NCBI RefSeq assembly: GCF_900176145.1
Contig: NZ_FWWY01000001.1
Coordinates: forward strand, 315,517 to 379,516
DNA length: 64,000 nt
Direction of reading: 5' to 3'
Origin: Sulfobacillus thermosulfidooxidans DSM 9293
Lineage (GTDB): Bacteria > Bacillota > Sulfobacillia > Sulfobacillales > Sulfobacillaceae
The notes under the pieces are model-generated. The model did no database searches. It worked only from the letters and a program-made list of their open reading frames with translations, and was not told where the DNA came from. A program made the position numbers and the translations under genes. How positions within the stretch are numbered: position 1 is the stretch's first letter; each line of letters starts with the position of its first letter. This document shows, one piece after another, positions 1 through 64,000 of the stretch.

Positions 1-1387
1 GGGCATGTCCGATAAGAACCGGTTTTGTAGAATTCGAGTCACCGAGGCGTTTTAACACCGTCTTGGTACTCATCGATAAGGAAGAGACCTGATCAATCAT
101 CCACCGAAAATCAGACGACACCACGGCCTTATGAATACCCGGCTCCTCACTCAAACGGGTCATTTCACCCGATAAGAGGTCCACTTGGTAAATATGTCGT
201 TCAAGGGGTGATTCTTTAGTCGCTTGAATAATCACAGAGTGTTCATCGGGGCTCACCCCAACAATTTCCGTTACCATCCAGGGACCCTGGGTAATCCACC
301 GCACCTGAGAATCCCGACTTCGAATCACAAGATGGCGAAAGCCATCGGGATTATTTTCACTAGTTGTTAAAATGTCGCCTGAATGAAGGACAATCAGGTC
401 ATGAGTGATATTAATCCAATCGGGTGCCGTTTCCGTCCACAACACAGACCGTGATTGCTCTACTGGGTTATAGCCCAAAACGATCAAGCTTTTTTGATCA
501 CGCGTCAAAATTTGCACAATCATTTCCTGCTCAGTGTGCCAATGCACATCAATTAAGTAGCACTCGCCAAATTCTTCCCACGTAATCCACTGAACCTCTC
601 CCCCTACCAGGGGCATCACCCCTAGACGAGTCACGGCGTTAGCTTGTCCCACAAAGGGATAGGCATGCTGTTCCAAGAACACCGGATCATCCGCCATGTG
701 TAAAATCGTATACTCAGGAATGCTAGCCGTATTGACTGCTTCAAAGGCAATCCATGTCTCTTCCGGACTGACAAAAAAGCCGTGGGCCCGATCAAACTCT
801 TCTTGAGCCACATACTCGGCGATACCATAATGGGTCTTGGGATCTTCTGACAACATAAGGGAACGTTCTTGACGCGTTTTGAGATCAAAAACCCACAAAG
901 AACGTTCGCGCACATACACAATGCTTTGCGCCTTGGGAGTTAGATACGGATCGTCGACACCCTGTAATGGCTCGATTACATCCCTTTCCATGGTTTTAAC
1001 ATTAAGAACCTCGAGCGAGGACGAGTGCGGGATGAGCACATAGTCCGCCGCTTGATGCGCGAACTGATAGGTGGTAATGCCTTCCCATGGTATGCGTTGG
1101 CGTTCCCGCCGTAATTCTTCCTCCAAGGTGCGGGACTCCAAGGGTGTCTCTCCCGCTAGCTGGCGGGGCTCTTGACTGGCTAAATCCAAAGCCCATAGGG
1201 ACAGTTGAGCTGATCTGGAAGGGCTGTATAAATATGTTAGTAAGGTATTATCTGGGCTAAAACGTAATTGAATGGGGAACTGCATGCCGGGTGCGGGTAT
1301 TTGGGCAATGCGTTCCCATGTAATATGTTCCAAGGATTGCACGTCAGTGAGGCTCCCTTCTCGTGATGTTCGATAAAGCCTTCTCAT
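1..1387 (-). CDS. S9 family peptidase, DPP IV-type, N-terminal part (3' end outside window)
   Basis: The frame is open on the minus strand from an ATG at 1387 to the window edge, about 462 codons with no stop. The translation looks like the beta-propeller half of dipeptidyl-peptidase IV-type (S9B) serine peptidases: SPDNTLLTYL near residue 45, a charged LEEELRRERQR stretch, then EYVAQEEFDRAHGFFVSPEE and HAYPFVGQANA, which match the conserved propeller segment of this family. The catalytic alpha/beta-hydrolase domain with Ser, Asp and His would lie beyond base 1 and cannot be checked. It probably removes N-terminal dipeptides (X-Pro type) from peptides in the cytoplasm; no signal peptide is visible. 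It is divergent from the CPBP protease gene. Family assignment is fairly sure, substrate is not. Confidence 0.82.
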   Translation of the reverse strand, partial: MRRLYRTSREGSLTDVQSLEHITWERIAQIPAPGMQFPIQLRFSPDNTLLTYLYSPSRSAQLSLWALDLASQEPRQLAGETPLESRTLEEELRRERQRIPWEGITTYQFAHQAADYVLIPHSSSLEVLNVKTMERDVIEPLQGVDDPYLTPKAQSIVYVRERSLWVFDLKTRQERSLMLSEDPKTHYGIAEYVAQEEFDRAHGFFVSPEETWIAFEAVNTASIPEYTILHMADDPVFLEQHAYPFVGQANAVTRLGVMPLVGGEVQWITWEEFGECYLIDVHWHTEQEMIVQILTRDQKSLIVLGYNPVEQSRSVLWTETAPDWINITHDLIVLHSGDILTTSENNPDGFRHLVIRSRDSQVRWITQGPWMVTEIVGVSPDEHSVIIQATKESPLERHIYQVDLLSGEMTRLSEEPGIHKAVVSSDFRWMIDQVSSLSMSTKTVLKRLGDSNSTKPVLIGHA

Positions 1388-1727
1388 GGGATACGAAAAG
1401 ACGAAGTCTAATCCCGTCAATCATCATCTCTTCGTCATTATAGAGTGAGCGGTGAAAAATCGAAAGAACAGCACGGCGCGAACTTTCTTGCCAGAACCCG
1501 TCTCAATGTTTTATCGTGCTTTTATGGAAGAGGGCGAATCAAGGCGCTAACTACCCCAAATATTTTTCGTGGAAGAGCCTTTACGGCCCGAACGCGCACA
1601 TTGCCAAGGAGCATGGTGCGAAGATGATCGATTTCATTGCGGGTCGTGGCGGCTTCCAAAAGGGATCAAAACCCGGTCACACCAAAAATTTTTGAATGAA
1701 GACACACAGATAAGGAGTTTTGCCTCC

Positions 1728-2300
1728 ATGGCGATTGTATGGAGTTTTGTTGGCAGCATTGTAGCGTTTCTTGGCGTGTGGGCCATTCTCCAACGTTCTG
1801 AACGCATTACCGTGCAGGTACCAAGTCCCCGCCCATCTCCCGGTGCCTTGGCCCGTCTTTTGGTCTTGATCTTCATCATGGCTGTTATCGAAGAAGGCAT
1901 CTTCCGTTGGCTCTTGATCGGTGAAGGACACCGCATCATGGGCTTAGGCCCGGCCTTTGCCCTCTCCGTGATCTTATTTACTGTAGCCCACCGGCACAAT
2001 GGCCCCTTATCATTTTTGGCCACCATGAATCTCATTCTCGTCAGCCTGATTTTAGGCGTCGTTTTCTGGTGGTGGGGATTTTTATCAGCCGTCGTTGCTC
2101 ATTTTGGATGGAACGCCATGGAATGGCTGACAGGCTTTACGATTAGCGGTGAAAAAACCCGGCCTCTTCTTCCCTCACCCAAAGAGCGGCTGATTGAGGG
2201 CTATCCCTACGGTCCCGAATCCCACTGGAGCGCCACCATTATCATGATGATTTGCTTAAGCCTGTTGATTGCCCCAGGCGTCGGACCTTTACTTCATTGA
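1728..2300 (+). CDS. CPBP family intramembrane glutamic endopeptidase
   Basis: This 190-residue membrane protein carries the three CPBP (CAAX protease/bacteriocin-processing) motifs: EEGIFR (EExxxR, around residue 59), a His in TVAHR, and HFGWN (HxxxN) around residue 128. They lie on hydrophobic helices, as in Rce1-type intramembrane proteases. I chose the ATG at 1728 because TAAGGAG precedes it at 1711-1717; a longer frame opens at 1569 but its first 53 residues are polar and unlike the family. Its biological substrate cannot be inferred. The last 7 bases overlap the end of the convergent Nudix gene. Confidence 0.82.
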   Translation: MAIVWSFVGSIVAFLGVWAILQRSERITVQVPSPRPSPGALARLLVLIFIMAVIEEGIFRWLLIGEGHRIMGLGPAFALSVILFTVAHRHNGPLSFLATMNLILVSLILGVVFWWWGFLSAVVAHFGWNAMEWLTGFTISGEKTRPLLPSPKERLIEGYPYGPESHWSATIIMMICLSLLIAPGVGPLLH

Positions 2301-2746
2301 GAGGGGCGCTCCGCCGCCGTACACGGCCACGCCGCCCGAAAAGGAACAAGATGTCCGGAAAACGCATCCAAGGTCCGAGACAAGAAATGAGGCCGTGTAA
2401 TCAATTTTTCAAACACTTCCGGGGAAGGGTCAACAAATTGTACAGCTTGGGTCTCTTCGGAGGTGCGAAGCTGCCCGCTCATCATCTTCCCCACGAACAT
2501 GATGACCATCACCCCACTCTGGGTGTTCTGGTACACGCCACTAACGCCCGTAATCGCCATGACAATTCCACTTTCTTCTTCCACTTCGCGAATGACAGCT
2601 TCTTCTAGGGTTTCCCCTTCCTCCACTTGTCCCCCAGGCAATTCCCACGTGTCTTGGCGGTGATAGGTTTTCACCAAGAGTACCTGACCTTGATCATTGG
2701 TGACGTAAGCAGCCGCGGCAACGATGTGTTTTGGTGTGTGCGTCAA
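2294..2746 (-). CDS. Nudix hydrolase
   Basis: A 150-residue protein with a full Nudix box, GGQVEEGETLEEAV followed by REVEEESGI (GX5EX7REUXEEXGU), at about residues 38-60. These residues bind the Mg2+ that helps cleave nucleoside diphosphate-linked substrates; the exact substrate is not readable. The start is a TTG at 2746 with GAGGAAGG just upstream, and the frame is closed by a TGA further upstream. The TTG overlaps the stop of a 24-codon reading frame (TTTTGA), suggesting translational coupling. It lies in a minus-strand run downstream of the GNAT gene. Confidence 0.85.
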   Translation of the reverse strand: MTHTPKHIVAAAAYVTNDQGQVLLVKTYHRQDTWELPGGQVEEGETLEEAVIREVEEESGIVMAITGVSGVYQNTQSGVMVIMFVGKMMSGQLRTSEETQAVQFVDPSPEVFEKLITRPHFLSRTLDAFSGHLVPFRAAWPCTAAERPSQ

Positions 2747-2817
2747 AATCCGTCCTTCCTCAATCTCTTCTCTACAAAATTCTCAAACAAGGTATGCTCT
2801 TCATCCCATGCTACCAT
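2743..2817 (-). CDS. small 24-residue reading frame coupled to the Nudix gene
   Basis: An ATG at 2817 is preceded by AGAAGGG and opens a 24-codon frame that begins MVAWDEEHTLFENF, continues as a basic segment (VEKRLRKDGF), and stops with a TGA that overlaps the TTG start of the Nudix gene by one base more than a simple junction (TTGA). No protein family is recognised. It could be a small protein or a leader whose translation feeds ribosomes onto the weak TTG start. The evidence is the ribosome site, the overlap geometry and the mixed-charge composition; expression is unproven. Confidence 0.4.
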   Translation of the reverse strand: MVAWDEEHTLFENFVEKRLRKDGF

Positions 2818-2866
2818 GTTTGCCCTTCTCTAGGCATGGGCTCATCTATTCCATGCTAGCACGCGA

Positions 2867-3391
2867 TCAATCCGCAATAAATTTTTCCATAGCCAAAATA
2901 TCGACGTACTGACCATCCAAGACCCCTTGACGATAAAAGGTCCCCACTTCCCGGTATCCCATTCTCTGATAAAGACGACGTCCCACCACATTGTGGGGAA
3001 AGGTAAATAACACAATTTTGTAAAATCCCTGGTTCCGAGCATAATCCTCAAGGGCTCCCAGCAGTTTTCGGCCTACCCCTTGTCCTCGCCATTGCCGATC
3101 GATATAAATCGAAAGCTCTGCAACCCCTTGATAAGCCTTGCGGGACGAATAGGGGTTCAATGAGGCCCAGCCAACGATGTCCTGATCGGATTCGGCCACT
3201 AACACGCCATAGCGCGTTGAATGCCCAGCCCACCACGTTCTCATCATGGCTTCGTCTTTTTCCTCCGCGTCTAATGTCGCGATACGGTCGGCAATTCCCT
3301 GATTATAAATCCTTTGAATTTTTGGTAAATCATATTCCTCAGCTAGGCGTATCCCAATTTCCTTATGATTTTCCAGAATCGTCCTGATCAC
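2867..3391 (-). CDS. GNAT N-acetyltransferase, phosphinothricin acetyltransferase-like
   Basis: A 174-residue acetyltransferase that begins IRLAEEYDLPKIQRIYNQGI and contains the acetyl-CoA binding signature RGQGVGRKLLGAL, which has the Q/RxxGxG/A pattern. The overall length and the N-terminal IYN motif resemble the phosphinothricin/methionine-sulfone acetyltransferase (Pat/MnaT) branch, which acetylates small amino-acid-like amines. The start is uncertain: GTG at 3391 sits inside its own GAGGTGA ribosome-site-like stretch, and the conserved domain begins about 14 residues later. A shorter product from a non-standard start is possible. Confidence 0.8.
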   Translation of the reverse strand: MIRTILENHKEIGIRLAEEYDLPKIQRIYNQGIADRIATLDAEEKDEAMMRTWWAGHSTRYGVLVAESDQDIVGWASLNPYSSRKAYQGVAELSIYIDRQWRGQGVGRKLLGALEDYARNQGFYKIVLFTFPHNVVGRRLYQRMGYREVGTFYRQGVLDGQYVDILAMEKFIAD

Positions 3392-3489
3392 CTCGAAAAA
3401 ACTGAAAAACTTTTATTTTGCATTGAGCATTCCAAGAGTAGACATTAAGATATAAGAAAATGAGGTGTCTTGCCAAGGGGGTGGGTTTC

Positions 3490-3783
3490 ATGCCATTGGT
3501 CCCACAACCGCCATCGGAAATTCCCACGGCGATTTTTAATATCTTTATGCTCATGCTCTTGTGGCGCTTTACCGTTCGTCTCTTACGCGGACCCAAGCGG
3601 CGCCGGCGACACTGGATGACCCAACGCGTCTCTCACAGTCCCTTTATCGAAAGTGCCACGCGTCCACAAACCCCGTTAGAAATTGCTCAGGATCGTTATG
3701 CCCGGGGTGAAATTGACGATAAAGAATTCGAGCAAATTGTCGAACATCTTTTAAAGTCACGGTCTTCATCTCAAGATTGGTAA
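3490..3783 (+). CDS. small membrane protein with C-terminal SHOCT domain
   Basis: A 97-residue protein with one N-terminal membrane segment (IFNIFMLMLLWRFTVRLL), a very basic stretch (GPKRRRRHW) that should face the cytoplasm, and a C-terminal SHOCT motif (DRYARGEIDDKEFEQIVEHL). SHOCT is a short domain that usually sits at the C-terminus of small membrane or oligomeric proteins and is thought to mediate oligomer contacts; no enzymatic role is known. ATG 3490 is chosen because AAGGGGGTGG ends 5-7 bases upstream. Its neighbours give no functional clue. Confidence 0.75.
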   Translation: MPLVPQPPSEIPTAIFNIFMLMLLWRFTVRLLRGPKRRRRHWMTQRVSHSPFIESATRPQTPLEIAQDRYARGEIDDKEFEQIVEHLLKSRSSSQDW

Positions 3784-4189
3784 TTCCTAACAAACGGAAA
3801 CAGAGGGGCATTTTTTGGGTCCAAAAGACCCAGAAACCGCTCATCAAGACATGGCATGGCATGGCCGTGGCCGTCATTAAGATAAGACAAAAAACTTGTT
3901 GATGCTGATTATTGGCACCTCCGGCCATGCCGTATCTAAGTCTTTTTATCTCGACCTCTCAATACCCATTCCCTGGCTTTTTAAGCACTCCATTAATTTT
4001 CCACAATCCCATCCGCCCCGTCATCTTCCTGGCCGTCAGACCCTATGACAAGACACAGACCATCATGAGCATTGACTAACTAAGGAATCATGTGACAGTC
4101 GGTCTTATCCAGCAGAAGAATGACATCCACTGGGACACAGCGGTAGCTAAATTCCCTCATCCACCCCGTTCTCAACGACTTTACTCACA
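3784..4189. other. intergenic stretch, no gene recognised
   Basis: About 400 bases between the SHOCT gene and the convergent histidine phosphatase gene. Short open frames exist on both strands but none has a ribosome site, a family resemblance or codon use like its neighbours. A 6-bp hairpin (TGGGTC/GACCCA, 3816-3832) is present but has its T-run on the wrong side for a plus-strand terminator. Confidence 0.5.
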
Positions 4190-4753
4190 CTATTTTGAGA
4201 ACTCAGTGATTTCTCGCGATAAGAAACCGCGTTCTACCCGCCACTGGTCAACATCGATCACAGATAGTCCAGGCAGGGGAACGCTTAACCATTCTAAAAG
4301 GGTAATTTTTCGACCCAGAATATGACTATATAGAAGAGCCAAAATCCGCGCATGTGAAATAATGGCAATGCTTTGGCCGTGGTGCCGATGAGCCAGATCA
4401 TGAATGCACTGGACAATGCGATCTGTTGCAGCTTTTCGATTTTCGCCCAGGTAAAAGGGACTGTCCTCTCCCACCACTCGTGGTCCCGAGGACAAGGAAA
4501 CCAAAGGGCAGACATCGCGTAAGTCGTCTAGTGGCTGCAATGGAATATCCGTGATGCGAGAAATAATCGTCCCCGTTTCCTGCGCTTTGCGTTCTGGACT
4601 CTGATATAACTTCACCACACCCGTCCAGTCCTCTTGACGCGCCAGCTCTTCCGTCTTGGCCCTGCCGAGATCGGATAATGGCCACAATTCCGGAGCGAGC
4701 GCGGGATCTTTTTCGACACTCCCGTGGCGAATCACAAACAGCTTTGTGCTCAC
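4190..4753 (-). CDS. histidine phosphatase family protein
   Basis: A 187-residue protein with the RHG signature at residues 9-11 (FVIRHGSVEKD), where the His is the phospho-acceptor, and a second His in AIISHARILALL near residue 131. SPERKAQETG matches the usual S-x-x-x-R-x-x-x-T region. The family covers phosphoglycerate mutases, cobalamin-pathway phosphatases and general phosphatases; the substrate here is unknown. The start is GTG 4753 behind AAGGAGGGCCCTTT. It stands alone, convergent with the SHOCT gene. Confidence 0.82.
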   Translation of the reverse strand: MSTKLFVIRHGSVEKDPALAPELWPLSDLGRAKTEELARQEDWTGVVKLYQSPERKAQETGTIISRITDIPLQPLDDLRDVCPLVSLSSGPRVVGEDSPFYLGENRKAATDRIVQCIHDLAHRHHGQSIAIISHARILALLYSHILGRKITLLEWLSVPLPGLSVIDVDQWRVERGFLSREITEFSK

Positions 4754-4908
4754 AAAGGGCCCTCCTTATCTGTGACCATCTCCCATGTATTACGCGTGGT
4801 GTGTTATTCTACCTGCCACTTCCCAAAATTCTCACGGGCACTTTTGGTGTCCTTCTTAAGACCATCGTCACCTAGCTGATTCTCTTGGCCCATCTAGCCG
4901 TATGAGAT

Positions 4909-5268
4909 TCATACCTGAATGCCATCGAAATATGTATGCCGCTCGACAATTTTTCCGTCGTGAATCACGAAAATATCCGCAAATTCTGTCTCAATCACCC
5001 GCCCGTCTTTTAACACTCCTTGAAACGATCCTTGAACACACACATGATCCCCATCCACCAAAATATGCGTTAATGTATGGGCCCCCGATTCGATGATGCG
5101 GGTTCCTTTATAGAACTCCATAAATTGCTCTTTGCCTGCCAGCACGGGATATCCCGGTCGTTTATAAATAATCTGGTCGTCAAAGAGAGAAAATAATGTC
5201 GGGAGATCGTTTTGGTCGACACTGTGATAATAACGCTCAACCAACACACGATAGTCTTGGACTGACAT
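4909..5268 (-). CDS. SnoaL/NTF2-like protein
   Basis: A 119-residue single-domain protein of the NTF2-like superfamily: an N-terminal helix (VLVERYYHSVDQNDL), the PTLFSLFDDQIIYKRPG turn, and later beta strands (THILVDGDHVCVQGSF, TEFADIFVIHDGKIVERHTYF) typical of SnoaL-like polyketide cyclase/ester-hydrolysis folds. Many such proteins are uncharacterised and lack a fixed catalytic set. ATG 5268 follows GGAGGATCCATT. It is divergent from the UGA-containing oxidoreductase gene and may share the intergenic inverted repeat at 5383-5402. Confidence 0.75.
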   Translation of the reverse strand: MSVQDYRVLVERYYHSVDQNDLPTLFSLFDDQIIYKRPGYPVLAGKEQFMEFYKGTRIIESGAHTLTHILVDGDHVCVQGSFQGVLKDGRVIETEFADIFVIHDGKIVERHTYFDGIQV

Positions 5269-5382
5269 AATGGATCCTCCTTGTGATTCATGGTTCCATG
5301 TTGCAGCATTGCAAAATGAGGCAGTTACAACTATTCTTTACTTTAGCAAATTTCGTCCACAATGTCTTGAGCTTGCGGATCC

Positions 5383-5402
5383 GTTGTCAAGACCTTGACA
5401 AC
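5383..5402. promoter_or_regulatory. 20-bp inverted repeat, operator candidate
   Basis: GTTGTCAAGACCTTGACAAC is a near-perfect palindrome (9-bp arms, 2-bp centre) in the divergent region between the SnoaL-like gene and the thiol-disulfide oxidoreductase gene. Its right arm contains TTGACA, so a regulator bound here could cover a -35 element, although no convincing -10 lies 17 bases on. A repressor site is the simplest reading; the cognate regulator is unknown. Confidence 0.45.
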
Positions 5403-5560
5403 AATTGGCAACATGTTAAGGTGGGTGTATCGGGATTCTGCGAATGATGCAGACTTGATTTTTTGAGGGGATCATCCCGCACTTAATAGTTACCGTTTCC
5501 CGATATTGCTTTTCGGTTAGCGGGCCGTATCCCACCTGAGTAAAGGAGGTGACATAATCT

Positions 5561-6214
5561 ATGGCATATTTGGATGATAAGATTCGTGGCCAAGTCAGCC
5601 AATTTTTTCAAGACCTTAAGGATTCAGTAACCATCCAGATTTATCCTGGTCCGAACGGTGAATTGTCTCAAGTTTTCATCGATCTCGCCAATGAAGTTGC
5701 TGACCTTTCTGATCTTGTCATGGTGACCCAAACCACGGAAGCGCCAGCCTTAGAACCTGGCCATCCGGGTGACGAAGCCATTTCAGGCCCCATTGCCAAT
5801 TTGCTGGACAACAATGGGAATCCCACCGGAATCCGCTTTGTGGGCATTCCGAGCGGACACGAATTTGGCGCATTTCTGGAAGACATTAAAGCCGTCTCAA
5901 CCCACCAGGTTGCACTCAGCGACAAAGCTAAGGAAGCACTGGCCCAAATTAAAGAACCTGTGCATATCCAAGTGTTTACGACCCCTACGTGACCATACTG
6001 TCCCCGGGCTGTACGCCTGGCACATGATATGGCACTACAATCCCCGCATATTATTGCGGATATGGTCGACGCGAGTGAATTTCCGGATCTCGCCGGGAAG
6101 TACAACGTGTATGGCGTACCCAAGTCTGTCGTCAATGGAAAATTGGACGTGACGGGTGCCGTGCCCGAAAACCAGTTGCTAAAAATTGTTCTGGATTCCG
6201 TGGGACAATCCTAA
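5561..6214 (+). CDS. glutaredoxin-like protein disulfide oxidoreductase (PDO), candidate selenoprotein with UGA at codon 144
   Basis: Reading through a TGA at 5990-5992 gives 217 residues that match two-domain glutaredoxin-like protein disulfide oxidoreductases of thermophiles along their whole length. The C-terminal domain runs HIQVFTTPT-UGA-PYCPRAVRLAH, so the UGA replaces the first Cys of the CPYC active site; the frame continues with the conserved NVYGVPKSVVN cis-Pro segment and ends in TAA. The N-terminal thioredoxin-fold half has lost its own CxxC (PGPNGEL at that place), so the UxxC would be the only redox centre. The start is ATG 5561 behind AAAGGAGGTGA. A stem-loop lies 17 bases after the UGA. 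UGA is used as a normal stop in other genes here. Selenocysteine is the favoured reading; recent nonsense mutation or UGA-to-Cys decoding are alternatives. Confidence 0.75.
6004..6020 (+). promoter_or_regulatory. SECIS-like stem-loop in the PDO gene
   Basis: CCGGGC (6004-6009) pairs with GCCTGG (6015-6020), with one G-U pair, around the loop TGTAC. The apical loop begins 17 bases after the UGA and has G as its second base. Both fit the published consensus for bacterial SECIS elements (loop 16-37 bases after UGA, G within the first two loop positions), quoted from memory. The stem is short, so this is a candidate only. Confidence 0.45.
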
Positions 6215-6229
6215 CGCAACGCACGCGTC

Positions 6230-6265
6230 AAAAAGAGCAAGGCACCTAGGTGCCTTGCTCTTTTT
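6230..6265. terminator. bidirectional intrinsic terminator
   Basis: A perfect palindrome with the core AGAGCAAGGCACC / GGTGCCTTGCTCT is flanked by A5 on the left and T6 on the right. It can therefore end transcription from both the plus-strand PDO gene and the minus-strand glutaredoxin gene, whose TAA stop overlaps the T-run. It ties the two UGA-containing genes into one convergent unit. Confidence 0.93.
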
Positions 6266-6501
6266 TATTCCCGAACCCCTAAGGTTCGGGCTAATTTCGG
6301 TCGGTTAAAGCCTACAATAACGGTTCCATTGACAATGATCACCGGCACGCCGGTTTGTCCGGATTTGCGTTGCAGTTCCTGAGCCGCTTGGGGACTTTTC
6401 GAGACATCAATTTCTTTAAAGGGTACCTTGCGCTCTTGAAGAAACCGCTTTGCATTCCGGCAATGGACTCACGTCGGTGTGGTATAAATCACAACCGCCA
6501 C
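6265..6501 (-). CDS. YruB/NrdH-type glutaredoxin-like protein, candidate selenoprotein with UGA at codon 11
   Basis: From a GTG at 6501 with GGGGGTGGCACA upstream, the frame reads AVVIYTTPT-UGA-VHCRNAKRF and continues through FKEIDVSKSP, GQTGVPVIIVNG (cis-Pro) and VGFNRPKLARTL to a TAA, 78 residues in all. This is a complete one-domain glutaredoxin of the small YruB/NrdH-like kind with UGA (6469-6471) at the first Cys of the expected CVHC. Nothing else in the gene looks damaged. A weak TTGC/GCAA hairpin with loop CGGAAT follows the UGA, with G second in the loop, but it starts only 9 bases after the UGA, closer than usual. Its partner may be the convergent PDO or a peroxiredoxin elsewhere. 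Because of the UGA, a standard annotation would miss the gene. Confidence 0.72.
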
Positions 6502-6637
6502 TGTGCCACCCCCATTACGCTTACATCGGGCCCATTATACCCTTAGAGGTATGGCTGCAGCAAGAACACCCTCTGACCAATGCACACTTTCGCTGCCACC
6601 TGTATACCGTAATTAAGACCAATCGGAGGTGACAGTG

Positions 6638-7669
6638 ATGAAATCCTGGATGATGCCCTTGTTGGCCGAGGCTTATACGGCATACGGCAGGCATACCTTT
6701 TATCGCCAGTGGGTTCGCTCGATCTCTCAGGCCCTGGTCTTGGAAGGCGATGAACCTATTGTCTCGGCCATTTTACACGGGCTCGTCAAGCATTTATCGT
6801 CTCATAATTTGTGGACCTTTTCTGTGGCCCACAACCCGCACCTGGTTTCTGGCGTGATCCTGTCACCGGAAAATGTCGCCATTCTGGGCCCGTCGTGGCT
6901 TCCTTATCTTCCTCTTGGCCAAAGTGCAAGATGGTATGAATCTGTGACGATTTCTCCCACCCGTCCTATCACGCCTCAAATTCCACCGGGTGTCTTTCGC
7001 CACCTTTTCATTGCCAAAGAATATCTCCATGACCTACAAAGTCTATGGGATAAGCAGAGACGGTTCCATGATGAACTGCAGGATATCCAGCGCCGGCTTA
7101 TTGCCCAACTTCCTATGCATAATCAAGAAGATAAGATATTGGCATCGCACGCCTTTTTGTCTACCTTAACTCCATTAGGCCCGTTTTTCCTTCACCAACA
7201 CGTGGCGCCATGCCATATCCGGCGGACATTCATCATGAGTCCTCTTGGCGCTGATGTTTCACCCTTGTTAAAGCGCGTCGGTCTTTACGCCGCTTCCCAT
7301 CATCACCGTGTCTTGTTCGTTCATTGCGGGCTCGATCCCTCTTCGATTGATCATGTCTATTTTCCGGATTTATCATGGATCATAAGCCATAATATCGCCC
7401 CTCATCATATTCCAGCGCGTGGCACGGATGAGGTCATTACGCTAACAGCTCCCTTTATACATGGGCCGAAAGATTGTGCCCAAATAGAAAACATTTATTA
7501 CCTCTTTGCCCAAGCCTATCACCAGGCATGGGAAGAGATCTCGCAAATGCCGGTCACTTCAACAGTGCAGGACAACACGGCTGATATTGCCTCGTGGATT
7601 GAGACAATTTTATCGCATCCCGTCCTGCAATCGGTGGTTAAAAACCGCCAAATGACAGGAAAGCCGTAG
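6638..7669 (+). CDS. PRK06851-like protein with a degenerate P-loop
   Basis: A 343-residue protein. The second half resembles the second ATPase-like repeat of the two-domain family known as PRK06851: HAFLSTLTPLGPFFLHQHV, then RTFIMSPLGADVSPLLKRVG where the family has a GxPGTGKST P-loop, then VLFVHCGLDPSSIDHVYFPD and ISHNIAPHHIPARGTDEVI. The Walker A glycines and GKS/T are gone in both halves, so nucleotide binding is doubtful. The family's role is not established. ATG 6638 is preferred over GTG 6629 because GGAGGTGA ends 5-6 bases before it. It is divergent from the glutaredoxin gene. Confidence 0.55.
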   Translation: MKSWMMPLLAEAYTAYGRHTFYRQWVRSISQALVLEGDEPIVSAILHGLVKHLSSHNLWTFSVAHNPHLVSGVILSPENVAILGPSWLPYLPLGQSARWYESVTISPTRPITPQIPPGVFRHLFIAKEYLHDLQSLWDKQRRFHDELQDIQRRLIAQLPMHNQEDKILASHAFLSTLTPLGPFFLHQHVAPCHIRRTFIMSPLGADVSPLLKRVGLYAASHHHRVLFVHCGLDPSSIDHVYFPDLSWIISHNIAPHHIPARGTDEVITLTAPFIHGPKDCAQIENIYYLFAQAYHQAWEEISQMPVTSTVQDNTADIASWIETILSHPVLQSVVKNRQMTGKP

Positions 7670-7707
7670 ACGCAGTTGAAAGCTTTGACGTATAGGGCAA
7701 CGGACCT

Positions 7708-7746
7708 AAAAAAACACCACCCGCTGAGAAGAAAAAGCGGGTGGTG
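7708..7746 (-). terminator. intrinsic terminator of the permease gene
   Basis: On the minus strand CACCACCCGCT pairs with AGCGGGTGGTG (11 bp) and is followed by seven T residues. It lies 26 bases beyond the permease stop codon and also separates it from the convergent gene ending at 7669. Confidence 0.9.
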
Positions 7747-7771
7747 CAAGGCGTCAATCAACTCGTGATAC

Positions 7772-9382
7772 TTACAGGGCTCCTGCCTCGCGGGTTTCAT
7801 CCAAGGCCTCAAGAACTTCTTCAACATCCTTGGTCTTGTAACCGCTCGCCACACCCCAGTAGTAGAACAACAGAGAACCAATAGCAATGACTACAAGGTC
7901 CAACGGATAGTGAATCGCACCCTTACCATGGTTGGCTGGAGCTCCAAACACCGATGAGCCGTAGTACGACATGGCTAGCATGAAGAGCAAGTACACAATT
8001 AGCCAAATCCCTGCCTTAAGTGATTGGGCTGTCGGCCTTTGAATCTGGTTTGGGGCTACCAGAGTCGCAATCGCATACAGAATCAAGCCAACCAACATGG
8101 CGATTAAGAGCGGGAGATTCACTGCCCATCCGGTCCAGTAAATAATGAAAGATCCTCCAATAAAGGCTAGCGGAGCGATAATGTTCATTCCCCCTAATTT
8201 AACGGGGCGCTTAGCGTTCGGGGCCACCCGGCGGAAAACAGCCGCTGAAATCGGTCCAATGATAGAGGTAAGAACAGTCGCGGACGACACAAATCCGACC
8301 AGTTTCTGCCAAGCCGGGAACGGTGCTAAGAAAATCAATCCCATGATAAAGGCCGTGATTAACGCCACCGATGGAACACCGGTTTTCGGGTCAACCTTGG
8401 ACAAGGCTTTGGGGAAATACCGGTTATTCGCCAAAGCGTAAAGAACTCGTGAGGTCGATGCCAGATAAATGTTTCCTGTTCCAGCGGGAGACAAAATCGC
8501 ATCCGCATAAAGCAAGGTGGCGAACCATCCCATGCCAAGTGTAACGGCCAATTGCGCAAATGGTGCCGAGTAACTAAGCGCAGACCATCCTTTAGCAAGT
8601 TGGGAACTGGGCACGCCGCCAATGAAGACGAGTTGGAGAAGGACATACAAAAGTATACCAATAATCAAAGAATACACCACTGCACGGGGAACATCCCGCT
8701 GAGGGTGTTTCGCTTCACCCGCCAAATCCACCGCTTGCCGAAATCCTAAGAACGAAAACACAATACCTGCCGTCGAAACCATTTTCATCATACCGGACGA
8801 GTGGTATGGCGCAAATCCATGGACGGTTAGGTTGCTCCAGTGCATCCCAATGAATAAAAAGAGCAGAACCGTTGCGGATGGCATGATGAACTTGATTAAA
8901 GTCACCGGCGTGTTCACTTTAGCAAAGCTTTTGACCCCGTAATAGTTGATAATAAAGAACAGAGCCATTAACGCTGCTGCAACCAGCAAACCCAGCGCTG
9001 AGATATTGCCATTGGCCGCCTTAAAAGCCGGAATATAGCTTTGCGCATAGGTCACGACACCTTCCGCTTCAACAGCCGGCACGGACGCGTACGCTAAAAA
9101 TGCTGCCCATCCCATGATAAAACTGGTCAAGTGTCCATGGGAGTAATGGGGATAACGCGCGATACCGCCTGATTCGGGAATGAGTCCCCCTAATTCGGCA
9201 TAAACCAGACCGATGAGCATGACAACCACTCCACCGATAACCCAGCTAAAAATAGCAGAGGGACCGGCGCCTTGAGCAGCTGCCTGGCTGGCCAATAACC
9301 AACCGGATCCGATAATGGCTCCAAGCGAGGCCATTGTTAAGTCTAGAAGTGATAATTCCTTTTTGAGCCCCTTGTTAATCAA
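7772..9382 (-). CDS. APC superfamily amino acid permease
   Basis: A 536-residue protein with about 12 membrane helices. The N-terminus ELSLLDLTMASLGAIIGSGWLL is the classical first helix of amino acid-polyamine-organocation permeases, with the unwound GSG substrate site. GFRQAVDLAGEAKHPQRDVPRA matches the conserved loop after helix 6. It should import an amino acid or related amine by proton symport; the substrate cannot be read. TTG 9382 is preferred because AGGAGGAAGACCA precedes it; an ATG ten codons upstream would put the ribosome site inside the coding region. It ends in a good terminator. Confidence 0.88.
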   Translation of the reverse strand: MINKGLKKELSLLDLTMASLGAIIGSGWLLASQAAAQGAGPSAIFSWVIGGVVVMLIGLVYAELGGLIPESGGIARYPHYSHGHLTSFIMGWAAFLAYASVPAVEAEGVVTYAQSYIPAFKAANGNISALGLLVAAALMALFFIINYYGVKSFAKVNTPVTLIKFIMPSATVLLFLFIGMHWSNLTVHGFAPYHSSGMMKMVSTAGIVFSFLGFRQAVDLAGEAKHPQRDVPRAVVYSLIIGILLYVLLQLVFIGGVPSSQLAKGWSALSYSAPFAQLAVTLGMGWFATLLYADAILSPAGTGNIYLASTSRVLYALANNRYFPKALSKVDPKTGVPSVALITAFIMGLIFLAPFPAWQKLVGFVSSATVLTSIIGPISAAVFRRVAPNAKRPVKLGGMNIIAPLAFIGGSFIIYWTGWAVNLPLLIAMLVGLILYAIATLVAPNQIQRPTAQSLKAGIWLIVYLLFMLAMSYYGSSVFGAPANHGKGAIHYPLDLVVIAIGSLLFYYWGVASGYKTKDVEEVLEALDETREAGAL

Positions 9383-9730
9383 TGGTCTTCCTCCTAACAG
9401 TAGTGTCAGCACAATTGTGATTGGGAAATTGAGGTGGAGCCAATTGGCAATAGACAGAATACCAACTGTGAATAATTTATTTCGACAAAACTCTCAGATT
9501 TCCTGCTTAATCTGAAATTTTATTTTCATGCTATCTACCGTATTTTTTTCCTGAATTTCATGGTATATGTTTTGGTTAATGTTTTTTCCAAGATCGTCTC
9601 GCACAAAATCGAAAGAGCGAACAATAATAAAGGGCTAATGAGGAATCGACTAGAGCATACGTCGAAACTTATTCTGTTTGATAGCCTAATGGCCAAATTT
9701 TTAAATGAGAATGCAAAACCAGGAGGAAAA
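9383..9730. other. divergent intergenic region, AT-rich
   Basis: About 350 bases between the divergent permease and LigB-type genes. It is AT-rich and contains a TCAGATT/AATCTGA inverted repeat (9494-9515) within the presumed leader of the permease. No reading frame here has a ribosome site or family match. Confidence 0.4.
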
Positions 9731-10570
9731 ATGACAATGTCTTTAACGGCAGTCGCATTGATGTCGCACGGCACGGAGGCATTAATGCATTTTCTCGATC
9801 CTCACTACTCGGTGATTTTTCACGATACGTGTTCTCACCAAATTGACGTCTCTAATAAGATCTCTGAAAAAAAGCCTGAGACGCTTGTTGTCATCACCCC
9901 ACATGGTGTCCGCGCTGAAGGAATGATCACCATATCTTATGCTGAGTGGGTAGAAGGACATCTGGATATCTATCCATCACAGCCCTTGCATGACACGTAT
10001 GCGATTAACCGTCCGTTAGCAGAACATCTTATTCAGTCTTTAGGACCCATTTTGACCGCTGCCATCAGTTATGGAGCATCAGCGGGTGAGTTCAACCGGC
10101 TTCCTCTGGATTGGGGCGCTCATGTGCCCTTACGTTTTATCCAAGCTTTTTTACCCTCTTCTCCCTCAGTTGTTATTTTGACCCCATCCCGCAGCCTTTC
10201 CCTAGCGGATCTGTTTTCCTATGGTCAACACCTGGCTTCCTTGCTTCGGCATTGGCCTTCACCCGTAGCACTTATTGCATCAGGCGATCTCTCCCACACC
10301 CATGATCCCTCGGGCCCTTATGGATTTGATGCCGAAGCCGCTTCCTTTGATCACGACTTTGTGACGATGCTCAAAACCTGTCAAGCCCGCTGGTTGTTAT
10401 CCTTACCTGCCGATCATATTGACCGCGTGAAAGTTGACGCATTATGGCAAGTGGCCATAATGCTAGGCGTGTTGTCCCGGGTCAACCATGGACCTTGGCA
10501 CATCAGTGGATATTCCTGTCCGACATATTTTGGCATGGTGAGCAGCTTTGTGGATGTGTATGAGACGTAA
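9731..10570 (+). CDS. LigB-type (class III extradiol dioxygenase/MEMO-like) protein
   Basis: A 279-residue protein of the LigB/MEMO fold. VALMSHGTEAL at the N-terminus supplies the first metal-ligand His region, ETLVVITPHG the second, and LIASGDLSHTHDPSGPYGFD is the conserved GDLSH motif with the catalytic His. Such proteins include extradiol ring-cleavage dioxygenases and the AmmeMemoRadiSam system B protein; without an AMMECR1 or radical-SAM neighbour the role is open. ATG 9731 follows AGGAGGAAAA; the frame is open upstream to 9560 but without a ribosome site. Confidence 0.78.
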   Translation: MTMSLTAVALMSHGTEALMHFLDPHYSVIFHDTCSHQIDVSNKISEKKPETLVVITPHGVRAEGMITISYAEWVEGHLDIYPSQPLHDTYAINRPLAEHLIQSLGPILTAAISYGASAGEFNRLPLDWGAHVPLRFIQAFLPSSPSVVILTPSRSLSLADLFSYGQHLASLLRHWPSPVALIASGDLSHTHDPSGPYGFDAEAASFDHDFVTMLKTCQARWLLSLPADHIDRVKVDALWQVAIMLGVLSRVNHGPWHISGYSCPTYFGMVSSFVDVYET

Positions 10571-10671
10571 ACATGATAAAGTGATGGCGAGAATTTTTTA
10601 GCGGGATTTTACCCGTCATCGGAGATTGCTTCGGTAAACGACCGACCTTTGGCAGGAGGAGGCTATAAAGC

Positions 10672-11280
10672 ATGGAGGATTTATCCCAATCCGCTTTGAT
10701 TGTCGTAGATTTTCAAAATGACTTTTGCCCAGGAGGTGCCTTAGCAGTACCAGAGGGCGATCTCATTTATCCAGTCGTCCAAGACCTCATTGATCGCTTT
10801 GAAGAGGCCGGGCGCCCTATTATCTTCACGCGCGATTTCCACCCTCAAAACCACATTTCTTTTGTGTCTCAAGGAGGGCCTTGGCCAGCGCACTGTGTTC
10901 AAAATAGCCTCGGATTTGAATTCTATCCTCGCCTGCGCATTCCACAAAACGCCGTCCATTTTTATAAAGGATATCTAGATAATGTTGATGCCTACAGTGG
11001 GTTTGAGGGACGGCTAGTGGAAGCAGGACGGATTACAGAGACAACATTGGAATCGTGGCTCAAAGCGCACAATGTAAAAACCGTCTTTATCGTCGGATTA
11101 GCGACAGATTATTGTGTTCGAGCCACGACGCTTGATGCACTGCACGCAGAGTTTCAAACAATCGTCGTCAGCAATGGAATCAAAGGGGTTAATGTCCAGC
11201 CAGACGACAGTGATAAGGCGATCCACGACATGCAGGGAGAAGGCGCTGTGTTCTTGGAATGGCCGGTTAAAAATGGCTGA
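10672..11280 (+). CDS. pncA: nicotinamidase
   Basis: A 202-residue isochorismatase-fold amidohydrolase with the full nicotinamidase set: Asp13 in VVDFQNDFCPGGAL, the metal site DFHPQNHISF (HxxxH), the Lys of YKGYLDNVDAYSGF, and the nucleophilic Cys of GLATDYCVRATTLDA. It converts nicotinamide to nicotinate in NAD+ salvage. ATG 10672 follows AGGAGGAGG. The stop overlaps the start of the next gene by 8 bases, so the two are co-translated. The assignment as nicotinamidase rather than a generic isochorismatase rests on the metal-binding motif. Confidence 0.88.
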   Translation: MEDLSQSALIVVDFQNDFCPGGALAVPEGDLIYPVVQDLIDRFEEAGRPIIFTRDFHPQNHISFVSQGGPWPAHCVQNSLGFEFYPRLRIPQNAVHFYKGYLDNVDAYSGFEGRLVEAGRITETTLESWLKAHNVKTVFIVGLATDYCVRATTLDALHAEFQTIVVSNGIKGVNVQPDDSDKAIHDMQGEGAVFLEWPVKNG

Positions 11281-11845
11281 AAAACCAGCCATTTTGGCCA
11301 TAGATTTTCAAGAGGCCATCGCCCGGCCTTCATCGCCAAAGGATCCCCGTCACAAGGTATTGGCTGCTAGTCAAGCTGTGATTCGGCAAGCGCGCCTGGC
11401 GTCTGTTCCCGTTATTTTTACCCAAACCCTCAGGCGATCCGATCACAAAGGAGCCATCACCGCAAAAACTGACCGGGACAAGCGCCAGCCTCCATCATCG
11501 ACACCCAAAGATTTGGGCGAGATTCTCCCCGAATTGGGTCCATTGCCGCAAGATATCGTCATTCCCAAATACCAGTGGAGCCCGTTTTATGCAACCCCTT
11601 TGGAAATGTTTTTAAGCCGCTTACACATTACCACAATTTTATTAATGGGGATTGCAACCAACCTGGCAGTAGAAAGTACGGCCCGCGATGCTTATGATAG
11701 AAATTATCACTGTATTGCTATTGCTGATGCCATGATGGGAACGACGCCAGAAGAACATCGGTTTAGTTTAACCTATGTTTTTCCCCGCATTAGCCAGGTC
11801 ATGACATCGACCGCGGCTATTGCCTGGCTTGTCGCGAAGCATTAA
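11273..11845 (+). CDS. isochorismatase-like protein lacking the catalytic Cys
   Basis: A 190-residue member of the cysteine hydrolase fold, with Asp11 in AIDFQEA and Lys99 in VIPKYQWSPF, but with Ala at the nucleophile position: GIATNLAVESTARDA has A132 where the family has Cys. It therefore cannot use the standard thioester mechanism and may be a binding or regulatory paralogue of the adjacent nicotinamidase, or an enzyme of a different kind. Similar Ala variants occur in the wider family as I recall it. ATG 11273 overlaps the pncA stop (ATGGCTGA), implying coupled expression. Confidence 0.78.
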   Translation: MAEKPAILAIDFQEAIARPSSPKDPRHKVLAASQAVIRQARLASVPVIFTQTLRRSDHKGAITAKTDRDKRQPPSSTPKDLGEILPELGPLPQDIVIPKYQWSPFYATPLEMFLSRLHITTILLMGIATNLAVESTARDAYDRNYHCIAIADAMMGTTPEEHRFSLTYVFPRISQVMTSTAAIAWLVAKH

Positions 11846-11849
11846 GGGG

Positions 11850-13181
11850 GTGAACACCATAAAATCGCGTTGTTTAGCCATCTTATCTGTGCCATCTGTT
11901 GCCATTATTCTATTGGCCCGCTCAGGCACATGGGCATGGTGGCAATGGCTTGTGGCACTGATTGGCATTGGTGTACCTTGGAGCTTATTTTTCATGAAAT
12001 CACGAGCCAAACCCTCTGTTCTCTTGCAAGATGCCTCAGCGGCTACCCTTGATGCGGCGGAAACCACATTTCAAATCGGCCATGCCGCGCTTCCCCATTT
12101 GCGGCAAGGTTTAAATCGGGAAACAGCTCAGCACATTGCGAATATTATCCAACGCACAGTTGGAGTGGAAGCTGTGGCTATTACGGACACCCATATTGTG
12201 CTAGGATGGGCCGGAAAGAAATGCCCGCAGCATGATCCCGGAACCTCTTTATCCACGACTACAAAAGAGGTCATGCGGGATAAAGTGCAACGCATACTGA
12301 AAACCGAAGAACTACAAGGAGCCTATGATGAATGCCAACTTGGCGTTGTTGTCATTACCCCGTTAATTTCCCATAATCAGGCTGTCGGTTCTGTGAAATT
12401 GTATGTTGCAGAACAAAGTATGTTGCCCAATCGAGTCGGACGTCTTGCCGAGGGAATCGCCCAGTTGCTCTCCATTTTATTGGAAGTGGCGGAAGTGGAC
12501 CGGCAGCGCTCATTGGCCGCTGCAGCCCGATTAGAAGCGCTTCAGGCTCAAATTCGCCCCCATTTTCTGTTTAATGTGCTCAACACTATCATTTCCTTTT
12601 CGCGGACGGATCCCGACAAAGCCCGCGATCTGCTCATTCAACTGGCCTCATTCTTTCGCCGGTCACTATCGCATAAAGGATCCACCGTCTTATTGAAAGA
12701 TGAAATTGATTATGTGCAAACTTATCTCAACTTGGAAAAGGCTCGGTATGGGGACAAATTGCGATATCGTCTACGCATACAGCCTGAGTCATTGCAACGT
12801 TCGGTTCCCGTACTCATTATCCAACCCTTAGTGGAAAATGCTGTCATTCACGGCATTGCCGAGAAAGAAGGGTCAGGGATGGTGAGTGTTAGCATTCGCA
12901 ATCATGGCAGCGATACCATTATTTATATCTCGGATAATGGGCGGGGCATCGCTAAGTCTAAGCAACGCGAAATCTTCCAGATGGGACAGGGACAAGGCAT
13001 GGGACTTGGCTTATCCAATGTCTCAGAAAGATTGGTGGGGCTTTATGGCAGCAAGTATCGTTTGCGATTACGGTCGTCGGAAAACAAGGGCACGACCGTC
13101 CGTCTCGTAATTCCGGCCACAGGTCCCAGACAAGACGCCGCACAATCCCAAGTGGTCTATACGGCCTTTAGTCAATCTTAA
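11850..13181 (+). CDS. LytS-type sensor histidine kinase
   Basis: About 443 residues: an N-terminal hydrophobic region (roughly residues 7-42), a GAF-like sensor segment, then a His_kinase domain with QIRPHFLFNVLNTIISFSR containing the phosphorylated His, and a HATPase domain with the N box PLVENAVIHGI, DNGRGI and GMGLGLSNV. The short N-terminal part lacks the 5TM module of true LytS. It should autophosphorylate and pass phosphate to the LytTR regulator 27 bases downstream. The start is uncertain: GTG 11850 overlaps the ribosome-site-like AAGGGGGTG. The stimulus is unknown. Confidence 0.85.
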   Translation: MNTIKSRCLAILSVPSVAIILLARSGTWAWWQWLVALIGIGVPWSLFFMKSRAKPSVLLQDASAATLDAAETTFQIGHAALPHLRQGLNRETAQHIANIIQRTVGVEAVAITDTHIVLGWAGKKCPQHDPGTSLSTTTKEVMRDKVQRILKTEELQGAYDECQLGVVVITPLISHNQAVGSVKLYVAEQSMLPNRVGRLAEGIAQLLSILLEVAEVDRQRSLAAAARLEALQAQIRPHFLFNVLNTIISFSRTDPDKARDLLIQLASFFRRSLSHKGSTVLLKDEIDYVQTYLNLEKARYGDKLRYRLRIQPESLQRSVPVLIIQPLVENAVIHGIAEKEGSGMVSVSIRNHGSDTIIYISDNGRGIAKSKQREIFQMGQGQGMGLGLSNVSERLVGLYGSKYRLRLRSSENKGTTVRLVIPATGPRQDAAQSQVVYTAFSQS

Positions 13182-13208
13182 TATCTGCAAACGAGGTGGA
13201 GGACCATC

Positions 13209-13940
13209 ATGCTCAAAGCGCTAATCGTTGAAGACGAATATCCTGCCCGCCAAGAGCTTCGTTATTTGTTAGAACCCTATCATGAAGTCATCGAAATCAT
13301 TGGGGAAGCCCAAACTGCTCGGGAAGCCATATCTCTCATCAACGCATTGGATTATGATGTCGTGTTTTTGGATATCCAGATGCCTGGAATGTCCGGTATG
13401 GAAATTGCCCGTTTGTTAAAAGAACAACACCCTCACTTGAAAATTGTGTTTGTGTCTGCCCACGAACACTATGCCGTCGATGCGTTTGCCATTCAAGTCG
13501 TAGACTATTTATTAAAACCGGTTTCCAATGAACGCATTGCCGAAACCATCAGGCGTCTGACCCAAAATGATGCATCAGAGCCTCCAAAACCCGTCGTCGA
13601 GCCCTTGACGTGGGTTCCTTGTGAATCCGGAGGGCATACGATTCCGGTTAATGTTCATGACATTATCTTTATTATGGCGGAGCATGAAATTATCTATATT
13701 TATACGTATCACGAAAGATATCCGACCCGTTTTACCTTACAAGAACTGCAAGAACGTTTACCTCAGGAAACCTTCTTACGGACTCACCGCAGTTTTATTG
13801 CCAATATGCATCAAGTCAAAGAAATCATGCCGTATTTTAACGGCACCTATCTTCTGAAAATGAAAGATAAGCACGGGAGCGAAGTGGTCGTTAGTCGATC
13901 CAACGTCAAAAAGGTTAAAGAATTATTTAACATTACCTAG
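13209..13940 (+). CDS. LytTR family response regulator
   Basis: A 243-residue regulator with a receiver domain (acidic pocket Glu8-Asp9-Glu10, phospho-acceptor Asp55 in VVFLDIQMPGMSG, conserved Lys in YLLKPVS) and a C-terminal LytTR DNA-binding domain (residues about 135-243), including FLRTHRSFIANMHQVKEI and the terminal NVKKVKELF. LytTR proteins bind direct repeats upstream of target promoters, often for autolysis, carbon or extracellular functions; the target here is not in view. ATG 13209 follows GAGGTGGAGG. The end overlaps the convergent moaE gene by 8 bases. Confidence 0.9.
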   Translation: MLKALIVEDEYPARQELRYLLEPYHEVIEIIGEAQTAREAISLINALDYDVVFLDIQMPGMSGMEIARLLKEQHPHLKIVFVSAHEHYAVDAFAIQVVDYLLKPVSNERIAETIRRLTQNDASEPPKPVVEPLTWVPCESGGHTIPVNVHDIIFIMAEHEIIYIYTYHERYPTRFTLQELQERLPQETFLRTHRSFIANMHQVKEIMPYFNGTYLLKMKDKHGSEVVVSRSNVKKVKELFNIT

Positions 13941-14373
13941 GTTCTTGGGTTCCTTCGGGCTCGTCATGCCACTGGCTGGACCCATCTGCCCAGTGTTCCT
14001 TTTTCCAAATTGGCACCTGCTGTTTCACCCGGTCAATACCCGCCTTGGCTGCCGCAAAAGCTTGTTCGCGGTGGGGCGCGGAAACAGCGACTAAAACACT
14101 CGCCGCCCCCACCGGTAATTCCCCGATGCGGTGGATAATGACCACGTGACGAATGTCAAATTCCTCTTTAAGGGCTTCTCCAATCTTTCGAATCTGGGAC
14201 TGAGCCATTGGTGGATAAACATCATAATATAGGCCAAGCGAAGGCCGTCCTTCAAACTCATTGCGGACCGTGCCGAGAAATATCGCTTGGGCCCCTGTAG
14301 ATGGGTCATCAATCATGGATAATGCTTCAGCCAGATTGATGGGATCTTCTGTGATGAGATAGTAGTCCACCAC
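13933..14373 (-). CDS. moaE: molybdopterin synthase catalytic subunit MoaE
   Basis: A 146-residue MoaE. GAQAIFLGTVRNEFEGRPSLGL is the conserved N-terminal active-site region, VVIIHRIGELPVGAASVLVAVSAPHR the central region with the conserved H-R-x-G, and QQVPIWKKEHWADG carries the catalytic Lys pair with the usual P-I-W-K-K/E. It transfers sulfur from MoaD thiocarboxylate to cPMP to make molybdopterin in the cytoplasm. It lies directly downstream of moaD, and the cofactor would serve the formate dehydrogenase at 39.4 kb. Confidence 0.93.
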   Translation of the reverse strand: MVDYYLITEDPINLAEALSMIDDPSTGAQAIFLGTVRNEFEGRPSLGLYYDVYPPMAQSQIRKIGEALKEEFDIRHVVIIHRIGELPVGAASVLVAVSAPHREQAFAAAKAGIDRVKQQVPIWKKEHWADGSSQWHDEPEGTQEPR

Positions 14374-14402
14374 TATGCCTCCTCATTGTCATATATGTCT
14401 AT

Positions 14403-14648
14403 TTAACCGCCAGAAACGGGCGGCACAACAGCTAATTCATCTCCTGGCTTTAGTGCATAATGCGGGTCAACCCACTCTTCATTCACACTGAATAGCCAGG
14501 ATTCCAGGGGTTCTTTTAATGACGGATATAAATATTGCTGAAAGAACTCTTTGACCGAGAGCTCTTTAGGCAATTCATACGTTTTCTCCCGGGTATTCAT
14601 ACGATCGGCCGCAAATGAAAAGAATAACACCGTAATCTCGGAGGGCAC
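14403..14648 (-). CDS. moaD: molybdopterin synthase sulfur carrier subunit MoaD
   Basis: An 81-residue ubiquitin-fold sulfur carrier ending in VVPPVSGG; the C-terminal Gly-Gly is adenylated and converted to a thiocarboxylate. Conserved hallmarks are ITVLFFSFAADRM at the N-terminus and NEEWVDPHYALKPGDELAVVPP near the end. GTG 14648 is chosen because AGGAGTGAAGATAG lies just upstream; a longer frame begins at 14714 but adds sequence outside the domain. It forms an operon with moaE and is divergent from the L,D-transpeptidase gene with only about 55 bases between. Confidence 0.9.
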   Translation of the reverse strand: MPSEITVLFFSFAADRMNTREKTYELPKELSVKEFFQQYLYPSLKEPLESWLFSVNEEWVDPHYALKPGDELAVVPPVSGG

Positions 14649-14702
14649 CCTATCTTCACTCCTTTCATGGTCCACCCTAGTCGAGGAGGCGACGTAGCCA
14701 AC

Positions 14703-15527
14703 GTGCTGTGGCACAATTATTTCAAACCGGTTCTCTTTGTTGCCGTCATATGTGTGTGGGCATTAACCTGGGGCTTCATGGAGTACGGTTTTGGCATTCC
14801 CGTCCAAGCTTTAAGCCACCAATCCATCAGATTTTTGCCCCATCCAAAACGCGTCGGCATTCTCTATCCCTTGTTGATCAAAACCCACGGGGCCATTAGC
14901 GTCTCGTCCTTATATCATGATATCACGCTTGAACCCCGGGAAAACTTTGTGATTACCCCGCAAGGTCCCCATGAATTTGCCTTGCATCCCACGCGCTTTT
15001 GGCCAGATTCCACCACAATTGACTGTGTGATCCATGATCAGCAAGGCACCGAGCAAACGGTGCTGCACACAGATGATGGAAAAGTCCTCCGAGTCGACTT
15101 AACCACACAAACGATGGAGGCATATGAAGATGAAACCTTAGTGCGTGTTATGCCCGTATCTACGGGCACGAGCCCCCGCTGGACAACCCCTACCGGCACG
15201 TTCTACATTTTTCGCCGGGTCCTTGATGATCATATGCAAGGAGGAGAGCCAGGCACCAAAGATTACTGGGATGTCCATCATGTTCCTTATGCCCAGTATA
15301 TTTACCGGGGCATCGCCATTCACGGCGCATGGTGGAATAATCACTTTGGCATTCCCCGCAGTCATGGTTGCATCCAACTCTCCACCCGCATCCATAATCC
15401 TCATCCTCAACACATCATTGACAATGCCAAATGGGTCTGGGATTTTGCTGATCTAGGCACTCCCGTCATTATTTTTGGCCAGACGCCTCAGAACTCATCG
15501 ACACCACTGTCTTACCCGGAGGAATAA
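14703..15527 (+). CDS. L,D-transpeptidase (YkuD domain)
   Basis: About 274 residues: one N-terminal membrane segment (VLFVAVICVWALTWGF), a linker, and a YkuD catalytic domain with IAIHGAWWNNHFGIPRSHGCIQLS, the HxxHGC motif with the nucleophilic Cys. It would form 3-3 cross-links or attach proteins to peptidoglycan on the outer face of the membrane. A start at GTG 14703 follows GAGGAGG at some distance; ATG 14667 without a ribosome site is the alternative. Its last 59 bases overlap the convergent lgt gene. Confidence 0.85.
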   Translation: MLWHNYFKPVLFVAVICVWALTWGFMEYGFGIPVQALSHQSIRFLPHPKRVGILYPLLIKTHGAISVSSLYHDITLEPRENFVITPQGPHEFALHPTRFWPDSTTIDCVIHDQQGTEQTVLHTDDGKVLRVDLTTQTMEAYEDETLVRVMPVSTGTSPRWTTPTGTFYIFRRVLDDHMQGGEPGTKDYWDVHHVPYAQYIYRGIAIHGAWWNNHFGIPRSHGCIQLSTRIHNPHPQHIIDNAKWVWDFADLGTPVIIFGQTPQNSSTPLSYPEE

Positions 15528-16293
15528 GCCGGGTTGCCGATTTACGCCATGTTCGCCGCATCATGAGACCGGTGAAAATCAAAATGGGAGGCGTAAAAAG
15601 CTGCATCAAGGTGGTGAATCCAATGCCCCAATAGGGGTTAATGTAATGGATGAGATACAAGGGATTGTCCCGTGTTGTTTCGCCGATAAACCCGCGCAAG
15701 ATCGCATAATAGAACATCGCCGACCAGAACTGGTAACCTGGCGGTGGAGTCCGGTAGCGCTCCAGCCAAAAATAGCGGAGAATTAAAAATACCCCGATAA
15801 AAGACCCCCAGAGCTGTTCTGGCCAACGTCCAAACCCTAATTCGGTCATCCGTCCTAGCACTTCGTGGTTAAAAATATTACCGATACGAACCATAAAGAT
15901 ACCAAGACCAATGCCCGGAACCGTCCAGTCTACAAGATAATTAAAGACCAAAGGTTTTTTACGCAACTGGTACCATAAAGCAAAAACCCCTAAACCCACA
16001 GCTCCGTCATAGGCAAGTCCGCCGTCCCAGATCCGCAAAATCTGCACCGGATCCGTCCAAATCCACTGCGGTTCATTGGCCAAGACAAATACGAGCCTGG
16101 CCCCAATGACTCCCCAGAGAACCGTCCATAATGTGACATTAGAGAGATAATCGGGATCTTCTCCTAATTGTTTTCCCCGTTCGATCAGATAATAAGATCC
16201 TCCCAATATTGCCAGCACCATGAAGATTCCATACCAATGCACGCCAATGGGACCGATTTTAAAGGCAAACGGATGCAGTTTTGCAATATACAT
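15469..16293 (-). CDS. lgt: prolipoprotein diacylglyceryl transferase
   Basis: A 274-residue seven-helix protein. GPIGVHWYGIFMVLA and MVRIGNIFNHEVLGR are the Lgt signature regions (the second carries the essential Arg-Ile-Gly-Asn). It transfers diacylglycerol from phosphatidylglycerol to the lipobox Cys of prolipoproteins, such as the GerC and FixH-like lipoproteins in this window. The usual HPxQLYE segment reads RWPEQLWGS, a divergence at a conserved His. ATG 16293 follows a short AGAGAGGGAA ribosome site. Confidence 0.9.
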   Translation of the reverse strand: MYIAKLHPFAFKIGPIGVHWYGIFMVLAILGGSYYLIERGKQLGEDPDYLSNVTLWTVLWGVIGARLVFVLANEPQWIWTDPVQILRIWDGGLAYDGAVGLGVFALWYQLRKKPLVFNYLVDWTVPGIGLGIFMVRIGNIFNHEVLGRMTELGFGRWPEQLWGSFIGVFLILRYFWLERYRTPPPGYQFWSAMFYYAILRGFIGETTRDNPLYLIHYINPYWGIGFTTLMQLFTPPILIFTGLMMRRTWRKSATRLIPPGKTVVSMSSEASGQK

Positions 16294-16325
16294 AGATTCC
16301 CTCTCTTTATATCATCTTATAGCTG

Positions 16326-17594
16326 TTATAGCTGCTGAAAGACGCGGTCCGCAGCCTCAAGCGTCGCCTGTATCGTTGCCTCCGTGTGCGCCCATGAAGG
16401 AAACGCCGTTTCAAAAGGCGATGGAGGAAAGAATACCCCTTGTTCTAGCATACCATGGAAAAATTTTCGGTACCGGGCATGATCACTGTGAGAGACTTCA
16501 TCAAAATTTCTGGGAGGCATATCCGAAAAGAACAATGTAAACATCCCGCCTATTGTATTGGCACTCACGGCAATGCCGTGGGCCCGCCCCCGTGCCACCA
16601 ATTCTTCAGCCAGTGTCCGGGTTTTTTGTTCTAATTGGGAATAAAAGTCGGGTTGATGGATCTCGTGTAGTTGGGCCAATCCTGCCGCCATCGCAACCGG
16701 ATTACCGGATAAAGTGCCGGCTTGGTACACGGGGCCAAGCGGGGCCACTTCTTGCATATAAGACTTTTTGCCGCCATAAGCGCCTACGGGCATGCCAGCG
16801 CCAATCACTTTAGCTAAACACACCAGGTCAGGTTCCAGACCAAAAAGGCGAGAGGCTCCACCCCACGCGACCCGAAAACCTGTCATCACCTCATCAACGA
16901 TCCACAACGCCCCGTATTGACGCGTTAACTGTCTGACCGTGTCTAAAAATCCTGGCTGAGGCAAAACCGTTCCCATATTGCCCGCCACCGGTTCCATAAT
17001 CACCGCGGCAATTTGGTCTCCAACTGCGTTGAAAACCGTCCTGAGCGCATCTACGTCGTTGTAGGGAACGGTTAAGGTGAGCTCAGCTAGGGCTTTAGGA
17101 ACGCCGAGAGAATCCGGCACGCCCATGGTGGCTGCCCCGGATCCCGCTTTGACCAGAAGAGAATCCCCGTGCCCATGATAAGACCCGGCAAATTTGAGAA
17201 TGCGGTCCCGTCCCGTGACGCCGCGGGCCACCCGAATCGCTGCCATCGTCGCTTCTGTACCGGAATTGACCATCCGAACCATTTCTAGCCCCGGCACAGC
17301 TTGGACCAACGTTTCGGCCATCTCCACCTCCAAATCCGTTGGAGCCCCATAGCTTAAACCTTGGGTCGCCTGCTCGCTGACAGCGGCGACCACTTTGGGA
17401 TGGGCATGACCCAAAATCAGAGGTCCATAACTCATGACAAAATCAATGTACTGGCGTCCTTGATCGTCAAATAAATACGGGCCTTGTCCCCGTTTAACAA
17501 AAAACGGCTCTCCTCCCACCCCTTTAAAAGACCGCACAGGGGAATTTACTCCACCGGGTAACACATTCTGGGCTCTTTGCCAATAACTCTCCAC
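16326..17594 (-). CDS. hemL: glutamate-1-semialdehyde 2,1-aminomutase
   Basis: A 422-residue class III PLP aminotransferase with GGVNSPVRSFKGVGGEPFF at the N-terminus, WIVDEVMTGFR for the cofactor Asp, CLAKVIGAGMPVGAYGG for the Schiff-base Lys, and GTLSGNPVAMAAG. These are diagnostic for HemL, which makes 5-aminolevulinate in the C5 tetrapyrrole pathway. GTG 17594 follows AGAGGAACGACA. No other hem genes lie beside it; ychF is just upstream with a 18-base gap. Confidence 0.95.
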   Translation of the reverse strand: MESYWQRAQNVLPGGVNSPVRSFKGVGGEPFFVKRGQGPYLFDDQGRQYIDFVMSYGPLILGHAHPKVVAAVSEQATQGLSYGAPTDLEVEMAETLVQAVPGLEMVRMVNSGTEATMAAIRVARGVTGRDRILKFAGSYHGHGDSLLVKAGSGAATMGVPDSLGVPKALAELTLTVPYNDVDALRTVFNAVGDQIAAVIMEPVAGNMGTVLPQPGFLDTVRQLTRQYGALWIVDEVMTGFRVAWGGASRLFGLEPDLVCLAKVIGAGMPVGAYGGKKSYMQEVAPLGPVYQAGTLSGNPVAMAAGLAQLHEIHQPDFYSQLEQKTRTLAEELVARGRAHGIAVSANTIGGMFTLFFSDMPPRNFDEVSHSDHARYRKFFHGMLEQGVFFPPSPFETAFPSWAHTEATIQATLEAADRVFQQL

Positions 17595-17612
17595 TGTCGT
17601 TCCTCTTTTCGT

Positions 17613-18680
17613 TTAAACGTTAAACCGGAAGTTTACAATGTCTCCATCTTTCATGATATAGTCTTTTCCTTCTAGTCGCACCAGTCCCAGTTCTTTGGCA
17701 CGCACCATGCTCCCTGCTTGATCTAAATCGTGGAACGCCACCACTTCGGCCCGAATAAACCCGCGCTCAATGTCCGAGTGAATTTTGCCTGCCGCCTCTT
17801 TCGCCGCAGTTCCCTCATGGATGGTCCATGCCCGGACTTCATCTTCTCCAGCTGTTAAAAACGAAATCAATCCGAGTTTATGGTAAATGGCTTGGGCAAC
17901 ACGTGCTAATCCAGATTCTTCTATGCCCAAATCTTGCATAAAAATTTGCCGGTCTTCGGGTTCGAGTTCTTCCATCTCCTGTTCCATGGCCGCCGCCATT
18001 AAAACAACCGGAATCCCTTTATCACGAGCCAAGGCTTCAATGGCCTCTTTATCAGGATATTGGCCCGAGGAAAACGCGTGATCATCGAGATTAATCACCC
18101 ATATGGCAGGTTTCAGGGTCAGAAATTGGTAGCCCCGAATCAGACGCAAATCCTCTTCTGGTAAATCCATTTGATGCAGCCGGCGGTCATTCTCTAAGGC
18201 ATCAATCAGGCGTTCAATCAACGCTAATTCTTGCTTCAGCTCTGCCGTAATTTTCTTGCCGCTATTAATCCGGGTTCGACGCTTCTCCAAAAGATCTAAA
18301 TCGGATAAACCTAATTCCAATTCCATTTCTTGAATATCCTCAAGCAAATGAGGTTCCCCAAGCAAATCGGAATGATATCCACGCACTACGTGCACGAGAG
18401 CATCGACCATCCGCACATCATTAAGAAAACGGTTAGGTCCCCCATTATCAGCGCGGCTTAATCCGGGCACGTCCACCACGGTAATCGTAGCCGGCGTCTT
18501 TTTACGCGGATGATACAATTCTTCTAAGCGGTCCAAACGCGGATCAGGAATAGGCGCAAGCCCCCGGCGCGATTCGGTTTTTCCGGCTCCAAAGTTATTG
18601 GTATCAGCTTTTAAGTTTGTCAATAAGTTAAATACTGTGGTCTTGCCAGACAATGGCAATCCAATCAGCCCAACATCCAC
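17613..18680 (-). CDS. ychF: YchF/OLA1 family redox-regulated ATPase
   Basis: A 355-residue TRAFAC-class P-loop protein: GLPLSGKTTVFNLL (Walker A, residues about 8-21), the VVDVPGLSRADNGG switch region, a helical insertion, and a C-terminal TGS domain ending in MKDGDIVNFRFNV. YchF/OLA1 binds ribosomes and hydrolyses ATP rather than GTP. GTG 18680 follows ATGGGGGACC; the frame extends 16 codons further without family similarity. The G4 region reads NLDD, in keeping with loss of strict guanine specificity. Confidence 0.93.
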   Translation of the reverse strand: MDVGLIGLPLSGKTTVFNLLTNLKADTNNFGAGKTESRRGLAPIPDPRLDRLEELYHPRKKTPATITVVDVPGLSRADNGGPNRFLNDVRMVDALVHVVRGYHSDLLGEPHLLEDIQEMELELGLSDLDLLEKRRTRINSGKKITAELKQELALIERLIDALENDRRLHQMDLPEEDLRLIRGYQFLTLKPAIWVINLDDHAFSSGQYPDKEAIEALARDKGIPVVLMAAAMEQEMEELEPEDRQIFMQDLGIEESGLARVAQAIYHKLGLISFLTAGEDEVRAWTIHEGTAAKEAAGKIHSDIERGFIRAEVVAFHDLDQAGSMVRAKELGLVRLEGKDYIMKDGDIVNFRFNV

Positions 18681-18728
18681 TACTGGTCCCCCATTTCTTT
18701 CCCGATTATACAAAAAGGGACTGCACAA

Positions 18729-18762
18729 AGAAACCTCACGTCTAATTTGGCGTGAGGTTTCT
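18729..18762 (-). terminator. intrinsic terminator after the small SASP-like gene
   Basis: GAAACCTCACG pairs with CGTGAGGTTTC around a 10-base loop. On the minus strand it is followed by TTTCTTTG. It lies between the SASP-like gene and ychF and so should separate their transcripts. Confidence 0.7.
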
Positions 18763-18789
18763 CTTCATGATGTCACAAAATCCTATGGA

Positions 18790-18948
18790 CTATTCGGCGA
18801 TATCCCCTTGGGTCTTCTCGTCATTTTGTCGTTTTTTGACGTGGTCCGCCGGGCTTAAATCGATCCCTAATTCCCGTGCCACTTCTTGTTGAAATTGTTC
18901 TTGGCTCAATGTTTTTAGAGGTTTTTCCTCTTTTTTCTCGTTATCCAT
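18790..18948 (-). CDS. small SASP-like protein
   Basis: A 52-residue, highly charged protein whose core QEQFQQEVARELGIDLSPAD resembles the N-terminal segment of alpha/beta-type small acid-soluble spore proteins (KxEIAxELGVxLxPD). The second conserved helix of those proteins (GGxxxKRLI) is missing; the tail is instead KKRQNDEKTQGDIAE. It could be a truncated SASP relative that coats spore DNA weakly, or an unrelated small protein. ATG 18948 is 9 bases after GGGAGG; an ATG at 18957 lies too close to it. Confidence 0.5.
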   Translation of the reverse strand: MDNEKKEEKPLKTLSQEQFQQEVARELGIDLSPADHVKKRQNDEKTQGDIAE

Positions 18949-19059
18949 CTCAAACATCCTCCCTTAACGCGACTCGCCGAACTCTGCCGAAATAATGGCG
19001 CAAATCTAGCGTGTCCCATTGATAAGGGATTCATGCTTGCAAACAAAACGAATCAATCT

Positions 19060-19512
19060 CTAAGAGTGCCCCAGTGTTTCGACCAATTCCCCGTTAATGA
19101 AAATCCGGGCTTCGATAACCGCCGATTTCACCAACATCTGTGAGACACTGCAATATTTTTCCTGACTCAAGTGCACAGCCCGTGAGATTTTGTCTTGGGC
19201 ATCATCCGGGGTAGAAAAGCGGTAATTAAGAAAAATTTTGGTGTAGACTTTCGGATGATCTGAAGCGCGTTCCCCATCAATATCCATGGTAAAGCTGTCC
19301 AAATTCACCCGCATTTTTTTGAGAATGGACACCACATCAATGCCCGTACATCCTCCCAGTGCCATGAGCGTTAAGTCCATCGGCCGCACTCCAGAGTTTT
19401 TTCCCCCAACCTCTGGTGATGAGTCAATGACCACTGAATGACCTGTCGGTGCCGTAGCCACGAATTGCATATCCCCAGTATATTTCACGTCAACATGTGC
19501 CACATTCATCAT
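19060..19512 (-). CDS. OsmC family protein
   Basis: A 150-residue OsmC/YhfA-type protein with both redox cysteines: one in LMALGGCTGIDVVSILKKM and one in EKYCSVSQMLVKSA. OsmC proteins reduce organic hydroperoxides as dimers using these Cys. Its N-terminus VDVKYTGDMQFVATAPTGHSVVID fits the YhfA-like branch, whose role is less defined. Start ATG 19512 or the adjacent ATG, behind AAGAAGGGAT. It follows the Cas4-like gene with an 8-base gap and may be co-transcribed with it. Confidence 0.88.
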   Translation of the reverse strand: MMNVAHVDVKYTGDMQFVATAPTGHSVVIDSSPEVGGKNSGVRPMDLTLMALGGCTGIDVVSILKKMRVNLDSFTMDIDGERASDHPKVYTKIFLNYRFSTPDDAQDKISRAVHLSQEKYCSVSQMLVKSAVIEARIFINGELVETLGHS

Positions 19513-19520
19513 ATCCCTTC

Positions 19521-20234
19521 TTAATTGGAATTGCCGGCTTTTTCATCCAACGCAATATGAGCTCCCAACAGAAAGAACGAATCGGGGAAGGGCGGATCCG
19601 GTTCCCAGTGGGGATGGGATGAGACCGCCTCTCCCCGTTCTTCTTCACTCTTGAAACACCGTTGCCACCGATCACAGTGCAAACAGCGCACACTCACTTC
19701 CCTAGATGGCAAGATCCGTTTTTGCTGGTATTCCCGGGCACGCTCAATCCGCTCTGTCATCCACTGTTTCCAACGGGAATCGGGAAAGATCGTCCACAAT
19801 AACCGTTCATGCGTTTCGCGATTATCGACAATTAACCGGCCTTGATCGTACCCGCCAATATTGACGTACAACGCAAGTTGAGCCCAATGATCAAAAATCG
19901 GACCGTCTTGGCATATCGCTCGAAATTTCTCGTCATGCACCGTTTTGTATTCGATGGCAATATGCTGCCCATTTTCTTCAATCACCGCATCAATCCGCCC
20001 TGAGATGCCTAATTCCCCATCTTTGATAGGCACCTCAAGACCTATCACATCGCTATGCTGAAGCAACTCTGCTTGAAATGTCTTGTGCCATGAGGCACCC
20101 GAGTGCATAGCCGTTAACGTCTCATCGGTTAGCATACGTCCAAAACCGAGCAGGTCCATTACAGCGTAACGGAGGCACCGGCCTGTCAGCGATGGCGCAA
20201 ATGTTTTGGGTTTCTTGGATTTGGGCGCCGTCAT
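19521..20234 (-). CDS. Cas4-like PD-(D/E)XK nuclease with Fe-S cluster cysteines
   Basis: A 237-residue nuclease. The catalytic core is GISGRIDAVIEENGQHIAIEYKT (GxxD ... ExK) at about residues 75-98, followed by HWAQLALYV (QxxxY motif). One Cys near the N-terminus (GRCLRY, residue about 20) and three near the C-terminus (VRCLHCDRWQRCFK) have the spacing of the iron-staple 4Fe-4S cluster of Cas4, AddB and Dna2 nucleases. No cas genes or repeat arrays are nearby, so it is a solitary member, possibly a 5'-3' exonuclease in DNA repair. Confidence 0.82.
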   Translation of the reverse strand: MTAPKSKKPKTFAPSLTGRCLRYAVMDLLGFGRMLTDETLTAMHSGASWHKTFQAELLQHSDVIGLEVPIKDGELGISGRIDAVIEENGQHIAIEYKTVHDEKFRAICQDGPIFDHWAQLALYVNIGGYDQGRLIVDNRETHERLLWTIFPDSRWKQWMTERIERAREYQQKRILPSREVSVRCLHCDRWQRCFKSEEERGEAVSSHPHWEPDPPFPDSFFLLGAHIALDEKAGNSN

Positions 20235-20258
20235 AATCCGGGCCTCCTTTTGATGATG

Positions 20259-20972
20259 TTACCGGTATTGTTGGCCGGGTTGTAAAACTTCGAGGGTCAC
20301 TGGCTTGTCGGCCAGTAAATCCTTTAACGCATTAGGACTTCCCTTAAGCGCATCAAAGGTTCCATAATGCATCGGGATTACGACTTTAGGTTCTAACAGC
20401 TCAACCGCATAGGCTGCTTCTTTGGGGCTCATGGTGTAGTGTCCGCCAATGGGTAATAACGCCACGTCAGGAGCATACAGGGTTTTAATTAAGGTCATGT
20501 CACCAAACACATTGGTATCGCCCGCATGATAAATGCTCAATCCATTTTCCAAGGTCACAACAAAACCCGCCGCTTCGCCGCCATAGATAATCCCCGCGTC
20601 GGTACTAATGCCTGAACTGTGGTCGGCATAAACCATGGTGATTTTAATGTCACCAAATTCCAAGGTGCCTCCCTTGTTCATGCCAATCGTATTAGCGACA
20701 CCTAAAGACGCCAAGTATGTAGCAATTTCAAAATTACTGATGACCGTCGCTCCCGTTTTCTTGGCCAACATTTCTGCACTGCCCATATGGTCAAAATGTC
20801 CATGCGTAAGAAGAATATAATCGGCTTTATCCCAGTTATAGAATTCTTGTGGGCACTTGGGATTGCCTTCCAACCACGGATCAAAAACGATATAGCGTCC
20901 ACCTGGTGACTTGAGCACAAAGGATGCGTGTCCTAACCATGTTAACTCCGCCCCGTCAAGGCTCATAATCAT
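20259..20972 (-). CDS. metallo-beta-lactamase fold metal-dependent hydrolase, UPF0173 type
   Basis: A 237-residue hydrolase with LTHGHFDHMGSAEML (HxHxDH zinc motif), IYHAGDTNVFGDM and VVIPMHYGTFDALKG. LTWLGHASFVL and VFDPWLEGNPKCP at the N-terminus place it with the UPF0173/YtkL-like proteins, of unknown physiological substrate. ATG 20972 follows AAAGGGGACAT; a longer frame starts at 21017 but lacks a ribosome site. Zinc hydrolysis of phosphoester or lactone bonds is the family chemistry. Confidence 0.9.
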   Translation of the reverse strand: MIMSLDGAELTWLGHASFVLKSPGGRYIVFDPWLEGNPKCPQEFYNWDKADYILLTHGHFDHMGSAEMLAKKTGATVISNFEIATYLASLGVANTIGMNKGGTLEFGDIKITMVYADHSSGISTDAGIIYGGEAAGFVVTLENGLSIYHAGDTNVFGDMTLIKTLYAPDVALLPIGGHYTMSPKEAAYAVELLEPKVVIPMHYGTFDALKGSPNALKDLLADKPVTLEVLQPGQQYR

Positions 20973-21075
20973 ATGTCCCCTTTCTGTCTTATGATTTGTC
21001 TCATTAGTAATCAGCAATCACCTTATCAGACTAGGTGTGAGACAACCTAAGTTGTGGGCAATTCCCGAAAGTGGG

Positions 21076-21741
21076 TTATTGTCCGGAAAAACTCTTCTGC
21101 CACAAAGCATAAAGTTCAGACCACGAATAGACAAGAGAATCGGCGCCCGCTTCCTTGAGTTGTTGTGGCGTAAAGGTGTTATAACAAAAGCCAATGGCAC
21201 GGCACCCGGCTTGTTTGGCTGCCATCATATCATAGGGACTATCGCCAATATACCAAGCCTCTTCAGCGGACACACAAAGTTCGTCAAGTGCCCGTAAGAT
21301 GGGTTCAGGATGCGGTTTATGATGACGCGTTGAGTCATGATGAATAATCGTCTGAAATATTTCTTCTAAGCCAAATAATCTCAGACCATGTTGCGTCATG
21401 TCGAGCCGTTTAGACGTCACGACGGCCAAAGAGAGCGGACTCTGGTGCAATTGTCGCAGTACCTCATTCGCCCCAGGAATCAAGGACACCATCTGGTCAT
21501 GATGCCTGTGGTTGTGGGTTCGGTATAGACTAACCAAGCGTGTGATGTCTTCTACCGAAAGATGAGGACGCATAATCCGGAATTGATCATCCAAAGATTT
21601 TCCAAAATGCACTAACACCTCTTCGCGGGTGACCCGCTCCCCGAGCCCTTGATCAAAGGTGTAGAGAAAACTCTGCACTATCAACTCCGTCGTGTCCAAA
21701 ATGGTGCCGTCTAAATCAAATAATAAGGCCTGCGTCAACAA
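21076..21741 (-). CDS. HAD family hydrolase, PpaX/phosphoglycolate phosphatase-like
   Basis: A 221-residue haloacid dehalogenase phosphatase: LLFDLDGTILDT (nucleophile and acid-base Asp), LAVVTSKR (motif II Thr-Ser-Lys), KPHPEP (motif III Lys) and WYIGDSPYDMMAAKQAG (motif IV). The helical cap between motifs I and II (about residues 15-90) makes it subfamily I, like pyrophosphatase PpaX and Gph. It acts on a small cytosolic phosphate compound. It lies 10 bases downstream of the dehydrogenase gene and is probably co-transcribed with it. Confidence 0.87.
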   Translation of the reverse strand: MLTQALLFDLDGTILDTTELIVQSFLYTFDQGLGERVTREEVLVHFGKSLDDQFRIMRPHLSVEDITRLVSLYRTHNHRHHDQMVSLIPGANEVLRQLHQSPLSLAVVTSKRLDMTQHGLRLFGLEEIFQTIIHHDSTRHHKPHPEPILRALDELCVSAEEAWYIGDSPYDMMAAKQAGCRAIGFCYNTFTPQQLKEAGADSLVYSWSELYALWQKSFSGQ

Positions 21742-21750
21742 TTCTCTCCC

Positions 21751-22614
21751 CTAATCATCCCAGCGCTTAACATAACTGGATTCATCCAAATCCATGTGTC
21801 CCGTCTCGGCATGTTTTTGATAAAGAGGCAAGGCACATCGTCCTAAGTCAGCCGAGAACTGATTTTGTTGAGCCATTTCGATGGCCAGTCGTAAATCCTT
21901 TAAGCGATTAGCTACAGAAAATCCCGGGGTAAAGTCATCACGCTTTAAGCGATCCAAGATTTTGCTCAGCTCATAACTTTGTGCTGAGCCAAAACTCATC
22001 ACGGTCTCCATATCCTTTAAATCAAGACCTTGATGCAATCCAAATTGTAACCCTTCCGCTGCCGCCATCAAGTTTAATGCCGACACCATGTTCGATACCA
22101 GTTTCAGGGTTTGACCCTGACCGACCGCTCCCACATGTAATATCCGTTTGCCCATTTGCTGCAAATAAGGTTCAACTCGTTGAAAATCCCTTGCGTCTGC
22201 TCCTACCATAATGGTTAGGGTCGCCTGATCAGCCCCAATATCGCCCCCCGTGACGGGTGCGTCTGCCCAAGATCCTCCGCGTTGGCGCACCCGTTCTGCC
22301 AATTCTTGAGTCACCTGAGGAGATACTGTGGAGTGATCGACGACCAAAGTTCCGGGCTGAATGCCTGCTAATACGCCCTCATCGCCTAATACCACCTCGC
22401 GTAACGCTTGATCATCGGTGACCATGATAAAAATGATCTGGCTAGCTTGGGCCAAAGTGCTGGGGCTATCGTACCACGTTGCTCCTCCCTGAATAAGCAT
22501 GGCAGCCCGGTCTTTCGTCCGGTTATAAACATTAATCGGTTGATGACGCAGTAAATTCCGCGCCATTTTTTGGCCCATAATGCCGAGTCCAATAAAGCCA
22601 ATCCGCTCGCTCAG
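21751..22614 (-). CDS. NAD(P)-dependent beta-hydroxyacid dehydrogenase (3-hydroxyisobutyrate dehydrogenase family)
   Basis: 287 residues with the Rossmann start RIGFIGLGIMGQKMARNLL, the substrate signature DAPVTGGDIGADQATLTIMVG, and GAVGQGQTLKLVSNMVSALNL with the catalytic Lys. The family oxidises or reduces beta-hydroxyacids (tartronate semialdehyde, 3-hydroxyisobutyrate, succinic semialdehyde types). The conserved protein begins right at a CTG (22614) preceded by AAAGGAGAGATGGATC. No ATG, GTG or TTG fits as well; in-frame starts further up (22743, 22677) have no ribosome site. A rare CTG start is therefore proposed. Confidence 0.85.
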   Translation of the reverse strand: MSERIGFIGLGIMGQKMARNLLRHQPINVYNRTKDRAAMLIQGGATWYDSPSTLAQASQIIFIMVTDDQALREVVLGDEGVLAGIQPGTLVVDHSTVSPQVTQELAERVRQRGGSWADAPVTGGDIGADQATLTIMVGADARDFQRVEPYLQQMGKRILHVGAVGQGQTLKLVSNMVSALNLMAAAEGLQFGLHQGLDLKDMETVMSFGSAQSYELSKILDRLKRDDFTPGFSVANRLKDLRLAIEMAQQNQFSADLGRCALPLYQKHAETGHMDLDESSYVKRWDD

Positions 22615-22947
22615 GATCCATCTCTCCTTTGTTATCGAGGTTATCAATTGTTTTGTGGGATTTATCGACACAGTCATACTACGATGATGACAGCATCTTT
22701 CAGTACAAGACGCGACCAAAAGGCCGAAATCATGACGTGTCACTTCCTCTTATTAAGCATACCAGACTCTTCTTTAGAGAAAAGACAAAAGCAATCGGCT
22801 TCATGGCTTTTGAATAACCATTCCCCGCCACTCGGTGAACCATTTACCACATAAGCTGATAACCGCCATCCGAACGACTTGCGTTATAATAACGAAAGAA
22901 GTTTGGGGTCTTTTTTACCTAGTGTCATTTATCTAGATCAGAAGGAG

Positions 22948-23400
22948 ATGGCCGGTACGGCAGTGTGGAACAACACATCAAAAATGATTTGGGGAAGCTT
23001 TTTCGCAGCACTATTATCGATGTCAATAACAGGATGTGGTCAAACTGCGACGGCAAGTACCACATCAATCGGAAAAGAAACGGCTGTCATCGCACCATCG
23101 CGTGTGAAAATGACATTGACGTACCAGCCATCACCTCCCGTCGCATTAAAACCATTTTATGCGAAGGTTAACCTGGTAACAGCTAGTGGACAGCCCTTAA
23201 GCCAGGCCAAAGTTGTGATGCATTTAACAATGACGGATATGGATATGCCGCCCCAAACCATGACCTTGAAAAACGATGGTTCTGGACATTATAGTGGTCA
23301 AAGCGTTTTCTTAATGGCTGGCCCGTGGAAAATTACGACTGATATCATGTCACAAGGCAAAACCATGAAGGAGTCATTTACCGTTAATGTCAGCAATTAA
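22948..23400 (+). CDS. FixH/YtkA-like lipoprotein
   Basis: About 150 residues: a signal peptide ending in the lipobox LSMSITGC, a linker, and a YtkA/FixH-like beta domain (PFYAKVNLVTASGQPLSQA, VVMHLTMTDMDMPP, SGHYSGQSVFLMAGPWKIT). FixH-type proteins accompany copper ATPases in cbb3 oxidase maturation, and this gene heads a cluster with a UreH-type protein and a CcoI-like ATPase. The M-rich MTDMDMPP segment could bind copper. The start is unsure: ATG 22948 touches AGAAGGAG, and a GTG six codons on is possible. Confidence 0.72.
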   Translation: MAGTAVWNNTSKMIWGSFFAALLSMSITGCGQTATASTTSIGKETAVIAPSRVKMTLTYQPSPPVALKPFYAKVNLVTASGQPLSQAKVVMHLTMTDMDMPPQTMTLKNDGSGHYSGQSVFLMAGPWKITTDIMSQGKTMKESFTVNVSN

Positions 23401-23974
23401 TATGGGACCGTCAACCGATCAAAACATGCCGCATCAGGGCATGGTTCGCACCATTCGCAACAAAGGATGGCGTTATGTCGCGCTAGTTATTTCATTGCTC
23501 GGGTATGCTGGTGCGGTGTCCTATCACATTCAATATCTGAGTTACATCGCCGACAGCAAAGGCTGCGTCGATAATCACACTTTACAATACACGGCGATTT
23601 TGATGACAGGACTATTGGGCGGTTTGGCCCTTGGACCATGGGTTCTAAAGTGGTCAACAAGCGCGATCAAAGCCCTAATGCCCGATACGCCTGATGAAAT
23701 CCGTTACCGCCGCATCAAAGCTCTATCCATAGCATTTATTTTATTAGGGATGGCGGTAGATTTTCTCTGGATTATTCCGGCCCTCAATGTTTTTATCGAC
23801 CAGCATACGCCGTTGCTTGTTGAAGTGGATTTAATTCTGTATCTTATGGGGGCGATTGCTGGCGCATCCTGGTACATTATTTTGGATCGGCAGTCGTGGC
23901 TTGGACTTCTCGTAACTCCGGCAATGGCTCTCATGATTATCGGCAGCGTTTTAGCTGGACATGGTTGGTGTTGA
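23387..23974 (+). CDS. small integral membrane protein of the copper-ATPase cluster
   Basis: 195 residues with about five hydrophobic helices (YVALVISLLGYAGAVSYHI, LMTGLLGGLALGPWV, ALSIAFILLGMAVDFLWII, VDLILYLMGAIAGASWYI, LGLLVTPAMALMIIGSVLA). No family is recognised. ATG 23387 overlaps the end of the FixH-like gene by 14 bases, so the two are translationally linked. A second ATG at 23402 would remove the overlap. Its constant company suggests a part in copper delivery or oxidase assembly, but nothing in the sequence proves this. Confidence 0.7.
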   Translation: MSAINMGPSTDQNMPHQGMVRTIRNKGWRYVALVISLLGYAGAVSYHIQYLSYIADSKGCVDNHTLQYTAILMTGLLGGLALGPWVLKWSTSAIKALMPDTPDEIRYRRIKALSIAFILLGMAVDFLWIIPALNVFIDQHTPLLVEVDLILYLMGAIAGASWYIILDRQSWLGLLVTPAMALMIIGSVLAGHGWC

Positions 23975-24062
23975 TGGTTGGTGTTGGATTGAGGGAATAT
24001 TCTGGTCCACAAATGGCGCGGGATCAGAGCCTGTTTACCGAAAAGAGGCGAGATAATTCATT

Positions 24063-24791
24063 ATGGGAGCGTTATTGCTGTGGGCTTTAGGTGTCGGACT
24101 CTTGCAAGGGTTTCTTCACTGCACGGGCATGTGTGGTCCGTTTGTTTTGGCATTTAGTATGTCCTATCGTAATCAGTCGGCGCAAGCCGTGCATCCCCCC
24201 AAATATGTCATTCAAAGCCATTTAGCCCATAATTTAGGAAGAATTTTGTCCTTTACGATTATGGGAGCCATTTTTGGAGCGCTTGGCCACTTTGTCAATA
24301 CCGCCGGCCATGCTACCGGACTTGATGCTGCCGCCGGGATTTTAGGTGGCGGAATGATGATTCTGTGGGCCCTTGATGAACTGAAGACCGGACACGGCGG
24401 CGGTTTTATGGAAAAATGGTCCTTACTTCAGTGGGGTCCAATCAAAAAGACGTTTCGAAAACTGATGACAATTCGCAGCCCCCGTGCCGCTTTCATTGCC
24501 GGATTAATTCTCGGCATTCATCCCTGCGGTTTAATTTTTGCTATGCTCTTATCAGCCGCCGCCACCGCGTCCCCACTGTCCGGAGCGCTCATTCTGCTGG
24601 TATTTGGCATTGGCACCAGTCCGGCATTGTTAAGCGTGGCCATTGCGGGTTGGTACGGGTCAAAAAGACTGCAAGGACGCAAGTTCTCTTATATTGCTGC
24701 GGGCTTAATTGCTCTTAGCGGCATTATCTTTATGCTCCGCGGTTTAGCGGTAAATGGTTGGATACCGGAGGTTAATCCATGGCTGTTTTAA
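24063..24791 (+). CDS. sulfite exporter TauE/SafE (UreH-like transmembrane) family protein
   Basis: A 242-residue membrane protein with LGVGLLQGFLHCTGMCGPFVLAFSM at the N-terminus (the HCxGMCGP motif typical of UreH/CcoS-neighbour proteins) and LILGIHPCGLIFAMLLSAAAT with a second conserved Pro-Cys-Gly. In many bacteria this DsbD-like membrane domain lies next to CcoI/FixI ATPases and is thought to aid metal or thiol handling in oxidase assembly. Six helices are visible. The gene overlaps the ATPase start by 13 bases. Confidence 0.8.
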   Translation: MGALLLWALGVGLLQGFLHCTGMCGPFVLAFSMSYRNQSAQAVHPPKYVIQSHLAHNLGRILSFTIMGAIFGALGHFVNTAGHATGLDAAAGILGGGMMILWALDELKTGHGGGFMEKWSLLQWGPIKKTFRKLMTIRSPRAAFIAGLILGIHPCGLIFAMLLSAAATASPLSGALILLVFGIGTSPALLSVAIAGWYGSKRLQGRKFSYIAAGLIALSGIIFMLRGLAVNGWIPEVNPWLF

Positions 24792-27220
24792 CCTGTTATT
24801 TATGTGAGCAACCTGTTGTCACAGAAGTGCCAGGTGATGGACACATTTTTTGTTGTCACGGCTGCCGGGAATTATGGCGGCTAATGGGCGACGAAGAAAT
24901 TAAAGAATTAAAGAGCCGTCCTGGGGTAAACTGGGAAAATTTGCGTGAAAGCATCACGACCCCCACTCCCGTATTGCCGCTGAACGCCGATCCCAAGACG
25001 GTCACTATTGATATTGATGGCATGTGGTGTGCGTCCTGTAGTATTTTGGTGGAACAAGTGCTAACCCGTATGCCTGGGGTACTGGGCGCTCAAATTGATT
25101 TCGCCACCAGCACTGCACAAGTGGCTATGGATGCCTCCACCACCTCGTCGCACGAATTAGAACAAGCCATTATCAAGCTCGGCTATGATGCCAAAGAGCG
25201 GGAAACATCTGACGAAGAGTTGGAATTCGACCGCGATTTAGTCCTCCTGCGCCGATTTGGTATTTCTGTGGTGTTAACGATTTTTGTGATGATGTTTAGT
25301 GTACCGGTATGGTCGGGCTACTTGCCCCAATTTCCCCCTACCTTGCGCGAAAGCCTGGAATACGGATTATGGGCTTTAGCGACTCCTACCGTCTTCTTTA
25401 GCGGATGGCCATTTCTTAGGGGAGCCTGGTCCTCTTTGCGTCACGGTGTGCCAACAATGGATTTGTTGATATCCATCGGGAGCCTTTCCGCCTATGGTTA
25501 CAGTATCTATACCATCTTCAGTGGCGGCAAATATCTCTATTTTGATACCGCCACCATGTTTATCACCTTTTTGCTGTTAAGCCGAAACTTGGAAGTGGGC
25601 ACACGCAACCGGGCTGCCGGGGTTGTCCGTATGCTTTCACGGCTGAGTGTCAAATCCGCTTGGGTGTTAAGAGACGGACAAGAAATTCAAACCGATATTT
25701 CCCAGGTCCACGTCGACGATCAAATTGTTGTGCGCCCTGGGGAAAAGGTTCCGGTCGATGGGACGGTGATTGAGGGACATTCCGCCATCAATGAAGCGTT
25801 CTTAACCGGAGAAGCCGTCCCCGTAGACAAAAAAGTCGGAGATATTGTTTATGCCGGTACCGTTAATTCCACGGGTCGTCTTGTCATTAAGGCTCTTAGG
25901 GTGGCAGATGACACCATTTTGGCACAAACGTCCCGTTTCGTTAAAGCGGCTCAAGGTGCGCAAGGACAATGGCGGAAATTAGCCGACCGCGTGTTACGCA
26001 TTTTTGTGCCTTCGGTTTTAGTATTTGGACTGCTTACCTTTGTCTATTGGGATTTGGTTGCCAAAGCCGGCACGGCGCCAGCGCTTTTGAACATGATTGC
26101 CGTGTTTGTTATTGCCTGTCCTTGTGCCTTAAGCGTGGCCACACCGTTAGCCGTACTAGCCGGCGCCCAAAGATTAGGCGGCTACGGCATGTTGTTACGT
26201 AGTGATGATGCTTTAGAGCGCGCCAGCGATGTGGATACGGTCATTATGGACAAAACTGGAACCTTAACCACGGGACAAATGACCTTAACGGAGTTTTGGC
26301 CCATGAATCCCGAAATCATGCAGCTGGTCGGGTCATTGGAGCTGGCATCGGAACACCCCATTGCGGCCGCAGTGATAAAATACATGGAACAACAACACAT
26401 CACCTATTTACCGATAGAACAATTCACCGAAGAACCCGGCTGGGGTATCAAAGGACAAGTGGCTGGTCATGACGTTCACATTGGACAACTAGATGGCACC
26501 GAAGACCTCTCTTCGGAGATGAAAGAAAAATTGAATGAGTGGCAAGAAGAAGGACGGACCATTGCCAAAGTGGTTGTGGATGAAGCCATTCAAGCCCTTT
26601 TCAGTGTGGAAGATCAGCCTCGGGCCCACGCCAAAGAAGCCGTTTCGTCCTTGGCACACCAAGGCATTCAAGTGATCATGGCCACGGGTGACTCAGAAGA
26701 AGCCGCACGCGTGATGGCACAAAAATTGGGTATTACCCGTTATTATGCGCGGCAAAAACCTATTGACAAGGCAACCTTGGTCGAAGAATTAGAATCACAA
26801 GGGCATCATGTGGCGTTTGTCGGAGACGGAATTAATGATGCACCGGCGCTCGTCAAAGCTCACCTGGGTATCGCAATGGGCACAGGGTCAGATATCGCGA
26901 TTGAAGCGGGACACTTAACGTTGACCCGTCCCAATTTGATGAGTCTGGTTGACACATTAACCACTAGCAAACAAGTCACACGGATTATTAAGCAAAATCT
27001 ATTATGGGCTTTGTTCTACAACGCTCTGGCTTTACCGGCTGCCGCCTTAGGATATACCGGTCCTTTCATTGCGGCGGTGGCGATGCTGCTTTCCTCCGCG
27101 TTTGTCTTGGCCAATTCTCTACGTATCTTAGGCTTTTCTCCCAAACGCTACATTTTGGGAACCAGTGTGGCACTCGGTGTGGGGACCTCACTGGCCCTCA
27201 TTGCGTGGCTCGGTTTATAG
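24779..27220 (+). CDS. copper-translocating P-type ATPase, CcoI/FixI-like
   Basis: 813 residues. The N-terminus has a Cys-rich YHS-like site (CYLCEQPVV and FCCHGCRELW), then an HMA domain (DIDGMWCASCSILVEQVL, residues about 79-96). The P1B core follows: the TGEAVPVDKKVGD actuator loop, IACPCALSVATPLAVLAG (CPC metal site), DKTGTLTTG (phosphorylated Asp), SEHPIAAAV, and GDGINDAPALVKAHLGIAMG. The pair of N-terminal metal motifs is typical of FixI/CcoI pumps, which export copper for haem-copper oxidase assembly. ATG 24779 follows CCGGAGGTTAATCC. No oxidase genes lie in the window. Confidence 0.9.
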   Translation: MAVLTCYLCEQPVVTEVPGDGHIFCCHGCRELWRLMGDEEIKELKSRPGVNWENLRESITTPTPVLPLNADPKTVTIDIDGMWCASCSILVEQVLTRMPGVLGAQIDFATSTAQVAMDASTTSSHELEQAIIKLGYDAKERETSDEELEFDRDLVLLRRFGISVVLTIFVMMFSVPVWSGYLPQFPPTLRESLEYGLWALATPTVFFSGWPFLRGAWSSLRHGVPTMDLLISIGSLSAYGYSIYTIFSGGKYLYFDTATMFITFLLLSRNLEVGTRNRAAGVVRMLSRLSVKSAWVLRDGQEIQTDISQVHVDDQIVVRPGEKVPVDGTVIEGHSAINEAFLTGEAVPVDKKVGDIVYAGTVNSTGRLVIKALRVADDTILAQTSRFVKAAQGAQGQWRKLADRVLRIFVPSVLVFGLLTFVYWDLVAKAGTAPALLNMIAVFVIACPCALSVATPLAVLAGAQRLGGYGMLLRSDDALERASDVDTVIMDKTGTLTTGQMTLTEFWPMNPEIMQLVGSLELASEHPIAAAVIKYMEQQHITYLPIEQFTEEPGWGIKGQVAGHDVHIGQLDGTEDLSSEMKEKLNEWQEEGRTIAKVVVDEAIQALFSVEDQPRAHAKEAVSSLAHQGIQVIMATGDSEEAARVMAQKLGITRYYARQKPIDKATLVEELESQGHHVAFVGDGINDAPALVKAHLGIAMGTGSDIAIEAGHLTLTRPNLMSLVDTLTTSKQVTRIIKQNLLWALFYNALALPAAALGYTGPFIAAVAMLLSSAFVLANSLRILGFSPKRYILGTSVALGVGTSLALIAWLGL

Positions 27221-27228
27221 CTCAAACA

Positions 27229-27263
27229 CCCGAATAGGTCATCTATTCGGGCTTCTCTTTTTA
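27229..27263 (+). terminator. intrinsic terminator of the copper-ATPase operon
   Basis: CCCGAATAG pairs with CTATTCGGG around a 5-base loop and is followed by TTCTCTTTTT. It lies 8 bases beyond the ATPase stop codon. Confidence 0.9.
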
Positions 27264-27266
27264 ATT

Positions 27267-27285
27267 GATAATAATTATCATTATA
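27267..27285 (+). promoter_or_regulatory. Fur box upstream of the FTR1 permease gene
   Basis: GATAATAATTATCATTATA matches the classical 19-bp Fur consensus at 16 positions. It sits about 75 bases before the FTR1 permease start, in an AT-rich stretch that can serve as promoter. Iron-loaded Fur would be expected to repress the gene. Confidence 0.8.
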
Positions 27286-27357
27286 TATAACGCATAATTT
27301 TTCTCGATTGGCTAAAGACAGTACTATCCCACTTCGGGAAAAATGGAGGAATGACAA

Positions 27358-28179
27358 GTGCTTGCCACTGCCGTGATTTTTGCCCGGGAATCTCTTGAAG
27401 CGAGTCTTATCGTGGCCATCATCTTTAGTTATTTAAAACAGACCCAGGCTTCCCGCAATCTTTATGGGCAAGTTTGGATGGGTATTCTCATGGCTTTAAC
27501 GGTCGATGGCATATTAGGTATGGTCATTTGGTTCACGATTCATGCTTATACCGGGACATCCTTACAAACGGTGCTTGAAGCCATCACTTATGTTTTTGCC
27601 GCGATATTACTCACCGCCATGAGCTTTTGGATGAAAAATCACAGTCCTCATCTCAAGCACGACCTCCAAGAAAATATCGAAAAATCCTTAAACGATTCAA
27701 AAGGATGGGCTCTGGGGTTGTTAGCCGGTGTCACTGTCGGCCGTGAAGGGCTCGAGACAACCATTTTTATCCTGGCTATAAGCTTCCAGACCACGTCGGG
27801 CGCCATAATATGGGGAGCCTTGCTCGGCCTTGGCACGGGCCTTTATGCTAGTTACGTGATTTACCATTTAGGTCGTAAATTGCCATTGAAATCCTTTTTT
27901 AACGTATTTGGTACGCTACTATTGATTTTTGCCTCGGCATTGCTTGCGGACGGGGTCGAAGACTTTCAAACTCTTCATTGGTTACCGGGTGGACACTGGA
28001 TTTTATGGAACACAGGTCATATTCTCAGTGAATCCAGCGTCTTGGGAGATATTCTCCATACTTTCATAGGATATGCCCAGTCCCCCACCGGATTACAAAT
28101 GGCCGTCTATGTGGGATTTCTTCTTTTGACTATCCCACGCTATCTGACAGTCTCAGGGAAAATTCCGGTTAAAAGCTAA
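27358..28179 (+). CDS. FTR1 family iron permease
   Basis: A 273-residue, seven-helix protein with two REXXE-type iron-binding motifs: FARESLEASLIVAII near residue 8 and VGREGLETTIFILA near residue 128. These Glu pairs carry Fe3+/Fe2+ in the Ftr1/EfeU family. No EfeO or EfeB partner is adjacent. GTG 27358 follows TGGAGGAATGACA. The upstream Fur box indicates iron-dependent repression. In an acidophile with abundant soluble iron this may be a high-affinity scavenging system. Confidence 0.9.
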   Translation: MLATAVIFARESLEASLIVAIIFSYLKQTQASRNLYGQVWMGILMALTVDGILGMVIWFTIHAYTGTSLQTVLEAITYVFAAILLTAMSFWMKNHSPHLKHDLQENIEKSLNDSKGWALGLLAGVTVGREGLETTIFILAISFQTTSGAIIWGALLGLGTGLYASYVIYHLGRKLPLKSFFNVFGTLLLIFASALLADGVEDFQTLHWLPGGHWILWNTGHILSESSVLGDILHTFIGYAQSPTGLQMAVYVGFLLLTIPRYLTVSGKIPVKS

Positions 28180-28180
28180 A

Positions 28181-28222
28181 GGTTCCCGGGATAACCAGAT
28201 CGGTGGCCACATCCCAGGAACC
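28181..28222 (-). terminator. probable terminator of the arg operon
   Basis: GGTTCC-C-GGGAT pairs with ATCCC-A-GGAACC around a 20-base loop. On the minus strand it is followed by TTTAGCTTTT. It lies about 30 bases past the argH stop. The T-run is imperfect, so efficiency is uncertain. Confidence 0.5.
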
Positions 28223-28255
28223 CTTGTGAGCACATGCCAAAAAATTTTACAGAGG

Positions 28256-29653
28256 TTACGAGGAAAACCGGTAGCCCTGATCCGCGAGCCACTTTTGGGT
28301 TGCCACAATGTGCTCCTTAACCCGCTTAGGTGCTGTTCCCATTGGCTGTTGGCGCTTTTCCACCAGATTTTCCGGACTAAGTTGCTTCAACCATTCGGGA
28401 TTAATTTGGGGGGCAACGGTTTTCAGCCAATTCGCATCCACATCTTGAAATCCCTTGCCAACAGATTCTAGGGCACTGACGACATGACCAACCAAATGAT
28501 GCGCTTCGCGGAAGGTCATTCCCGACTTGACCAGCATATCCGCGAGATCTGTCGCCGCCGTAAAATCGTTGCCGAGGCGTTTGGCGATGCGATCGCGATT
28601 GACCGTCAATGTTCTTAACATCCCAGAGACGACTATCAGCACGCTGTTCATGGTATCGACCACATCAAAGACCGCTTCTTTGTCTTCTTGCATATCGGAA
28701 TCATAGGCCAAAGGCAGGCCTTTCATGGTGGTCAGTAGCCCTTGCAAGCGGCCAATCACACGCCCTGCCTTTCCCCGGGTTAATTCTGCAACATCAGGAT
28801 TCCTTTTTTGCGGCATAATGGAGGAACCCGTTGAGTAAGCATCCGAAATGCGCACATAACCAAATTCTTGACTAGACCACAATACCAGTTCTTCCGCTAG
28901 TCGGCTCATATGCACCATCGTCAAAGAAGCCCAAGACAAAAACTCAAGAAGAAAATCGCGGTCTGAAACGGCGTCAATCGAATTGTCATACACGTGGCCA
29001 AGACCTAACAATTCAGCCGTTCGGCCAGGATTTGTCGGATAGGGTGTCCCACTTAAGGCTCCGGCCCCAAGAGGTGAATAATTGGTCCGCTCCCGCCATT
29101 GGCTTAAACGCTCAAAATCCCGAATAAACATACTCTTATACGCCAACCAATGATGGGACAACAGGACAGGCTGAGCAGCTTGCATGTGCGTATAACCGGG
29201 AATAATGACATCGAAATCGGCAGAAGCCCGCTCGAGGAGAGCATGAATGACATCAAGCAATCCCCACTTCAATTGTTCGCCGACATCTAACATATACAAG
29301 TGCATGTCCAAAGCCACTTGGTCATTGCGGCTCCTGGCCGTATGGAGCATCCCACTCACAGGACCAATAATCTCGGCCAAACGTCCTTCGACGTTCATAT
29401 GCACATCTTCCCATTCAAGACGGGGAGTCAGTTGACCCGATTCCCATTCCTGACGGATTTGTTCGAGCCCCGCAATAATTTTCTCAGCCGCTTCTGGTGT
29501 CACAATCTGTTGTTCCGCCAGCATCGTCACATGGGCAATGGATCCCCTCACATCGTAAGGAAGTAACCGCCAATCAAAAAAAACCGATGCCGTAAAATGA
29601 GCCGCTTGTTGATCGAGCTGAGCCTGAAGTCTGGGACTTCGAGCCATATCCAT
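28256..29653 (-). CDS. argH: argininosuccinate lyase
   Basis: A 465-residue member of the fumarase/aspartase superfamily with the signature GSSIMPQKRNPD (mobile catalytic Ser loop) and SRNDQVALDMHLY. Also seen are TVDPGYTHMQAAQPV-like IIPGYTHMQAAQPVLLSHH. It splits argininosuccinate to arginine and fumarate, the last step of arginine synthesis. The start ATG at 29653 overlaps the argG stop (TAATG), giving coupled translation. The third codon is also ATG. It is the last gene of the operon. Confidence 0.96.
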   Translation of the reverse strand: MDMARSPRLQAQLDQQAAHFTASVFFDWRLLPYDVRGSIAHVTMLAEQQIVTPEAAEKIIAGLEQIRQEWESGQLTPRLEWEDVHMNVEGRLAEIIGPVSGMLHTARSRNDQVALDMHLYMLDVGEQLKWGLLDVIHALLERASADFDVIIPGYTHMQAAQPVLLSHHWLAYKSMFIRDFERLSQWRERTNYSPLGAGALSGTPYPTNPGRTAELLGLGHVYDNSIDAVSDRDFLLEFLSWASLTMVHMSRLAEELVLWSSQEFGYVRISDAYSTGSSIMPQKRNPDVAELTRGKAGRVIGRLQGLLTTMKGLPLAYDSDMQEDKEAVFDVVDTMNSVLIVVSGMLRTLTVNRDRIAKRLGNDFTAATDLADMLVKSGMTFREAHHLVGHVVSALESVGKGFQDVDANWLKTVAPQINPEWLKQLSPENLVEKRQQPMGTAPKRVKEHIVATQKWLADQGYRFSS

Positions 29654-30876
29654 TAGGCATCACCTCGTTGTTGCAGAAGACGCTGCCGCACTGCCAAGGG
29701 AAGACCAAAGAGGTGAATAAACCCTTCCGCATCGTGGTGATTGTATTGACCTCCATCAAAGGTCGCCAAATCTGCTGAATACAACGAGAAAGGCGAGGTC
29801 ATCGCATGGACGGTGGCGGAACCTTTATAGAGCATGACATCTACCTCGCCAGTTACGACCTCATTCGCTGTATTGACAAATGCCATTAAAGATTCCCGCA
29901 ATGCCGAAAACCACAGGCCATCATAAATCAACCGGGCCATGCGAAGTGCGACCGTTTGAGCAAAGGCTTGCGTTTCACGATCCCACGTTAAAGAGGTTAA
30001 ACCGTGATGCGCCGCATACAGAATTGTTCCTCCAGGCGTTTCATAGACTCCTCGGGATTTCATTCCCACGAGACGGTTTTCGACCATGGTTACCCGCCCT
30101 ATCCCGTGCTGAGCGCCGAGCTGGTTGAGGGTCTGCATCAAATCGATGGGTTCTCGTTCCTCCCCATTAATGGCCACCGGAACGCCTTTGTCAAAGCCAA
30201 CCCGCACCCACTGTGGGGTATTTGGAGCCTCCAGCGGATCAGTGGTCCAGGTATAAACATCCGGCGGAGTTTTCACGCTGGGATCTTCCAGCACCCCCCC
30301 TTCATGGCTAATATGCCAGAGATTTTGATCACGGGAGTAGGGACTCGAAGGCGTCGCCGATACCGGAATATTATGCTCCTTGGCGTAGGCCATCGCCTCA
30401 TTCCGCCCGGTAATATTCCATTCCCGCCAGGGCGCAATCACTTTCAAATCCGGTGCCCAGGCCATTACTCCCAATTCAAAGCGGACCTGGTCGTTACCCT
30501 TTCCCGTGGCCCCATGAGCGACCGCGGTGGCGTGATATTCCCTGGCCACTTCAACAAGGTGCTTAGCAATTAACGGCCGGGCAATAGCCGTGCCGAGCAA
30601 ATAGACATTTTCGTAAATAGCCTGGGATTTCAACATCGGAAAGGCATAGTCCGTTAAAAATTCTTGACGCAAATCTTTAATCACGACCGCTTTAGCGCCC
30701 GAGGCAAACGCTTTGTCCCGTACTTTATCTAAATCGTCTCCTTGGCCTAAATCCGCACAGAAAGCGACCACCTCGACTCCATAGTTTTCTTTAAGCCAGG
30801 GAATAATAATGGAGGTATCTAATCCTCCAGAATAGGCTAAAACCACCGTATCACCAGGATGAATCCCGTCAACCAT
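29653..30876 (-). CDS. argG: argininosuccinate synthase
   Basis: A 407-residue N-type ATP pyrophosphatase with VLAYSGGLDTSIIIPWLKE (PP-loop) at residues 12-30 and HGATGKGNDQVRFE in the citrulline/aspartate site. It joins citrulline and aspartate with ATP. It starts 5 bases after argD ends. ATG 30876 lies just after the argD 3' end with a GGAGCG-type ribosome site in the argD tail. Carbamoyltransferase (argF) is not in the window. Confidence 0.96.
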   Translation of the reverse strand: MVDGIHPGDTVVLAYSGGLDTSIIIPWLKENYGVEVVAFCADLGQGDDLDKVRDKAFASGAKAVVIKDLRQEFLTDYAFPMLKSQAIYENVYLLGTAIARPLIAKHLVEVAREYHATAVAHGATGKGNDQVRFELGVMAWAPDLKVIAPWREWNITGRNEAMAYAKEHNIPVSATPSSPYSRDQNLWHISHEGGVLEDPSVKTPPDVYTWTTDPLEAPNTPQWVRVGFDKGVPVAINGEEREPIDLMQTLNQLGAQHGIGRVTMVENRLVGMKSRGVYETPGGTILYAAHHGLTSLTWDRETQAFAQTVALRMARLIYDGLWFSALRESLMAFVNTANEVVTGEVDVMLYKGSATVHAMTSPFSLYSADLATFDGGQYNHHDAEGFIHLFGLPLAVRQRLLQQRGDA

Positions 30877-30881
30877 CTTCG

Positions 30882-32069
30882 TTACGCTCCTTCACGTTGT
30901 GATGTGATATATGATGAGAAAACCTGAGTCATAATCTCAAAAAATGCGTCCAATGCCCGATCATCGATAATAAGCGGCGGCAACATGCGAATCACATCCG
31001 GCTTCGGGGCATTTAAGATCAATCCGTTGTCTAGCGCATCCAATACCAAAGTCTTGGCGGGCACCTTGACGACCAGTCCCCACATGAGTCCTCGTCCCCG
31101 ATATCCGCTAACAATCTCTGGGAAGGCGTCTTGCAAAGCTACCAGCTTAGCTTCCATTTTGGGAGCCATCTGACGGACATGCTCGAGTCCTTCGCTTTGT
31201 AACCAGTCTAGAACTTCTAAGGCTACGGTCGCGGCTAAAGGATTGCCCCCAAACGTGGTCCCATGATCCCCGGGCTGGAAATAGCGGGCCACCTCTTTTT
31301 TGGCTAACATGCCGCCTATGGAAATCCCCGCACCAATCCCCTTGGCCACCGTAATAATATCCGGCTTAATGCCTTCGTGCTGAAACCCAAACCAATCCCC
31401 GGTTCGTCCCATGCCCGTCTGCACTTCATCGACCATCAAAAGAGTGCCGGCATCCTGAGCTAGTTTGGCGGCAGCTGATAAATATCCGGGAGGGAGCGGA
31501 ATAACTCCTCCTTCGCCTTGAATCGCTTCGACAATCAACCCACAAGGTTTAAACCGGTCTAGTGCTTCTTCTAATGCGGACAGATTTCCTGCCTCGACTT
31601 CATAAAATTCCGGCACTAAAGGCGTAAAGGGGTCTTGATAGGCGGGGACAAATGTGGCGGACAGCGATCCCATCGTCCGCCCATGAAATCCTCCACTTAA
31701 ACTGAGAATGGCCGAACGGCCCACCGTCTTCCCATAGCGGCGCATGAGTTTAATCCCAGCTTCATTAGCTTCCGTTCCGCTATTGGCCCATAACGACCAA
31801 TACCCGTGAGTAATCTCTGCCATTTTATTGCTTAAGTCAATCCCGGGCTGATGCCAAAACAAGTTTGAGGTGTGGGTAAGGCTTACGGCTTGATTTAAGG
31901 CCTTAACAACACGTTCATGGTGATAGCCTAAGGCATTCACGCCAATCCCCGCCAAGAAATCCCAGTAGTGCTTGCCTTGAATGTCCCACACTTCAGCACC
32001 TTGACCATGACTTAATGTCACAGGATAGCGTGCATACACGGCCATGAGATGATTTTCCGTCATTGCCAT
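30882..32069 (-). CDS. argD: acetylornithine aminotransferase
   Basis: A 395-residue class III PLP enzyme: NSGTEANEAGIKLMRRYG (PLP phosphate site), LSLSGGFHGRTMGSLSAT, LLMVDEVQTGMGRTG (pyridine-N Asp), and DIITVAKGIGAGISIGGML with the Schiff-base Lys. It makes N-acetylornithine from the semialdehyde using glutamate. It lies in the operon between argB and argG. ATG 32069 has AAAGGGG rather far upstream (about 13 bases); the ATG two codons later is equally possible. Confidence 0.95.
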   Translation of the reverse strand: MAMTENHLMAVYARYPVTLSHGQGAEVWDIQGKHYWDFLAGIGVNALGYHHERVVKALNQAVSLTHTSNLFWHQPGIDLSNKMAEITHGYWSLWANSGTEANEAGIKLMRRYGKTVGRSAILSLSGGFHGRTMGSLSATFVPAYQDPFTPLVPEFYEVEAGNLSALEEALDRFKPCGLIVEAIQGEGGVIPLPPGYLSAAAKLAQDAGTLLMVDEVQTGMGRTGDWFGFQHEGIKPDIITVAKGIGAGISIGGMLAKKEVARYFQPGDHGTTFGGNPLAATVALEVLDWLQSEGLEHVRQMAPKMEAKLVALQDAFPEIVSGYRGRGLMWGLVVKVPAKTLVLDALDNGLILNAPKPDVIRMLPPLIIDDRALDAFFEIMTQVFSSYITSQREGA

Positions 32070-32130
32070 TGTCTTTGTCTTGCCCCTTTCGTCATTGTTC
32101 GTGCCACCATCAACTCATACCACCCCGGGG

Positions 32131-32886
32131 CTAGACGATGTGTGTCGTCCCCTCGCTCTCATCGTAAAACGCCCCAATCAATACCTGCTTGACGCCTCCT
32201 TGCAAAGCTCTTTGCGCGGCTTGCAATTTGGGAATCATCCCCTCAGTCGCTTTCCCCTGGTCAATCCACGTGCCAATTTCATCCTGAGTCAGATGCGCCA
32301 CAATCCTGGCATCCGGGTCGGGACTTGTCCTCAGTCCGCCGCGATCGGTATAAAACACCAGCAAATCCGCTTGGATGTGACGGGCCACAGCCTCGGCGAC
32401 ACCATCCCCGTTACAATTTAAAATTTCCGTATGGTCTTCATTGGGCGCCAACGGCGCAATCACCGGCACAAATCCTAAAGTCCATAACTGATCTAACAAA
32501 TCGGCTTTGACATCGCTAATATATCCCACATAGCCAAGCTCTTTAGGCGGCAAATGCCTCGCGACCATGAAAGCGCCGTCCATTCCAGAAAGTCCGATGG
32601 CCGTTATCCCTTGGCGATTTAAGGCATGAACTAATAGAGCGTTCATTTCTCCTCGTAAAATCCTTATGACATGCCCTAAAACTTCAGGGGTCGTGACCCG
32701 TTGCCCTTGATAAAACTGAATCGGGGTTTGAGTTTGTCTTAAGCTTTCGGAAATTGCGGGTCCCCCTCCATGGACAATAGCCAGCTGATGACCTTCGGCC
32801 ACAAAAGTTTGAACTTCCCTCATCCATGGTGAACCACCCGGCCCATCACTTAAGACGCTTCCTCCCACTTTGATCACAACACGCAT
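32131..32886 (-). CDS. argB: acetylglutamate kinase
   Basis: A 251-residue amino acid kinase: VVIKVGGSVLSDG (ATP site), LAIVHGGGPAISESL (N-acetylglutamate site) and ILNCNGDGVAEAVARHI (catalytic Asp region). It phosphorylates N-acetylglutamate, the second step of the pathway. It is shorter at the N-terminus than arginine-feedback-inhibited hexameric forms, which carry an extra kinked helix, so it may not be inhibited by arginine (inference). It lies 27 bases after argJ. Confidence 0.93.
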   Translation of the reverse strand: MRVVIKVGGSVLSDGPGGSPWMREVQTFVAEGHQLAIVHGGGPAISESLRQTQTPIQFYQGQRVTTPEVLGHVIRILRGEMNALLVHALNRQGITAIGLSGMDGAFMVARHLPPKELGYVGYISDVKADLLDQLWTLGFVPVIAPLAPNEDHTEILNCNGDGVAEAVARHIQADLLVFYTDRGGLRTSPDPDARIVAHLTQDEIGTWIDQGKATEGMIPKLQAAQRALQGGVKQVLIGAFYDESEGTTHIV

Positions 32887-32913
32887 AAAATTTTTGCCTC
32901 TCCTATCATGACA

Positions 32914-34152
32914 TTACGTGCGGTAATGGGCATTGATTTCCACATAACGCTCGGTCAAGTCACAACCCCAAGCTTCTGCCTCATAGGATCCGTTGTGTAG
33001 ATCTACCTCAATCACCACTTCATGTTGGCCCATAATGTCTTTGGCTTCATTCTCATCAAAAGAGGTGGGCAGACCGTGGTCAAATAATGTTAGGCGGCCC
33101 ATGCGAATGGCAACCTGATCGGGATCAAAGGCGCCAGGGGTCGTCCCGATGGCTGCTAAAATTCTTCCCCAATTAGGGTCTTGCCCGTAAATGGCCGCCT
33201 TAACCAAGTTAGAACGCACCACCACACGGGCTTTTTGGGCCGCATCTTCTTCTGATGGGGCCCCTTTGACATGACAAGTGATAAGATGAGTTGCTCCTTC
33301 ACCATCATCTGCAATCATGCGGGCGCCTTGTCGCAATAAATGGGTCAAAGCCGATTGAAAGAGCTTAATCGACTCCGGAGTTTCAATAGCCACCCGGCTA
33401 AACCCATTAGCCATCATTAATACCATATCGTTAGTCGAGGGATCGCCATCCACGGAAATCCGGTGAAAACTTCGGTCCACAGCCTGACGCAAAAGATGGT
33501 CTTGAAGCTCTTTGTCAATCACGGCATCCGTCGTAACAAACGCTAACATGGTGGCCATATTCGGATGAATCATACCTGATCCCTTGGCCATCAACCCCAT
33601 ATGCACTGTGCCTTCGGGCAGAGTGACTTCGGCGGCTAAGACTTTAGGAACCTGGTCCGTCGTCAAAATCGCTTCGCTGGCGGCTTTGCCATCACAGTCC
33701 CGGTGCTGTTCCCACTGTTCCAGCAACTGATGAATGCCCTGGTCAATCTTGTCCATGGGAAGAGGCACTCCAATGACGCCCGTGGATGCGACCGCGACAA
33801 AGGAGGGGGGTATATTGAGACCCCTAGCCGTACGTTCCTGCATCAGAGCGGCGTCTTTTTCTCCTTGGGGACCCGTCGCCGCGTTGGCATTGCCCGCATT
33901 AATAATGACGGCTTGACACAATCCGTGGTACACCGTTTTTTGGGTGAGTAATACAGGCCATGCCTTAGCCGTATTCGTCGTAAACAGCCCAGAAACCACA
34001 GCCGGTTTGACAGACCAGATTAGGGCCATATCCGGACGTCCCTTTAGAATCCCTGAAGCCGTACCAAACGCCTTAAATCCCAAGGGGGTCGTCACGTTGC
34101 CCACTTTCCAGGTCATATGGGCCAAGGCGGGTTCTATGATATTTCTTATCAT
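32914..34152 (-). CDS. argJ: bifunctional glutamate N-acetyltransferase/ornithine acetyltransferase
   Basis: A 412-residue ArgJ with the autoprocessing site KGSGMIHPNMATMLAFVTTD; cleavage before the Thr gives alpha and beta chains and frees the nucleophilic Thr. It recycles the acetyl group from acetylornithine to glutamate, so the operon uses the cyclic pathway. ATG 34152 follows TTTGGAGTGACAAAG, which overlaps the argC stop; the gap is 5 bases. A frame extension to 34194 would overlap argC and is less likely. Confidence 0.95.
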   Translation of the reverse strand: MIRNIIEPALAHMTWKVGNVTTPLGFKAFGTASGILKGRPDMALIWSVKPAVVSGLFTTNTAKAWPVLLTQKTVYHGLCQAVIINAGNANAATGPQGEKDAALMQERTARGLNIPPSFVAVASTGVIGVPLPMDKIDQGIHQLLEQWEQHRDCDGKAASEAILTTDQVPKVLAAEVTLPEGTVHMGLMAKGSGMIHPNMATMLAFVTTDAVIDKELQDHLLRQAVDRSFHRISVDGDPSTNDMVLMMANGFSRVAIETPESIKLFQSALTHLLRQGARMIADDGEGATHLITCHVKGAPSEEDAAQKARVVVRSNLVKAAIYGQDPNWGRILAAIGTTPGAFDPDQVAIRMGRLTLFDHGLPTSFDENEAKDIMGQHEVVIEVDLHNGSYEAEAWGCDLTERYVEINAHYRT

Positions 34153-34157
34153 CTTTG

Positions 34158-35150
34158 TCACTCCAAACCTAATTCCATGGGCCAATTCATCCATCGATTG
34201 ACATGTTGTACCGCCTGACCGGCTGCCCCTTTTTGTAAATTGTCCAAGGCTGAATATAAAACCAATGTGCCTGAGCGTTCGTCGGCTGAGACTCCCAGTT
34301 CGATCCGGTTGGTATCCCGCACACGGCGGGTTTGGGGCTTCTGACCCGGCGAGAGGACAGTGATAAACGCATTACCGTCATAATAATCTTGCCATAATTC
34401 CACCACGCTGTTTGCTGACAAGGAACTGTTGGGAATGTAGATCGTTAACTCCATTCCACGAGCCATGGGCATTAAATGGGGCTGAAAGACGACCGTCTGG
34501 CCTGTCACCGCTTCCATTTCAAAGGTATGCCGGTGTTTGCCAGGATCATTATACGGGGTAACATTTTCTACCATTTCAGCCATCATTAAATGCTCCCGGG
34601 GTGCTCGTCCCGCGCCGCTCACCCCAGATTTCCCGTCGACAATCACTAAAGGCAGGGATTGTCCCTGAGCGATTAACGGAGCAACAGCCGCATAAAATGC
34701 CGTGGGATAACACCCCGGATTTCCTAAAATCCGCATAGCATTGTCATAATCCATGGTGGGATCATCGGCATATCCGGCTTTAGCTAGGGCTAATAATTCC
34801 GGTGCCGGATGCGAACCATAAGCTTGTTCATACACTTTAATATCTTGAAAACGAAAATCAGCCGACAAGTCGACAATTTTCGCCCCTCGTTCAATCCACT
34901 CAAAAAAATAGGGTGTCGCTTGCTTCGGTCCCTGACAACTAAAGACCCAGTCAAATTCCATATCACTGAGGTCTTTGGGATCGACAAACACAGACGGTCC
35001 CCGTGATAAATATGGAAAAATGTCAGAGACGGGCTCTTGTTGTTGCCGACTGGATGTGAGTGCCACAATCTCAAATTCGGGATGGCGGGCCAGGATTTTC
35101 ACGACCTCTTGACCAGCATATCCCGTTGCTCCTACGACCACAGCGCGCAT
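34158..35150 (-). CDS. argC: N-acetyl-gamma-glutamyl-phosphate reductase
   Basis: A 330-residue semialdehyde dehydrogenase: VVVGATGYAGQEVVKIL (NADP site) and ILGNPGCYPTAFYAA with the catalytic Cys. DGKSGVSGAGRAP is the conserved substrate region. It reduces acetylglutamyl phosphate to the semialdehyde. It is the first gene of the operon argCJBDGH. ATG 35150 follows CGAGGTGACACC; the promoter and an ARG-box-like site are directly upstream. Confidence 0.95.
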   Translation of the reverse strand: MRAVVVGATGYAGQEVVKILARHPEFEIVALTSSRQQQEPVSDIFPYLSRGPSVFVDPKDLSDMEFDWVFSCQGPKQATPYFFEWIERGAKIVDLSADFRFQDIKVYEQAYGSHPAPELLALAKAGYADDPTMDYDNAMRILGNPGCYPTAFYAAVAPLIAQGQSLPLVIVDGKSGVSGAGRAPREHLMMAEMVENVTPYNDPGKHRHTFEMEAVTGQTVVFQPHLMPMARGMELTIYIPNSSLSANSVVELWQDYYDGNAFITVLSPGQKPQTRRVRDTNRIELGVSADERSGTLVLYSALDNLQKGAAGQAVQHVNRWMNWPMELGLE

Positions 35151-35168
35151 GGTGTCACCTCGAGAATG

Positions 35169-35197
35169 ATTATACATTCGTTTGCATTATTATTCAA
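35169..35197 (-). promoter_or_regulatory. arg operon promoter with overlapping ARG-box-like site
   Basis: On the minus strand TTGAAT (35192-35197) and TATAAT (35169-35174) are spaced by exactly 17 bases, about 20 bases upstream of the argC start. The -35 lies in TGAATAATAATGCA (35183-35196), which fits the arginine-repressor consensus TGAATWWWWATTCA with one mismatch. An ArgR/AhrC-type repressor bound here would block the promoter when arginine is plentiful. Confidence 0.82.
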
Positions 35198-35277
35198 CAA
35201 TATTTCATATCCGCTCTTAGACAAAATACGCTACCATAATCACGGGCAGTGTGACATAAGGAGGCCATCCACAAGAT

Positions 35278-36426
35278 ATGACAGATCAAGAGATTCAGGC
35301 AATTCGTGAAGAATTTCCTCTTTTACATCACCAATTATATTTAAATAATTGTTCACTGGGATCACTTCCCAAACGTTCGACCCAGTACATTCAGCATTTT
35401 TTGGATTTATGGAATGAGGGGGGGACCGAAGCCTGGAAAGAATGGTTTCCCCAGTTGCAACGCATTAAAGATTTGTTGAGCCCCATTCTCTCAGCATCTT
35501 CTCGTGATATTGCGCTCTCGCCCAACGTGTCAACGGCACTAACCATGGTCGCGTCCATGGTCGCTCCCCTGTTCCCCAAACGTCCCAAAGTGGTTGTCAG
35601 TGAACTCGATTTTCCCACCACCGTGTATCAATGGCTCGTGAAAAAGCCCTTAGGGGTAGAAGTTGTCGTTGTCAAAAGTCGAGACGGCCTCAGTATTGAT
35701 CTGGACGACTGGGCTAAAGCTATCGATTCGCGCACCGCTTTAGTGGCTACGGGCCATGTTTTCTATTTAACATCAGCCATCCAAGACATAGAAGCGTTAG
35801 CACAAATTGCCCATGACCAGGGAGCTCTCATTGCTATTGATGGGTACCATGCAGTCGGTACCTTTCCCTTACAATTGCATCAAAGCCACGTGGACTTTTA
35901 TGTCGGTGGCGTATTGAAATGGCTTCTTGGGGGACCTGGCACCGCGTTTTTGTGGACTCCTGAACATATTCGCCGAGAGTTCCCCCCCACTGTTGCCAGT
36001 TGGCTCGGTTCGAAAGAACCCTTTGCCTTCCACAATACCAGCTGGGAACCTGCAGATGACGCCACCCAGCTAGAATTCGGTACACCCCCCGTCCAAGCCC
36101 TATACCAGGCTCAAGGTGGCCTTGAAATTATCAACCAGGTAGGACTTGAGACAATTCGTCAAAGACATCTCATGCTGTCGCGACGTCTACTCCAACAAAC
36201 CGCTCACTTGCCCCTTAGCCTGCATAGTCCCATTGATGATGAGAAGCGGGGCGGTATGGTCCTCTTTGAGACACCCAGAGCTCACGAAGTCGTGCAGGAA
36301 TTGGTCAAACAGCACGTCATCATCGATGAACGCCCAGGATTACTTCGCATTTCGCCGCATTTTTACAACACGGAAGAAGAAATTGACCAGTTTGTGGAGT
36401 CTCTTACCGCCGCGCTCGCCAAGTAA
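35278..36426 (+). CDS. class V aminotransferase-fold PLP enzyme
   Basis: A 382-residue class V PLP enzyme. YLNNCSLGSLPKRSTQYI is the N-terminal substrate region, LSPNVSTALTMVASMV the phosphate-binding region, IAIDGYHAVGTFPL carries the cofactor Asp/His, and VDFYVGGVLKWLLGGPG the Schiff-base Lys. It is closest by eye to the kynureninase/cysteine-desulfurase-like members. No Cys stands out as a desulfurase catalytic residue, so a lyase or aminotransferase role is more likely; substrate unknown. ATG 35278 follows AAGGAGGCC. It is divergent from argC. Confidence 0.8.
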   Translation: MTDQEIQAIREEFPLLHHQLYLNNCSLGSLPKRSTQYIQHFLDLWNEGGTEAWKEWFPQLQRIKDLLSPILSASSRDIALSPNVSTALTMVASMVAPLFPKRPKVVVSELDFPTTVYQWLVKKPLGVEVVVVKSRDGLSIDLDDWAKAIDSRTALVATGHVFYLTSAIQDIEALAQIAHDQGALIAIDGYHAVGTFPLQLHQSHVDFYVGGVLKWLLGGPGTAFLWTPEHIRREFPPTVASWLGSKEPFAFHNTSWEPADDATQLEFGTPPVQALYQAQGGLEIINQVGLETIRQRHLMLSRRLLQQTAHLPLSLHSPIDDEKRGGMVLFETPRAHEVVQELVKQHVIIDERPGLLRISPHFYNTEEEIDQFVESLTAALAK

Positions 36427-36445
36427 CAGACTTTCGTCGAATCCT

Positions 36446-36943
36446 CTAATTTTGGGAACCAGACTTCCCTTTAGAGGATTTCGACGACGATTGTGAGGTT
36501 TTTTTCTTCACCGAAATGTCACCCGTTGGCTCCAGGCGGGCCTCGGACACATCTTTCAACGGCACGTCATTTTTACGCAATTCCATAAACAAATCGGCAT
36601 TGGAGACCCGTTCTTTTTTCAGCATGTGCTGGTCGATATGACCATTATGAATCAGCCTGGTGGATGTCCCTTGCGTCATTTTCTCCAACCAACGGAAACG
36701 CACATTTAACCACGTTAATAAATACTGCAAGAGCCCCAACAACACGGTAATGCCAATCGCATTAATCAGTGGTGTCTTGCTATCTTCCATGCCTATAGCA
36801 ACGGCTTCGCCGATCATAATGATCACAGCAAAGTCAAAGGGACCCATTTTGGCCAGGGTTCTTTTGCCCATCATGCGAAATACCAATAAAGCTACAAGCC
36901 AAAGGATTGCAGTTCGATATAATAAAATAAATAGCTCGTCCAC
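36446..36943 (-). CDS. DUF421/YetF family membrane protein
   Basis: A 165-residue protein with three N-terminal helices (LFILLYRTAILWLVALLVF, FDFAVIIMIGEAVAIGM, NAIGITVLLGLLQYLLTWL), MGKRTLAKMGPFD between the first two, and a cytosolic YetF beta domain (TRLIHNGHIDQHMLKKERVSNADLFMELRKN). YetF proteins are widespread in spore formers; their exact role is not settled. The tail is Ser/Lys-rich (SSKSSKGKSGSQ). GTG 36943 follows AAGGAGTGAGCTT. The 3' end forms a long inverted repeat with the neighbouring gene end. Confidence 0.88.
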   Translation of the reverse strand: MDELFILLYRTAILWLVALLVFRMMGKRTLAKMGPFDFAVIIMIGEAVAIGMEDSKTPLINAIGITVLLGLLQYLLTWLNVRFRWLEKMTQGTSTRLIHNGHIDQHMLKKERVSNADLFMELRKNDVPLKDVSEARLEPTGDISVKKKTSQSSSKSSKGKSGSQN

Positions 36944-37044
36944 AAGCTCACTCCTTACTGAGAGACTGGGCGTAGCGTATGCTCAATAGGGAAATGCTAT
37001 GCGAACAAAACCCTAGAATGTCATGGCAAGAACTGGGAGGATTT

Positions 37045-38373
37045 ATGGGACTGACAAAGACCGATGTCTTAGAAAAAGCAAAAGCTCTCAATGTCAAATT
37101 TATCCGTCTGCAATTTACCGATATTTTAGGCGTGGTCAAAAATGTGGCCATCCCTTTACAATCCCTTGAAGCGGCTTTAGATGGCCAAATTATGTTTGAT
37201 GGGTCATCGATAGAAGGTTTTGTACGGATTGAAGAATCTGATATGTATCTTGATCCCGATCCGGACACCTTTGCCATTTTTCCCTGGAGTCCTCCTGAGG
37301 GGATGACAGCCCGTCTCATGTGTGATATCAAACATCCCGACGGTAGTCCCTTTGCCGGAGACCCCCGGACCACGTTGAAACGGGTTTTACGCGAAGCCCA
37401 TGAGCTGGGTTATGACATTACCGTGGGACCTGAACCCGAATTCTTTTTATTTGAACGCGACAAAGACGGCAAAGCGACTAACCGGACAGTCGACCAGGCG
37501 GGATATTTCGATTTATCTCCTGTCGATTTAGGAGAAGATGTCCGCCGGGAAATCGTATTAACCTTAGAACAAATGGGCATTGGTATTGAAGCGACGCACC
37601 ACGAAGTCTCCCCAGGCCAGCATGAAATTGATCTACGCTACGCCGATGCGTTACGAACAGCCGACAATATCGTGACCTTTCGCTTCGTCGCGCGCACCGT
37701 CGCCCTCCAGCGCAATTTTCATGCGACTTTCATGCCCAAGCCGCTGCAGGGAGTCAATGGGTCTGGACTTCATTTGCATCAAGCCCTGTTCAAAGATGGA
37801 GTCAATGCCTTTCAAGATCCGAAACACCCTGATGGGATTAGCAAAATTGGTCTCCGATACATTGCAGGCTTAATTGAACATGCCAAGGCTTTTACCGCCA
37901 TCACCAACCCCTTGATTAATAGCTATAAACGCCTGGTTCCTGGCTACGAAGCTCCGGTCTATATCGCCTGGTCAATGGGCAATCGCAGTCCCATGATTCG
38001 CGTTCCCCAAGCACGAGGGGAAGCCACACGCATTGAACTGCGCTCCCCTGACCCATCTTGTAACCCGTATTTGGCTTTAGCTGTGACCATTAAGGCTGGA
38101 TTAGATGGCATCAAACGCAAGCTCGATGCTCCAGCTCCTGTCAGCCGTAACATTTACCGGATGCACGAACATGAACGCCGCGAATATGGTATCGAGAATC
38201 TCCCAGAAGATCTCGCCGAGGCTTTGGATTATTTTGAGAAAGACAATGTCATGCGCGAAGCCCTGGGTGAGCACATTTTTTCCCGGTTTCTTGAAGCCAA
38301 ACGCATTGAATGGGAAATTTACCGTCAGCAAGTTCATGACTGGGAAATCGATCAATATCTCACCGTCTACTAA
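37045..38373 (+). CDS. glnA: type I glutamine synthetase
   Basis: A 442-residue [19 protein letters not shown] at the N-terminus, [17 protein letters not shown] with the metal ligands, [32 protein letters not shown], and [13 protein letters not shown]. Its length and the lack of the adenylylation-loop Tyr context suggest the GSI-alpha form of Firmicutes, controlled by feedback and GlnR rather than by adenylylation. ATG 37045 follows GGGAGGATTT; a longer frame from 36979 adds unrelated residues. No GlnR box was found upstream. It ends in a good terminator. Confidence 0.95.
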
Positions 38374-38398
38374 AAACTCATTGACAGCCATCAACTAG

Positions 38399-38430
38399 GA
38401 CAACGCGGATAACCGCGTTGTCTTTTTCTT
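38399..38430 (+). terminator. intrinsic terminator of glnA
   Basis: GACAACGCGG pairs with CCGCGTTGTC around the tetraloop ATAA and is followed by TTTTTCTT. It is a textbook terminator 25 bases past the glnA stop. Confidence 0.95.
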
Positions 38431-38628
38431 AATCAATGCCTATTCAGGAGATTTGTTGATGATTACATCCATCCCCCCTATATGTCTCGTTTACCATCAT
38501 GATGCGACACACTACGACTAGGCCAATGGTTCTTAAATCTTTTGTCTGTCTTCCTATTTTAGGTATAGTTCCACGCTTTGTGGTCCATCCTGTGGGAGGG
38601 GAACGAGACCAGGAATGGCATAAAAGTT

Positions 38629-38673
38629 TCAGTATACTGACAATTTGTGTTATCAAAATGAGTGGTCTATAAT
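38629..38673 (+). promoter_or_regulatory. promoter of the formate dehydrogenase operon with upstream palindrome
   Basis: TTGTGT (38645-38650) and TATAAT (38668-38673) are spaced by 17 bases, about 80 bases before the membrane-protein start. Directly upstream of the -35 is the perfect palindrome TCAGTATACTGA (38629-38640), a possible operator or activator site. The rest of the 380-base gap after glnA holds its terminator and no other gene that I can see. Confidence 0.7.
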
Positions 38674-38698
38674 ACCAGATCGAAGGAGCCAATCCTGA

Positions 38699-38758
38699 AT
38701 GATTCGCCCCTTACCACCTAGTTACTGCTCAATTGCCAGGAGGCGAATATTGTGTTAG
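38699..38758 (+). CDS. possible 19-residue leader peptide before the membrane-protein gene
   Basis: ATG 38699, with AAGGAG 10 bases upstream, opens a 19-codon frame (MIRPLPPSYCSIARRRILC) that stops in a TAG overlapping the GTG start of the next gene by 7 bases. It has the geometry of a coupled leader: its translation would cross the second ribosome site (CAGGAGG). A chance frame cannot be ruled out. Confidence 0.3.
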   Translation: MIRPLPPSYCSIARRRILC

Positions 38759-39345
38759 CAACAGGTTTTGTGCAATCGCCCTTTGTGCCGATTGCGATTG
38801 GATTTTTTGGTTTAGGAACATGCTATTTCGTTTGGGGTGGACAAGCCCTCTTTGGAACCCCCAAAACCTCCCCCGAAGTCAGTCGCGCTCTATCGATTTG
38901 GGGCATTTGGATGGGCGGATTCATGCAATTTATTACCGGCGTCTACCTGATGGTCGGTCTCAGCTGGTTTGGGGTCTATACCCATCAAGCCCCGTTATAC
39001 ATGGCCGCTGTGGCCTTTACCAGTTATGGCGTCCACTGGTTTGCGATCGGATGGCGGCGTTATATTGGAGCTAACGATGAAGTGGATGGCTACATGGCTC
39101 TGGCCTTTTTGGCCATCTCTATTCTGGGCGTCCTCGTCTTTCATCAAGCGGGCGATGTGCCAGTCACCATTTTATTTGCTCTCTTAGCCTTGATTTACCT
39201 CTTAGAAATTCCCACCCGGCTCGCGAGCTGGACTGCTGGCGTCCGCGCCATTGGCTTTGTCCAGTTTATCACCGCAATTTGGCTCATGTACCTCACTTAC
39301 GGCGTCGTCATGGATGTCGCTTTGACCCAGCATTGGTGGATCTAG
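38752..39345 (+). CDS. six-helix membrane protein, GPR1/FUN34/YaaH-like or AmiS/UreI-like
   Basis: A 197-residue protein of six helices with repeats of small-residue motifs: GFFGLGTCYFVWGGQALFG, SIWGIWMGGFMQFITGVYLMVG, FTSYGVHWFAIGWRRY, and GFVQFITAIWLMYLTYG. Size and pattern fit the small YaaH (acetate/succinate channel) or AmiS/UreI (urea/amide channel) groups; I cannot decide between them. Its position directly before formate dehydrogenase suggests a role in moving formate or another small acid. GTG 38752 follows CAGGAGGCGAATATT. Confidence 0.65.
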   Translation: MLATGFVQSPFVPIAIGFFGLGTCYFVWGGQALFGTPKTSPEVSRALSIWGIWMGGFMQFITGVYLMVGLSWFGVYTHQAPLYMAAVAFTSYGVHWFAIGWRRYIGANDEVDGYMALAFLAISILGVLVFHQAGDVPVTILFALLALIYLLEIPTRLASWTAGVRAIGFVQFITAIWLMYLTYGVVMDVALTQHWWI

Positions 39346-39412
39346 ATCACAAATTGCATCTTAGCCTTATCCACCGCGTCATCATTATTCATCGATTAAG
39401 GAGGCATGCCTT

Positions 39413-42412
39413 GTGAGTCAACCTGGTTGGGAAATTATTGTCGACGGCCAGCGTTTGTCTGGTCAAAAAGGCCAGACCATTTTGGAAGTGATGTTGCAAA
39501 ACGGGATGGATTTGCCGCATATTTGTTACCATCCCAATCTCGGACCGATTCAAACCTGCGACACCTGTATTGTGGAAACTGAAGGCGGCTTATTACGCGC
39601 GTGTGCGACCCGCATCGCCCCGAATATGGTTGTAAACACGACTTCGGGCAATGCCAAAGACGCCCGGGTGGAAGCCATGAACCGGATTCTCCATAACCAC
39701 CAGCTTTATTGCACAGTCTGTGATAACAACAACGGCAACTGTGTGGTACATAATACCACCGAAATGATTGGAATCAGCCACCAAAAATATCCCTTTGAAC
39801 CCAAACCCTATAAACCGATTGATGATACCAATCCTTTTTACCGCTATGATGTCAACCAATGTATTTTGTGCGGTCGCTGCGTTGAGGCGTGTCAGGATTT
39901 AGAAGTCAACGAAACCCTTTCCATAGACTGGAGTCTTGAACGTCCGCGCGTGGTATGGGATGGCGGGGTCGATATCGGTGAGTCTTCTTGCGTCTCCTGT
40001 GGACATTGTGTGAGTGTCTGTCCCTGCAATGCCTTGATGGAAAAAAGCATGTTGGGTGAGGCCGGTTATCTCACCAATATACCGGCTGACACGTTAAAGC
40101 CGATGATCGAGTTTGTTGAAGATATTGAACCCAGTTTACCCCCGGTATTCAAACTGTCCGATATCGAGTCCACCATGCGTCAAAGTCGGATTAAACGAAC
40201 CAAAACCGTTTGCACATACTGTGGTGTCGGTTGCTCATTTGACATCTGGACTAAAGACCGTCAAATTCTCAAAGTCGAACCGACGTATGAAGCACCCACT
40301 AACGGGATTTCCACCTGTGTCAAAGGCAAATTTGGCTGGGAATTTGTCAATAGTCCGGATCGTTTAACCTCGCCCCTCATCCGGCGCGGCGACAAGTTTT
40401 ATGAAGCCAGCTGGGAAGAAGCCTACCAACTCATTGCCGAGAAAATGACGGCCATTAAACAGCAGTATGGACCCGATGCATTTATGTTTATCGCCTCCTC
40501 CAAAGCATCTAATGAAGAGGCGTATTTGTTGCAGAAACTGGCACGCAATGTGATTGGTACCAATAACGTCGATAACGATTCAACATATTGTCAGGATCCG
40601 GCCACCTACGGCTTACGGACCACCGTGGGATACGGCGGTGACAGTGGATCCATCCACGACATGGAGAAAGCTGATTTGATCATGACCATTGGCTCCAACA
40701 CCGCGGAATCCCATCCCGTTTGGGCCACGCGTGTTAAACGAGCCCATAAGCTCAAAGGAACCAAATTGGTTGTGGTCGACATTCGTAAACATGAGATGGC
40801 TGAACGAGCCGATGTGTGGGTCAAACCCAAGCCCGGAACCGACGGCATTTGGATTTTGGGATTATCGAAATATCTGGTCGATCAAGGCTGGATTGACCGG
40901 AAATTCTTGACCGAACGGGTTGATGGTGTCGATGACTATATCGAATCACTCGCACCCTACACGCTCGAATATACCGCTCAAATGACTGGCATTCCCAAAG
41001 AAACCACGGTCAAAGTGGCCGAAATGATTCATGAGGCTCATGCCATGTCTATTCTGTGGGCCATGGGTGTCACTCAGCAACGAGATGGCTCAGAAACGTC
41101 TCTCGCCATTTCCAACCTCCTCTTGCTCACGGGTAATTTTGGACGCCCTGGTACGGGCGGCTATCCCTTGCGGGGGCACAACAATGTGCAAGGGGCTTCA
41201 GATTTCGGAGCGAAACCACATTTCTTACCGGGTTATCAAGATCCCTCAGATGACGAAGTGCGCGCTCGCTTTAAAAAAGTCTGGGGTACAGAAATTCCCA
41301 AAAATATGGGCGTAAACAACCAAGAACTCACGGGTGAAATTCTTAAAGGACGCATCAAAATGCTGTACGTGGTAGGAGAAGATACTGCGTTGGTTGATGC
41401 CGATGCCAATCAGGTCCGCGATGCCTTCAGCCAGTTAGAGTTTATGGTTGTTCAAGAAATCTTTATGACTAAAACCGCGCAATATGCGGATGTGATTTTA
41501 CCGGCTTCTCCTTCCTTGGAAAAAGAAGGAACTTTTGTCAACACCGAACGGCGGATTCAACGATTTTATCAAGCGATGGAACCACTGAAGGGCACGAAAC
41601 CCGACTGGATTATTTTGCAAGAGGTCGCCCAACATCTCGGTGCCAATTGGCCTGTTTATCGCCACCCAAGTGAAATCATGGATGAGGTTGCCCAGTTAAC
41701 CCCGCTTTTGGCTGGTGTTCGCTATGATCGCCTAGAAGGCTATCACACACTCCAGTGGCCGGTAGCTCCCGATGGAACCGATTCGCCGCTTCTTTATATC
41801 GATCGATTCCACAAACCAGGCGGGAAAGCGCAGCTAACGCCGATGTCTTTCGTCGGTCCCAGTCAAGAAGCCGAAAAATTCGACCTGCATATCAATAACG
41901 GGCAACTTCTCGAACACTTCCACGAAGGTAACATGACCTATAGAGTGCGAGGAATCGAACATCTTGTCCCCGAAGTGTTTGTCGAAGTCTCCAAAGAACT
42001 AGCTATGGAACGCAACCTCAAAGATGGGATGATGGTGCGTCTTGTCTCACCAACGGGTTCGGTGAAGGTACCGGTGCTCATCACGGACAGGGTAAGCGGA
42101 CACGAACTCTATTTACCCATGAATTCCCGTGGCGAGGGTGCCATTAATAACATCACGGGCACGGGAATCGATACCCGTACGGATACCCCCGCCTATAAAG
42201 AGACGGTGGCCTATATGGAAATCCTTGATGAAGAGGCTCCCAACAAGTCGCCGTTACCGCGCTATAACTGGCGATTCCATAAACGTCATCCCCAACTTGG
42301 TGTCCAAGTCGAGAAAAAATGGCGTCGGCGCGACTACATTCCATTAGTCACGACCCCAGCTGGAAAAAATCAACCGCTAGAGGAGGATGACCATGGCTCA
42401 GCCCACCACTAA
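39413..42412 (+). CDS. formate dehydrogenase, YjgC/YrhE-like molybdenum/tungsten enzyme, Cys type
   Basis: 999 residues. An N-terminal 2Fe-2S domain (Cys38, 49, 52, 64), a HxxxCxxCxxxxxC motif (HNHQLYCTVCDNNNGNC), two 4Fe-4S ferredoxin sites (CILCGRCVEAC, CVSCGHCVSVCPC), then the molybdopterin domain with CTYCGVGCSFDIWTK. The residue that binds Mo in place of selenocysteine is Cys393 in DSTYCQDPATYGL, as in Bacillus YjgC/YrhE. It oxidises formate to CO2 with electrons to NAD or another carrier in the cytosol. No Tat signal is visible. GTG 39413 follows AAGGAGGCATGCCTT. The DUF1641 gene overlaps its end. Confidence 0.93.
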   Translation: MSQPGWEIIVDGQRLSGQKGQTILEVMLQNGMDLPHICYHPNLGPIQTCDTCIVETEGGLLRACATRIAPNMVVNTTSGNAKDARVEAMNRILHNHQLYCTVCDNNNGNCVVHNTTEMIGISHQKYPFEPKPYKPIDDTNPFYRYDVNQCILCGRCVEACQDLEVNETLSIDWSLERPRVVWDGGVDIGESSCVSCGHCVSVCPCNALMEKSMLGEAGYLTNIPADTLKPMIEFVEDIEPSLPPVFKLSDIESTMRQSRIKRTKTVCTYCGVGCSFDIWTKDRQILKVEPTYEAPTNGISTCVKGKFGWEFVNSPDRLTSPLIRRGDKFYEASWEEAYQLIAEKMTAIKQQYGPDAFMFIASSKASNEEAYLLQKLARNVIGTNNVDNDSTYCQDPATYGLRTTVGYGGDSGSIHDMEKADLIMTIGSNTAESHPVWATRVKRAHKLKGTKLVVVDIRKHEMAERADVWVKPKPGTDGIWILGLSKYLVDQGWIDRKFLTERVDGVDDYIESLAPYTLEYTAQMTGIPKETTVKVAEMIHEAHAMSILWAMGVTQQRDGSETSLAISNLLLLTGNFGRPGTGGYPLRGHNNVQGASDFGAKPHFLPGYQDPSDDEVRARFKKVWGTEIPKNMGVNNQELTGEILKGRIKMLYVVGEDTALVDADANQVRDAFSQLEFMVVQEIFMTKTAQYADVILPASPSLEKEGTFVNTERRIQRFYQAMEPLKGTKPDWIILQEVAQHLGANWPVYRHPSEIMDEVAQLTPLLAGVRYDRLEGYHTLQWPVAPDGTDSPLLYIDRFHKPGGKAQLTPMSFVGPSQEAEKFDLHINNGQLLEHFHEGNMTYRVRGIEHLVPEVFVEVSKELAMERNLKDGMMVRLVSPTGSVKVPVLITDRVSGHELYLPMNSRGEGAINNITGTGIDTRTDTPAYKETVAYMEILDEEAPNKSPLPRYNWRFHKRHPQLGVQVEKKWRRRDYIPLVTTPAGKNQPLEEDDHGSAHH

Positions 42413-42878
42413 CATTGTGCGAAAGCATCCCTCTTTAGACGAACAATGGGATGAACTCAAAGCGCAACTCATCAATGACAAAGAAACGGCCGAGGCGCTT
42501 CTGCGCTTCGCCCGGGCTGCACAAGATGCCGGAGTATTGCCGTTTTTGACCGGGCTTCTAGAGCAAAAGAATTCGGTTCTTCACATCCTCATGGAGGAAT
42601 TAAACCAAGACAGCGTGAAAAAGGCGATTAATAATGGTGAACAGATCGCGGCACTGTTAGGTAACATTCCTCAAAATGCGTTTCATAACGCCATTGAGGC
42701 TCTTGGGCAGGGCCTAACGCATATGGGCTCCTTACCGGCCACGGACAGTCACGAAGGCATGAGTATTTTTCAGTTATTGGGTTCGTTGAAAAATCCTGAT
42801 ATTGCCCGCGGGCTCAGAGCCTTACTAGGTTTCTTGGAAGGCTTTGGACAAGCTTTGGCCACACCCAAAAAATCTTAA
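42393..42878 (+). CDS. DUF1641 protein, YjgD-like partner of formate dehydrogenase
   Basis: A 161-residue mostly helical protein with an N-terminal region (LDEQWDELKAQLINDKETAEALLRF has the usual pattern) and a C-terminal glycine-rich DUF1641 segment (LLGSLKNPDIARGLRALLGFLEGFGQAL). In Bacillus, yjgD sits beside yjgC as here, and the protein is thought to be a subunit or assembly factor of the dehydrogenase. ATG 42393 follows AGAGGAGGATGACC and overlaps the dehydrogenase 3' end by 20 bases. An ATG two codons earlier lies inside the ribosome site. Confidence 0.85.
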   Translation: MAQPTTNIVRKHPSLDEQWDELKAQLINDKETAEALLRFARAAQDAGVLPFLTGLLEQKNSVLHILMEELNQDSVKKAINNGEQIAALLGNIPQNAFHNAIEALGQGLTHMGSLPATDSHEGMSIFQLLGSLKNPDIARGLRALLGFLEGFGQALATPKKS

Positions 42879-42890
42879 GACGACAAATCA

Positions 42891-42926
42891 CAAAGAGGCT
42901 AGCCATAACTAGCCTCTTTGTCTTTG
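42891..42926 (+). terminator. terminator of the formate dehydrogenase operon
   Basis: CAAAGAGGCTAG pairs with CTAGCCTCTTTG around a 6-base loop, followed by TCTTT. It lies just before the convergent alpha/beta hydrolase gene and may act in both directions, as CAAA on the other side is weakly T-rich on the minus strand. Confidence 0.88.
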
Positions 42927-42934
42927 CCAATCTA

Positions 42935-43810
42935 TTAAAAATGATGGCGTAACCACTCATGTACGAGAGGAACCCGGTAAGCGAGTAATGTCAAATGCCC
43001 ATCGTCTGCATTCAAATGAGATTCGGCTGAAATAATATGTTGGCGTAGCCACTGACCATGGGAGAAGGGAACAAACCGGTCTTGTTCCCCTTGCCATATC
43101 TGCACCGGAATCGAAATCGCCGACACGTCAAAACCCCACGGTTTTACAAACGCCAAATCATCATCGAGCCACCCCTCAATCCCGTAAGTTTTTACCGTAC
43201 TAAAGGATTCCAGTAAATATGCCCCGAAATCGCCTGTCAACGTCCTTTGATCCACAAAACTGAGTAATGACCGCATACTCTCCAAAAGTGTCGGCAAATC
43301 CAAATGAGTCAGCGCTTGTGCTCGCTGAGTCAAATCGGCCCGAATGGCATCCGGCCCTTGAAGAGCCGCCGAAAATTCTTCGATATTGTCTTCTCCCATC
43401 CCAGCAAGAAAATCGAGGTCTTGAGCCCCATACGGCGCGACACTCGCTAGGGCACAAGCGGCCACCACGCGAGAGGGTAGTAAGGCGGCACACGCCAGGG
43501 CATGGGGACCTCCGCCAGATATTCCCCAAGTTGCGCAGCGTTCGATGTTTAAGGCATTTAAAATATCTTCAACATCCCGTGCAGCGTCGGCCACATTCCG
43601 ACCCTCATGACGGGTGGAACCGCCATAACCGGGGCGACTATAACTTAGAAGGCGGATATGACGATCAAGAGCATCCGCTATATGAGGCCCATACAAGATC
43701 CCCGCGCCAGGTGTCCCATGATGCACAATAACAGCCGGACCCTTGGGATCGCCCGCTTCCACCACGTGAAGAACACGGCCATCACGTGTCTTGATCTGAT
43801 AAGTTTTCAT
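42935..43810 (-). CDS. alpha/beta hydrolase
   Basis: A 291-residue alpha/beta-hydrolase-fold enzyme: VIVHHGTPGAGILYG (oxyanion HG region), CATWGISGGGPHALACAALLP with the nucleophilic Ser in GxSGG, and a C-terminal His in DDGHLTLLAY; an Asp in VQIWQGEQDRFVPF completes the triad. It could be a proline iminopeptidase-like or lactone esterase; the substrate is unknown. ATG 43810 follows GAAAAGAAGGGAAAAAG. It stands alone. Confidence 0.88.
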   Translation of the reverse strand: MKTYQIKTRDGRVLHVVEAGDPKGPAVIVHHGTPGAGILYGPHIADALDRHIRLLSYSRPGYGGSTRHEGRNVADAARDVEDILNALNIERCATWGISGGGPHALACAALLPSRVVAACALASVAPYGAQDLDFLAGMGEDNIEEFSAALQGPDAIRADLTQRAQALTHLDLPTLLESMRSLLSFVDQRTLTGDFGAYLLESFSTVKTYGIEGWLDDDLAFVKPWGFDVSAISIPVQIWQGEQDRFVPFSHGQWLRQHIISAESHLNADDGHLTLLAYRVPLVHEWLRHHF

Positions 43811-43938
43811 CTTTTTCCCTTCTTTTCCTTTATTTGCTTTTGTCTTCGTTGCTATGTCAGTTTATCTAAGTCTGATAATAAATGATGATAAACAACACGG
43901 TATCTGGTTTCTGTCATGGATCAAGTCTTTGATCGAAA

Positions 43939-43967
43939 CAGGACTGCACTTTAGGTGCAGTCCTGTG
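43939..43967 (-). terminator. terminator of the acyl-ACP-reductase-like gene
   Basis: ACAGGACTGCAC pairs with GTGCAGTCCTGT around TTTAG, a perfect 12-bp stem. On the minus strand it is followed by TTTCGATC, so the T-run is short. It sits about 50 bases past the stop of the gene above. Confidence 0.65.
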
Positions 43968-44014
43968 AAGACCCTGGGCAATCTCCTCATGTTCCAAGAG
44001 CGATCCCACGATGA

Positions 44015-45121
44015 TTATGTCACACTATGTGAAATCCCATGGGGCTTTGGATGACGGACATGTTCCCGTATGCGCTCAATCTCCCGGTCATCGATAGCCC
44101 GCTCAAAACGTCTAAATCCGGCCAGTTTGAAGCCATGCTGCCGTCCCAACTGGTGAATTTCCGATACTTTGGAAATCTCAATTTCTGGTCCCAGGGTGAA
44201 ATTCTCTAAACGGTTGGACAACGCGAGGATCATCGTTTCCGCCATGCAAGCCTCGACCATTTTCGGCGGAAATCCAAAGTTGAACCCCATATCAGCCCGC
44301 TCACCGGGCACCTCAATCACGCCCCCATCTAAGACCAGCACATCATGCCGTTTCTGAGTCACGACCGCCGAAATATTGCGCGGCCGGGCCACATCCGTAA
44401 TGACCGCCCCGGGTTTCAAGTCCTCCGGTTCGATAATGGCACCAGGAGCTGAGGACACTGCGATCACAATATCAGCATCGCGCACAGCCGACCGCGCATC
44501 GGTAGAAATATCCACTGATAGATGAGGAAATTGATGCGTGAGACGGGCCTTCAACAAGTCAAGTTGATCGGCATGCCGGGCTACTAAACGCAAGTGGTGG
44601 ATGGATGGGGCCAAGACAAAACATGTCGCTCTTCCAATCGACCCCGTAGCCCCGAGCACCGTTACGTGAGCTGTAGCTAAATCCATATCCATTCGCCGGG
44701 CCGCTGCCAGCGTACCCTCGATAGCCGTTGCCGTCGTATAGGAATTTCCCGTGGTTACCGGAATATTTAGGCGCTGCGAGAGAGTGACACCGCGGTCCCC
44801 CGCAATTTTGGTGAACGCCCCCAGTCCCAAGATTTCGGCTCCGAGATCTTCCGCCATTTTTCCCGCTTTTTCGAGTTTTGTCAGAACCCATTCGTAAGGC
44901 GAATTTAATATCAATTGCGGAGTGAGAGGCAGACCAATCAGCCATCCCTCCAACTCTTCTCCTGTTGGGGAATGAACGCCCGTCACATGGCCCGTCAAAA
45001 CGGGATCAATATGTTTAAAAACCGATTCCACAAGTTTGGGTGGCAAGTATCGTGTAAACGGATACTTTCTTGCAAAATCATCAAAGCGCAAGGGATGCAA
45101 AATGAATGCAAAACGCCGCAA
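44015..45121 (-). CDS. shikimate dehydrogenase-like/acyl-ACP reductase-like oxidoreductase (COG5322 type)
   Basis: A 368-residue protein with an N-terminal domain that reads ILGLGAFTKIAGDRGVTL and IPVTTGNSYTTATAIEGTL, and a Rossmann domain starting at VTVLGATGSIGRATCFVLA. These segments correspond to the cyanobacterial acyl-ACP reductase (AAR) family, which yields fatty aldehydes from acyl-ACP, and to COG5322 proteins in other bacteria whose substrate is unknown. TTG 45121 is preferred since AGGAGGTGATTGCCAC precedes it; codons upstream (Cys/Gly-rich) look non-coding. A palindromic operator overlaps its leader. The enzyme may act on thioesters, but this is inference. Confidence 0.65.
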   Translation of the reverse strand: MRRFAFILHPLRFDDFARKYPFTRYLPPKLVESVFKHIDPVLTGHVTGVHSPTGEELEGWLIGLPLTPQLILNSPYEWVLTKLEKAGKMAEDLGAEILGLGAFTKIAGDRGVTLSQRLNIPVTTGNSYTTATAIEGTLAAARRMDMDLATAHVTVLGATGSIGRATCFVLAPSIHHLRLVARHADQLDLLKARLTHQFPHLSVDISTDARSAVRDADIVIAVSSAPGAIIEPEDLKPGAVITDVARPRNISAVVTQKRHDVLVLDGGVIEVPGERADMGFNFGFPPKMVEACMAETMILALSNRLENFTLGPEIEISKVSEIHQLGRQHGFKLAGFRRFERAIDDREIERIREHVRHPKPHGISHSVT

Positions 45122-45136
45122 GTGGCAATCACCTCC

Positions 45137-45183
45137 TGTGCACAAACATGTGCACATTTTACCACATTGCACTAGAAAGCCAA
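45137..45183 (-). promoter_or_regulatory. promoter with double TGTGCACA operator upstream of the reductase-like gene
   Basis: On the minus strand TTGGCT (45178-45183) and TAAAAT (45156-45161) are spaced by 16 bases. Immediately downstream the transcript start region holds TGTGCACA-ATGTT-type spacing: two palindromic octamers TGTGCACA at 45137-45144 and 45149-45156, four bases apart, ending just before the ribosome site. A repressor bound there would block initiation or early elongation. Confidence 0.65.
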
Positions 45184-45439
45184 AATCTCCCCCAAAGCCG
45201 CCGAGTTCATACTGTAGACTTGCTTCTTAATCCCACTACCCGCTTAATAGACGTACGCAACCGTTGAGAAAGTCCATCACCGCATCATCCCCGCGGGCAC
45301 CGTGGCTTACTGACCATTGCGCCAAAACCCGCTAACATTTAAAGAGAATTATAGGATGCCTATTCCATTTGATCTTATTGACAAGAGGATCATTGTCAAA
45401 AGCGGCTCCTTATTAACCCTCACTGGCGGCTAGTCCTCT

Positions 45440-46825
45440 TTATGGCAAATAAAATGGCTCAGAGCGATGGCTTAATCCCCATTCGAGAGCTTCCATAGCC
45501 GGTCCCGACAGTTTAATACCGGCATCGGGACGCATAATGGCTAGCACTTCGTCAGTGTCTAATTGCCGGCGATAAGGGCGCGCATGCGCTAAGGCGTCAT
45601 AAACATCCGCCACCGCCACGATTTGCCCTGTTAACGGAATCTCTTGTCCTTTGAGGCCTAAATGATAGCCACATCCATCCAGTCTCTCATGATGGGAGGC
45701 AGCGGCAACCGCGACGGGATGAAGTAGCGACAGGGGTTCTAAGATATGATAAGTCCACTGAGGATGCTTTTCGATTTCGCGTCGTTCCATCTCATCGAGA
45801 CGTCCTGGCTTATCCAAAATTAAATTGCTAACCCCGAGTTTTCCTAAATCGTGAAAGAATCCAGCCAGTAGCGTTTCTTCTTGCAAGCGCTTACTAAGGC
45901 CCATAATTTCAGCTATCTCTGCCGCAACCCGGGCCGTTCGCATCGAATGCATTGCTGTCCAACTTGATTTGGTATCAACGATTTCGCCAAAGACCCGAGC
46001 AATGTGCAACAATTGGTCCAACGAATTTAATGGGATTGCAGAAGGATCGGGATCCAGAGCCGCAATGGAATGAGGATCAGAAATGTGATTGAGCTGGTAC
46101 CAAAACTGTGCTGGACGCGCTATAGCCAGAAAGATATCGACAAGCTCCGGATCAAACCATGTGCCTTTTCGGTCTTGCGCAACTTGAAGCGCACTATCTG
46201 GCCCCGAACGGTTCCAAAAAATCTCTACCGTTTGCGCCAAATTTAAAATCCGAGCCAAAATCGGAATCTCTTCGCCTTTTAACCCGCGCGGATGTCCTGA
46301 CCCATCCCAGTGTTCATCAAGATTAAGAACGGCTTGGGGAGCAATGTTCACCCATCCGAGTTCCCTAACCACATCGGCGCCACGCGTACAGCGCATCTCG
46401 ACCAATTCGCGCGCAGCCCCCTGGCCCCTTTTGCCCAAACTCACAATTTGGTAAATACGCTGGGCTAAGGGAGCTCCCACTTTAGCTTGCGAGACGGCAT
46501 AGCGCATCGCATGCCATAAATTGGACCAGTTGACCGACTTCAGGGCGTATTTAGCGCTGCGATCATCGGTCCCAAACCATTCCGCTACTTGCTGCGCATT
46601 AGCCGAGCACCCTGCATCTTTTAACAGCAAAGCATAGTAGAGTTCCGCGCGTTCTTTTTCCGGCAAATCTAAATGTCGGCCGATTTCCATGCCAATCCAA
46701 CAGGTGCGCATCGCATGACCCATGGGTTCGCCTTCTGTAAGATCTAATGCACGAGAGAGGGCCGCCACCAATTCAGCGGTGGGAATGGACATAGCCGGGT
46801 CGTAATTAATCATGGGGATGCTCAC
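45440..46825 (-). CDS. HD-GYP domain phosphohydrolase
   Basis: A 461-residue soluble protein with two HD-like halves. The C-terminal half has GFFHDLGKLGVSNLIL (the HD pair), HPQWTYHILEPL, and ASHHERLDGCGYHLGLKGQEIPLTG with the HD-GYP-type signature (GCGYH where the canonical motif is GxGYP). The N-terminal half repeats the pattern (LDEHWDGSGHPRGLKGEEIPI) but has KDAGC where HD would be, so its metal site is probably lost. HD-GYP proteins degrade cyclic-di-GMP; the altered Pro leaves activity open. It has no receiver domain. Confidence 0.85.
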   Translation of the reverse strand: MSIPMINYDPAMSIPTAELVAALSRALDLTEGEPMGHAMRTCWIGMEIGRHLDLPEKERAELYYALLLKDAGCSANAQQVAEWFGTDDRSAKYALKSVNWSNLWHAMRYAVSQAKVGAPLAQRIYQIVSLGKRGQGAARELVEMRCTRGADVVRELGWVNIAPQAVLNLDEHWDGSGHPRGLKGEEIPILARILNLAQTVEIFWNRSGPDSALQVAQDRKGTWFDPELVDIFLAIARPAQFWYQLNHISDPHSIAALDPDPSAIPLNSLDQLLHIARVFGEIVDTKSSWTAMHSMRTARVAAEIAEIMGLSKRLQEETLLAGFFHDLGKLGVSNLILDKPGRLDEMERREIEKHPQWTYHILEPLSLLHPVAVAAASHHERLDGCGYHLGLKGQEIPLTGQIVAVADVYDALAHARPYRRQLDTDEVLAIMRPDAGIKLSGPAMEALEWGLSHRSEPFYLP

Positions 46826-47132
46826 CTCACTTCCAACTTATCACAGCTGGGTTGAGAAGACGGCATCCTTAGACCCAATTTTAAGAGACGTGCTCCTATC
46901 TAAGGCCGATGCTATATAATGATTTCCCATCTTTTGCGCTCAAATTACAGATTCTGCCGGATAGCCTATCTCTTCTTGGCTTCTTGCCATGATCCAGGGC
47001 CTGAAAAAATTGACGGTAAAAACAAATTTCTCTTCCAAAAACCCACATTCACTCCTTACCATTATGCCATAATTTGTATGCCTCAAATATTACGATAAAG
47101 CGTTGGAAAAATTATTCGAAAGGTTGTGTTTT
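46826..47132. other. divergent intergenic region
   Basis: About 300 bases between the HD-GYP gene and the secreted beta-helix/SGNH gene. It contains AT-rich stretches near 47060-47100 that may hold the promoter of the latter (CATAAT around 47069), but no clear -35. No reading frame or structured element is convincing. Confidence 0.35.
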
Positions 47133-49493
47133 ATGCAAAAACGTCGCATTTTATTCCCTTTAATGGCAGGCGCTTTGGGAATCCTGTTATGGACCGGTTC
47201 TCCTCTTTTCGCGGCCACCTCTGGGTCTGTCACTGTATATGTGAGCCCGCAAGGCAGCAATACCATGGGAAGCGGGTCCGTAGAACACCCCTATCAAACA
47301 ATCGATTATGCCTTATCTGTGGCTCCTACTGGTGCAACCGTTGAGCTCTTACCTGGCGTTTACCATGAAAGTCCCATTATTGCCAAAACCGTGACCCTTA
47401 GAGGGGAAACCGGCGAACGGCAACACACCATCATTGATGCTAAAGGATATAATAATGCCATACTCATTACTGGCCTGAGTGCTAGTGGTACCCAAATTTC
47501 CCATTTGACGTTAGAAAATGCCAATAATCAAGATATTTTAGGCGTTGATGCGTCGCATCTCCTTATCAGCCACGATACCATTACACAAAGCGATCAGAAT
47601 CCGACTCCTTCGATTTTTGAAAACAAAGCCATTACCCTGATGGGGTCTACGGACAGTGTGATTCGTGACAATATGATTATCCATAACCCTGAAGGAGGGA
47701 TTACCTTAACGGATGATGGGATGTTTTCTCCCGGACTGGCTGACCCCTTTTCCGATCATCCTTCCATGGTCTCAGAAGATAATCAGATATCCAACAACGT
47801 TGTGGAAAATAATCCGGGGGGATGCGGCATTGTCGTGGGTTCTTTTAATAAAGCCGGATCCATTGGAAACCAAATTTTGAATAATACCGTATCTGGAAAT
47901 GCTCAAGGCATTGACATTGGTGTTGCTCCCATGGGAAGTCAATCACTCAATAATGTGGTATCTGGCAATATCATTTCCCACAACACCATTCCCGGCGTGC
48001 TCGTTCACCTCACCGCTCCCGGACAACTTATGTCCGGCACTATCGTCCGCGACAACACGATATTGGACAATGGTCCTGACCCGGAATTCCATTTGTTTAA
48101 GCCTACTGGAATTACCCTCATGGGGCAGGGATCGGTGGTCAGGGACACGACAATCGAGCAGAACGTTGTTAGTCAAGAATATTATGGCATCTGGAGTCAA
48201 AATGCGCAGGGAACACAGGGCATCTCAACAAATACAACAAGCCATGTTACCACAGCGTATAACGTCGCTGCACCGCCTTTATCCATCACTTTGCAAGGAC
48301 CAACAGGACAACTCACGTCAGCGACTCGTTTAACTTATACAGCCTTATCGTCTGAACCCATGCTTTATCAGTTTTGGCTCCAAAATTCTTCGGGTCAATG
48401 GACGGTGATCCAAAATTACTCAAAGAGTGCTCAAGTGCATCTCGCCAATTTACCCGCAGGGACCTATACTCTCGTCGTCTATGGAATGACGCCTACCGAG
48501 CTCGCAGCCAACAACTGGCGTAGCGCCGTAAGTCACAGTGTGGTTATTGAAATAGGAAGCCACGTTCAAGCATCAGAACAAGGGCCGGCGACGGTCGGTC
48601 AGACTGAAATCCTGAGCGCATCATCGACAGGCATTTCTCATATCCAGTATCAATTTTGGCTTAAGACCCCGGAGGGTCAATGGATATCTTCTGGCACCTA
48701 TGGACCAGCTTTATTTAAGTTTACTCCTGAAGAACCGGGTACGTATCAAGTCGTGATTTATGCCAAACCTCTGAACGCTGTGGCGAATGCTAGCGAAGCC
48801 GCAAGTACGACCACGACCATGAATATTGCCCCGGCTGCCAATTCGCTGGTAGCCTTAGGCGATTCGATTAGTTTTGGCTACAACTTAGGTCCCAATCTTC
48901 AACCCTCTCCATTGGCTTTCCCCTACCTTATCGGTCAACAGGAACATCTTCCCGTTAATGACTTAGCTGTACCCGGGTGGACATCCACCAATTTACTGAC
49001 AGCACTGAACACTCCTTTGTATCTTGAAACCCTGAAAACCTCCAAAGTCGTTACCATTGATATTGGCAACAACGATTTGCTATCCATCGCGTTGAAAGAC
49101 GGCATCTTATTCAGCAGTGCGGACCAACTTACCCCATCTGAAGAGAGTGCAATCTCTCAAGCACTAAACCAATTTCGCATCAACCTGGGAATGATTTTGA
49201 CAGAAGTGCATCAAGAGGCGCCACAAGCTCACATTGTTTTGTACAATATCTATAATCCCATTCCCACCCAAATGGCTGCGTTGCATAATCTTGTCAATCC
49301 CCCTATTTTGGCGATGAATCAAATTATCGCCAAAGTCGCTCTTGCCTTTCATATTCCCGTTGCCAACGCCTACCAGGCCTTTGATGGTCATGAACAACAG
49401 GATATTATTACGGAGAATGTGCATCCCTCTGTCATCGGTCAAGAAACCTTAGCTACGCTTGGAGAACAATTACTGAATACCTCAAATCCCTGA
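47133..49493 (+). CDS. secreted fusion protein: parallel beta-helix, Ig-like repeats and SGNH hydrolase
   Basis: About 786 residues. A signal peptide (KRRILFPLMAGALGILLW ... FAATSG) leads to a DUF1565/right-handed beta-helix region (VYVSPQGSNTMGSGSVEHPYQTIDYAL, residues about 35-370) with many N-rich turns (ISNNVVEN, ISHNTIP). Two similar Ig-like repeats follow (YQFWLQNSSGQWTVIQNYS; YQFWLKTPEGQWISSGTYG). The C-terminus is an SGNH/GDSL hydrolase: LVALGDSISFGYNLG (block I), IDIGNNDLL (block III) and ENVHPSVIG (block V). It may bind and de-esterify an extracellular polysaccharide. ATG 47133 follows AAAGGTTG; an in-frame TTG at 47103 lacks a ribosome site. Confidence 0.85.
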   Translation: MQKRRILFPLMAGALGILLWTGSPLFAATSGSVTVYVSPQGSNTMGSGSVEHPYQTIDYALSVAPTGATVELLPGVYHESPIIAKTVTLRGETGERQHTIIDAKGYNNAILITGLSASGTQISHLTLENANNQDILGVDASHLLISHDTITQSDQNPTPSIFENKAITLMGSTDSVIRDNMIIHNPEGGITLTDDGMFSPGLADPFSDHPSMVSEDNQISNNVVENNPGGCGIVVGSFNKAGSIGNQILNNTVSGNAQGIDIGVAPMGSQSLNNVVSGNIISHNTIPGVLVHLTAPGQLMSGTIVRDNTILDNGPDPEFHLFKPTGITLMGQGSVVRDTTIEQNVVSQEYYGIWSQNAQGTQGISTNTTSHVTTAYNVAAPPLSITLQGPTGQLTSATRLTYTALSSEPMLYQFWLQNSSGQWTVIQNYSKSAQVHLANLPAGTYTLVVYGMTPTELAANNWRSAVSHSVVIEIGSHVQASEQGPATVGQTEILSASSTGISHIQYQFWLKTPEGQWISSGTYGPALFKFTPEEPGTYQVVIYAKPLNAVANASEAASTTTTMNIAPAANSLVALGDSISFGYNLGPNLQPSPLAFPYLIGQQEHLPVNDLAVPGWTSTNLLTALNTPLYLETLKTSKVVTIDIGNNDLLSIALKDGILFSSADQLTPSEESAISQALNQFRINLGMILTEVHQEAPQAHIVLYNIYNPIPTQMAALHNLVNPPILAMNQIIAKVALAFHIPVANAYQAFDGHEQQDIITENVHPSVIGQETLATLGEQLLNTSNP

Positions 49494-49504
49494 ACCTTAA
49501 CTAT

Positions 49505-49548
49505 GACAAAGCCGCTGCCATCCCGTTAGGACTGGTAGCGGCTTTGTC
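49505..49548 (+). terminator. terminator hairpin of the beta-helix/SGNH gene
   Basis: GACAAAGCCGCT-GCCA pairs with TGGT-AGCGGCTTTGTC (16 bp, one G-T) around a 12-base loop. The following sequence CGTTGCCTTTCTC has only a weak T-run. On the other strand the hairpin would face the MFS gene end, too far to serve it surely. Confidence 0.65.
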
Positions 49549-49787
49549 CGTTGCCTTTCTCTAAGCTAGATAATGCCCCGAACAAGAGAGTGAATCATAG
49601 CGAAACCTTAGCCCCAGCCTGTTCTCCCTTTGGCGGCAATTCCCTAAAACCTGATCGATTTCCCGAACCATTCATTTTATAATGGTTTCACATAATGCCT
49701 TTCAGTATATGGGCTACCGTGGAAGAAGACCCTAAGCAGCGATATCGGTCTAGAATCTGTGCAGAAAAGTCCATTCACCATCATTTT

Positions 49788-51002
49788 TTAATGCGAGATA
49801 CGACGATTGGTAACGGTTAGCCAAGGGAACCGCGGTATTAACATCAACAGGGAAAACAACCCGAAGCCCATGACGATGAAACCCGCTACACGGGTAATCT
49901 GCGGCACAGCAAAATAATGTAAGAGCCACAATCCCATTATCCCTCCCAGCACCGAGCCGATATAAGCACTCGACCGGCTCAAACCAGAAATCCTCCCAAT
50001 CCAGCGTGCGTCTGTTTGTTGCTGCCGCAGAGCTCGCCAAAACGTGGTATAGATCGTGACTCCCCCCAGGTACAGGGCTTGGCCCACGACCACAAGCCAC
50101 GGAATGCTCACCCAACTCACCCAGAGCACTCCAAGACCCTGCACGACGACGCCAATGGCCATCAGGAGCAAGGGACGATGCGCCGCCACACGTATTATCC
50201 CGGCAGGAGCATGTTGAATCAAGAGATTCACCAAATACGGGAAGCCATTGGCAATGCCCAGCCATAGGCCTATTTGTGCAATAGATAGATGGAGATGAAG
50301 TCGCAATAGAATGACTAACAAACCAGAATACGTCGCCAACGCAAAATTGACAAATCCGCTGAAGATTAGTCCCCAACGCAGCTGGGGATGACGCGGAAGA
50401 AAACATACTATATCCCGGGTTAGGAAGAAAGAGTTTACCCGTTGTGGTAGCCCTAAATTCTTCAGACTCTGCGCACGGTATAAACTGACAACCGCGGTGA
50501 GCACTAATATGCCTTGAACGACTAATATCTCAACATATCCGGTTGCAGCTAAAAGGCTTCCGCCAATCAGAGGGCCTAAGAATCCTGTAACATAGTTGAT
50601 GGCTTCCCACCGGGCATTCATCTGCAATAAACGCTCGGCCGAAGTTAATAAGGGAAAGCATGATTCTATGATGGGTAATACGCTGGCCAATGATGAACCC
50701 ATAACAAATCCGGCCAGAGGCACCAAGACGTGCCACGATGGATGATAATGCCACATCATCAACAGCAATATAGGGAGAAACAAGGTCAAATTAAGGACTA
50801 CCAGGAGACGTTGACGATGAAACCGATCGGCCAAAAGTCCGCCAACCAAGCCAAGACCAATATAGGGAATCATCTCAAAAATAAACGCCCATAAGGCCCA
50901 GATCGGATTATGAGTTGCCGAATAAATTTCCCACGGCAAACTCACCAAATATATTTGATAAACTAGCAAAATCAATCCTTGGCCATACAAAAGAGAATTC
51001 AC
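49788..51002 (-). CDS. MFS transporter
   Basis: A 404-residue major facilitator with 11-12 helices. The conserved loop between helices 2 and 3 reads GLLADRFHRQRLLVVLNL, and the second half starts after LPRHPQLRWGLIFSGFVNFAL. The gene resembles small-molecule/antibiotic exporters of the MFS_3 type. The N-terminus (NSLLYGQGLILLVYQIYLVSLPWEIY) begins within the first helix, which is a short but usual form in this group. GTG 51002 has only AAGGGTG about 10 bases upstream. Substrate unknown. Confidence 0.82.
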   Translation of the reverse strand: MNSLLYGQGLILLVYQIYLVSLPWEIYSATHNPIWALWAFIFEMIPYIGLGLVGGLLADRFHRQRLLVVLNLTLFLPILLLMMWHYHPSWHVLVPLAGFVMGSSLASVLPIIESCFPLLTSAERLLQMNARWEAINYVTGFLGPLIGGSLLAATGYVEILVVQGILVLTAVVSLYRAQSLKNLGLPQRVNSFFLTRDIVCFLPRHPQLRWGLIFSGFVNFALATYSGLLVILLRLHLHLSIAQIGLWLGIANGFPYLVNLLIQHAPAGIIRVAAHRPLLLMAIGVVVQGLGVLWVSWVSIPWLVVVGQALYLGGVTIYTTFWRALRQQQTDARWIGRISGLSRSSAYIGSVLGGIMGLWLLHYFAVPQITRVAGFIVMGFGLFSLLMLIPRFPWLTVTNRRISH

Positions 51003-51365
51003 TGTATCAATACACCCTTAAACCATAATTCCCTCGCGATGTTAGAACCCTCGGGAACAACACCTGTAATCATTCATGAAGATTGTATCAAGATAATCTC
51101 ATAAAAATTAAGTCTATTACGACTTTTTAATATAGGATTTACCTCTACTGAAATGCCGCGGCTTATAGTTATTGCAAGTGCCCATACATCTTTGTCTTGT
51201 CATCTAGAATCCGTAAAATCCTATCGATCGTCATTTCATCAGTGGGAAGGAGAGCTTGGCTCTCTTTGAAAGTGTGACGCATCTGAAAGCCAGAAAATCC
51301 CCAAATTGATCCCTGTAGGGTCAATCTCACACACCGGAATTGATCGGTAGATCTGCATAAAAATA
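51003..51365. other. intergenic region upstream of the germination operon
   Basis: About 360 bases between the MFS gene and gerA, which diverge. A sigma-G promoter is expected for germination genes, but I could not identify a secure -35/-10 pair by eye. A GGAAGGAG with a TTG and a 17-codon frame near 51250 is present; it has no family features and is left unannotated. Confidence 0.35.
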
Positions 51366-52973
51366 GTGAGTGTGGCAGATTGTATGGCTATGAAAAAAGA
51401 CCAACCTGATTTATACGCAGATTGGACCAACTTAACTCAGGATGTTCTCTTTCGTATCGACCAGCTATTACAACGTCTGACCGAAGGCAATGATTTGCCG
51501 TCTTTGTCCCAAGTGGGTCCATTATTAACGGCCACGTTTAAACCGAGCCCGGATTTGGTGATTCGGACGGTGGAAACGCCGGCAATCAAGCCACAGGGCG
51601 CATTGCTCGCCTATCTTTCCACGATTGTCGATGCCAAGCAGGTGGATCAGGATGTCGCGGCTGCCTTGATCAGTTCGCCGGCTCCTCCTGACCAATGGGA
51701 CCGGGTGCCTATTAGTCAAGCTCCTGTCAAGCGGATTACGACTTGGACGGATGTACTTCAGCATTTAGCCCAGGGATGGACCCTTATTTTTGCGCCAGAA
51801 ATCACGTGGGCTTGGGGAGTCGACACCACCAAATTTCCTTCCCGAAGTATTGGCCGGCCCCAAACAGAGCTCACAATTCGCGGTCCCATGGACGCGTTCA
51901 CGGAACTGCTCACCACCCAAATGGGTCAATTGCGGCAACGCTTTCATGATCCGGCTTTGACTTTTCATCCTATAACTTTAGGTCAAAGACAGCATACCGA
52001 CGTGGCTGTAGCCTATCTTCGAGGCCTAGCCAATCCCGCTCTTATCGACCAAATCATCCAACGATTAAAGACGATTGATTTCGATGGGCGCTCCAATGCC
52101 TCGGAAATCGCGGGGTTAATCCGGGATCATCCCCAGTCCATCTTTCCAACCATTCGTTCCACGGAACGGGTCGATATTGCTACCCGCGCTCTACTAGAAG
52201 GCAAAGCCGTGATTTTGGTCGACGGCGACCCATTTATTCTGATCGCTCCTGCACCCTTAGCCGATTTCTACCGTACGGCCATGGATTACTCGGGAGCCTG
52301 GTATGATGTTTCCTTTGTGCGCGTGATCCGTCTTTTTGGATGGATCATGGGAATCTATCTGCCCGCTTTGTATATTGCTTTAACAGAGGTTAATACCAAT
52401 CTTTTGCCGCCAGCCCTCTTAATTTTAATAGCGGGTGACCACGCCGGACTGCCCTTTACCCCACTCGTCGAGGCGCTCCTCATGGTCTTAGTGATCGAGG
52501 TCTTGCGTGAAGCAGCCTTGCGACTTCCCAAGGCGTTGTCGACGACCATTGGCACCGTCGGCGCCATCGTGGTGGGCACTGCGGTGGTAAAAGCCGGGCT
52601 GGTGAGCCCACAAATGATCGTCGTCATCACCTTAACCGCACTCAGTTTTTATTCGGTGCCAGTTTATGATCTGACCGGAACATGGCGTCTTGTTAATGCT
52701 GTCATGCTTCTTGCCAGCGCCATGCTAGGCTTATATGGCATCATATGGGTCACCATGGTGGTCATGGGTTTTCTTACAGACTTGACATCGTTTGGCACCC
52801 CTTATTTTGTTCCCTTTGCCCCTTTTCGGTTGACAGACTGGCGCGATCTTTTTATTCGACAGCCGTGGACGCGCTTTCGCCATCGTCTCACCACCGCCCG
52901 CCCAAGAGACATCCGAACCATGGGCCACTCCCATAATGTGCCCCCACCCCATTTAAAGAAAGGACGATCCTAA
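51366..52973 (+). CDS. gerA: spore germination receptor subunit A (GerA/GerKA family)
   Basis: A 535-residue protein with a soluble N-terminal domain (about residues 1-310) and a membrane domain with helices from VIRLFGWIMGIYLPALYIAL onward. AILVDGDPFILIAPAP-like AVILVDGDPFILIAP and GDHAGLPFTPLVEALLMVLVIEVLREA are family hallmarks. With GerB and GerC it forms a nutrient germinant receptor in the inner spore membrane. The start is uncertain: GTG 51366 has no good ribosome site, and ATGs at 51384 and 51390 are alternatives. Expression is expected in the forespore. Confidence 0.88.
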   Translation: MSVADCMAMKKDQPDLYADWTNLTQDVLFRIDQLLQRLTEGNDLPSLSQVGPLLTATFKPSPDLVIRTVETPAIKPQGALLAYLSTIVDAKQVDQDVAAALISSPAPPDQWDRVPISQAPVKRITTWTDVLQHLAQGWTLIFAPEITWAWGVDTTKFPSRSIGRPQTELTIRGPMDAFTELLTTQMGQLRQRFHDPALTFHPITLGQRQHTDVAVAYLRGLANPALIDQIIQRLKTIDFDGRSNASEIAGLIRDHPQSIFPTIRSTERVDIATRALLEGKAVILVDGDPFILIAPAPLADFYRTAMDYSGAWYDVSFVRVIRLFGWIMGIYLPALYIALTEVNTNLLPPALLILIAGDHAGLPFTPLVEALLMVLVIEVLREAALRLPKALSTTIGTVGAIVVGTAVVKAGLVSPQMIVVITLTALSFYSVPVYDLTGTWRLVNAVMLLASAMLGLYGIIWVTMVVMGFLTDLTSFGTPYFVPFAPFRLTDWRDLFIRQPWTRFRHRLTTARPRDIRTMGHSHNVPPPHLKKGRS

Positions 52974-54071
52974 ATGGCCTGGCGGCATTTTAAACCATGG
53001 ATTATCTTACTCCTTCTCCCCCTTATCACGGGGTGCTGGGATCAACGACCTATCGAGCAAGAAGCGATTGTCGTTGGCATGGGAGTGACACGTCATCATC
53101 AGTGGACGATGGTTTTTCCCAATGTCGCGGTCAGCGTCGGTAGTCTCACCGGCATCCCACCGAGCCAGCAGTTTTATGCCGTTACGGTGAAAGCCAAAAC
53201 ATGGCCCCAAGCATTAGAAGAAGCGCAAGCCGCTATCGATCGCAATATTTCCTTTGGGGAACTTCAGGTATTAGCATTGGATCGCCATCTGCCGACCTCC
53301 TCTGTCGCCGAAATTGTTGATGCATTAAATGCCATGGGTCCCATTCCCGCGACGTTTTGGTTGATAGCCGCACAAAGGGGTCCCTCGAGCCTTCTCACAC
53401 GGAGTTCTCCTCAAACTATCGTTCCCTATTATTACTTGTCGACTTATTTTGATTGCACCAATTGTCATGCCATCAACTTGGATCAACGTGAATGGCAATG
53501 GTGGGCTCAGTCCGAAACGCCGGGTATATCACCGTATATGCCTCTTGTCGTGCCCATTTCCGGAGGAATAACGGTTCGTCAAATTCTTGTTTATCCTCCC
53601 CAAGGTTCTCCTCAGTTAATGCCTGTCCCGGCCACGACAGGGTTTGCCTATCTCACTGGTCGCGTACTTCACTCCGTACTGACCGTACCCGTTGACTCTT
53701 ATAAGTTTGTGCTCGGCAAAGTAGGGGAATCCGTAAAGGTCCATGCCCACTTCGTTTCTCAAGCCGTGTCTGTGCGAGTGACAATTCATGCGCATGGCAT
53801 CATTATGTCGACACCTCCAGGGGTGGTTGTGACCCGTCATATGGAAGAAGTAGCATCTGAGAAGGCTGCCCAAGTCATTGCCGCATACGCCCTCTCGGCG
53901 ATACGATGGGCTAATAAAACCCATACCGATCCCTTTGGATTTGCCAAGAGTGCCGCATGGGCCCATCCCATCCTCGCTGCACAGTTCAGTCCTGAAAAGT
54001 TAACCCAATTACCTATTCGTGCGCAGGTTACCGTAAAATTTCAGGTACTCGGAGAAGGAGTTTCGCGATAA
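52974..54071 (+). CDS. gerC: spore germination receptor lipoprotein subunit C
   Basis: A 365-residue lipoprotein with signal peptide and lipobox LPLITGCWDQRPIEQEAIVVGMGV; Cys and the WD-R-x-I/E-x-x-A-x-V pattern are typical of Ger(x)C. The mature part is beta-rich, facing the outer side of the spore inner membrane. It needs Lgt for lipidation. It starts with ATG directly after the gerA stop, behind AAAGGACGATCCTAA, and its TAATGG junction overlaps gerB by one base. Confidence 0.9.
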   Translation: MAWRHFKPWIILLLLPLITGCWDQRPIEQEAIVVGMGVTRHHQWTMVFPNVAVSVGSLTGIPPSQQFYAVTVKAKTWPQALEEAQAAIDRNISFGELQVLALDRHLPTSSVAEIVDALNAMGPIPATFWLIAAQRGPSSLLTRSSPQTIVPYYYLSTYFDCTNCHAINLDQREWQWWAQSETPGISPYMPLVVPISGGITVRQILVYPPQGSPQLMPVPATTGFAYLTGRVLHSVLTVPVDSYKFVLGKVGESVKVHAHFVSQAVSVRVTIHAHGIIMSTPPGVVVTRHMEEVASEKAAQVIAAYALSAIRWANKTHTDPFGFAKSAAWAHPILAAQFSPEKLTQLPIRAQVTVKFQVLGEGVSR

Positions 54072-55177
54072 TGGAACCGATAGAACCCATTGGGCGCGGT
54101 CAATTTTTCTTACTGACGGCGGTCTCCGTCGTGGCAGGCGGTGTTTATATTTGGCCACAAACCGTGATTAGTGACTCCGGGCGTGACGCGGCTTGGGCCA
54201 TTGCCATATCGATTGCCACCGCCATGATTTTAGTCTGGTTACAGACACTCTGGCCTCCGAAAACAGTCGGGGCGACGGAACTCGGGCGCATGCACTCTTT
54301 ATGGGGAATTTTCCGCTGGCCCGTGTTTATGGCCACCGCTTTGCTCTATGTTCTGCTCGACGGGGCCTTGCTGGCGCTTTTTAGTCAGCTCTTATCCATC
54401 GCCTTTTATCCCCGCACTCCTCGGCTCGTGTTCACGCTCAGCATCACCGTGCTCTGCATCTGGTTTGCCAGTAAATCCCTGACGCACTTGGCCCGCACCG
54501 TGCAATTTTGGTTTCCTCTCGTTATTGGGTCTTTTCTTCTTCTCACCCTCTTATCTTTGGGGAATCTCCGCAATCCCATGGCCATTCTCCCCTCCAGTCA
54601 AATTCAGTTGCTTCCCATTGGTCGGGGGTTTGTGGCAACCTGGTATCTTTGGATCCAAGGGGAACTCATCGTGACAGCGGGAGGTCATGTCCGCGGCACC
54701 AGTTGGTCGGTCATCAGGCGATGGGCACTGGCCGCTATCCTGTTTCAAGGGTTCATTATCATTCTCATTTACGTGTTGGTCATTGGGACCTTGGGACCCA
54801 ACGCCGCCGATACCCTTGAATGGCCCTTGATTTATATTTTTTCGAATTTGACCGTACAAACAATATTCATTAGTCGCCCCGGACTCCTCATCATGATTGC
54901 GTGGGTCATCGCATTAATCCTGTATCTTGCGGTACATTTATGGGTCTTATCGAGTAATCTGCAAGAAGGCTGGCATCTCCGCAAACGTTATCGCATCATC
55001 TTAATCGCCGTCATTGCCGGGCTGTGGCTTCTCATTGCCCATTTTTTGCCCACTCCCATTGTCGCCACGCACTTGGTCGTAAGAGGTATCGACCCCGTCG
55101 CCTTAACGGTGACCGTTTTCACCACGGTCAGCGCGGTCGTGCTAAGCCTCTGGCATCACCATCGTCAGCGACTTTAG
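54071..55177 (+). CDS. gerB: spore germination receptor permease subunit B
   Basis: A 368-residue protein with ten helices of the GerAB/ArcD/ProY endospore germination permease family. GRGQFFLLTAVSVVAGGVYIWPQ is the N-terminal helix pattern, and RTVQFWFPLVIGSFLLLTLL and RGFVATWYLWIQGELIVTAGGHV follow. The B subunit holds the germinant-binding pocket. It overlaps gerC by one base. The gene order A-C-B differs from the classical A-B-C. No terminator is obvious, and degraded mobile-element sequence begins within 300 bases. Confidence 0.9.
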   Translation: MEPIEPIGRGQFFLLTAVSVVAGGVYIWPQTVISDSGRDAAWAIAISIATAMILVWLQTLWPPKTVGATELGRMHSLWGIFRWPVFMATALLYVLLDGALLALFSQLLSIAFYPRTPRLVFTLSITVLCIWFASKSLTHLARTVQFWFPLVIGSFLLLTLLSLGNLRNPMAILPSSQIQLLPIGRGFVATWYLWIQGELIVTAGGHVRGTSWSVIRRWALAAILFQGFIIILIYVLVIGTLGPNAADTLEWPLIYIFSNLTVQTIFISRPGLLIMIAWVIALILYLAVHLWVLSSNLQEGWHLRKRYRIILIAVIAGLWLLIAHFLPTPIVATHLVVRGIDPVALTVTVFTTVSAVVLSLWHHHRQRL

Positions 55178-55425
55178 TCAAATGCCACGATGACAACGAT
55201 ATGATTTCGCCACCAAAATCATTCTTAATTGCTCTTTGGCTCGACAATGATTATTGTCCATATTTTTCAAAGAGAGTTTTTTCCGCTGTGGCCGATTTCA
55301 GTCCATTCGCGTGCGACTCCACAGCCGTTTGTGACAAAGATCCCAAGAGGGTCAATGGGCGTAAAAATCGTCCGTTCGGTCTGTAAGGGGATGCGAAGGC
55401 CTTGAGCCGCTTTAACTCCCAATGT

Positions 55426-55639
55426 CTAGATGGTGACTTGCTGTAAGGCTTTCTTTAAGGCACGCGCCTCTTCGGGTGTCCCGTGTCTGGTGGCGGTCTG
55501 TACCACTTTGTGCACGAGACGAACCGATAACCCATGCCGGCGGGCGACAGCCGCCGCATTCTGGATATTCAGCGCTTCTTGGATGCACTGCGCTTTCAAT
55601 TCCGGGGTAATTGTTTTCGTATTCTCCCATGTATTTCAC
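55426..55639 (-). pseudogene. degenerate transposase OrfA-like remnant
   Basis: On the minus strand a 63-codon frame reads KTITPELKAQCIQEALNIQN..., AVARRHGLSVRLVHKVVQTA, TPEEARALKKALQQVTI and then a TAG. This is the HTH domain of an IS3-type OrfA transposase. Its first four codons (ATGGGAGAATAC, at 55639) are in another frame, so one extra base has disrupted the start. Nothing of OrfB remains downstream in a clear frame (55178-55425 shows no gene). The HTH is related in style to the remnant at 58483. Confidence 0.6.
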
Positions 55640-55861
55640 ATCCTTTCATAATGAACATGACGCCATAATTTTCCACGTCGATAACTGTATGGGAACGTAT
55701 CGCATTACGGACGGAATGTCTAGAAGCATTTGGGGGCTTAATAGAGACGTTAGCGCCCTGCTTCGAATCTCCCGTGACTCATGGTGGTTACCTTTAAACT
55801 GTAACGTCGGCACGGTTTCGTCGCTCCATATCTGGAGCCGCAGAACCCGGTCTTTATGCGT

Positions 55862-56296
55862 TCACGCGGTTTGCGTTTGGCGAATGTCCGCCTGCAATTG
55901 CTCCACAGTGCGGGTTAAGTCAATCACAAACGAAAACACTGATTGCCCGGGTTGGCGAAGCACCGACATCACTTCGTCTCCCCGCTTTTCAAACACGTCA
56001 TGTCCATTCGTGATGAGATACGTTTCGGCTAATGGGTTTTCTAGACTGCACATGTCGCGCAAGACCGCCACGACTTTCCGTAAGGATTGGAGACTAATGC
56101 CCGCATCCCGTAACTGCGCGGCCACCCGTAACGCCACCAGATCCCGGAAACTGTAAACCCGCCGGCTCCCTGTCCCGTGGGCCTGAACGAGACTCGGCGA
56201 CAAAAACCCACTCCGGTCCCAAAAGTGCAAGGTTTTGGCGTTAATCCCGGTTAGCCGCTCGACTTGAGCGGTCGGAAATCCCTCAGGTCGCGTCAT
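55862..56296 (-). CDS. MerR family transcriptional regulator
   Basis: A 144-residue regulator. The N-terminal winged helix reads PTAQVERLTGINAKTLHFWDRSGFLSPS and RRVYSFRDLVALRVAAQLRDAGISLQSLRKVVAVL, followed by a C-terminal coiled-coil part that would dimerise. No Cys cluster for metal sensing is seen. Its target is probably its own divergent promoter region, where a TAATCGA/TCGATTA palindrome overlaps the -10 of the neighbouring gene. ATG 56296 follows AAGGAGGTAACAAGC. It sits in an accessory region. About 200 bases downstream (55640-55861) contain no gene that I can see. Confidence 0.85.
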   Translation of the reverse strand: MTRPEGFPTAQVERLTGINAKTLHFWDRSGFLSPSLVQAHGTGSRRVYSFRDLVALRVAAQLRDAGISLQSLRKVVAVLRDMCSLENPLAETYLITNGHDVFEKRGDEVMSVLRQPGQSVFSFVIDLTRTVEQLQADIRQTQTA

Positions 56297-56309
56297 GCTT
56301 GTTACCTCC

Positions 56310-56354
56310 TTGTGTGATCGGGATAAACGTCCTATAATCGAAATGACTCGATTA
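56310..56354 (+). promoter_or_regulatory. promoter of the zinc-ribbon gene with MerR operator candidate
   Basis: TTGTGT (56310-56315) and TATAAT (56333-56338) are spaced by 17 bases, about 65 bases before the ATG at 56405. The inverted repeat TAATCGAaatgacTCGATTA (56335-56354) overlaps the -10 and extends downstream. MerR regulators usually bind between the -35 and -10; here the site is shifted, which would favour repression. Confidence 0.65.
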
Positions 56355-56404
56355 GAGTTTAGCTATCCATTAACAGATTGACAAGTATGGTGGAGGAAAA
56401 ACTC

Positions 56405-56863
56405 ATGAACACGTTTTTACGTCTGGTCCATGATCAAGACGGCTGCCGTAGCATCGTCCAAACAGACGTATATGACGATATTTTGGATTCACTGTATCTC
56501 GGTAGTCGAACCGTTCGCTTTATACGCCCCGACGGAGAAGAAGACTACGGAATCGTCACAGAAACACTGCCCGAACATCGCTGGGAAATCTGGAATCCGG
56601 GAAAACACTTCAACTTTACCGATCAACCTGATTGGCAATTTCGTGGAGAATTTCTTGACACCACGTGGTGTTGTCCCCACTGTAGGACACGGCTGAGACC
56701 TGACGATATCCAAGAGGTTTTGCTAAACGTTCGCATTGAAGTTTACCGGTGTGTTAACCCCGGGTGTGACCATTGCTCGACCCGAACTCCTATCATCACT
56801 CATACCCCAGAAGTAATGGGTGCCATAAAGACAGCTACTGCAGTCGCCATCCACTGCGGATAA
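56405..56863 (+). CDS. hypothetical protein with zinc-ribbon-like CxxC pairs
   Basis: A 152-residue protein of unknown function. Two Cys pairs, WCCPHCRTRLRPDDIQ (about residue 88) and YRCVNPGCDHCSTR (about residue 113), look like a zinc ribbon. The N-terminal half (LRLVHDQDGCRSIVQTDVYDD, VRFIRPDGEEDYGIVTET) has no family that I recognise. ATG 56405 follows GTGGAGGAAAAACTC. It is divergent from the MerR gene and precedes the Mrr-type nuclease, so it may be part of the same accessory unit; a DNA- or RNA-binding role is a guess. Confidence 0.7.
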   Translation: MNTFLRLVHDQDGCRSIVQTDVYDDILDSLYLGSRTVRFIRPDGEEDYGIVTETLPEHRWEIWNPGKHFNFTDQPDWQFRGEFLDTTWCCPHCRTRLRPDDIQEVLLNVRIEVYRCVNPGCDHCSTRTPIITHTPEVMGAIKTATAVAIHCG

Positions 56864-56923
56864 GGTAATTCCGCCACGGATTTTTGCAAAGAGATCCATC
56901 GGGAGGCAAGATTCCAAATCGCT

Positions 56924-57814
56924 ATGGCTCAGCTAACCCAACGCCGAATTGGCGAAATCATGCGAGCAGTGTTCGATGTTTTGGCGGAAAATCCTGACGG
57001 ATTGCCGGCACGCGAGGTCTTAGCGCAAGTCGAACAACGACTGCCGTTAACCGATTTTGAAAAAAGCACCTATCCAAAGCGACCTCATATACGACGATTC
57101 GAAAAAGTTGTCCGTTTTGCAACGATTGCCCCGGTTAAAGCAGGATGGCTTATTAAAGATAAAGGACAATGGATTCTCACCGATGCGGGTCGGTCGGCGT
57201 ATCACAGATTCACAGATCCGGTCGCCTTAAAACGTGAAGCGAACCGCCTCTATAAACAATGGCATGCCACGTTAACGGGCGACGACAGTAACGGGGAATC
57301 GACAGAAACCGACCAAGATATGCCGGACCCCAGCAGTATTGTGGAAGAAGCCGAAGAAACGGCGTGGGCTCAAATTAAGGACTATCTCCGACATCTCAAT
57401 CCCTTTGATTTTCAAAATCTGGTCGCAGCTTTATTACGTAGCATGGGATATTTCGTCGAGTGGATCGCTCCTCCTGGACCCGATGGCGGTATCGATATTG
57501 TCGCCCATACCGATCCCCTAGGAGCCAAGGGTCCTCGCATTCTCGTTCAGGTGAAGCATCGAGACAACAAGGCAACAGTCGAGGAACTACGATCATTTCT
57601 GGCCATTCTGGGGGACTCCGACGTCGGGCTGTTTGTATCAACTGAAGGATTCACCGCCGAGGCTGAAAAAGTGGGGCGGTCTCAAGAGCGTCGACGCATC
57701 ATGCTTCTGAATCTCGAGCGGTTGTTTGATTTATGGGTGCAACACTACCCCGAAATCCCCGACACAGACCGAAAGCTATTGCCGTTGCGGCCCATTTACT
57801 ATTTGGTCCCCTAA
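56924..57814 (+). CDS. Mrr-type restriction endonuclease
   Basis: A 296-residue protein. The N-terminal part (residues about 1-105) is an Mrr_N winged-helix domain (PTKRPHIRRFEKVVRF-like, ending WILTDAGRSAYHRF). After an acidic linker (ESTETDQDMPDP) comes the Mrr_cat domain: PFDFQNLVAALLRSMGYFVEW, PDGGIDIVAH (catalytic Asp) and RILVQVKHRD (QxK). Mrr enzymes cut modified DNA as type IV restriction systems or can be toxic when activated. No methyltransferase is adjacent. ATG 56924 follows GGGAGGCAAG. It lies in an accessory region. Confidence 0.87.
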   Translation: MAQLTQRRIGEIMRAVFDVLAENPDGLPAREVLAQVEQRLPLTDFEKSTYPKRPHIRRFEKVVRFATIAPVKAGWLIKDKGQWILTDAGRSAYHRFTDPVALKREANRLYKQWHATLTGDDSNGESTETDQDMPDPSSIVEEAEETAWAQIKDYLRHLNPFDFQNLVAALLRSMGYFVEWIAPPGPDGGIDIVAHTDPLGAKGPRILVQVKHRDNKATVEELRSFLAILGDSDVGLFVSTEGFTAEAEKVGRSQERRRIMLLNLERLFDLWVQHYPEIPDTDRKLLPLRPIYYLVP

Positions 57815-57863
57815 TGGAATAGTGCTCTCGCCTGCATCTGAAAATAATAAAGAAGAGGTATGC

Positions 57864-58277
57864 TTGATTTACATGATATGGTTGTGGCTCAAAGCGAATA
57901 CAACACCTATTGAAGCAGCTAGTGGAGTGTTCAGTGTAGCGGATGTAGTGACAATGGGTTTGTTGTCGTGGCGAGCTTCGAACCAGATGTCCAAGGAGAT
58001 GGTCTCGCAACACCGCCTAGCAGTTGCACCGGTGAAATCGGTGAAATAGGGAAAACGCTATCAATTTGCGGATAGTAAAAATCAATGGCCGACAACCGAA
58101 CAGAGCTATCGCCTGGAGATTGACGGCCACAATCGGAATCTCGTGGTGATCTGGACCCACGAGCCTTCGTCGTGTCCCATTATCGTAGAAGCAGAGTATT
58201 ATGACCTCCTCGGAGAGCGCCACGAGGTACATAAAGTGAAAATCATTTTAGAACAGCTCACAACGAGGGTCATGTGA
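57864..58277 (+). pseudogene. small membrane-anchored protein gene interrupted by an amber codon
   Basis: From TTG 57864 (AAGAAGAGGTATGC upstream) the frame reads a hydrophobic start (LIYMIWLWLKANTT), IEAASGVFSVADVVTMGLLSW, then a TAG at 58047-58049, and continues in the same frame as GKRYQFADSKNQWPTTEQSY, LEIDGHNRNLVVIWTHEPSS, VEAEYYDLLGERHEVHKVKI to a TGA. The part after TAG looks coding (beta-rich, no further stop for 75 codons). The simplest reading is one gene of 137 codons broken by a nonsense mutation. No family is recognised. Confidence 0.6.
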
Positions 58278-58374
58278 CGTTAATCTAAATCTATCGAATG
58301 TCTAGGATTTACACAGTTTGATCTCTCGAATTCCAAACGACTTCCTTCGCGGTACGGAATAGCACAAAAAAAAC

Positions 58375-58402
58375 AGGCCCGGAATCCAAGGGTTCCGGGC
58401 CT
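58375..58402 (-). terminator. orphan intrinsic terminator
   Basis: AGGCCCGGAA pairs with TTCCGGGCCT around an 8-base loop, and on the minus strand eight T residues follow after CTG. No intact minus-strand gene ends nearby; the closest ends at 58903. It may belong to a lost gene of a mobile element. Confidence 0.8.
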
Positions 58403-58482
58403 CATCGATGGCGTTCCCACTTTCGGTACGCCATCCAATCGCGATCTCTCCTGGTAGGATTATTATCAATTCAGAGGAAAGA

Positions 58483-58848
58483 ATGTGTACAAAGAGTCAC
58501 ACCGATTCACCGGAATTCAAACAACAGATTGTTCAAGAAGCTCAAGACACGCAAAATGCGCCATGGGTCGCTCGTCGTCATCAGCTCAGTCCGTCCATGG
58601 TGCGTCGCTGGGTGCATGAGGCCGTCAAATCAGCGCACCATCCCCACCGGTTTAATCTCCAATATCTAGACAATAGTCCTGCTCGCATGACATTCCATAT
58701 GTTTCACGCCGCCATCGCCACTCCCCCAGGATTAAGCGCGCGTCAGCCTCTCCACCATTTAAGAACTCGTGACCCACTCCGGCATCCAGACCACCACCCG
58801 GTACGTCGGCATGGGCGGGAAGAAATTGCGGTTGAAAAACTAATTTAA
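58483..58848 (+). pseudogene. transposase OrfA-like fragment
   Basis: ATG 58483, with AGAGGAAAGA upstream, starts a frame with an IS3-type HTH: SPEFKQQIVQEAQDTQNAPW then VARRHQLSPSMVRRWVHEAV, about residues 8-45. After HHPHRF the sequence stops resembling any transposase and becomes His/Pro-rich up to 58848. The element is therefore cut off after the HTH, probably by deletion or insertion. The HTH is similar in pattern to the remnant at 55426. Confidence 0.6.
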
Positions 58849-58902
58849 CATCTATCCCTCGATATAAACTGCCAGTTATAAACAGAAGGACAGTCCCTTG
58901 GG

Positions 58903-59121
58903 TTATCCGATCCATGCTCGCGCTTGGTCCACGATGACTTGGACTGAGGACCCCACGAACATATTGACAGGCATAGTTTGTGCACCGATGCCTGATGAGA
59001 AAACGGACGGAACCTGACCGCAGAGGCCAACGAACGGTTCAGATTCGGAGTAGCTGAGAAAAAATAGCTGGCCCTTGGTATTCCTTAGCATTATGGTTCT
59101 GTCAAAATTAGGCATTTCCAT
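58903..59121 (-). CDS. hypothetical 72-residue protein
   Basis: ATG 59121 has a strong ribosome site, GGAGGTG six bases upstream. The protein starts MEMPNFDRTIMLRNTKGQLF and continues with a mostly hydrophobic, beta-prone part (FLSYSESEPFVGLCGQVPSV, VNMFVGSSVQVIVDQARAWI). No family is recognised, and no signal peptide or membrane segment is clear. The ribosome site is the main evidence for it being real. It lies between the transposase remnant and the tRNA. Confidence 0.45.
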   Translation of the reverse strand: MEMPNFDRTIMLRNTKGQLFFLSYSESEPFVGLCGQVPSVFSSGIGAQTMPVNMFVGSSVQVIVDQARAWIG

Positions 59122-59301
59122 AGGCTACACCTCCAAACCTAAGCCTAGCCACTGCTCGTCCCCTGCAAGGCTCTTTCGTGGGGAGGGCTAGTTTCTGGGA
59201 TGGGTTATGAAGATGGTGATGCCGACCACGCAAATCCAGCATCTGGGAGCAACAAACCCGCAAAACGTGACACTGTGCGGATTTTCGGCGCAAAATAAAA
59301 A

Positions 59302-59376
59302 TGGTGCGCCCGAAGGGACTCGAACCCCTGCTTCAGGCTCCGGAGGCCTGCGTGATATCCACTTCACCACGGGCGC
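59302..59376 (-). tRNA. tRNA-Arg (anticodon CCG)
   Basis: On the minus strand the acceptor arm GCGCCCG pairs with CGGGCGC, followed by A and an encoded CCA. The anticodon stem CAGGC/GCCTG holds the loop CTCCGGA, giving anticodon CCG. The T arm contains GGTTCGAGTCC. It reads the codon CGG. The 5' end is 24 bases after the panE stop, so it may be transcribed from panE or from its own TATAAT-containing promoter (59390 region). Confidence 0.95.
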
Positions 59377-59400
59377 AAACGCTCAATTATAATATCACGT

Positions 59401-60336
59401 TCAGGCCATCTTCGCAATATTTTGCCCGAGGGCCAGTGGGCGTAAAGCCCAATAAGCGGTTTCCATGCGCGGAATCTGAACATGATGTGTCCATGCCTGA
59501 CGGGCAAGATAGCCTTGGAGATGTTCCACTTCTAGCGGATATCCCCGCTGAGAATCTTTAAACATCGACGAGGTCATGGATAAAGGAAGGCTTTGAATCC
59601 GGTTCCAAATGCGGCTATACACATGCTCCGGCAACGCCACGTTCAGGGACTTAGCAACGGTTATCGTCTCTTCAAGAGCATAGGATAACCAGGAAGCACT
59701 CTGTTCATCCGCTAAAATGTCTCCAATGCTACTTCGAAATACCGTGGTTGCGGCACTGAACACCACCAAAAAAATATATTTAATCCACATATCGGTCATA
59801 ATACTTTGACTCTCGGTAAATTGCACGCCTTGACGTGCAAAAGCTTCTCGCAATGATCCCACTACCCCTGGTATCTTTCCGGAGACGGACCCCACGACCA
59901 ATTCTTGCATTGGGCTCGTTTGTTCAACAACACCACTAGGGAGAAGTGTCGCCTCGGTATAGCATATACCACCTAAGACATGCTCTGGTCCGTAGCGAGT
60001 GAGTAACTCATCCATGTGGGCGACTCCATTTAAGAAGGGAATGATGACACTTCCTTGACTCACCAATTGGTCTAATGTATCCCACAGATTTGGCAGGTGA
60101 TAGCTTTTCACCGTTAAAAACACGACATCGTAATGGGTCGTGGGTGAAATATGTTGCAAGATAGGCGGATTCAGACGAAAGTCCCCGTGGACACTGCGCA
60201 CCACCAGTCCGTCGTTCTGAATTTGTTGATAGCGACCGGAACGCACTAAAAATGTGACCGGAACTCCCTCTTGAATAAGTTTTCCACCAAAATAAGTCCC
60301 CAATGCACCGGCTCCAATAATCAAAACGGTCATCAT
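59401..60336 (-). CDS. panE: 2-dehydropantoate 2-reductase
   Basis: A 311-residue ketopantoate reductase (ApbA/PanE) with the NADP fold MTVLIIGAGALGTYFGGKL, DVVFLTVKSYHL (the catalytic Lys), VIPFLNGVAHMDEL (conserved Asn/His region), and a C-terminal helical domain with SMFKDSQRGYPLEVEHLQGYL, which carries the E-x-x-x-x-x-G motif. It would reduce ketopantoate to pantoate for coenzyme A, or a similar 2-oxo acid. ATG 60336 (or the next codon) follows CAGGGTGGTGAC. A longer frame to 60486 has no ribosome site. Other pan genes are absent. Confidence 0.88.
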   Translation of the reverse strand: MMTVLIIGAGALGTYFGGKLIQEGVPVTFLVRSGRYQQIQNDGLVVRSVHGDFRLNPPILQHISPTTHYDVVFLTVKSYHLPNLWDTLDQLVSQGSVIIPFLNGVAHMDELLTRYGPEHVLGGICYTEATLLPSGVVEQTSPMQELVVGSVSGKIPGVVGSLREAFARQGVQFTESQSIMTDMWIKYIFLVVFSAATTVFRSSIGDILADEQSASWLSYALEETITVAKSLNVALPEHVYSRIWNRIQSLPLSMTSSMFKDSQRGYPLEVEHLQGYLARQAWTHHVQIPRMETAYWALRPLALGQNIAKMA

Positions 60337-60618
60337 GTCACCACCCTGTGATTTTTTAACCGCTTTATTTACTATAACAAACGTTTCATGAAATCTTGCG
60401 AGATTTTCATGCCACATCGTGAAGGCTTCATCTCTAAACGATGCACCATGCTCTTCCGTAACATTTCCGGAATATTTACTTTTCATGATATATGGCGTTT
60501 AACCTCTCAAAGAATTAGGCAAAAAGCATTACAATAAGTATAGAGGGTTTATCAACAGCGCGTATTTATGGTGTATCCGCCAAATTCACTCATTAAAGCA
60601 TCAAGATAATTGTCATGT

Positions 60619-60755
60619 CATGATTATCATGGTTCGTGCTAGAGAAGGCTATCACGCATGCGTGTTTCGGACTTTGGTATCCTGAACGTTCAGTATCATG
60701 CGGTGACACCCACGGTTATCCGGTGTTATCCGGTGTCATTGGTGTCAAAGGAGGT
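60619..60755 (+). promoter_or_regulatory. palindrome-rich leader of the membrane-protein gene
   Basis: Four palindromes follow one another before the GTG at 60762: CATGATTATCATG (60619-60631), CACGCATGCGTG (60653-60664), CTGAACGTTCAG (60682-60693), and TGACACC (60704-60710) inverted to GGTGTCA (60732-60738), with GGTGTCA repeated directly (60741-60747) just before AAAGGAGG. The region also holds the direct repeat TTATCCGGTG. It may bind regulators or fold so as to hide the ribosome site. Confidence 0.5.
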
Positions 60756-60761
60756 TTTTAT

Positions 60762-61745
60762 GTGAGTTCAGCTGTAACGATGTATCAACAATCACTAGAA
60801 GATGTTTTGATTTTTCTTTTGTTCGGGATCGGTGCGAAAGTCATCATTTTATTGGTCATTCGCACTCATCCCCCTAAAGTCCCCAAAGGCCGCATCATTC
60901 TTTGGTATGGGTTAGGAGCCTATTGGGCGATTAGCTCATTAATCCAAATGTGGCCAACTATGGCGGTAGCATCAGCCCAGTCTCTTCAAACTCACCCTTT
61001 ATTACATGCTCTTGCACCATTTTGGGGCAATCACCCGGTGGCTAACACGCTGTGGAGTATCGTCATCCAAATGGTCTTAGGAATCGTTTTACTCACCGAA
61101 AGAGAAAATATCACGGGTCGGATTGCCCTCATTCTTTCTGCAATCTGGTCATTTTTCTTATGGATTGCCGGGGAGAATTGGGGAGGTTTGACCCACACTT
61201 CGGCTTCCTTGGTGATGGGCAGTCCCGGGGCAGGATTTTTTGCGCTGTTAGCGTCACTCGCCCTCTTAGCACCGGTGTCCTTATGGACGAATGCCAAAGT
61301 GCCTCAATGGATTTTTAAACTGCTCGTGGTCGTCTGGGGATTAGGAACAATTTGGCAAGTTATCCATTTCAGTTCGGCCACCGCATGGCAACCCGTATGG
61401 ATTCCGCAAGTCGATGGGGCCGAGCCACACTGGGTCATAGCGTTACGACATGGAGAACAAGTTCTCTTAGAACATAACGCTCTAGTCATCAACCTCGTCC
61501 TCGTCGCGCTCATGATCTTGATGGAAGTACTCTTCATCATCCCATCACCGAAAGCACTATTTTGGACCGTATTGGCCATCAATCTCGCCGCTTTTTGGTG
61601 GCTTGGACAAGGATTTGGGTTCCGCCCTGCCTACGGTGCCAATTTAAATACGGCACCACTCTTATTACTTCTTATTCTTTCCACCAAAGCGTACTGGCGA
61701 AAAGTTGAGGGACAAAAACAAATGTCGTCACGGTTGTCCGCTTAA
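60762..61745 (+). CDS. multi-pass membrane protein of unknown function
   Basis: 327 residues with about nine hydrophobic helices. The N-terminal part has VLIFLLFGIGAKVIILLVIR and ILWYGLGAYWAISSLIQMWP; the central loop HFSSATAWQPVWIPQVDGAE faces one side, then more helices follow. No family is recognised. GTG 60762 is chosen because AAAGGAGG lies 7 bases upstream; the frame upstream (to 60636) contains the palindromic leader. It ends in a terminator. Nothing around it points to a function. Confidence 0.75.
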   Translation: MSSAVTMYQQSLEDVLIFLLFGIGAKVIILLVIRTHPPKVPKGRIILWYGLGAYWAISSLIQMWPTMAVASAQSLQTHPLLHALAPFWGNHPVANTLWSIVIQMVLGIVLLTERENITGRIALILSAIWSFFLWIAGENWGGLTHTSASLVMGSPGAGFFALLASLALLAPVSLWTNAKVPQWIFKLLVVVWGLGTIWQVIHFSSATAWQPVWIPQVDGAEPHWVIALRHGEQVLLEHNALVINLVLVALMILMEVLFIIPSPKALFWTVLAINLAAFWWLGQGFGFRPAYGANLNTAPLLLLLILSTKAYWRKVEGQKQMSSRLSA

Positions 61746-61769
61746 CGCCCCATCATCTCAATATCTCAT

Positions 61770-61806
61770 CTCCGCCCTAAAATCTACCAAGGGGCGGAGA
61801 TTTTCT
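61770..61806 (+). terminator. intrinsic terminator of the membrane-protein gene
   Basis: CTCCGCCC pairs with GGGCGGAG (with a G bulge) around a loop of about 13 bases, followed by ATTTTCTTC. It lies 25 bases beyond the stop codon. Confidence 0.8.
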
Positions 61807-61911
61807 TCGTAACCACTTTGTTCATCCAAAACGACATGGAATCATGAACATCGTCATCAAAAGTATGCAAGTAATCTATATCATGTTTTCAGCGCTAACA
61901 CTTTGTGCCGA

Positions 61912-62184
61912 TTACAACTTACCCGTCATCAACAAAAATCCTAAAATAACAAAAGCCGCTCCAGCCCCGAAATGAATATATTGAGCTGGGATCAATTTCG
62001 TTACGGCTTCCCCAAAAATGACACCCAATAAGGCACTAAACGATAAAGCCAGAGCGGCGCCAATAAATACGGATAATGCGGAATTGCTTTGAGCTGACAG
62101 GGTCATCACACTCAGTTGTGTTTTATCCCCTAATTCGGCAAAGAAAATTAATCCAAAGGTTGACAACATCACTTTCCAATCCAC
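61912..62184 (-). CDS. half-size GDT1/TMEM165 (UPF0016) family protein
   Basis: A 90-residue protein with three helices and the signature FFAELGDKTQLSVMTLSA (ExGD-K/R-T/S), the cation-binding motif of UPF0016/GDT1 proteins, which export Mn2+ or exchange Ca2+/Mn2+. Full-length members contain two such repeats; this one has a single copy and must pair with itself or another half. GTG 62184 follows GGGGAGGGATTTGG. No manganese riboswitch is visible upstream. Confidence 0.85.
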   Translation of the reverse strand: MDWKVMLSTFGLIFFAELGDKTQLSVMTLSAQSNSALSVFIGAALALSFSALLGVIFGEAVTKLIPAQYIHFGAGAAFVILGFLLMTGKL

Positions 62185-62387
62185 CCAAATCCCTCCCCGC
62201 TTGAGCTTGTGCTTCGTCCTCCCCATCTCTTAGGATACCTATGACAGGTAGCACCATTTCATGAACGAAAAGGGGATGGGTTATGGCATTTCTCTTTGCA
62301 TGCTGGCTTATTGTGTAAGGTCCTCCGGGTGCTGAATGATGCTATAATGACGCTTTAAGCGGTTCACGAATTTTGGGAGGCAAAGAC

Positions 62388-63023
62388 ATGTGGGACATCC
62401 TCAATATCTTGGGCACCATGGCATTTGCCATATCGGGGGCTCTTGTTGCCATTGAAGAAAACTATGATATTTTTGGGATTTTTGTCTTAAGCTTTATTAC
62501 CGCTTTCGGCGGCGGAGCTATCCGGAACCTCTTGATTGGCCTTCCTCTCCAACTATTGTGGAGTCAATCAGCATTATTCAAGACCGCACTGCTGACGACG
62601 CTTGTCATCCTGCTTCTTCCCACAATATGGCTTAAACGGTGGCCCTTGATTCTGATCTTTTTCGATGCCGTGGGTCTAGGAGCCTATGCGATTGAAGGAG
62701 CCCTCTACGCTGTTTCAGCCCATCATGGATTGGCAACGGTCATTGTGGCAGCAACCTTGACTGGAATAGGCGGAGGCATGTTACGCGATGTCCTCGCGGG
62801 ACGCAAACCTTTTGTGTTACAACATGACGAATATTATGCCATCTGGACCATTTTAGGCGGCATGGCGATTGGACTAAAATGGGTCCAAAGTCCTGTTCAA
62901 CTCTATATTCTGTTGGGTTCGATTGTTAGCTTGCGTATGATATCGGTCATCTTTCACTGGCGGGTACCACACCATCTCTTCACGCAATGGAGCCGGCAAA
63001 AAAGCCAATCACCGACTCCTTAA
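62388..63023 (+). CDS. trimeric intracellular cation channel (TRIC/UPF0126) family protein
   Basis: A 211-residue protein with seven helices in two repeats. Each repeat shows the GGG motif: FAISGALVAIEENYDIFG with FGGGAIRNLLIG, and GLGAYAIEGALYAVSAHHG with IGGGMLRDVLAGRKPFVLQ. Bacterial TRIC homologues (YvgT, YicG) form monovalent cation channels or glycine transporters. ATG 62388 follows TGGGAGGCAAAGAC. It is convergent with the GH15 gene. Physiological role here is unknown. Confidence 0.88.
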   Translation: MWDILNILGTMAFAISGALVAIEENYDIFGIFVLSFITAFGGGAIRNLLIGLPLQLLWSQSALFKTALLTTLVILLLPTIWLKRWPLILIFFDAVGLGAYAIEGALYAVSAHHGLATVIVAATLTGIGGGMLRDVLAGRKPFVLQHDEYYAIWTILGGMAIGLKWVQSPVQLYILLGSIVSLRMISVIFHWRVPHHLFTQWSRQKSQSPTP

Positions 63024-63043
63024 ATTCGTCGATTCGTCATGCG

Positions 63044-64000
63044 TTAAGAAGTTTTAATTAAATCGAGACGGTAGTTTTGGCCCTCCCAGTGTCCTGCTTC
63101 CGGCCAATAAAACGTAAATTCCACCATGTCCTGTCCTTTGAGATCGACATCGAGAAAGTACACGCCTAACCCGTTGTCCCTCATGTCCTGCATCTCGTGA
63201 GTTTTCCATTCATTTGTGGTAAAAACACACTGTGCAAATTGGGGCACAACAATCCGTAGGGTTTCATCACTGGCATAAAAGTGATGGCGCTTATGATTAA
63301 ATTGCCAAAACACCATGGCAGAGTGCGTTGGATGCACCGTGTAACGCATTCTGACCACGTCCGGTAACTCAAACACGCGGCCATCCATGGCCGACCGCAG
63401 TAATTTGATATATTCCGCATGAGCCCAAACTAAAGGCATAGCGGATCCTGAAGGACGGCCAAAGTAGAGTTCTTTTTCAGGGATATCGGGTTGATCCCAA
63501 ACTTGCTCGGGAATCATTCCCCCTACACTAGAGGCTCCTTCCATGGCTTTTAAATAGGGCTCGGGAGACTCTCCCAGGGCTAGCGCATAATGCCCTCTCT
63601 CTCCAGCCAATAAGGGCCACAGACGTCCTTGACCCGCACCTTGAAATGGGGATCCGTCAGGCATTTCGCCATATCCATCATGATTATACCGATGCCATAA
63701 GGGCCCATAGGGCAAATCGACCTTTAACACGGCATCATAGGCGGCTACTGAATCCACAATGTGGGGATCGCGTGGTGATTTTAGGCCGTAACGGACCAGT
63801 TCCAAAAATCCGCCGTCAATCACGGCTTCTTCCGGATATTGATTCGGTTCGCCTGGTAACACATTCTTGATGGGAACATAGCCATGTTCCACCCGACCAT
63901 CGGGACTGGGCGGAACGGAGACATGAATGCGGACATAATGACGCGGAAAACGGGGATCCACTTGCCCATGCTCGGTAAAAGTCCATTTGTCAATGCGACC
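63044..64000 (-). CDS. GH15 glucoamylase, C-terminal part (5' end outside window)
   Basis: The frame is open to the right window edge; 318 codons are visible. RLWPLLAGERGHYALALGES, MIPEQVWDQPDIPEKELYFG, SAMPLVWAHAEYIKLLRSAM and DGRVFELP match the catalytic (alpha/alpha)6 barrel of GH15 glucoamylases, including the general-base Glu of PEQVWD. A short beta-rich tail follows (HFYASDETLRIVV to the TAA). It releases glucose or related units from alpha-glucans. Start, signal peptide and the general acid are outside the window. Confidence 0.9.
   Translation of the reverse strand, partial: GRIDKWTFTEHGQVDPRFPRHYVRIHVSVPPSPDGRVEHGYVPIKNVLPGEPNQYPEEAVIDGGFLELVRYGLKSPRDPHIVDSVAAYDAVLKVDLPYGPLWHRYNHDGYGEMPDGSPFQGAGQGRLWPLLAGERGHYALALGESPEPYLKAMEGASSVGGMIPEQVWDQPDIPEKELYFGRPSGSAMPLVWAHAEYIKLLRSAMDGRVFELPDVVRMRYTVHPTHSAMVFWQFNHKRHHFYASDETLRIVVPQFAQCVFTTNEWKTHEMQDMRDNGLGVYFLDVDLKGQDMVEFTFYWPEAGHWEGQNYRLDLIKTS

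Follow-up and report, generated by a model that had tools for sequence, protein, structure and literature searches.

Protein disulfide oxidoreductases (PDOs) of the TIGR02187 family have been listed among selenoprotein families since 2006, with representatives in Carboxydothermus and Symbiobacterium (PMC1794560), and later reviews list the family as TIGR02187, with the motif UxxC (PMC13188914). The described members, including those of Carboxydothermus hydrogenoformans (ABB15282.1) and Symbiobacterium thermophilum, contain two thioredoxin domains and carry UxxC in the C-terminal one (PMC1794560, PMC13188914). The current model of the bacterial selenocysteine (Sec) insertion element (bSECIS) comprises a loop of 3-9 nt, a stem of 4-16 bp, a distance of 16-37 nt between the UGA and the loop and a minimum free energy (MFE) of at most -7.5 kcal/mol, with a G within the first two loop positions, mostly as NG[G/U]NN (PMC13188914). 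Furthermore, tRNA-Cys species with a tRNA-Sec-like body, U73 and a GCA anticodon, denoted selC*, form a described class (PMC7609411).

We analysed a stretch of 64,000 nucleotides (hereafter, the window) from the genome of Sulfobacillus thermosulfidooxidans DSM 9293 (3.86 Mb, 99.9% complete). The genus Sulfobacillus is known from the oxidation of sulfide minerals under acidic conditions. In the window, a PDO gene (5561-6214, + strand) contains an in-frame TGA (5990-5992, + strand) in place of the first Cys codon of the CPYC active site. The frame starts with ATG at 5561, reaches the TGA at codon 144 and remains open for 73 codons up to the TAA at 6212-6214, and its read-through translation gives a product of 217 amino acids, with U144 in the context TTPT-UGA-PYC. 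The position of the TGA and the length of the open frame beyond it are both as described in an earlier note on this DNA. The read-through product matches NCBIfam TIGR02187 (PDO_seleno_TRX) with 201.7 bits over residues 6-211 (cut-off 185) and has the U/CxxC motif in its C-terminal thioredoxin domain, as U144-P-Y-C147. The AlphaFold model of the protein (pLDDT 89.9) consists of two tandem thioredoxin folds and matches 1j08, 1a8l and 2ayt over the full length, the best matches being archaeal and Aquifex PDOs and the N-terminal domain of AhpF. The full-length fold is shared with the PDOs of Pyrococcus furiosus (1a8l) and Aquifex aeolicus (2ayt, 2ywm) at a TM-score of ~0.84, and the C-terminal CPYC of these structures aligns with UPYC of the Sulfobacillus protein; 1a8l differs from the latter by a second CxxC (CQYC), in the N-terminal domain, and by Cys in place of Sec. 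The N-terminal domain of AhpF (1zyn, 6il7) shows the same double-thioredoxin fold, whereas the Sulfobacillus PDO is a stand-alone protein that lacks the flavin reductase part and carries UxxC.

Apart from position 144, C147 (TGT codon 5999-6001, + strand), the predicted resolving Cys, is the only cysteine of the protein. Thus, the N-terminal CxxC, a typical PDO trait, is absent, and U144-C147 would be the sole redox pair, in agreement with the earlier note, which had described the loss of this motif and a single redox centre. In this respect, the Sulfobacillus protein differs from the described TIGR02187 members, and most relatives outside the genus keep the motif; it is also missing in Hydrogenibacillus and some other relatives. 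Given these relatives and a score that still exceeds the cut-off, the N-terminal CxxC does not define TIGR02187. In the C-terminal domain, the pair V186-P187 is invariant among 12 paralogs and orthologs, and Pro187 (codon 6119-6121, + strand) would, by analogy with the thioredoxin fold, be the cis-Pro that faces the UxxC site.

Relatives of the PDO were collected with a single-protein scan; the paralogs are too diverged for an alignment-based scan. The genome contains three additional PDO genes, L018, L019 and L020, whose TGA falls at the corresponding position; two of them (L019 and L020) score well under the TIGR02187 cut-off. A fourth paralog has TGC. The presence of four Sec-type paralogs and one Cys-type copy in a single genome is a further difference from the described TIGR02187 members, and we found no description in the literature consulted of a genome that combines four Sec-type PDO paralogs with the loss of the N-terminal CxxC. 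The N-terminal part of the Cys-type paralog (L017:1501-2052, - strand; C1:1908436-1908987) is frameshifted; the Cys-type copy in a sister genome (L033 in G006) is one open frame. Members with TGA are spread over several bacterial families of the phylum. The earlier note hinted that PDO-type proteins were absent among known selenoproteins, which is incorrect, as TIGR02187 had already been listed as 'homolog of AhpF N-terminal domain (Grx-like domain protein)'. Given that selenoproteins of this family were already recognized in 2006, the Sulfobacillus PDO is an added member and not a new kind of selenoprotein.

The host genome encodes the complete set of genes that characterizes a Sec-decoding organism: tRNA-Sec with a UCA anticodon (64.5 bits), selA (556.4 bits), selB (357.6 bits) and selD (360 bits), each above the curated cut-off. 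This is the set whose absence, according to the earlier note, would have spoken against a selenoprotein. The selD gene has its own in-frame TGA, in the context SKSG-U-GCK, the site that is occupied by either Sec or Cys in SelD proteins. A gene for FdhA with an in-frame TGA is located elsewhere in the genome (C1:1926149). Sec-type FdhA has been described in all Sulfobacillus genomes examined (PMC4378227), and a Sec-containing peroxiredoxin was detected in S. thermotolerans by proteomics (PMC7409299). The window also contains a formate dehydrogenase alpha gene without an in-frame stop (40205-42211, + strand).

Downstream of the UGA, the transcript can form a SECIS-like hairpin (6004-6020, + strand) with a 6-bp stem (6004-6009/6015-6020), the loop UGUAC (6010-6014) and an MFE of -9.2 kcal/mol. 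The stem starts 11 nt and the apical loop 17 nt after the UGA; the six pairs and the loop sequence given in the earlier note were thus correct, and its distance of 17 nt is that to the loop, not to the stem. With a 5-nt loop, 6 bp, 17 nt and -9.2 kcal/mol, the hairpin falls within all four ranges of the bSECIS model. Among 20 distinct Sec-type sequences, 98.3% of the hairpin pair cells are standard pairs, the stem shows 12 two-sided changes, at three pairs, and loop positions 2-3 are G-U in every sequence (NGUNN). The covariation score was attained by none of 500 shuffles. Because the hairpin lies within codons for conserved amino acids, part of its conservation is due to coding; when the encoded residues and the local codon usage are taken into account, six out of six pairs would be expected by chance in 3-4% of cases for three of the paralog groups and in 34% for the remaining one. 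Stem pairs are broken in four of the five Cys-type genes. In the fifth (L035 in G005), a TGC-type PDO gene, the SECIS-like stem is intact, with the loop CGUGC, and the same genome also carries a tRNA-Sec-shaped tRNA-Cys(GCA). When the genome was searched with a covariance model of the hairpin, only the four TGA-containing PDO genes were recovered at E < 1e-8, with the next best match at 0.1, and the Cys-type PDO paralog scored 11.7 bits. The model is too family-specific to reveal additional selenoprotein genes, and nothing clear was found with it beyond these four. Taken together, the pairing, the MFE and the agreement with the bSECIS model fit a candidate bacterial SECIS at 6004-6020. For the resolving Cys (5999-6001 and its orthologs), the 20 distinct Sec-type sequences of the genus use TGT without exception and never TGC, which may point to a constraint on the RNA itself directly below the stem.

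A second gene with an in-frame TGA converges on the PDO gene. It encodes a glutaredoxin-like Uxx-star (seleno)protein (6265-6501, - strand) that matches NF041212 with 72.6 bits (cut-off 66), and its TGA (6469-6471), in the context TTPT-UGA-VHC, occupies the first active-site position in every locus of the genus that contains the gene. The UGA at the active site and the score above the curated cut-off are as expected of the Uxx-star family, from which the protein differs in having Cys at the second position of the pair (UVHC). No convincing conserved hairpin was found for this gene with RNAalifold and a stem scan, as the candidates differ between species.

The codon at the UGA site of the PDO was compared across 57 related loci, which were fetched by name and include those of the genus Sulfobacillus: 25 have TGC, 11 TGT and 21 TGA. 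Outside the genus, the Cys codons TGC and TGT occur at this site, as a selenoprotein reading would predict, and some of the more distant relatives have TGA; every aligned relative has C or U at the first active-site position. Considering the machinery, the Cys in relatives, the hairpin that fits the bSECIS model and the loss of CxxC, the selenoprotein reading offered in the earlier note is supported. Sec insertion at the UGA is clearly the best explanation, and we consider it very probable that the gene encodes a Sec-containing PDO of the TIGR02187 family. In the pathway that we infer, from Sec insertion itself to redox chemistry, electron donor and substrates, SelD would produce selenophosphate, SelA would turn Ser-tRNA-Sec into Sec-tRNA-Sec, and the hairpin at 6004-6020 would bind SelB, which would bring the Sec-tRNA-Sec to the UGA at 5990-5992, allowing translation to continue to the TAA at 6212. 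The N-terminal thioredoxin domain, having lost its CxxC, would presumably serve a structural or substrate-binding role, and the C-terminal domain would hold the sole redox pair, U144-C147, near Pro187. This pair probably cycles between the selenolate/thiol and selenenylsulfide states, and, judging from the family, the protein may function in cytosolic disulfide reduction or exchange.

The alternative that survives best is that the UGA is decoded as Cys, either fully or under selenium shortage. In addition to a canonical tRNA-Cys gene, the genome contains an extra tRNA-Cys(GCA) (C1:1064426-1064514; L002:1501-1593) that scores 49.9 bits as tRNA-Sec and has acceptor and T stems of 13 bp in total, a long variable arm and U73. 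With a tRNA-Sec-like body, U73, a Cys anticodon and a canonical tRNA-Cys alongside, it resembles the selC* class. Such tRNAs, together with SelB, reportedly recode UGA with Cys in E. coli. By this route, the tRNA-Cys(GCA) would be charged by CysRS and carried by SelB to the hairpin, where it would mispair with UGA. The published selC* tRNAs are those of anaerobic organisms, and their 8/4 arm has a bulge (A51a) (PMC7609411), whereas the MFE fold of the Sulfobacillus tRNA has 9 bp and 4 bp without a bulge, and an 8/5 reading is also possible. However, this tRNA was identified in only four of the eight genus genomes (G000, the host genome, G005, G006 and G007). It was not found in G001, G002, G003 or G004; G002 and G004 also gave no match to tRNA-Sec and may be incomplete in this respect, but G001 and G003 keep the UGA and have tRNA-Sec. 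Moreover, given the complete Sec pathway in the genome, Cys decoding would be at most a supplement, and we regard it as unlikely. Equally tentative is the proposal that the selenoprotein UGAs of this lineage, including that of the PDO, are doubly programmed, for Sec by tRNA-Sec or for Cys by the SelB-carried tRNA-Cys(GCA). Cys-type PDO paralogs are held by the same four genomes that have the selC*-type tRNA-Cys, and the two may or may not be linked; with few independent lineages, and with G002 and G004 possibly incomplete, this co-occurrence is a lead only. A search of the literature for tRNA-Cys and UGA in connection with Sulfobacillus yielded no useful results.

It is far less likely that the UGA is a true stop, such that only the 143-residue N-terminal domain is made and the remainder is a decaying remnant. 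Translation table 11 does terminate there, and genuine genes in the window also end in TGA, yet the region beyond the UGA encodes the catalytic domain and is the more strongly constrained part of the gene. Across the eight Sulfobacillus species, all of which have TGA at this codon, pN/pS is 0.064 downstream compared with 0.164 upstream (pS ~0.65), the synonymous sites near the UGA differ at ~65% between species, that is, near saturation, the mean identity of the downstream protein segment is 93%, and no second stop was found in any species. The same TGA is also seen in three paralogs and among distant relatives. The nine other large open reading frames of the window that end in TGA have open extensions of 1-29 codons, compared with 73 for the PDO. 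Because of these nine frames and their short extensions, the possibility that UGA is read as sense throughout the genome was rejected. A sequencing error, with TGC or TGT as the actual codon, would require a single base change but is negligible in probability, with TGA present in the genomes and metagenome-assembled genomes of eight species. Among these is the complete sequence of S. thermotolerans Kr1 (CP019454.1), whose locus has the same coordinates (980360-981007) as the match in G007. Thus, the retention of the UGA, the downstream selection and the TGA in paralogs and relatives leave little room for either a pseudogene or an error.

To conclude, the Sec-type PDO of S. thermosulfidooxidans is a well-supported added member of a known selenoprotein family, for which several lines of evidence converge, and an example of the genes that ordinary gene finding truncates at the UGA. 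Its less ordinary traits are the four Sec-type paralogs, the lost N-terminal CxxC, the Sec-type glutaredoxin-like neighbour and the selC*-type tRNA-Cys. Several predicted Sec-containing redox proteins, namely four PDOs, the glutaredoxin-like protein, SelD and FdhA, thus occur in a genus of acidophiles that oxidize sulfide minerals. The combination of these proteins with a tRNA-Sec-shaped tRNA-Cys provides a natural test system for selenium-dependent incorporation of Sec versus Cys at UGA, and, if dual decoding indeed takes place, the catalytic residue of the PDO would switch between selenium and sulfur with the selenium supply.
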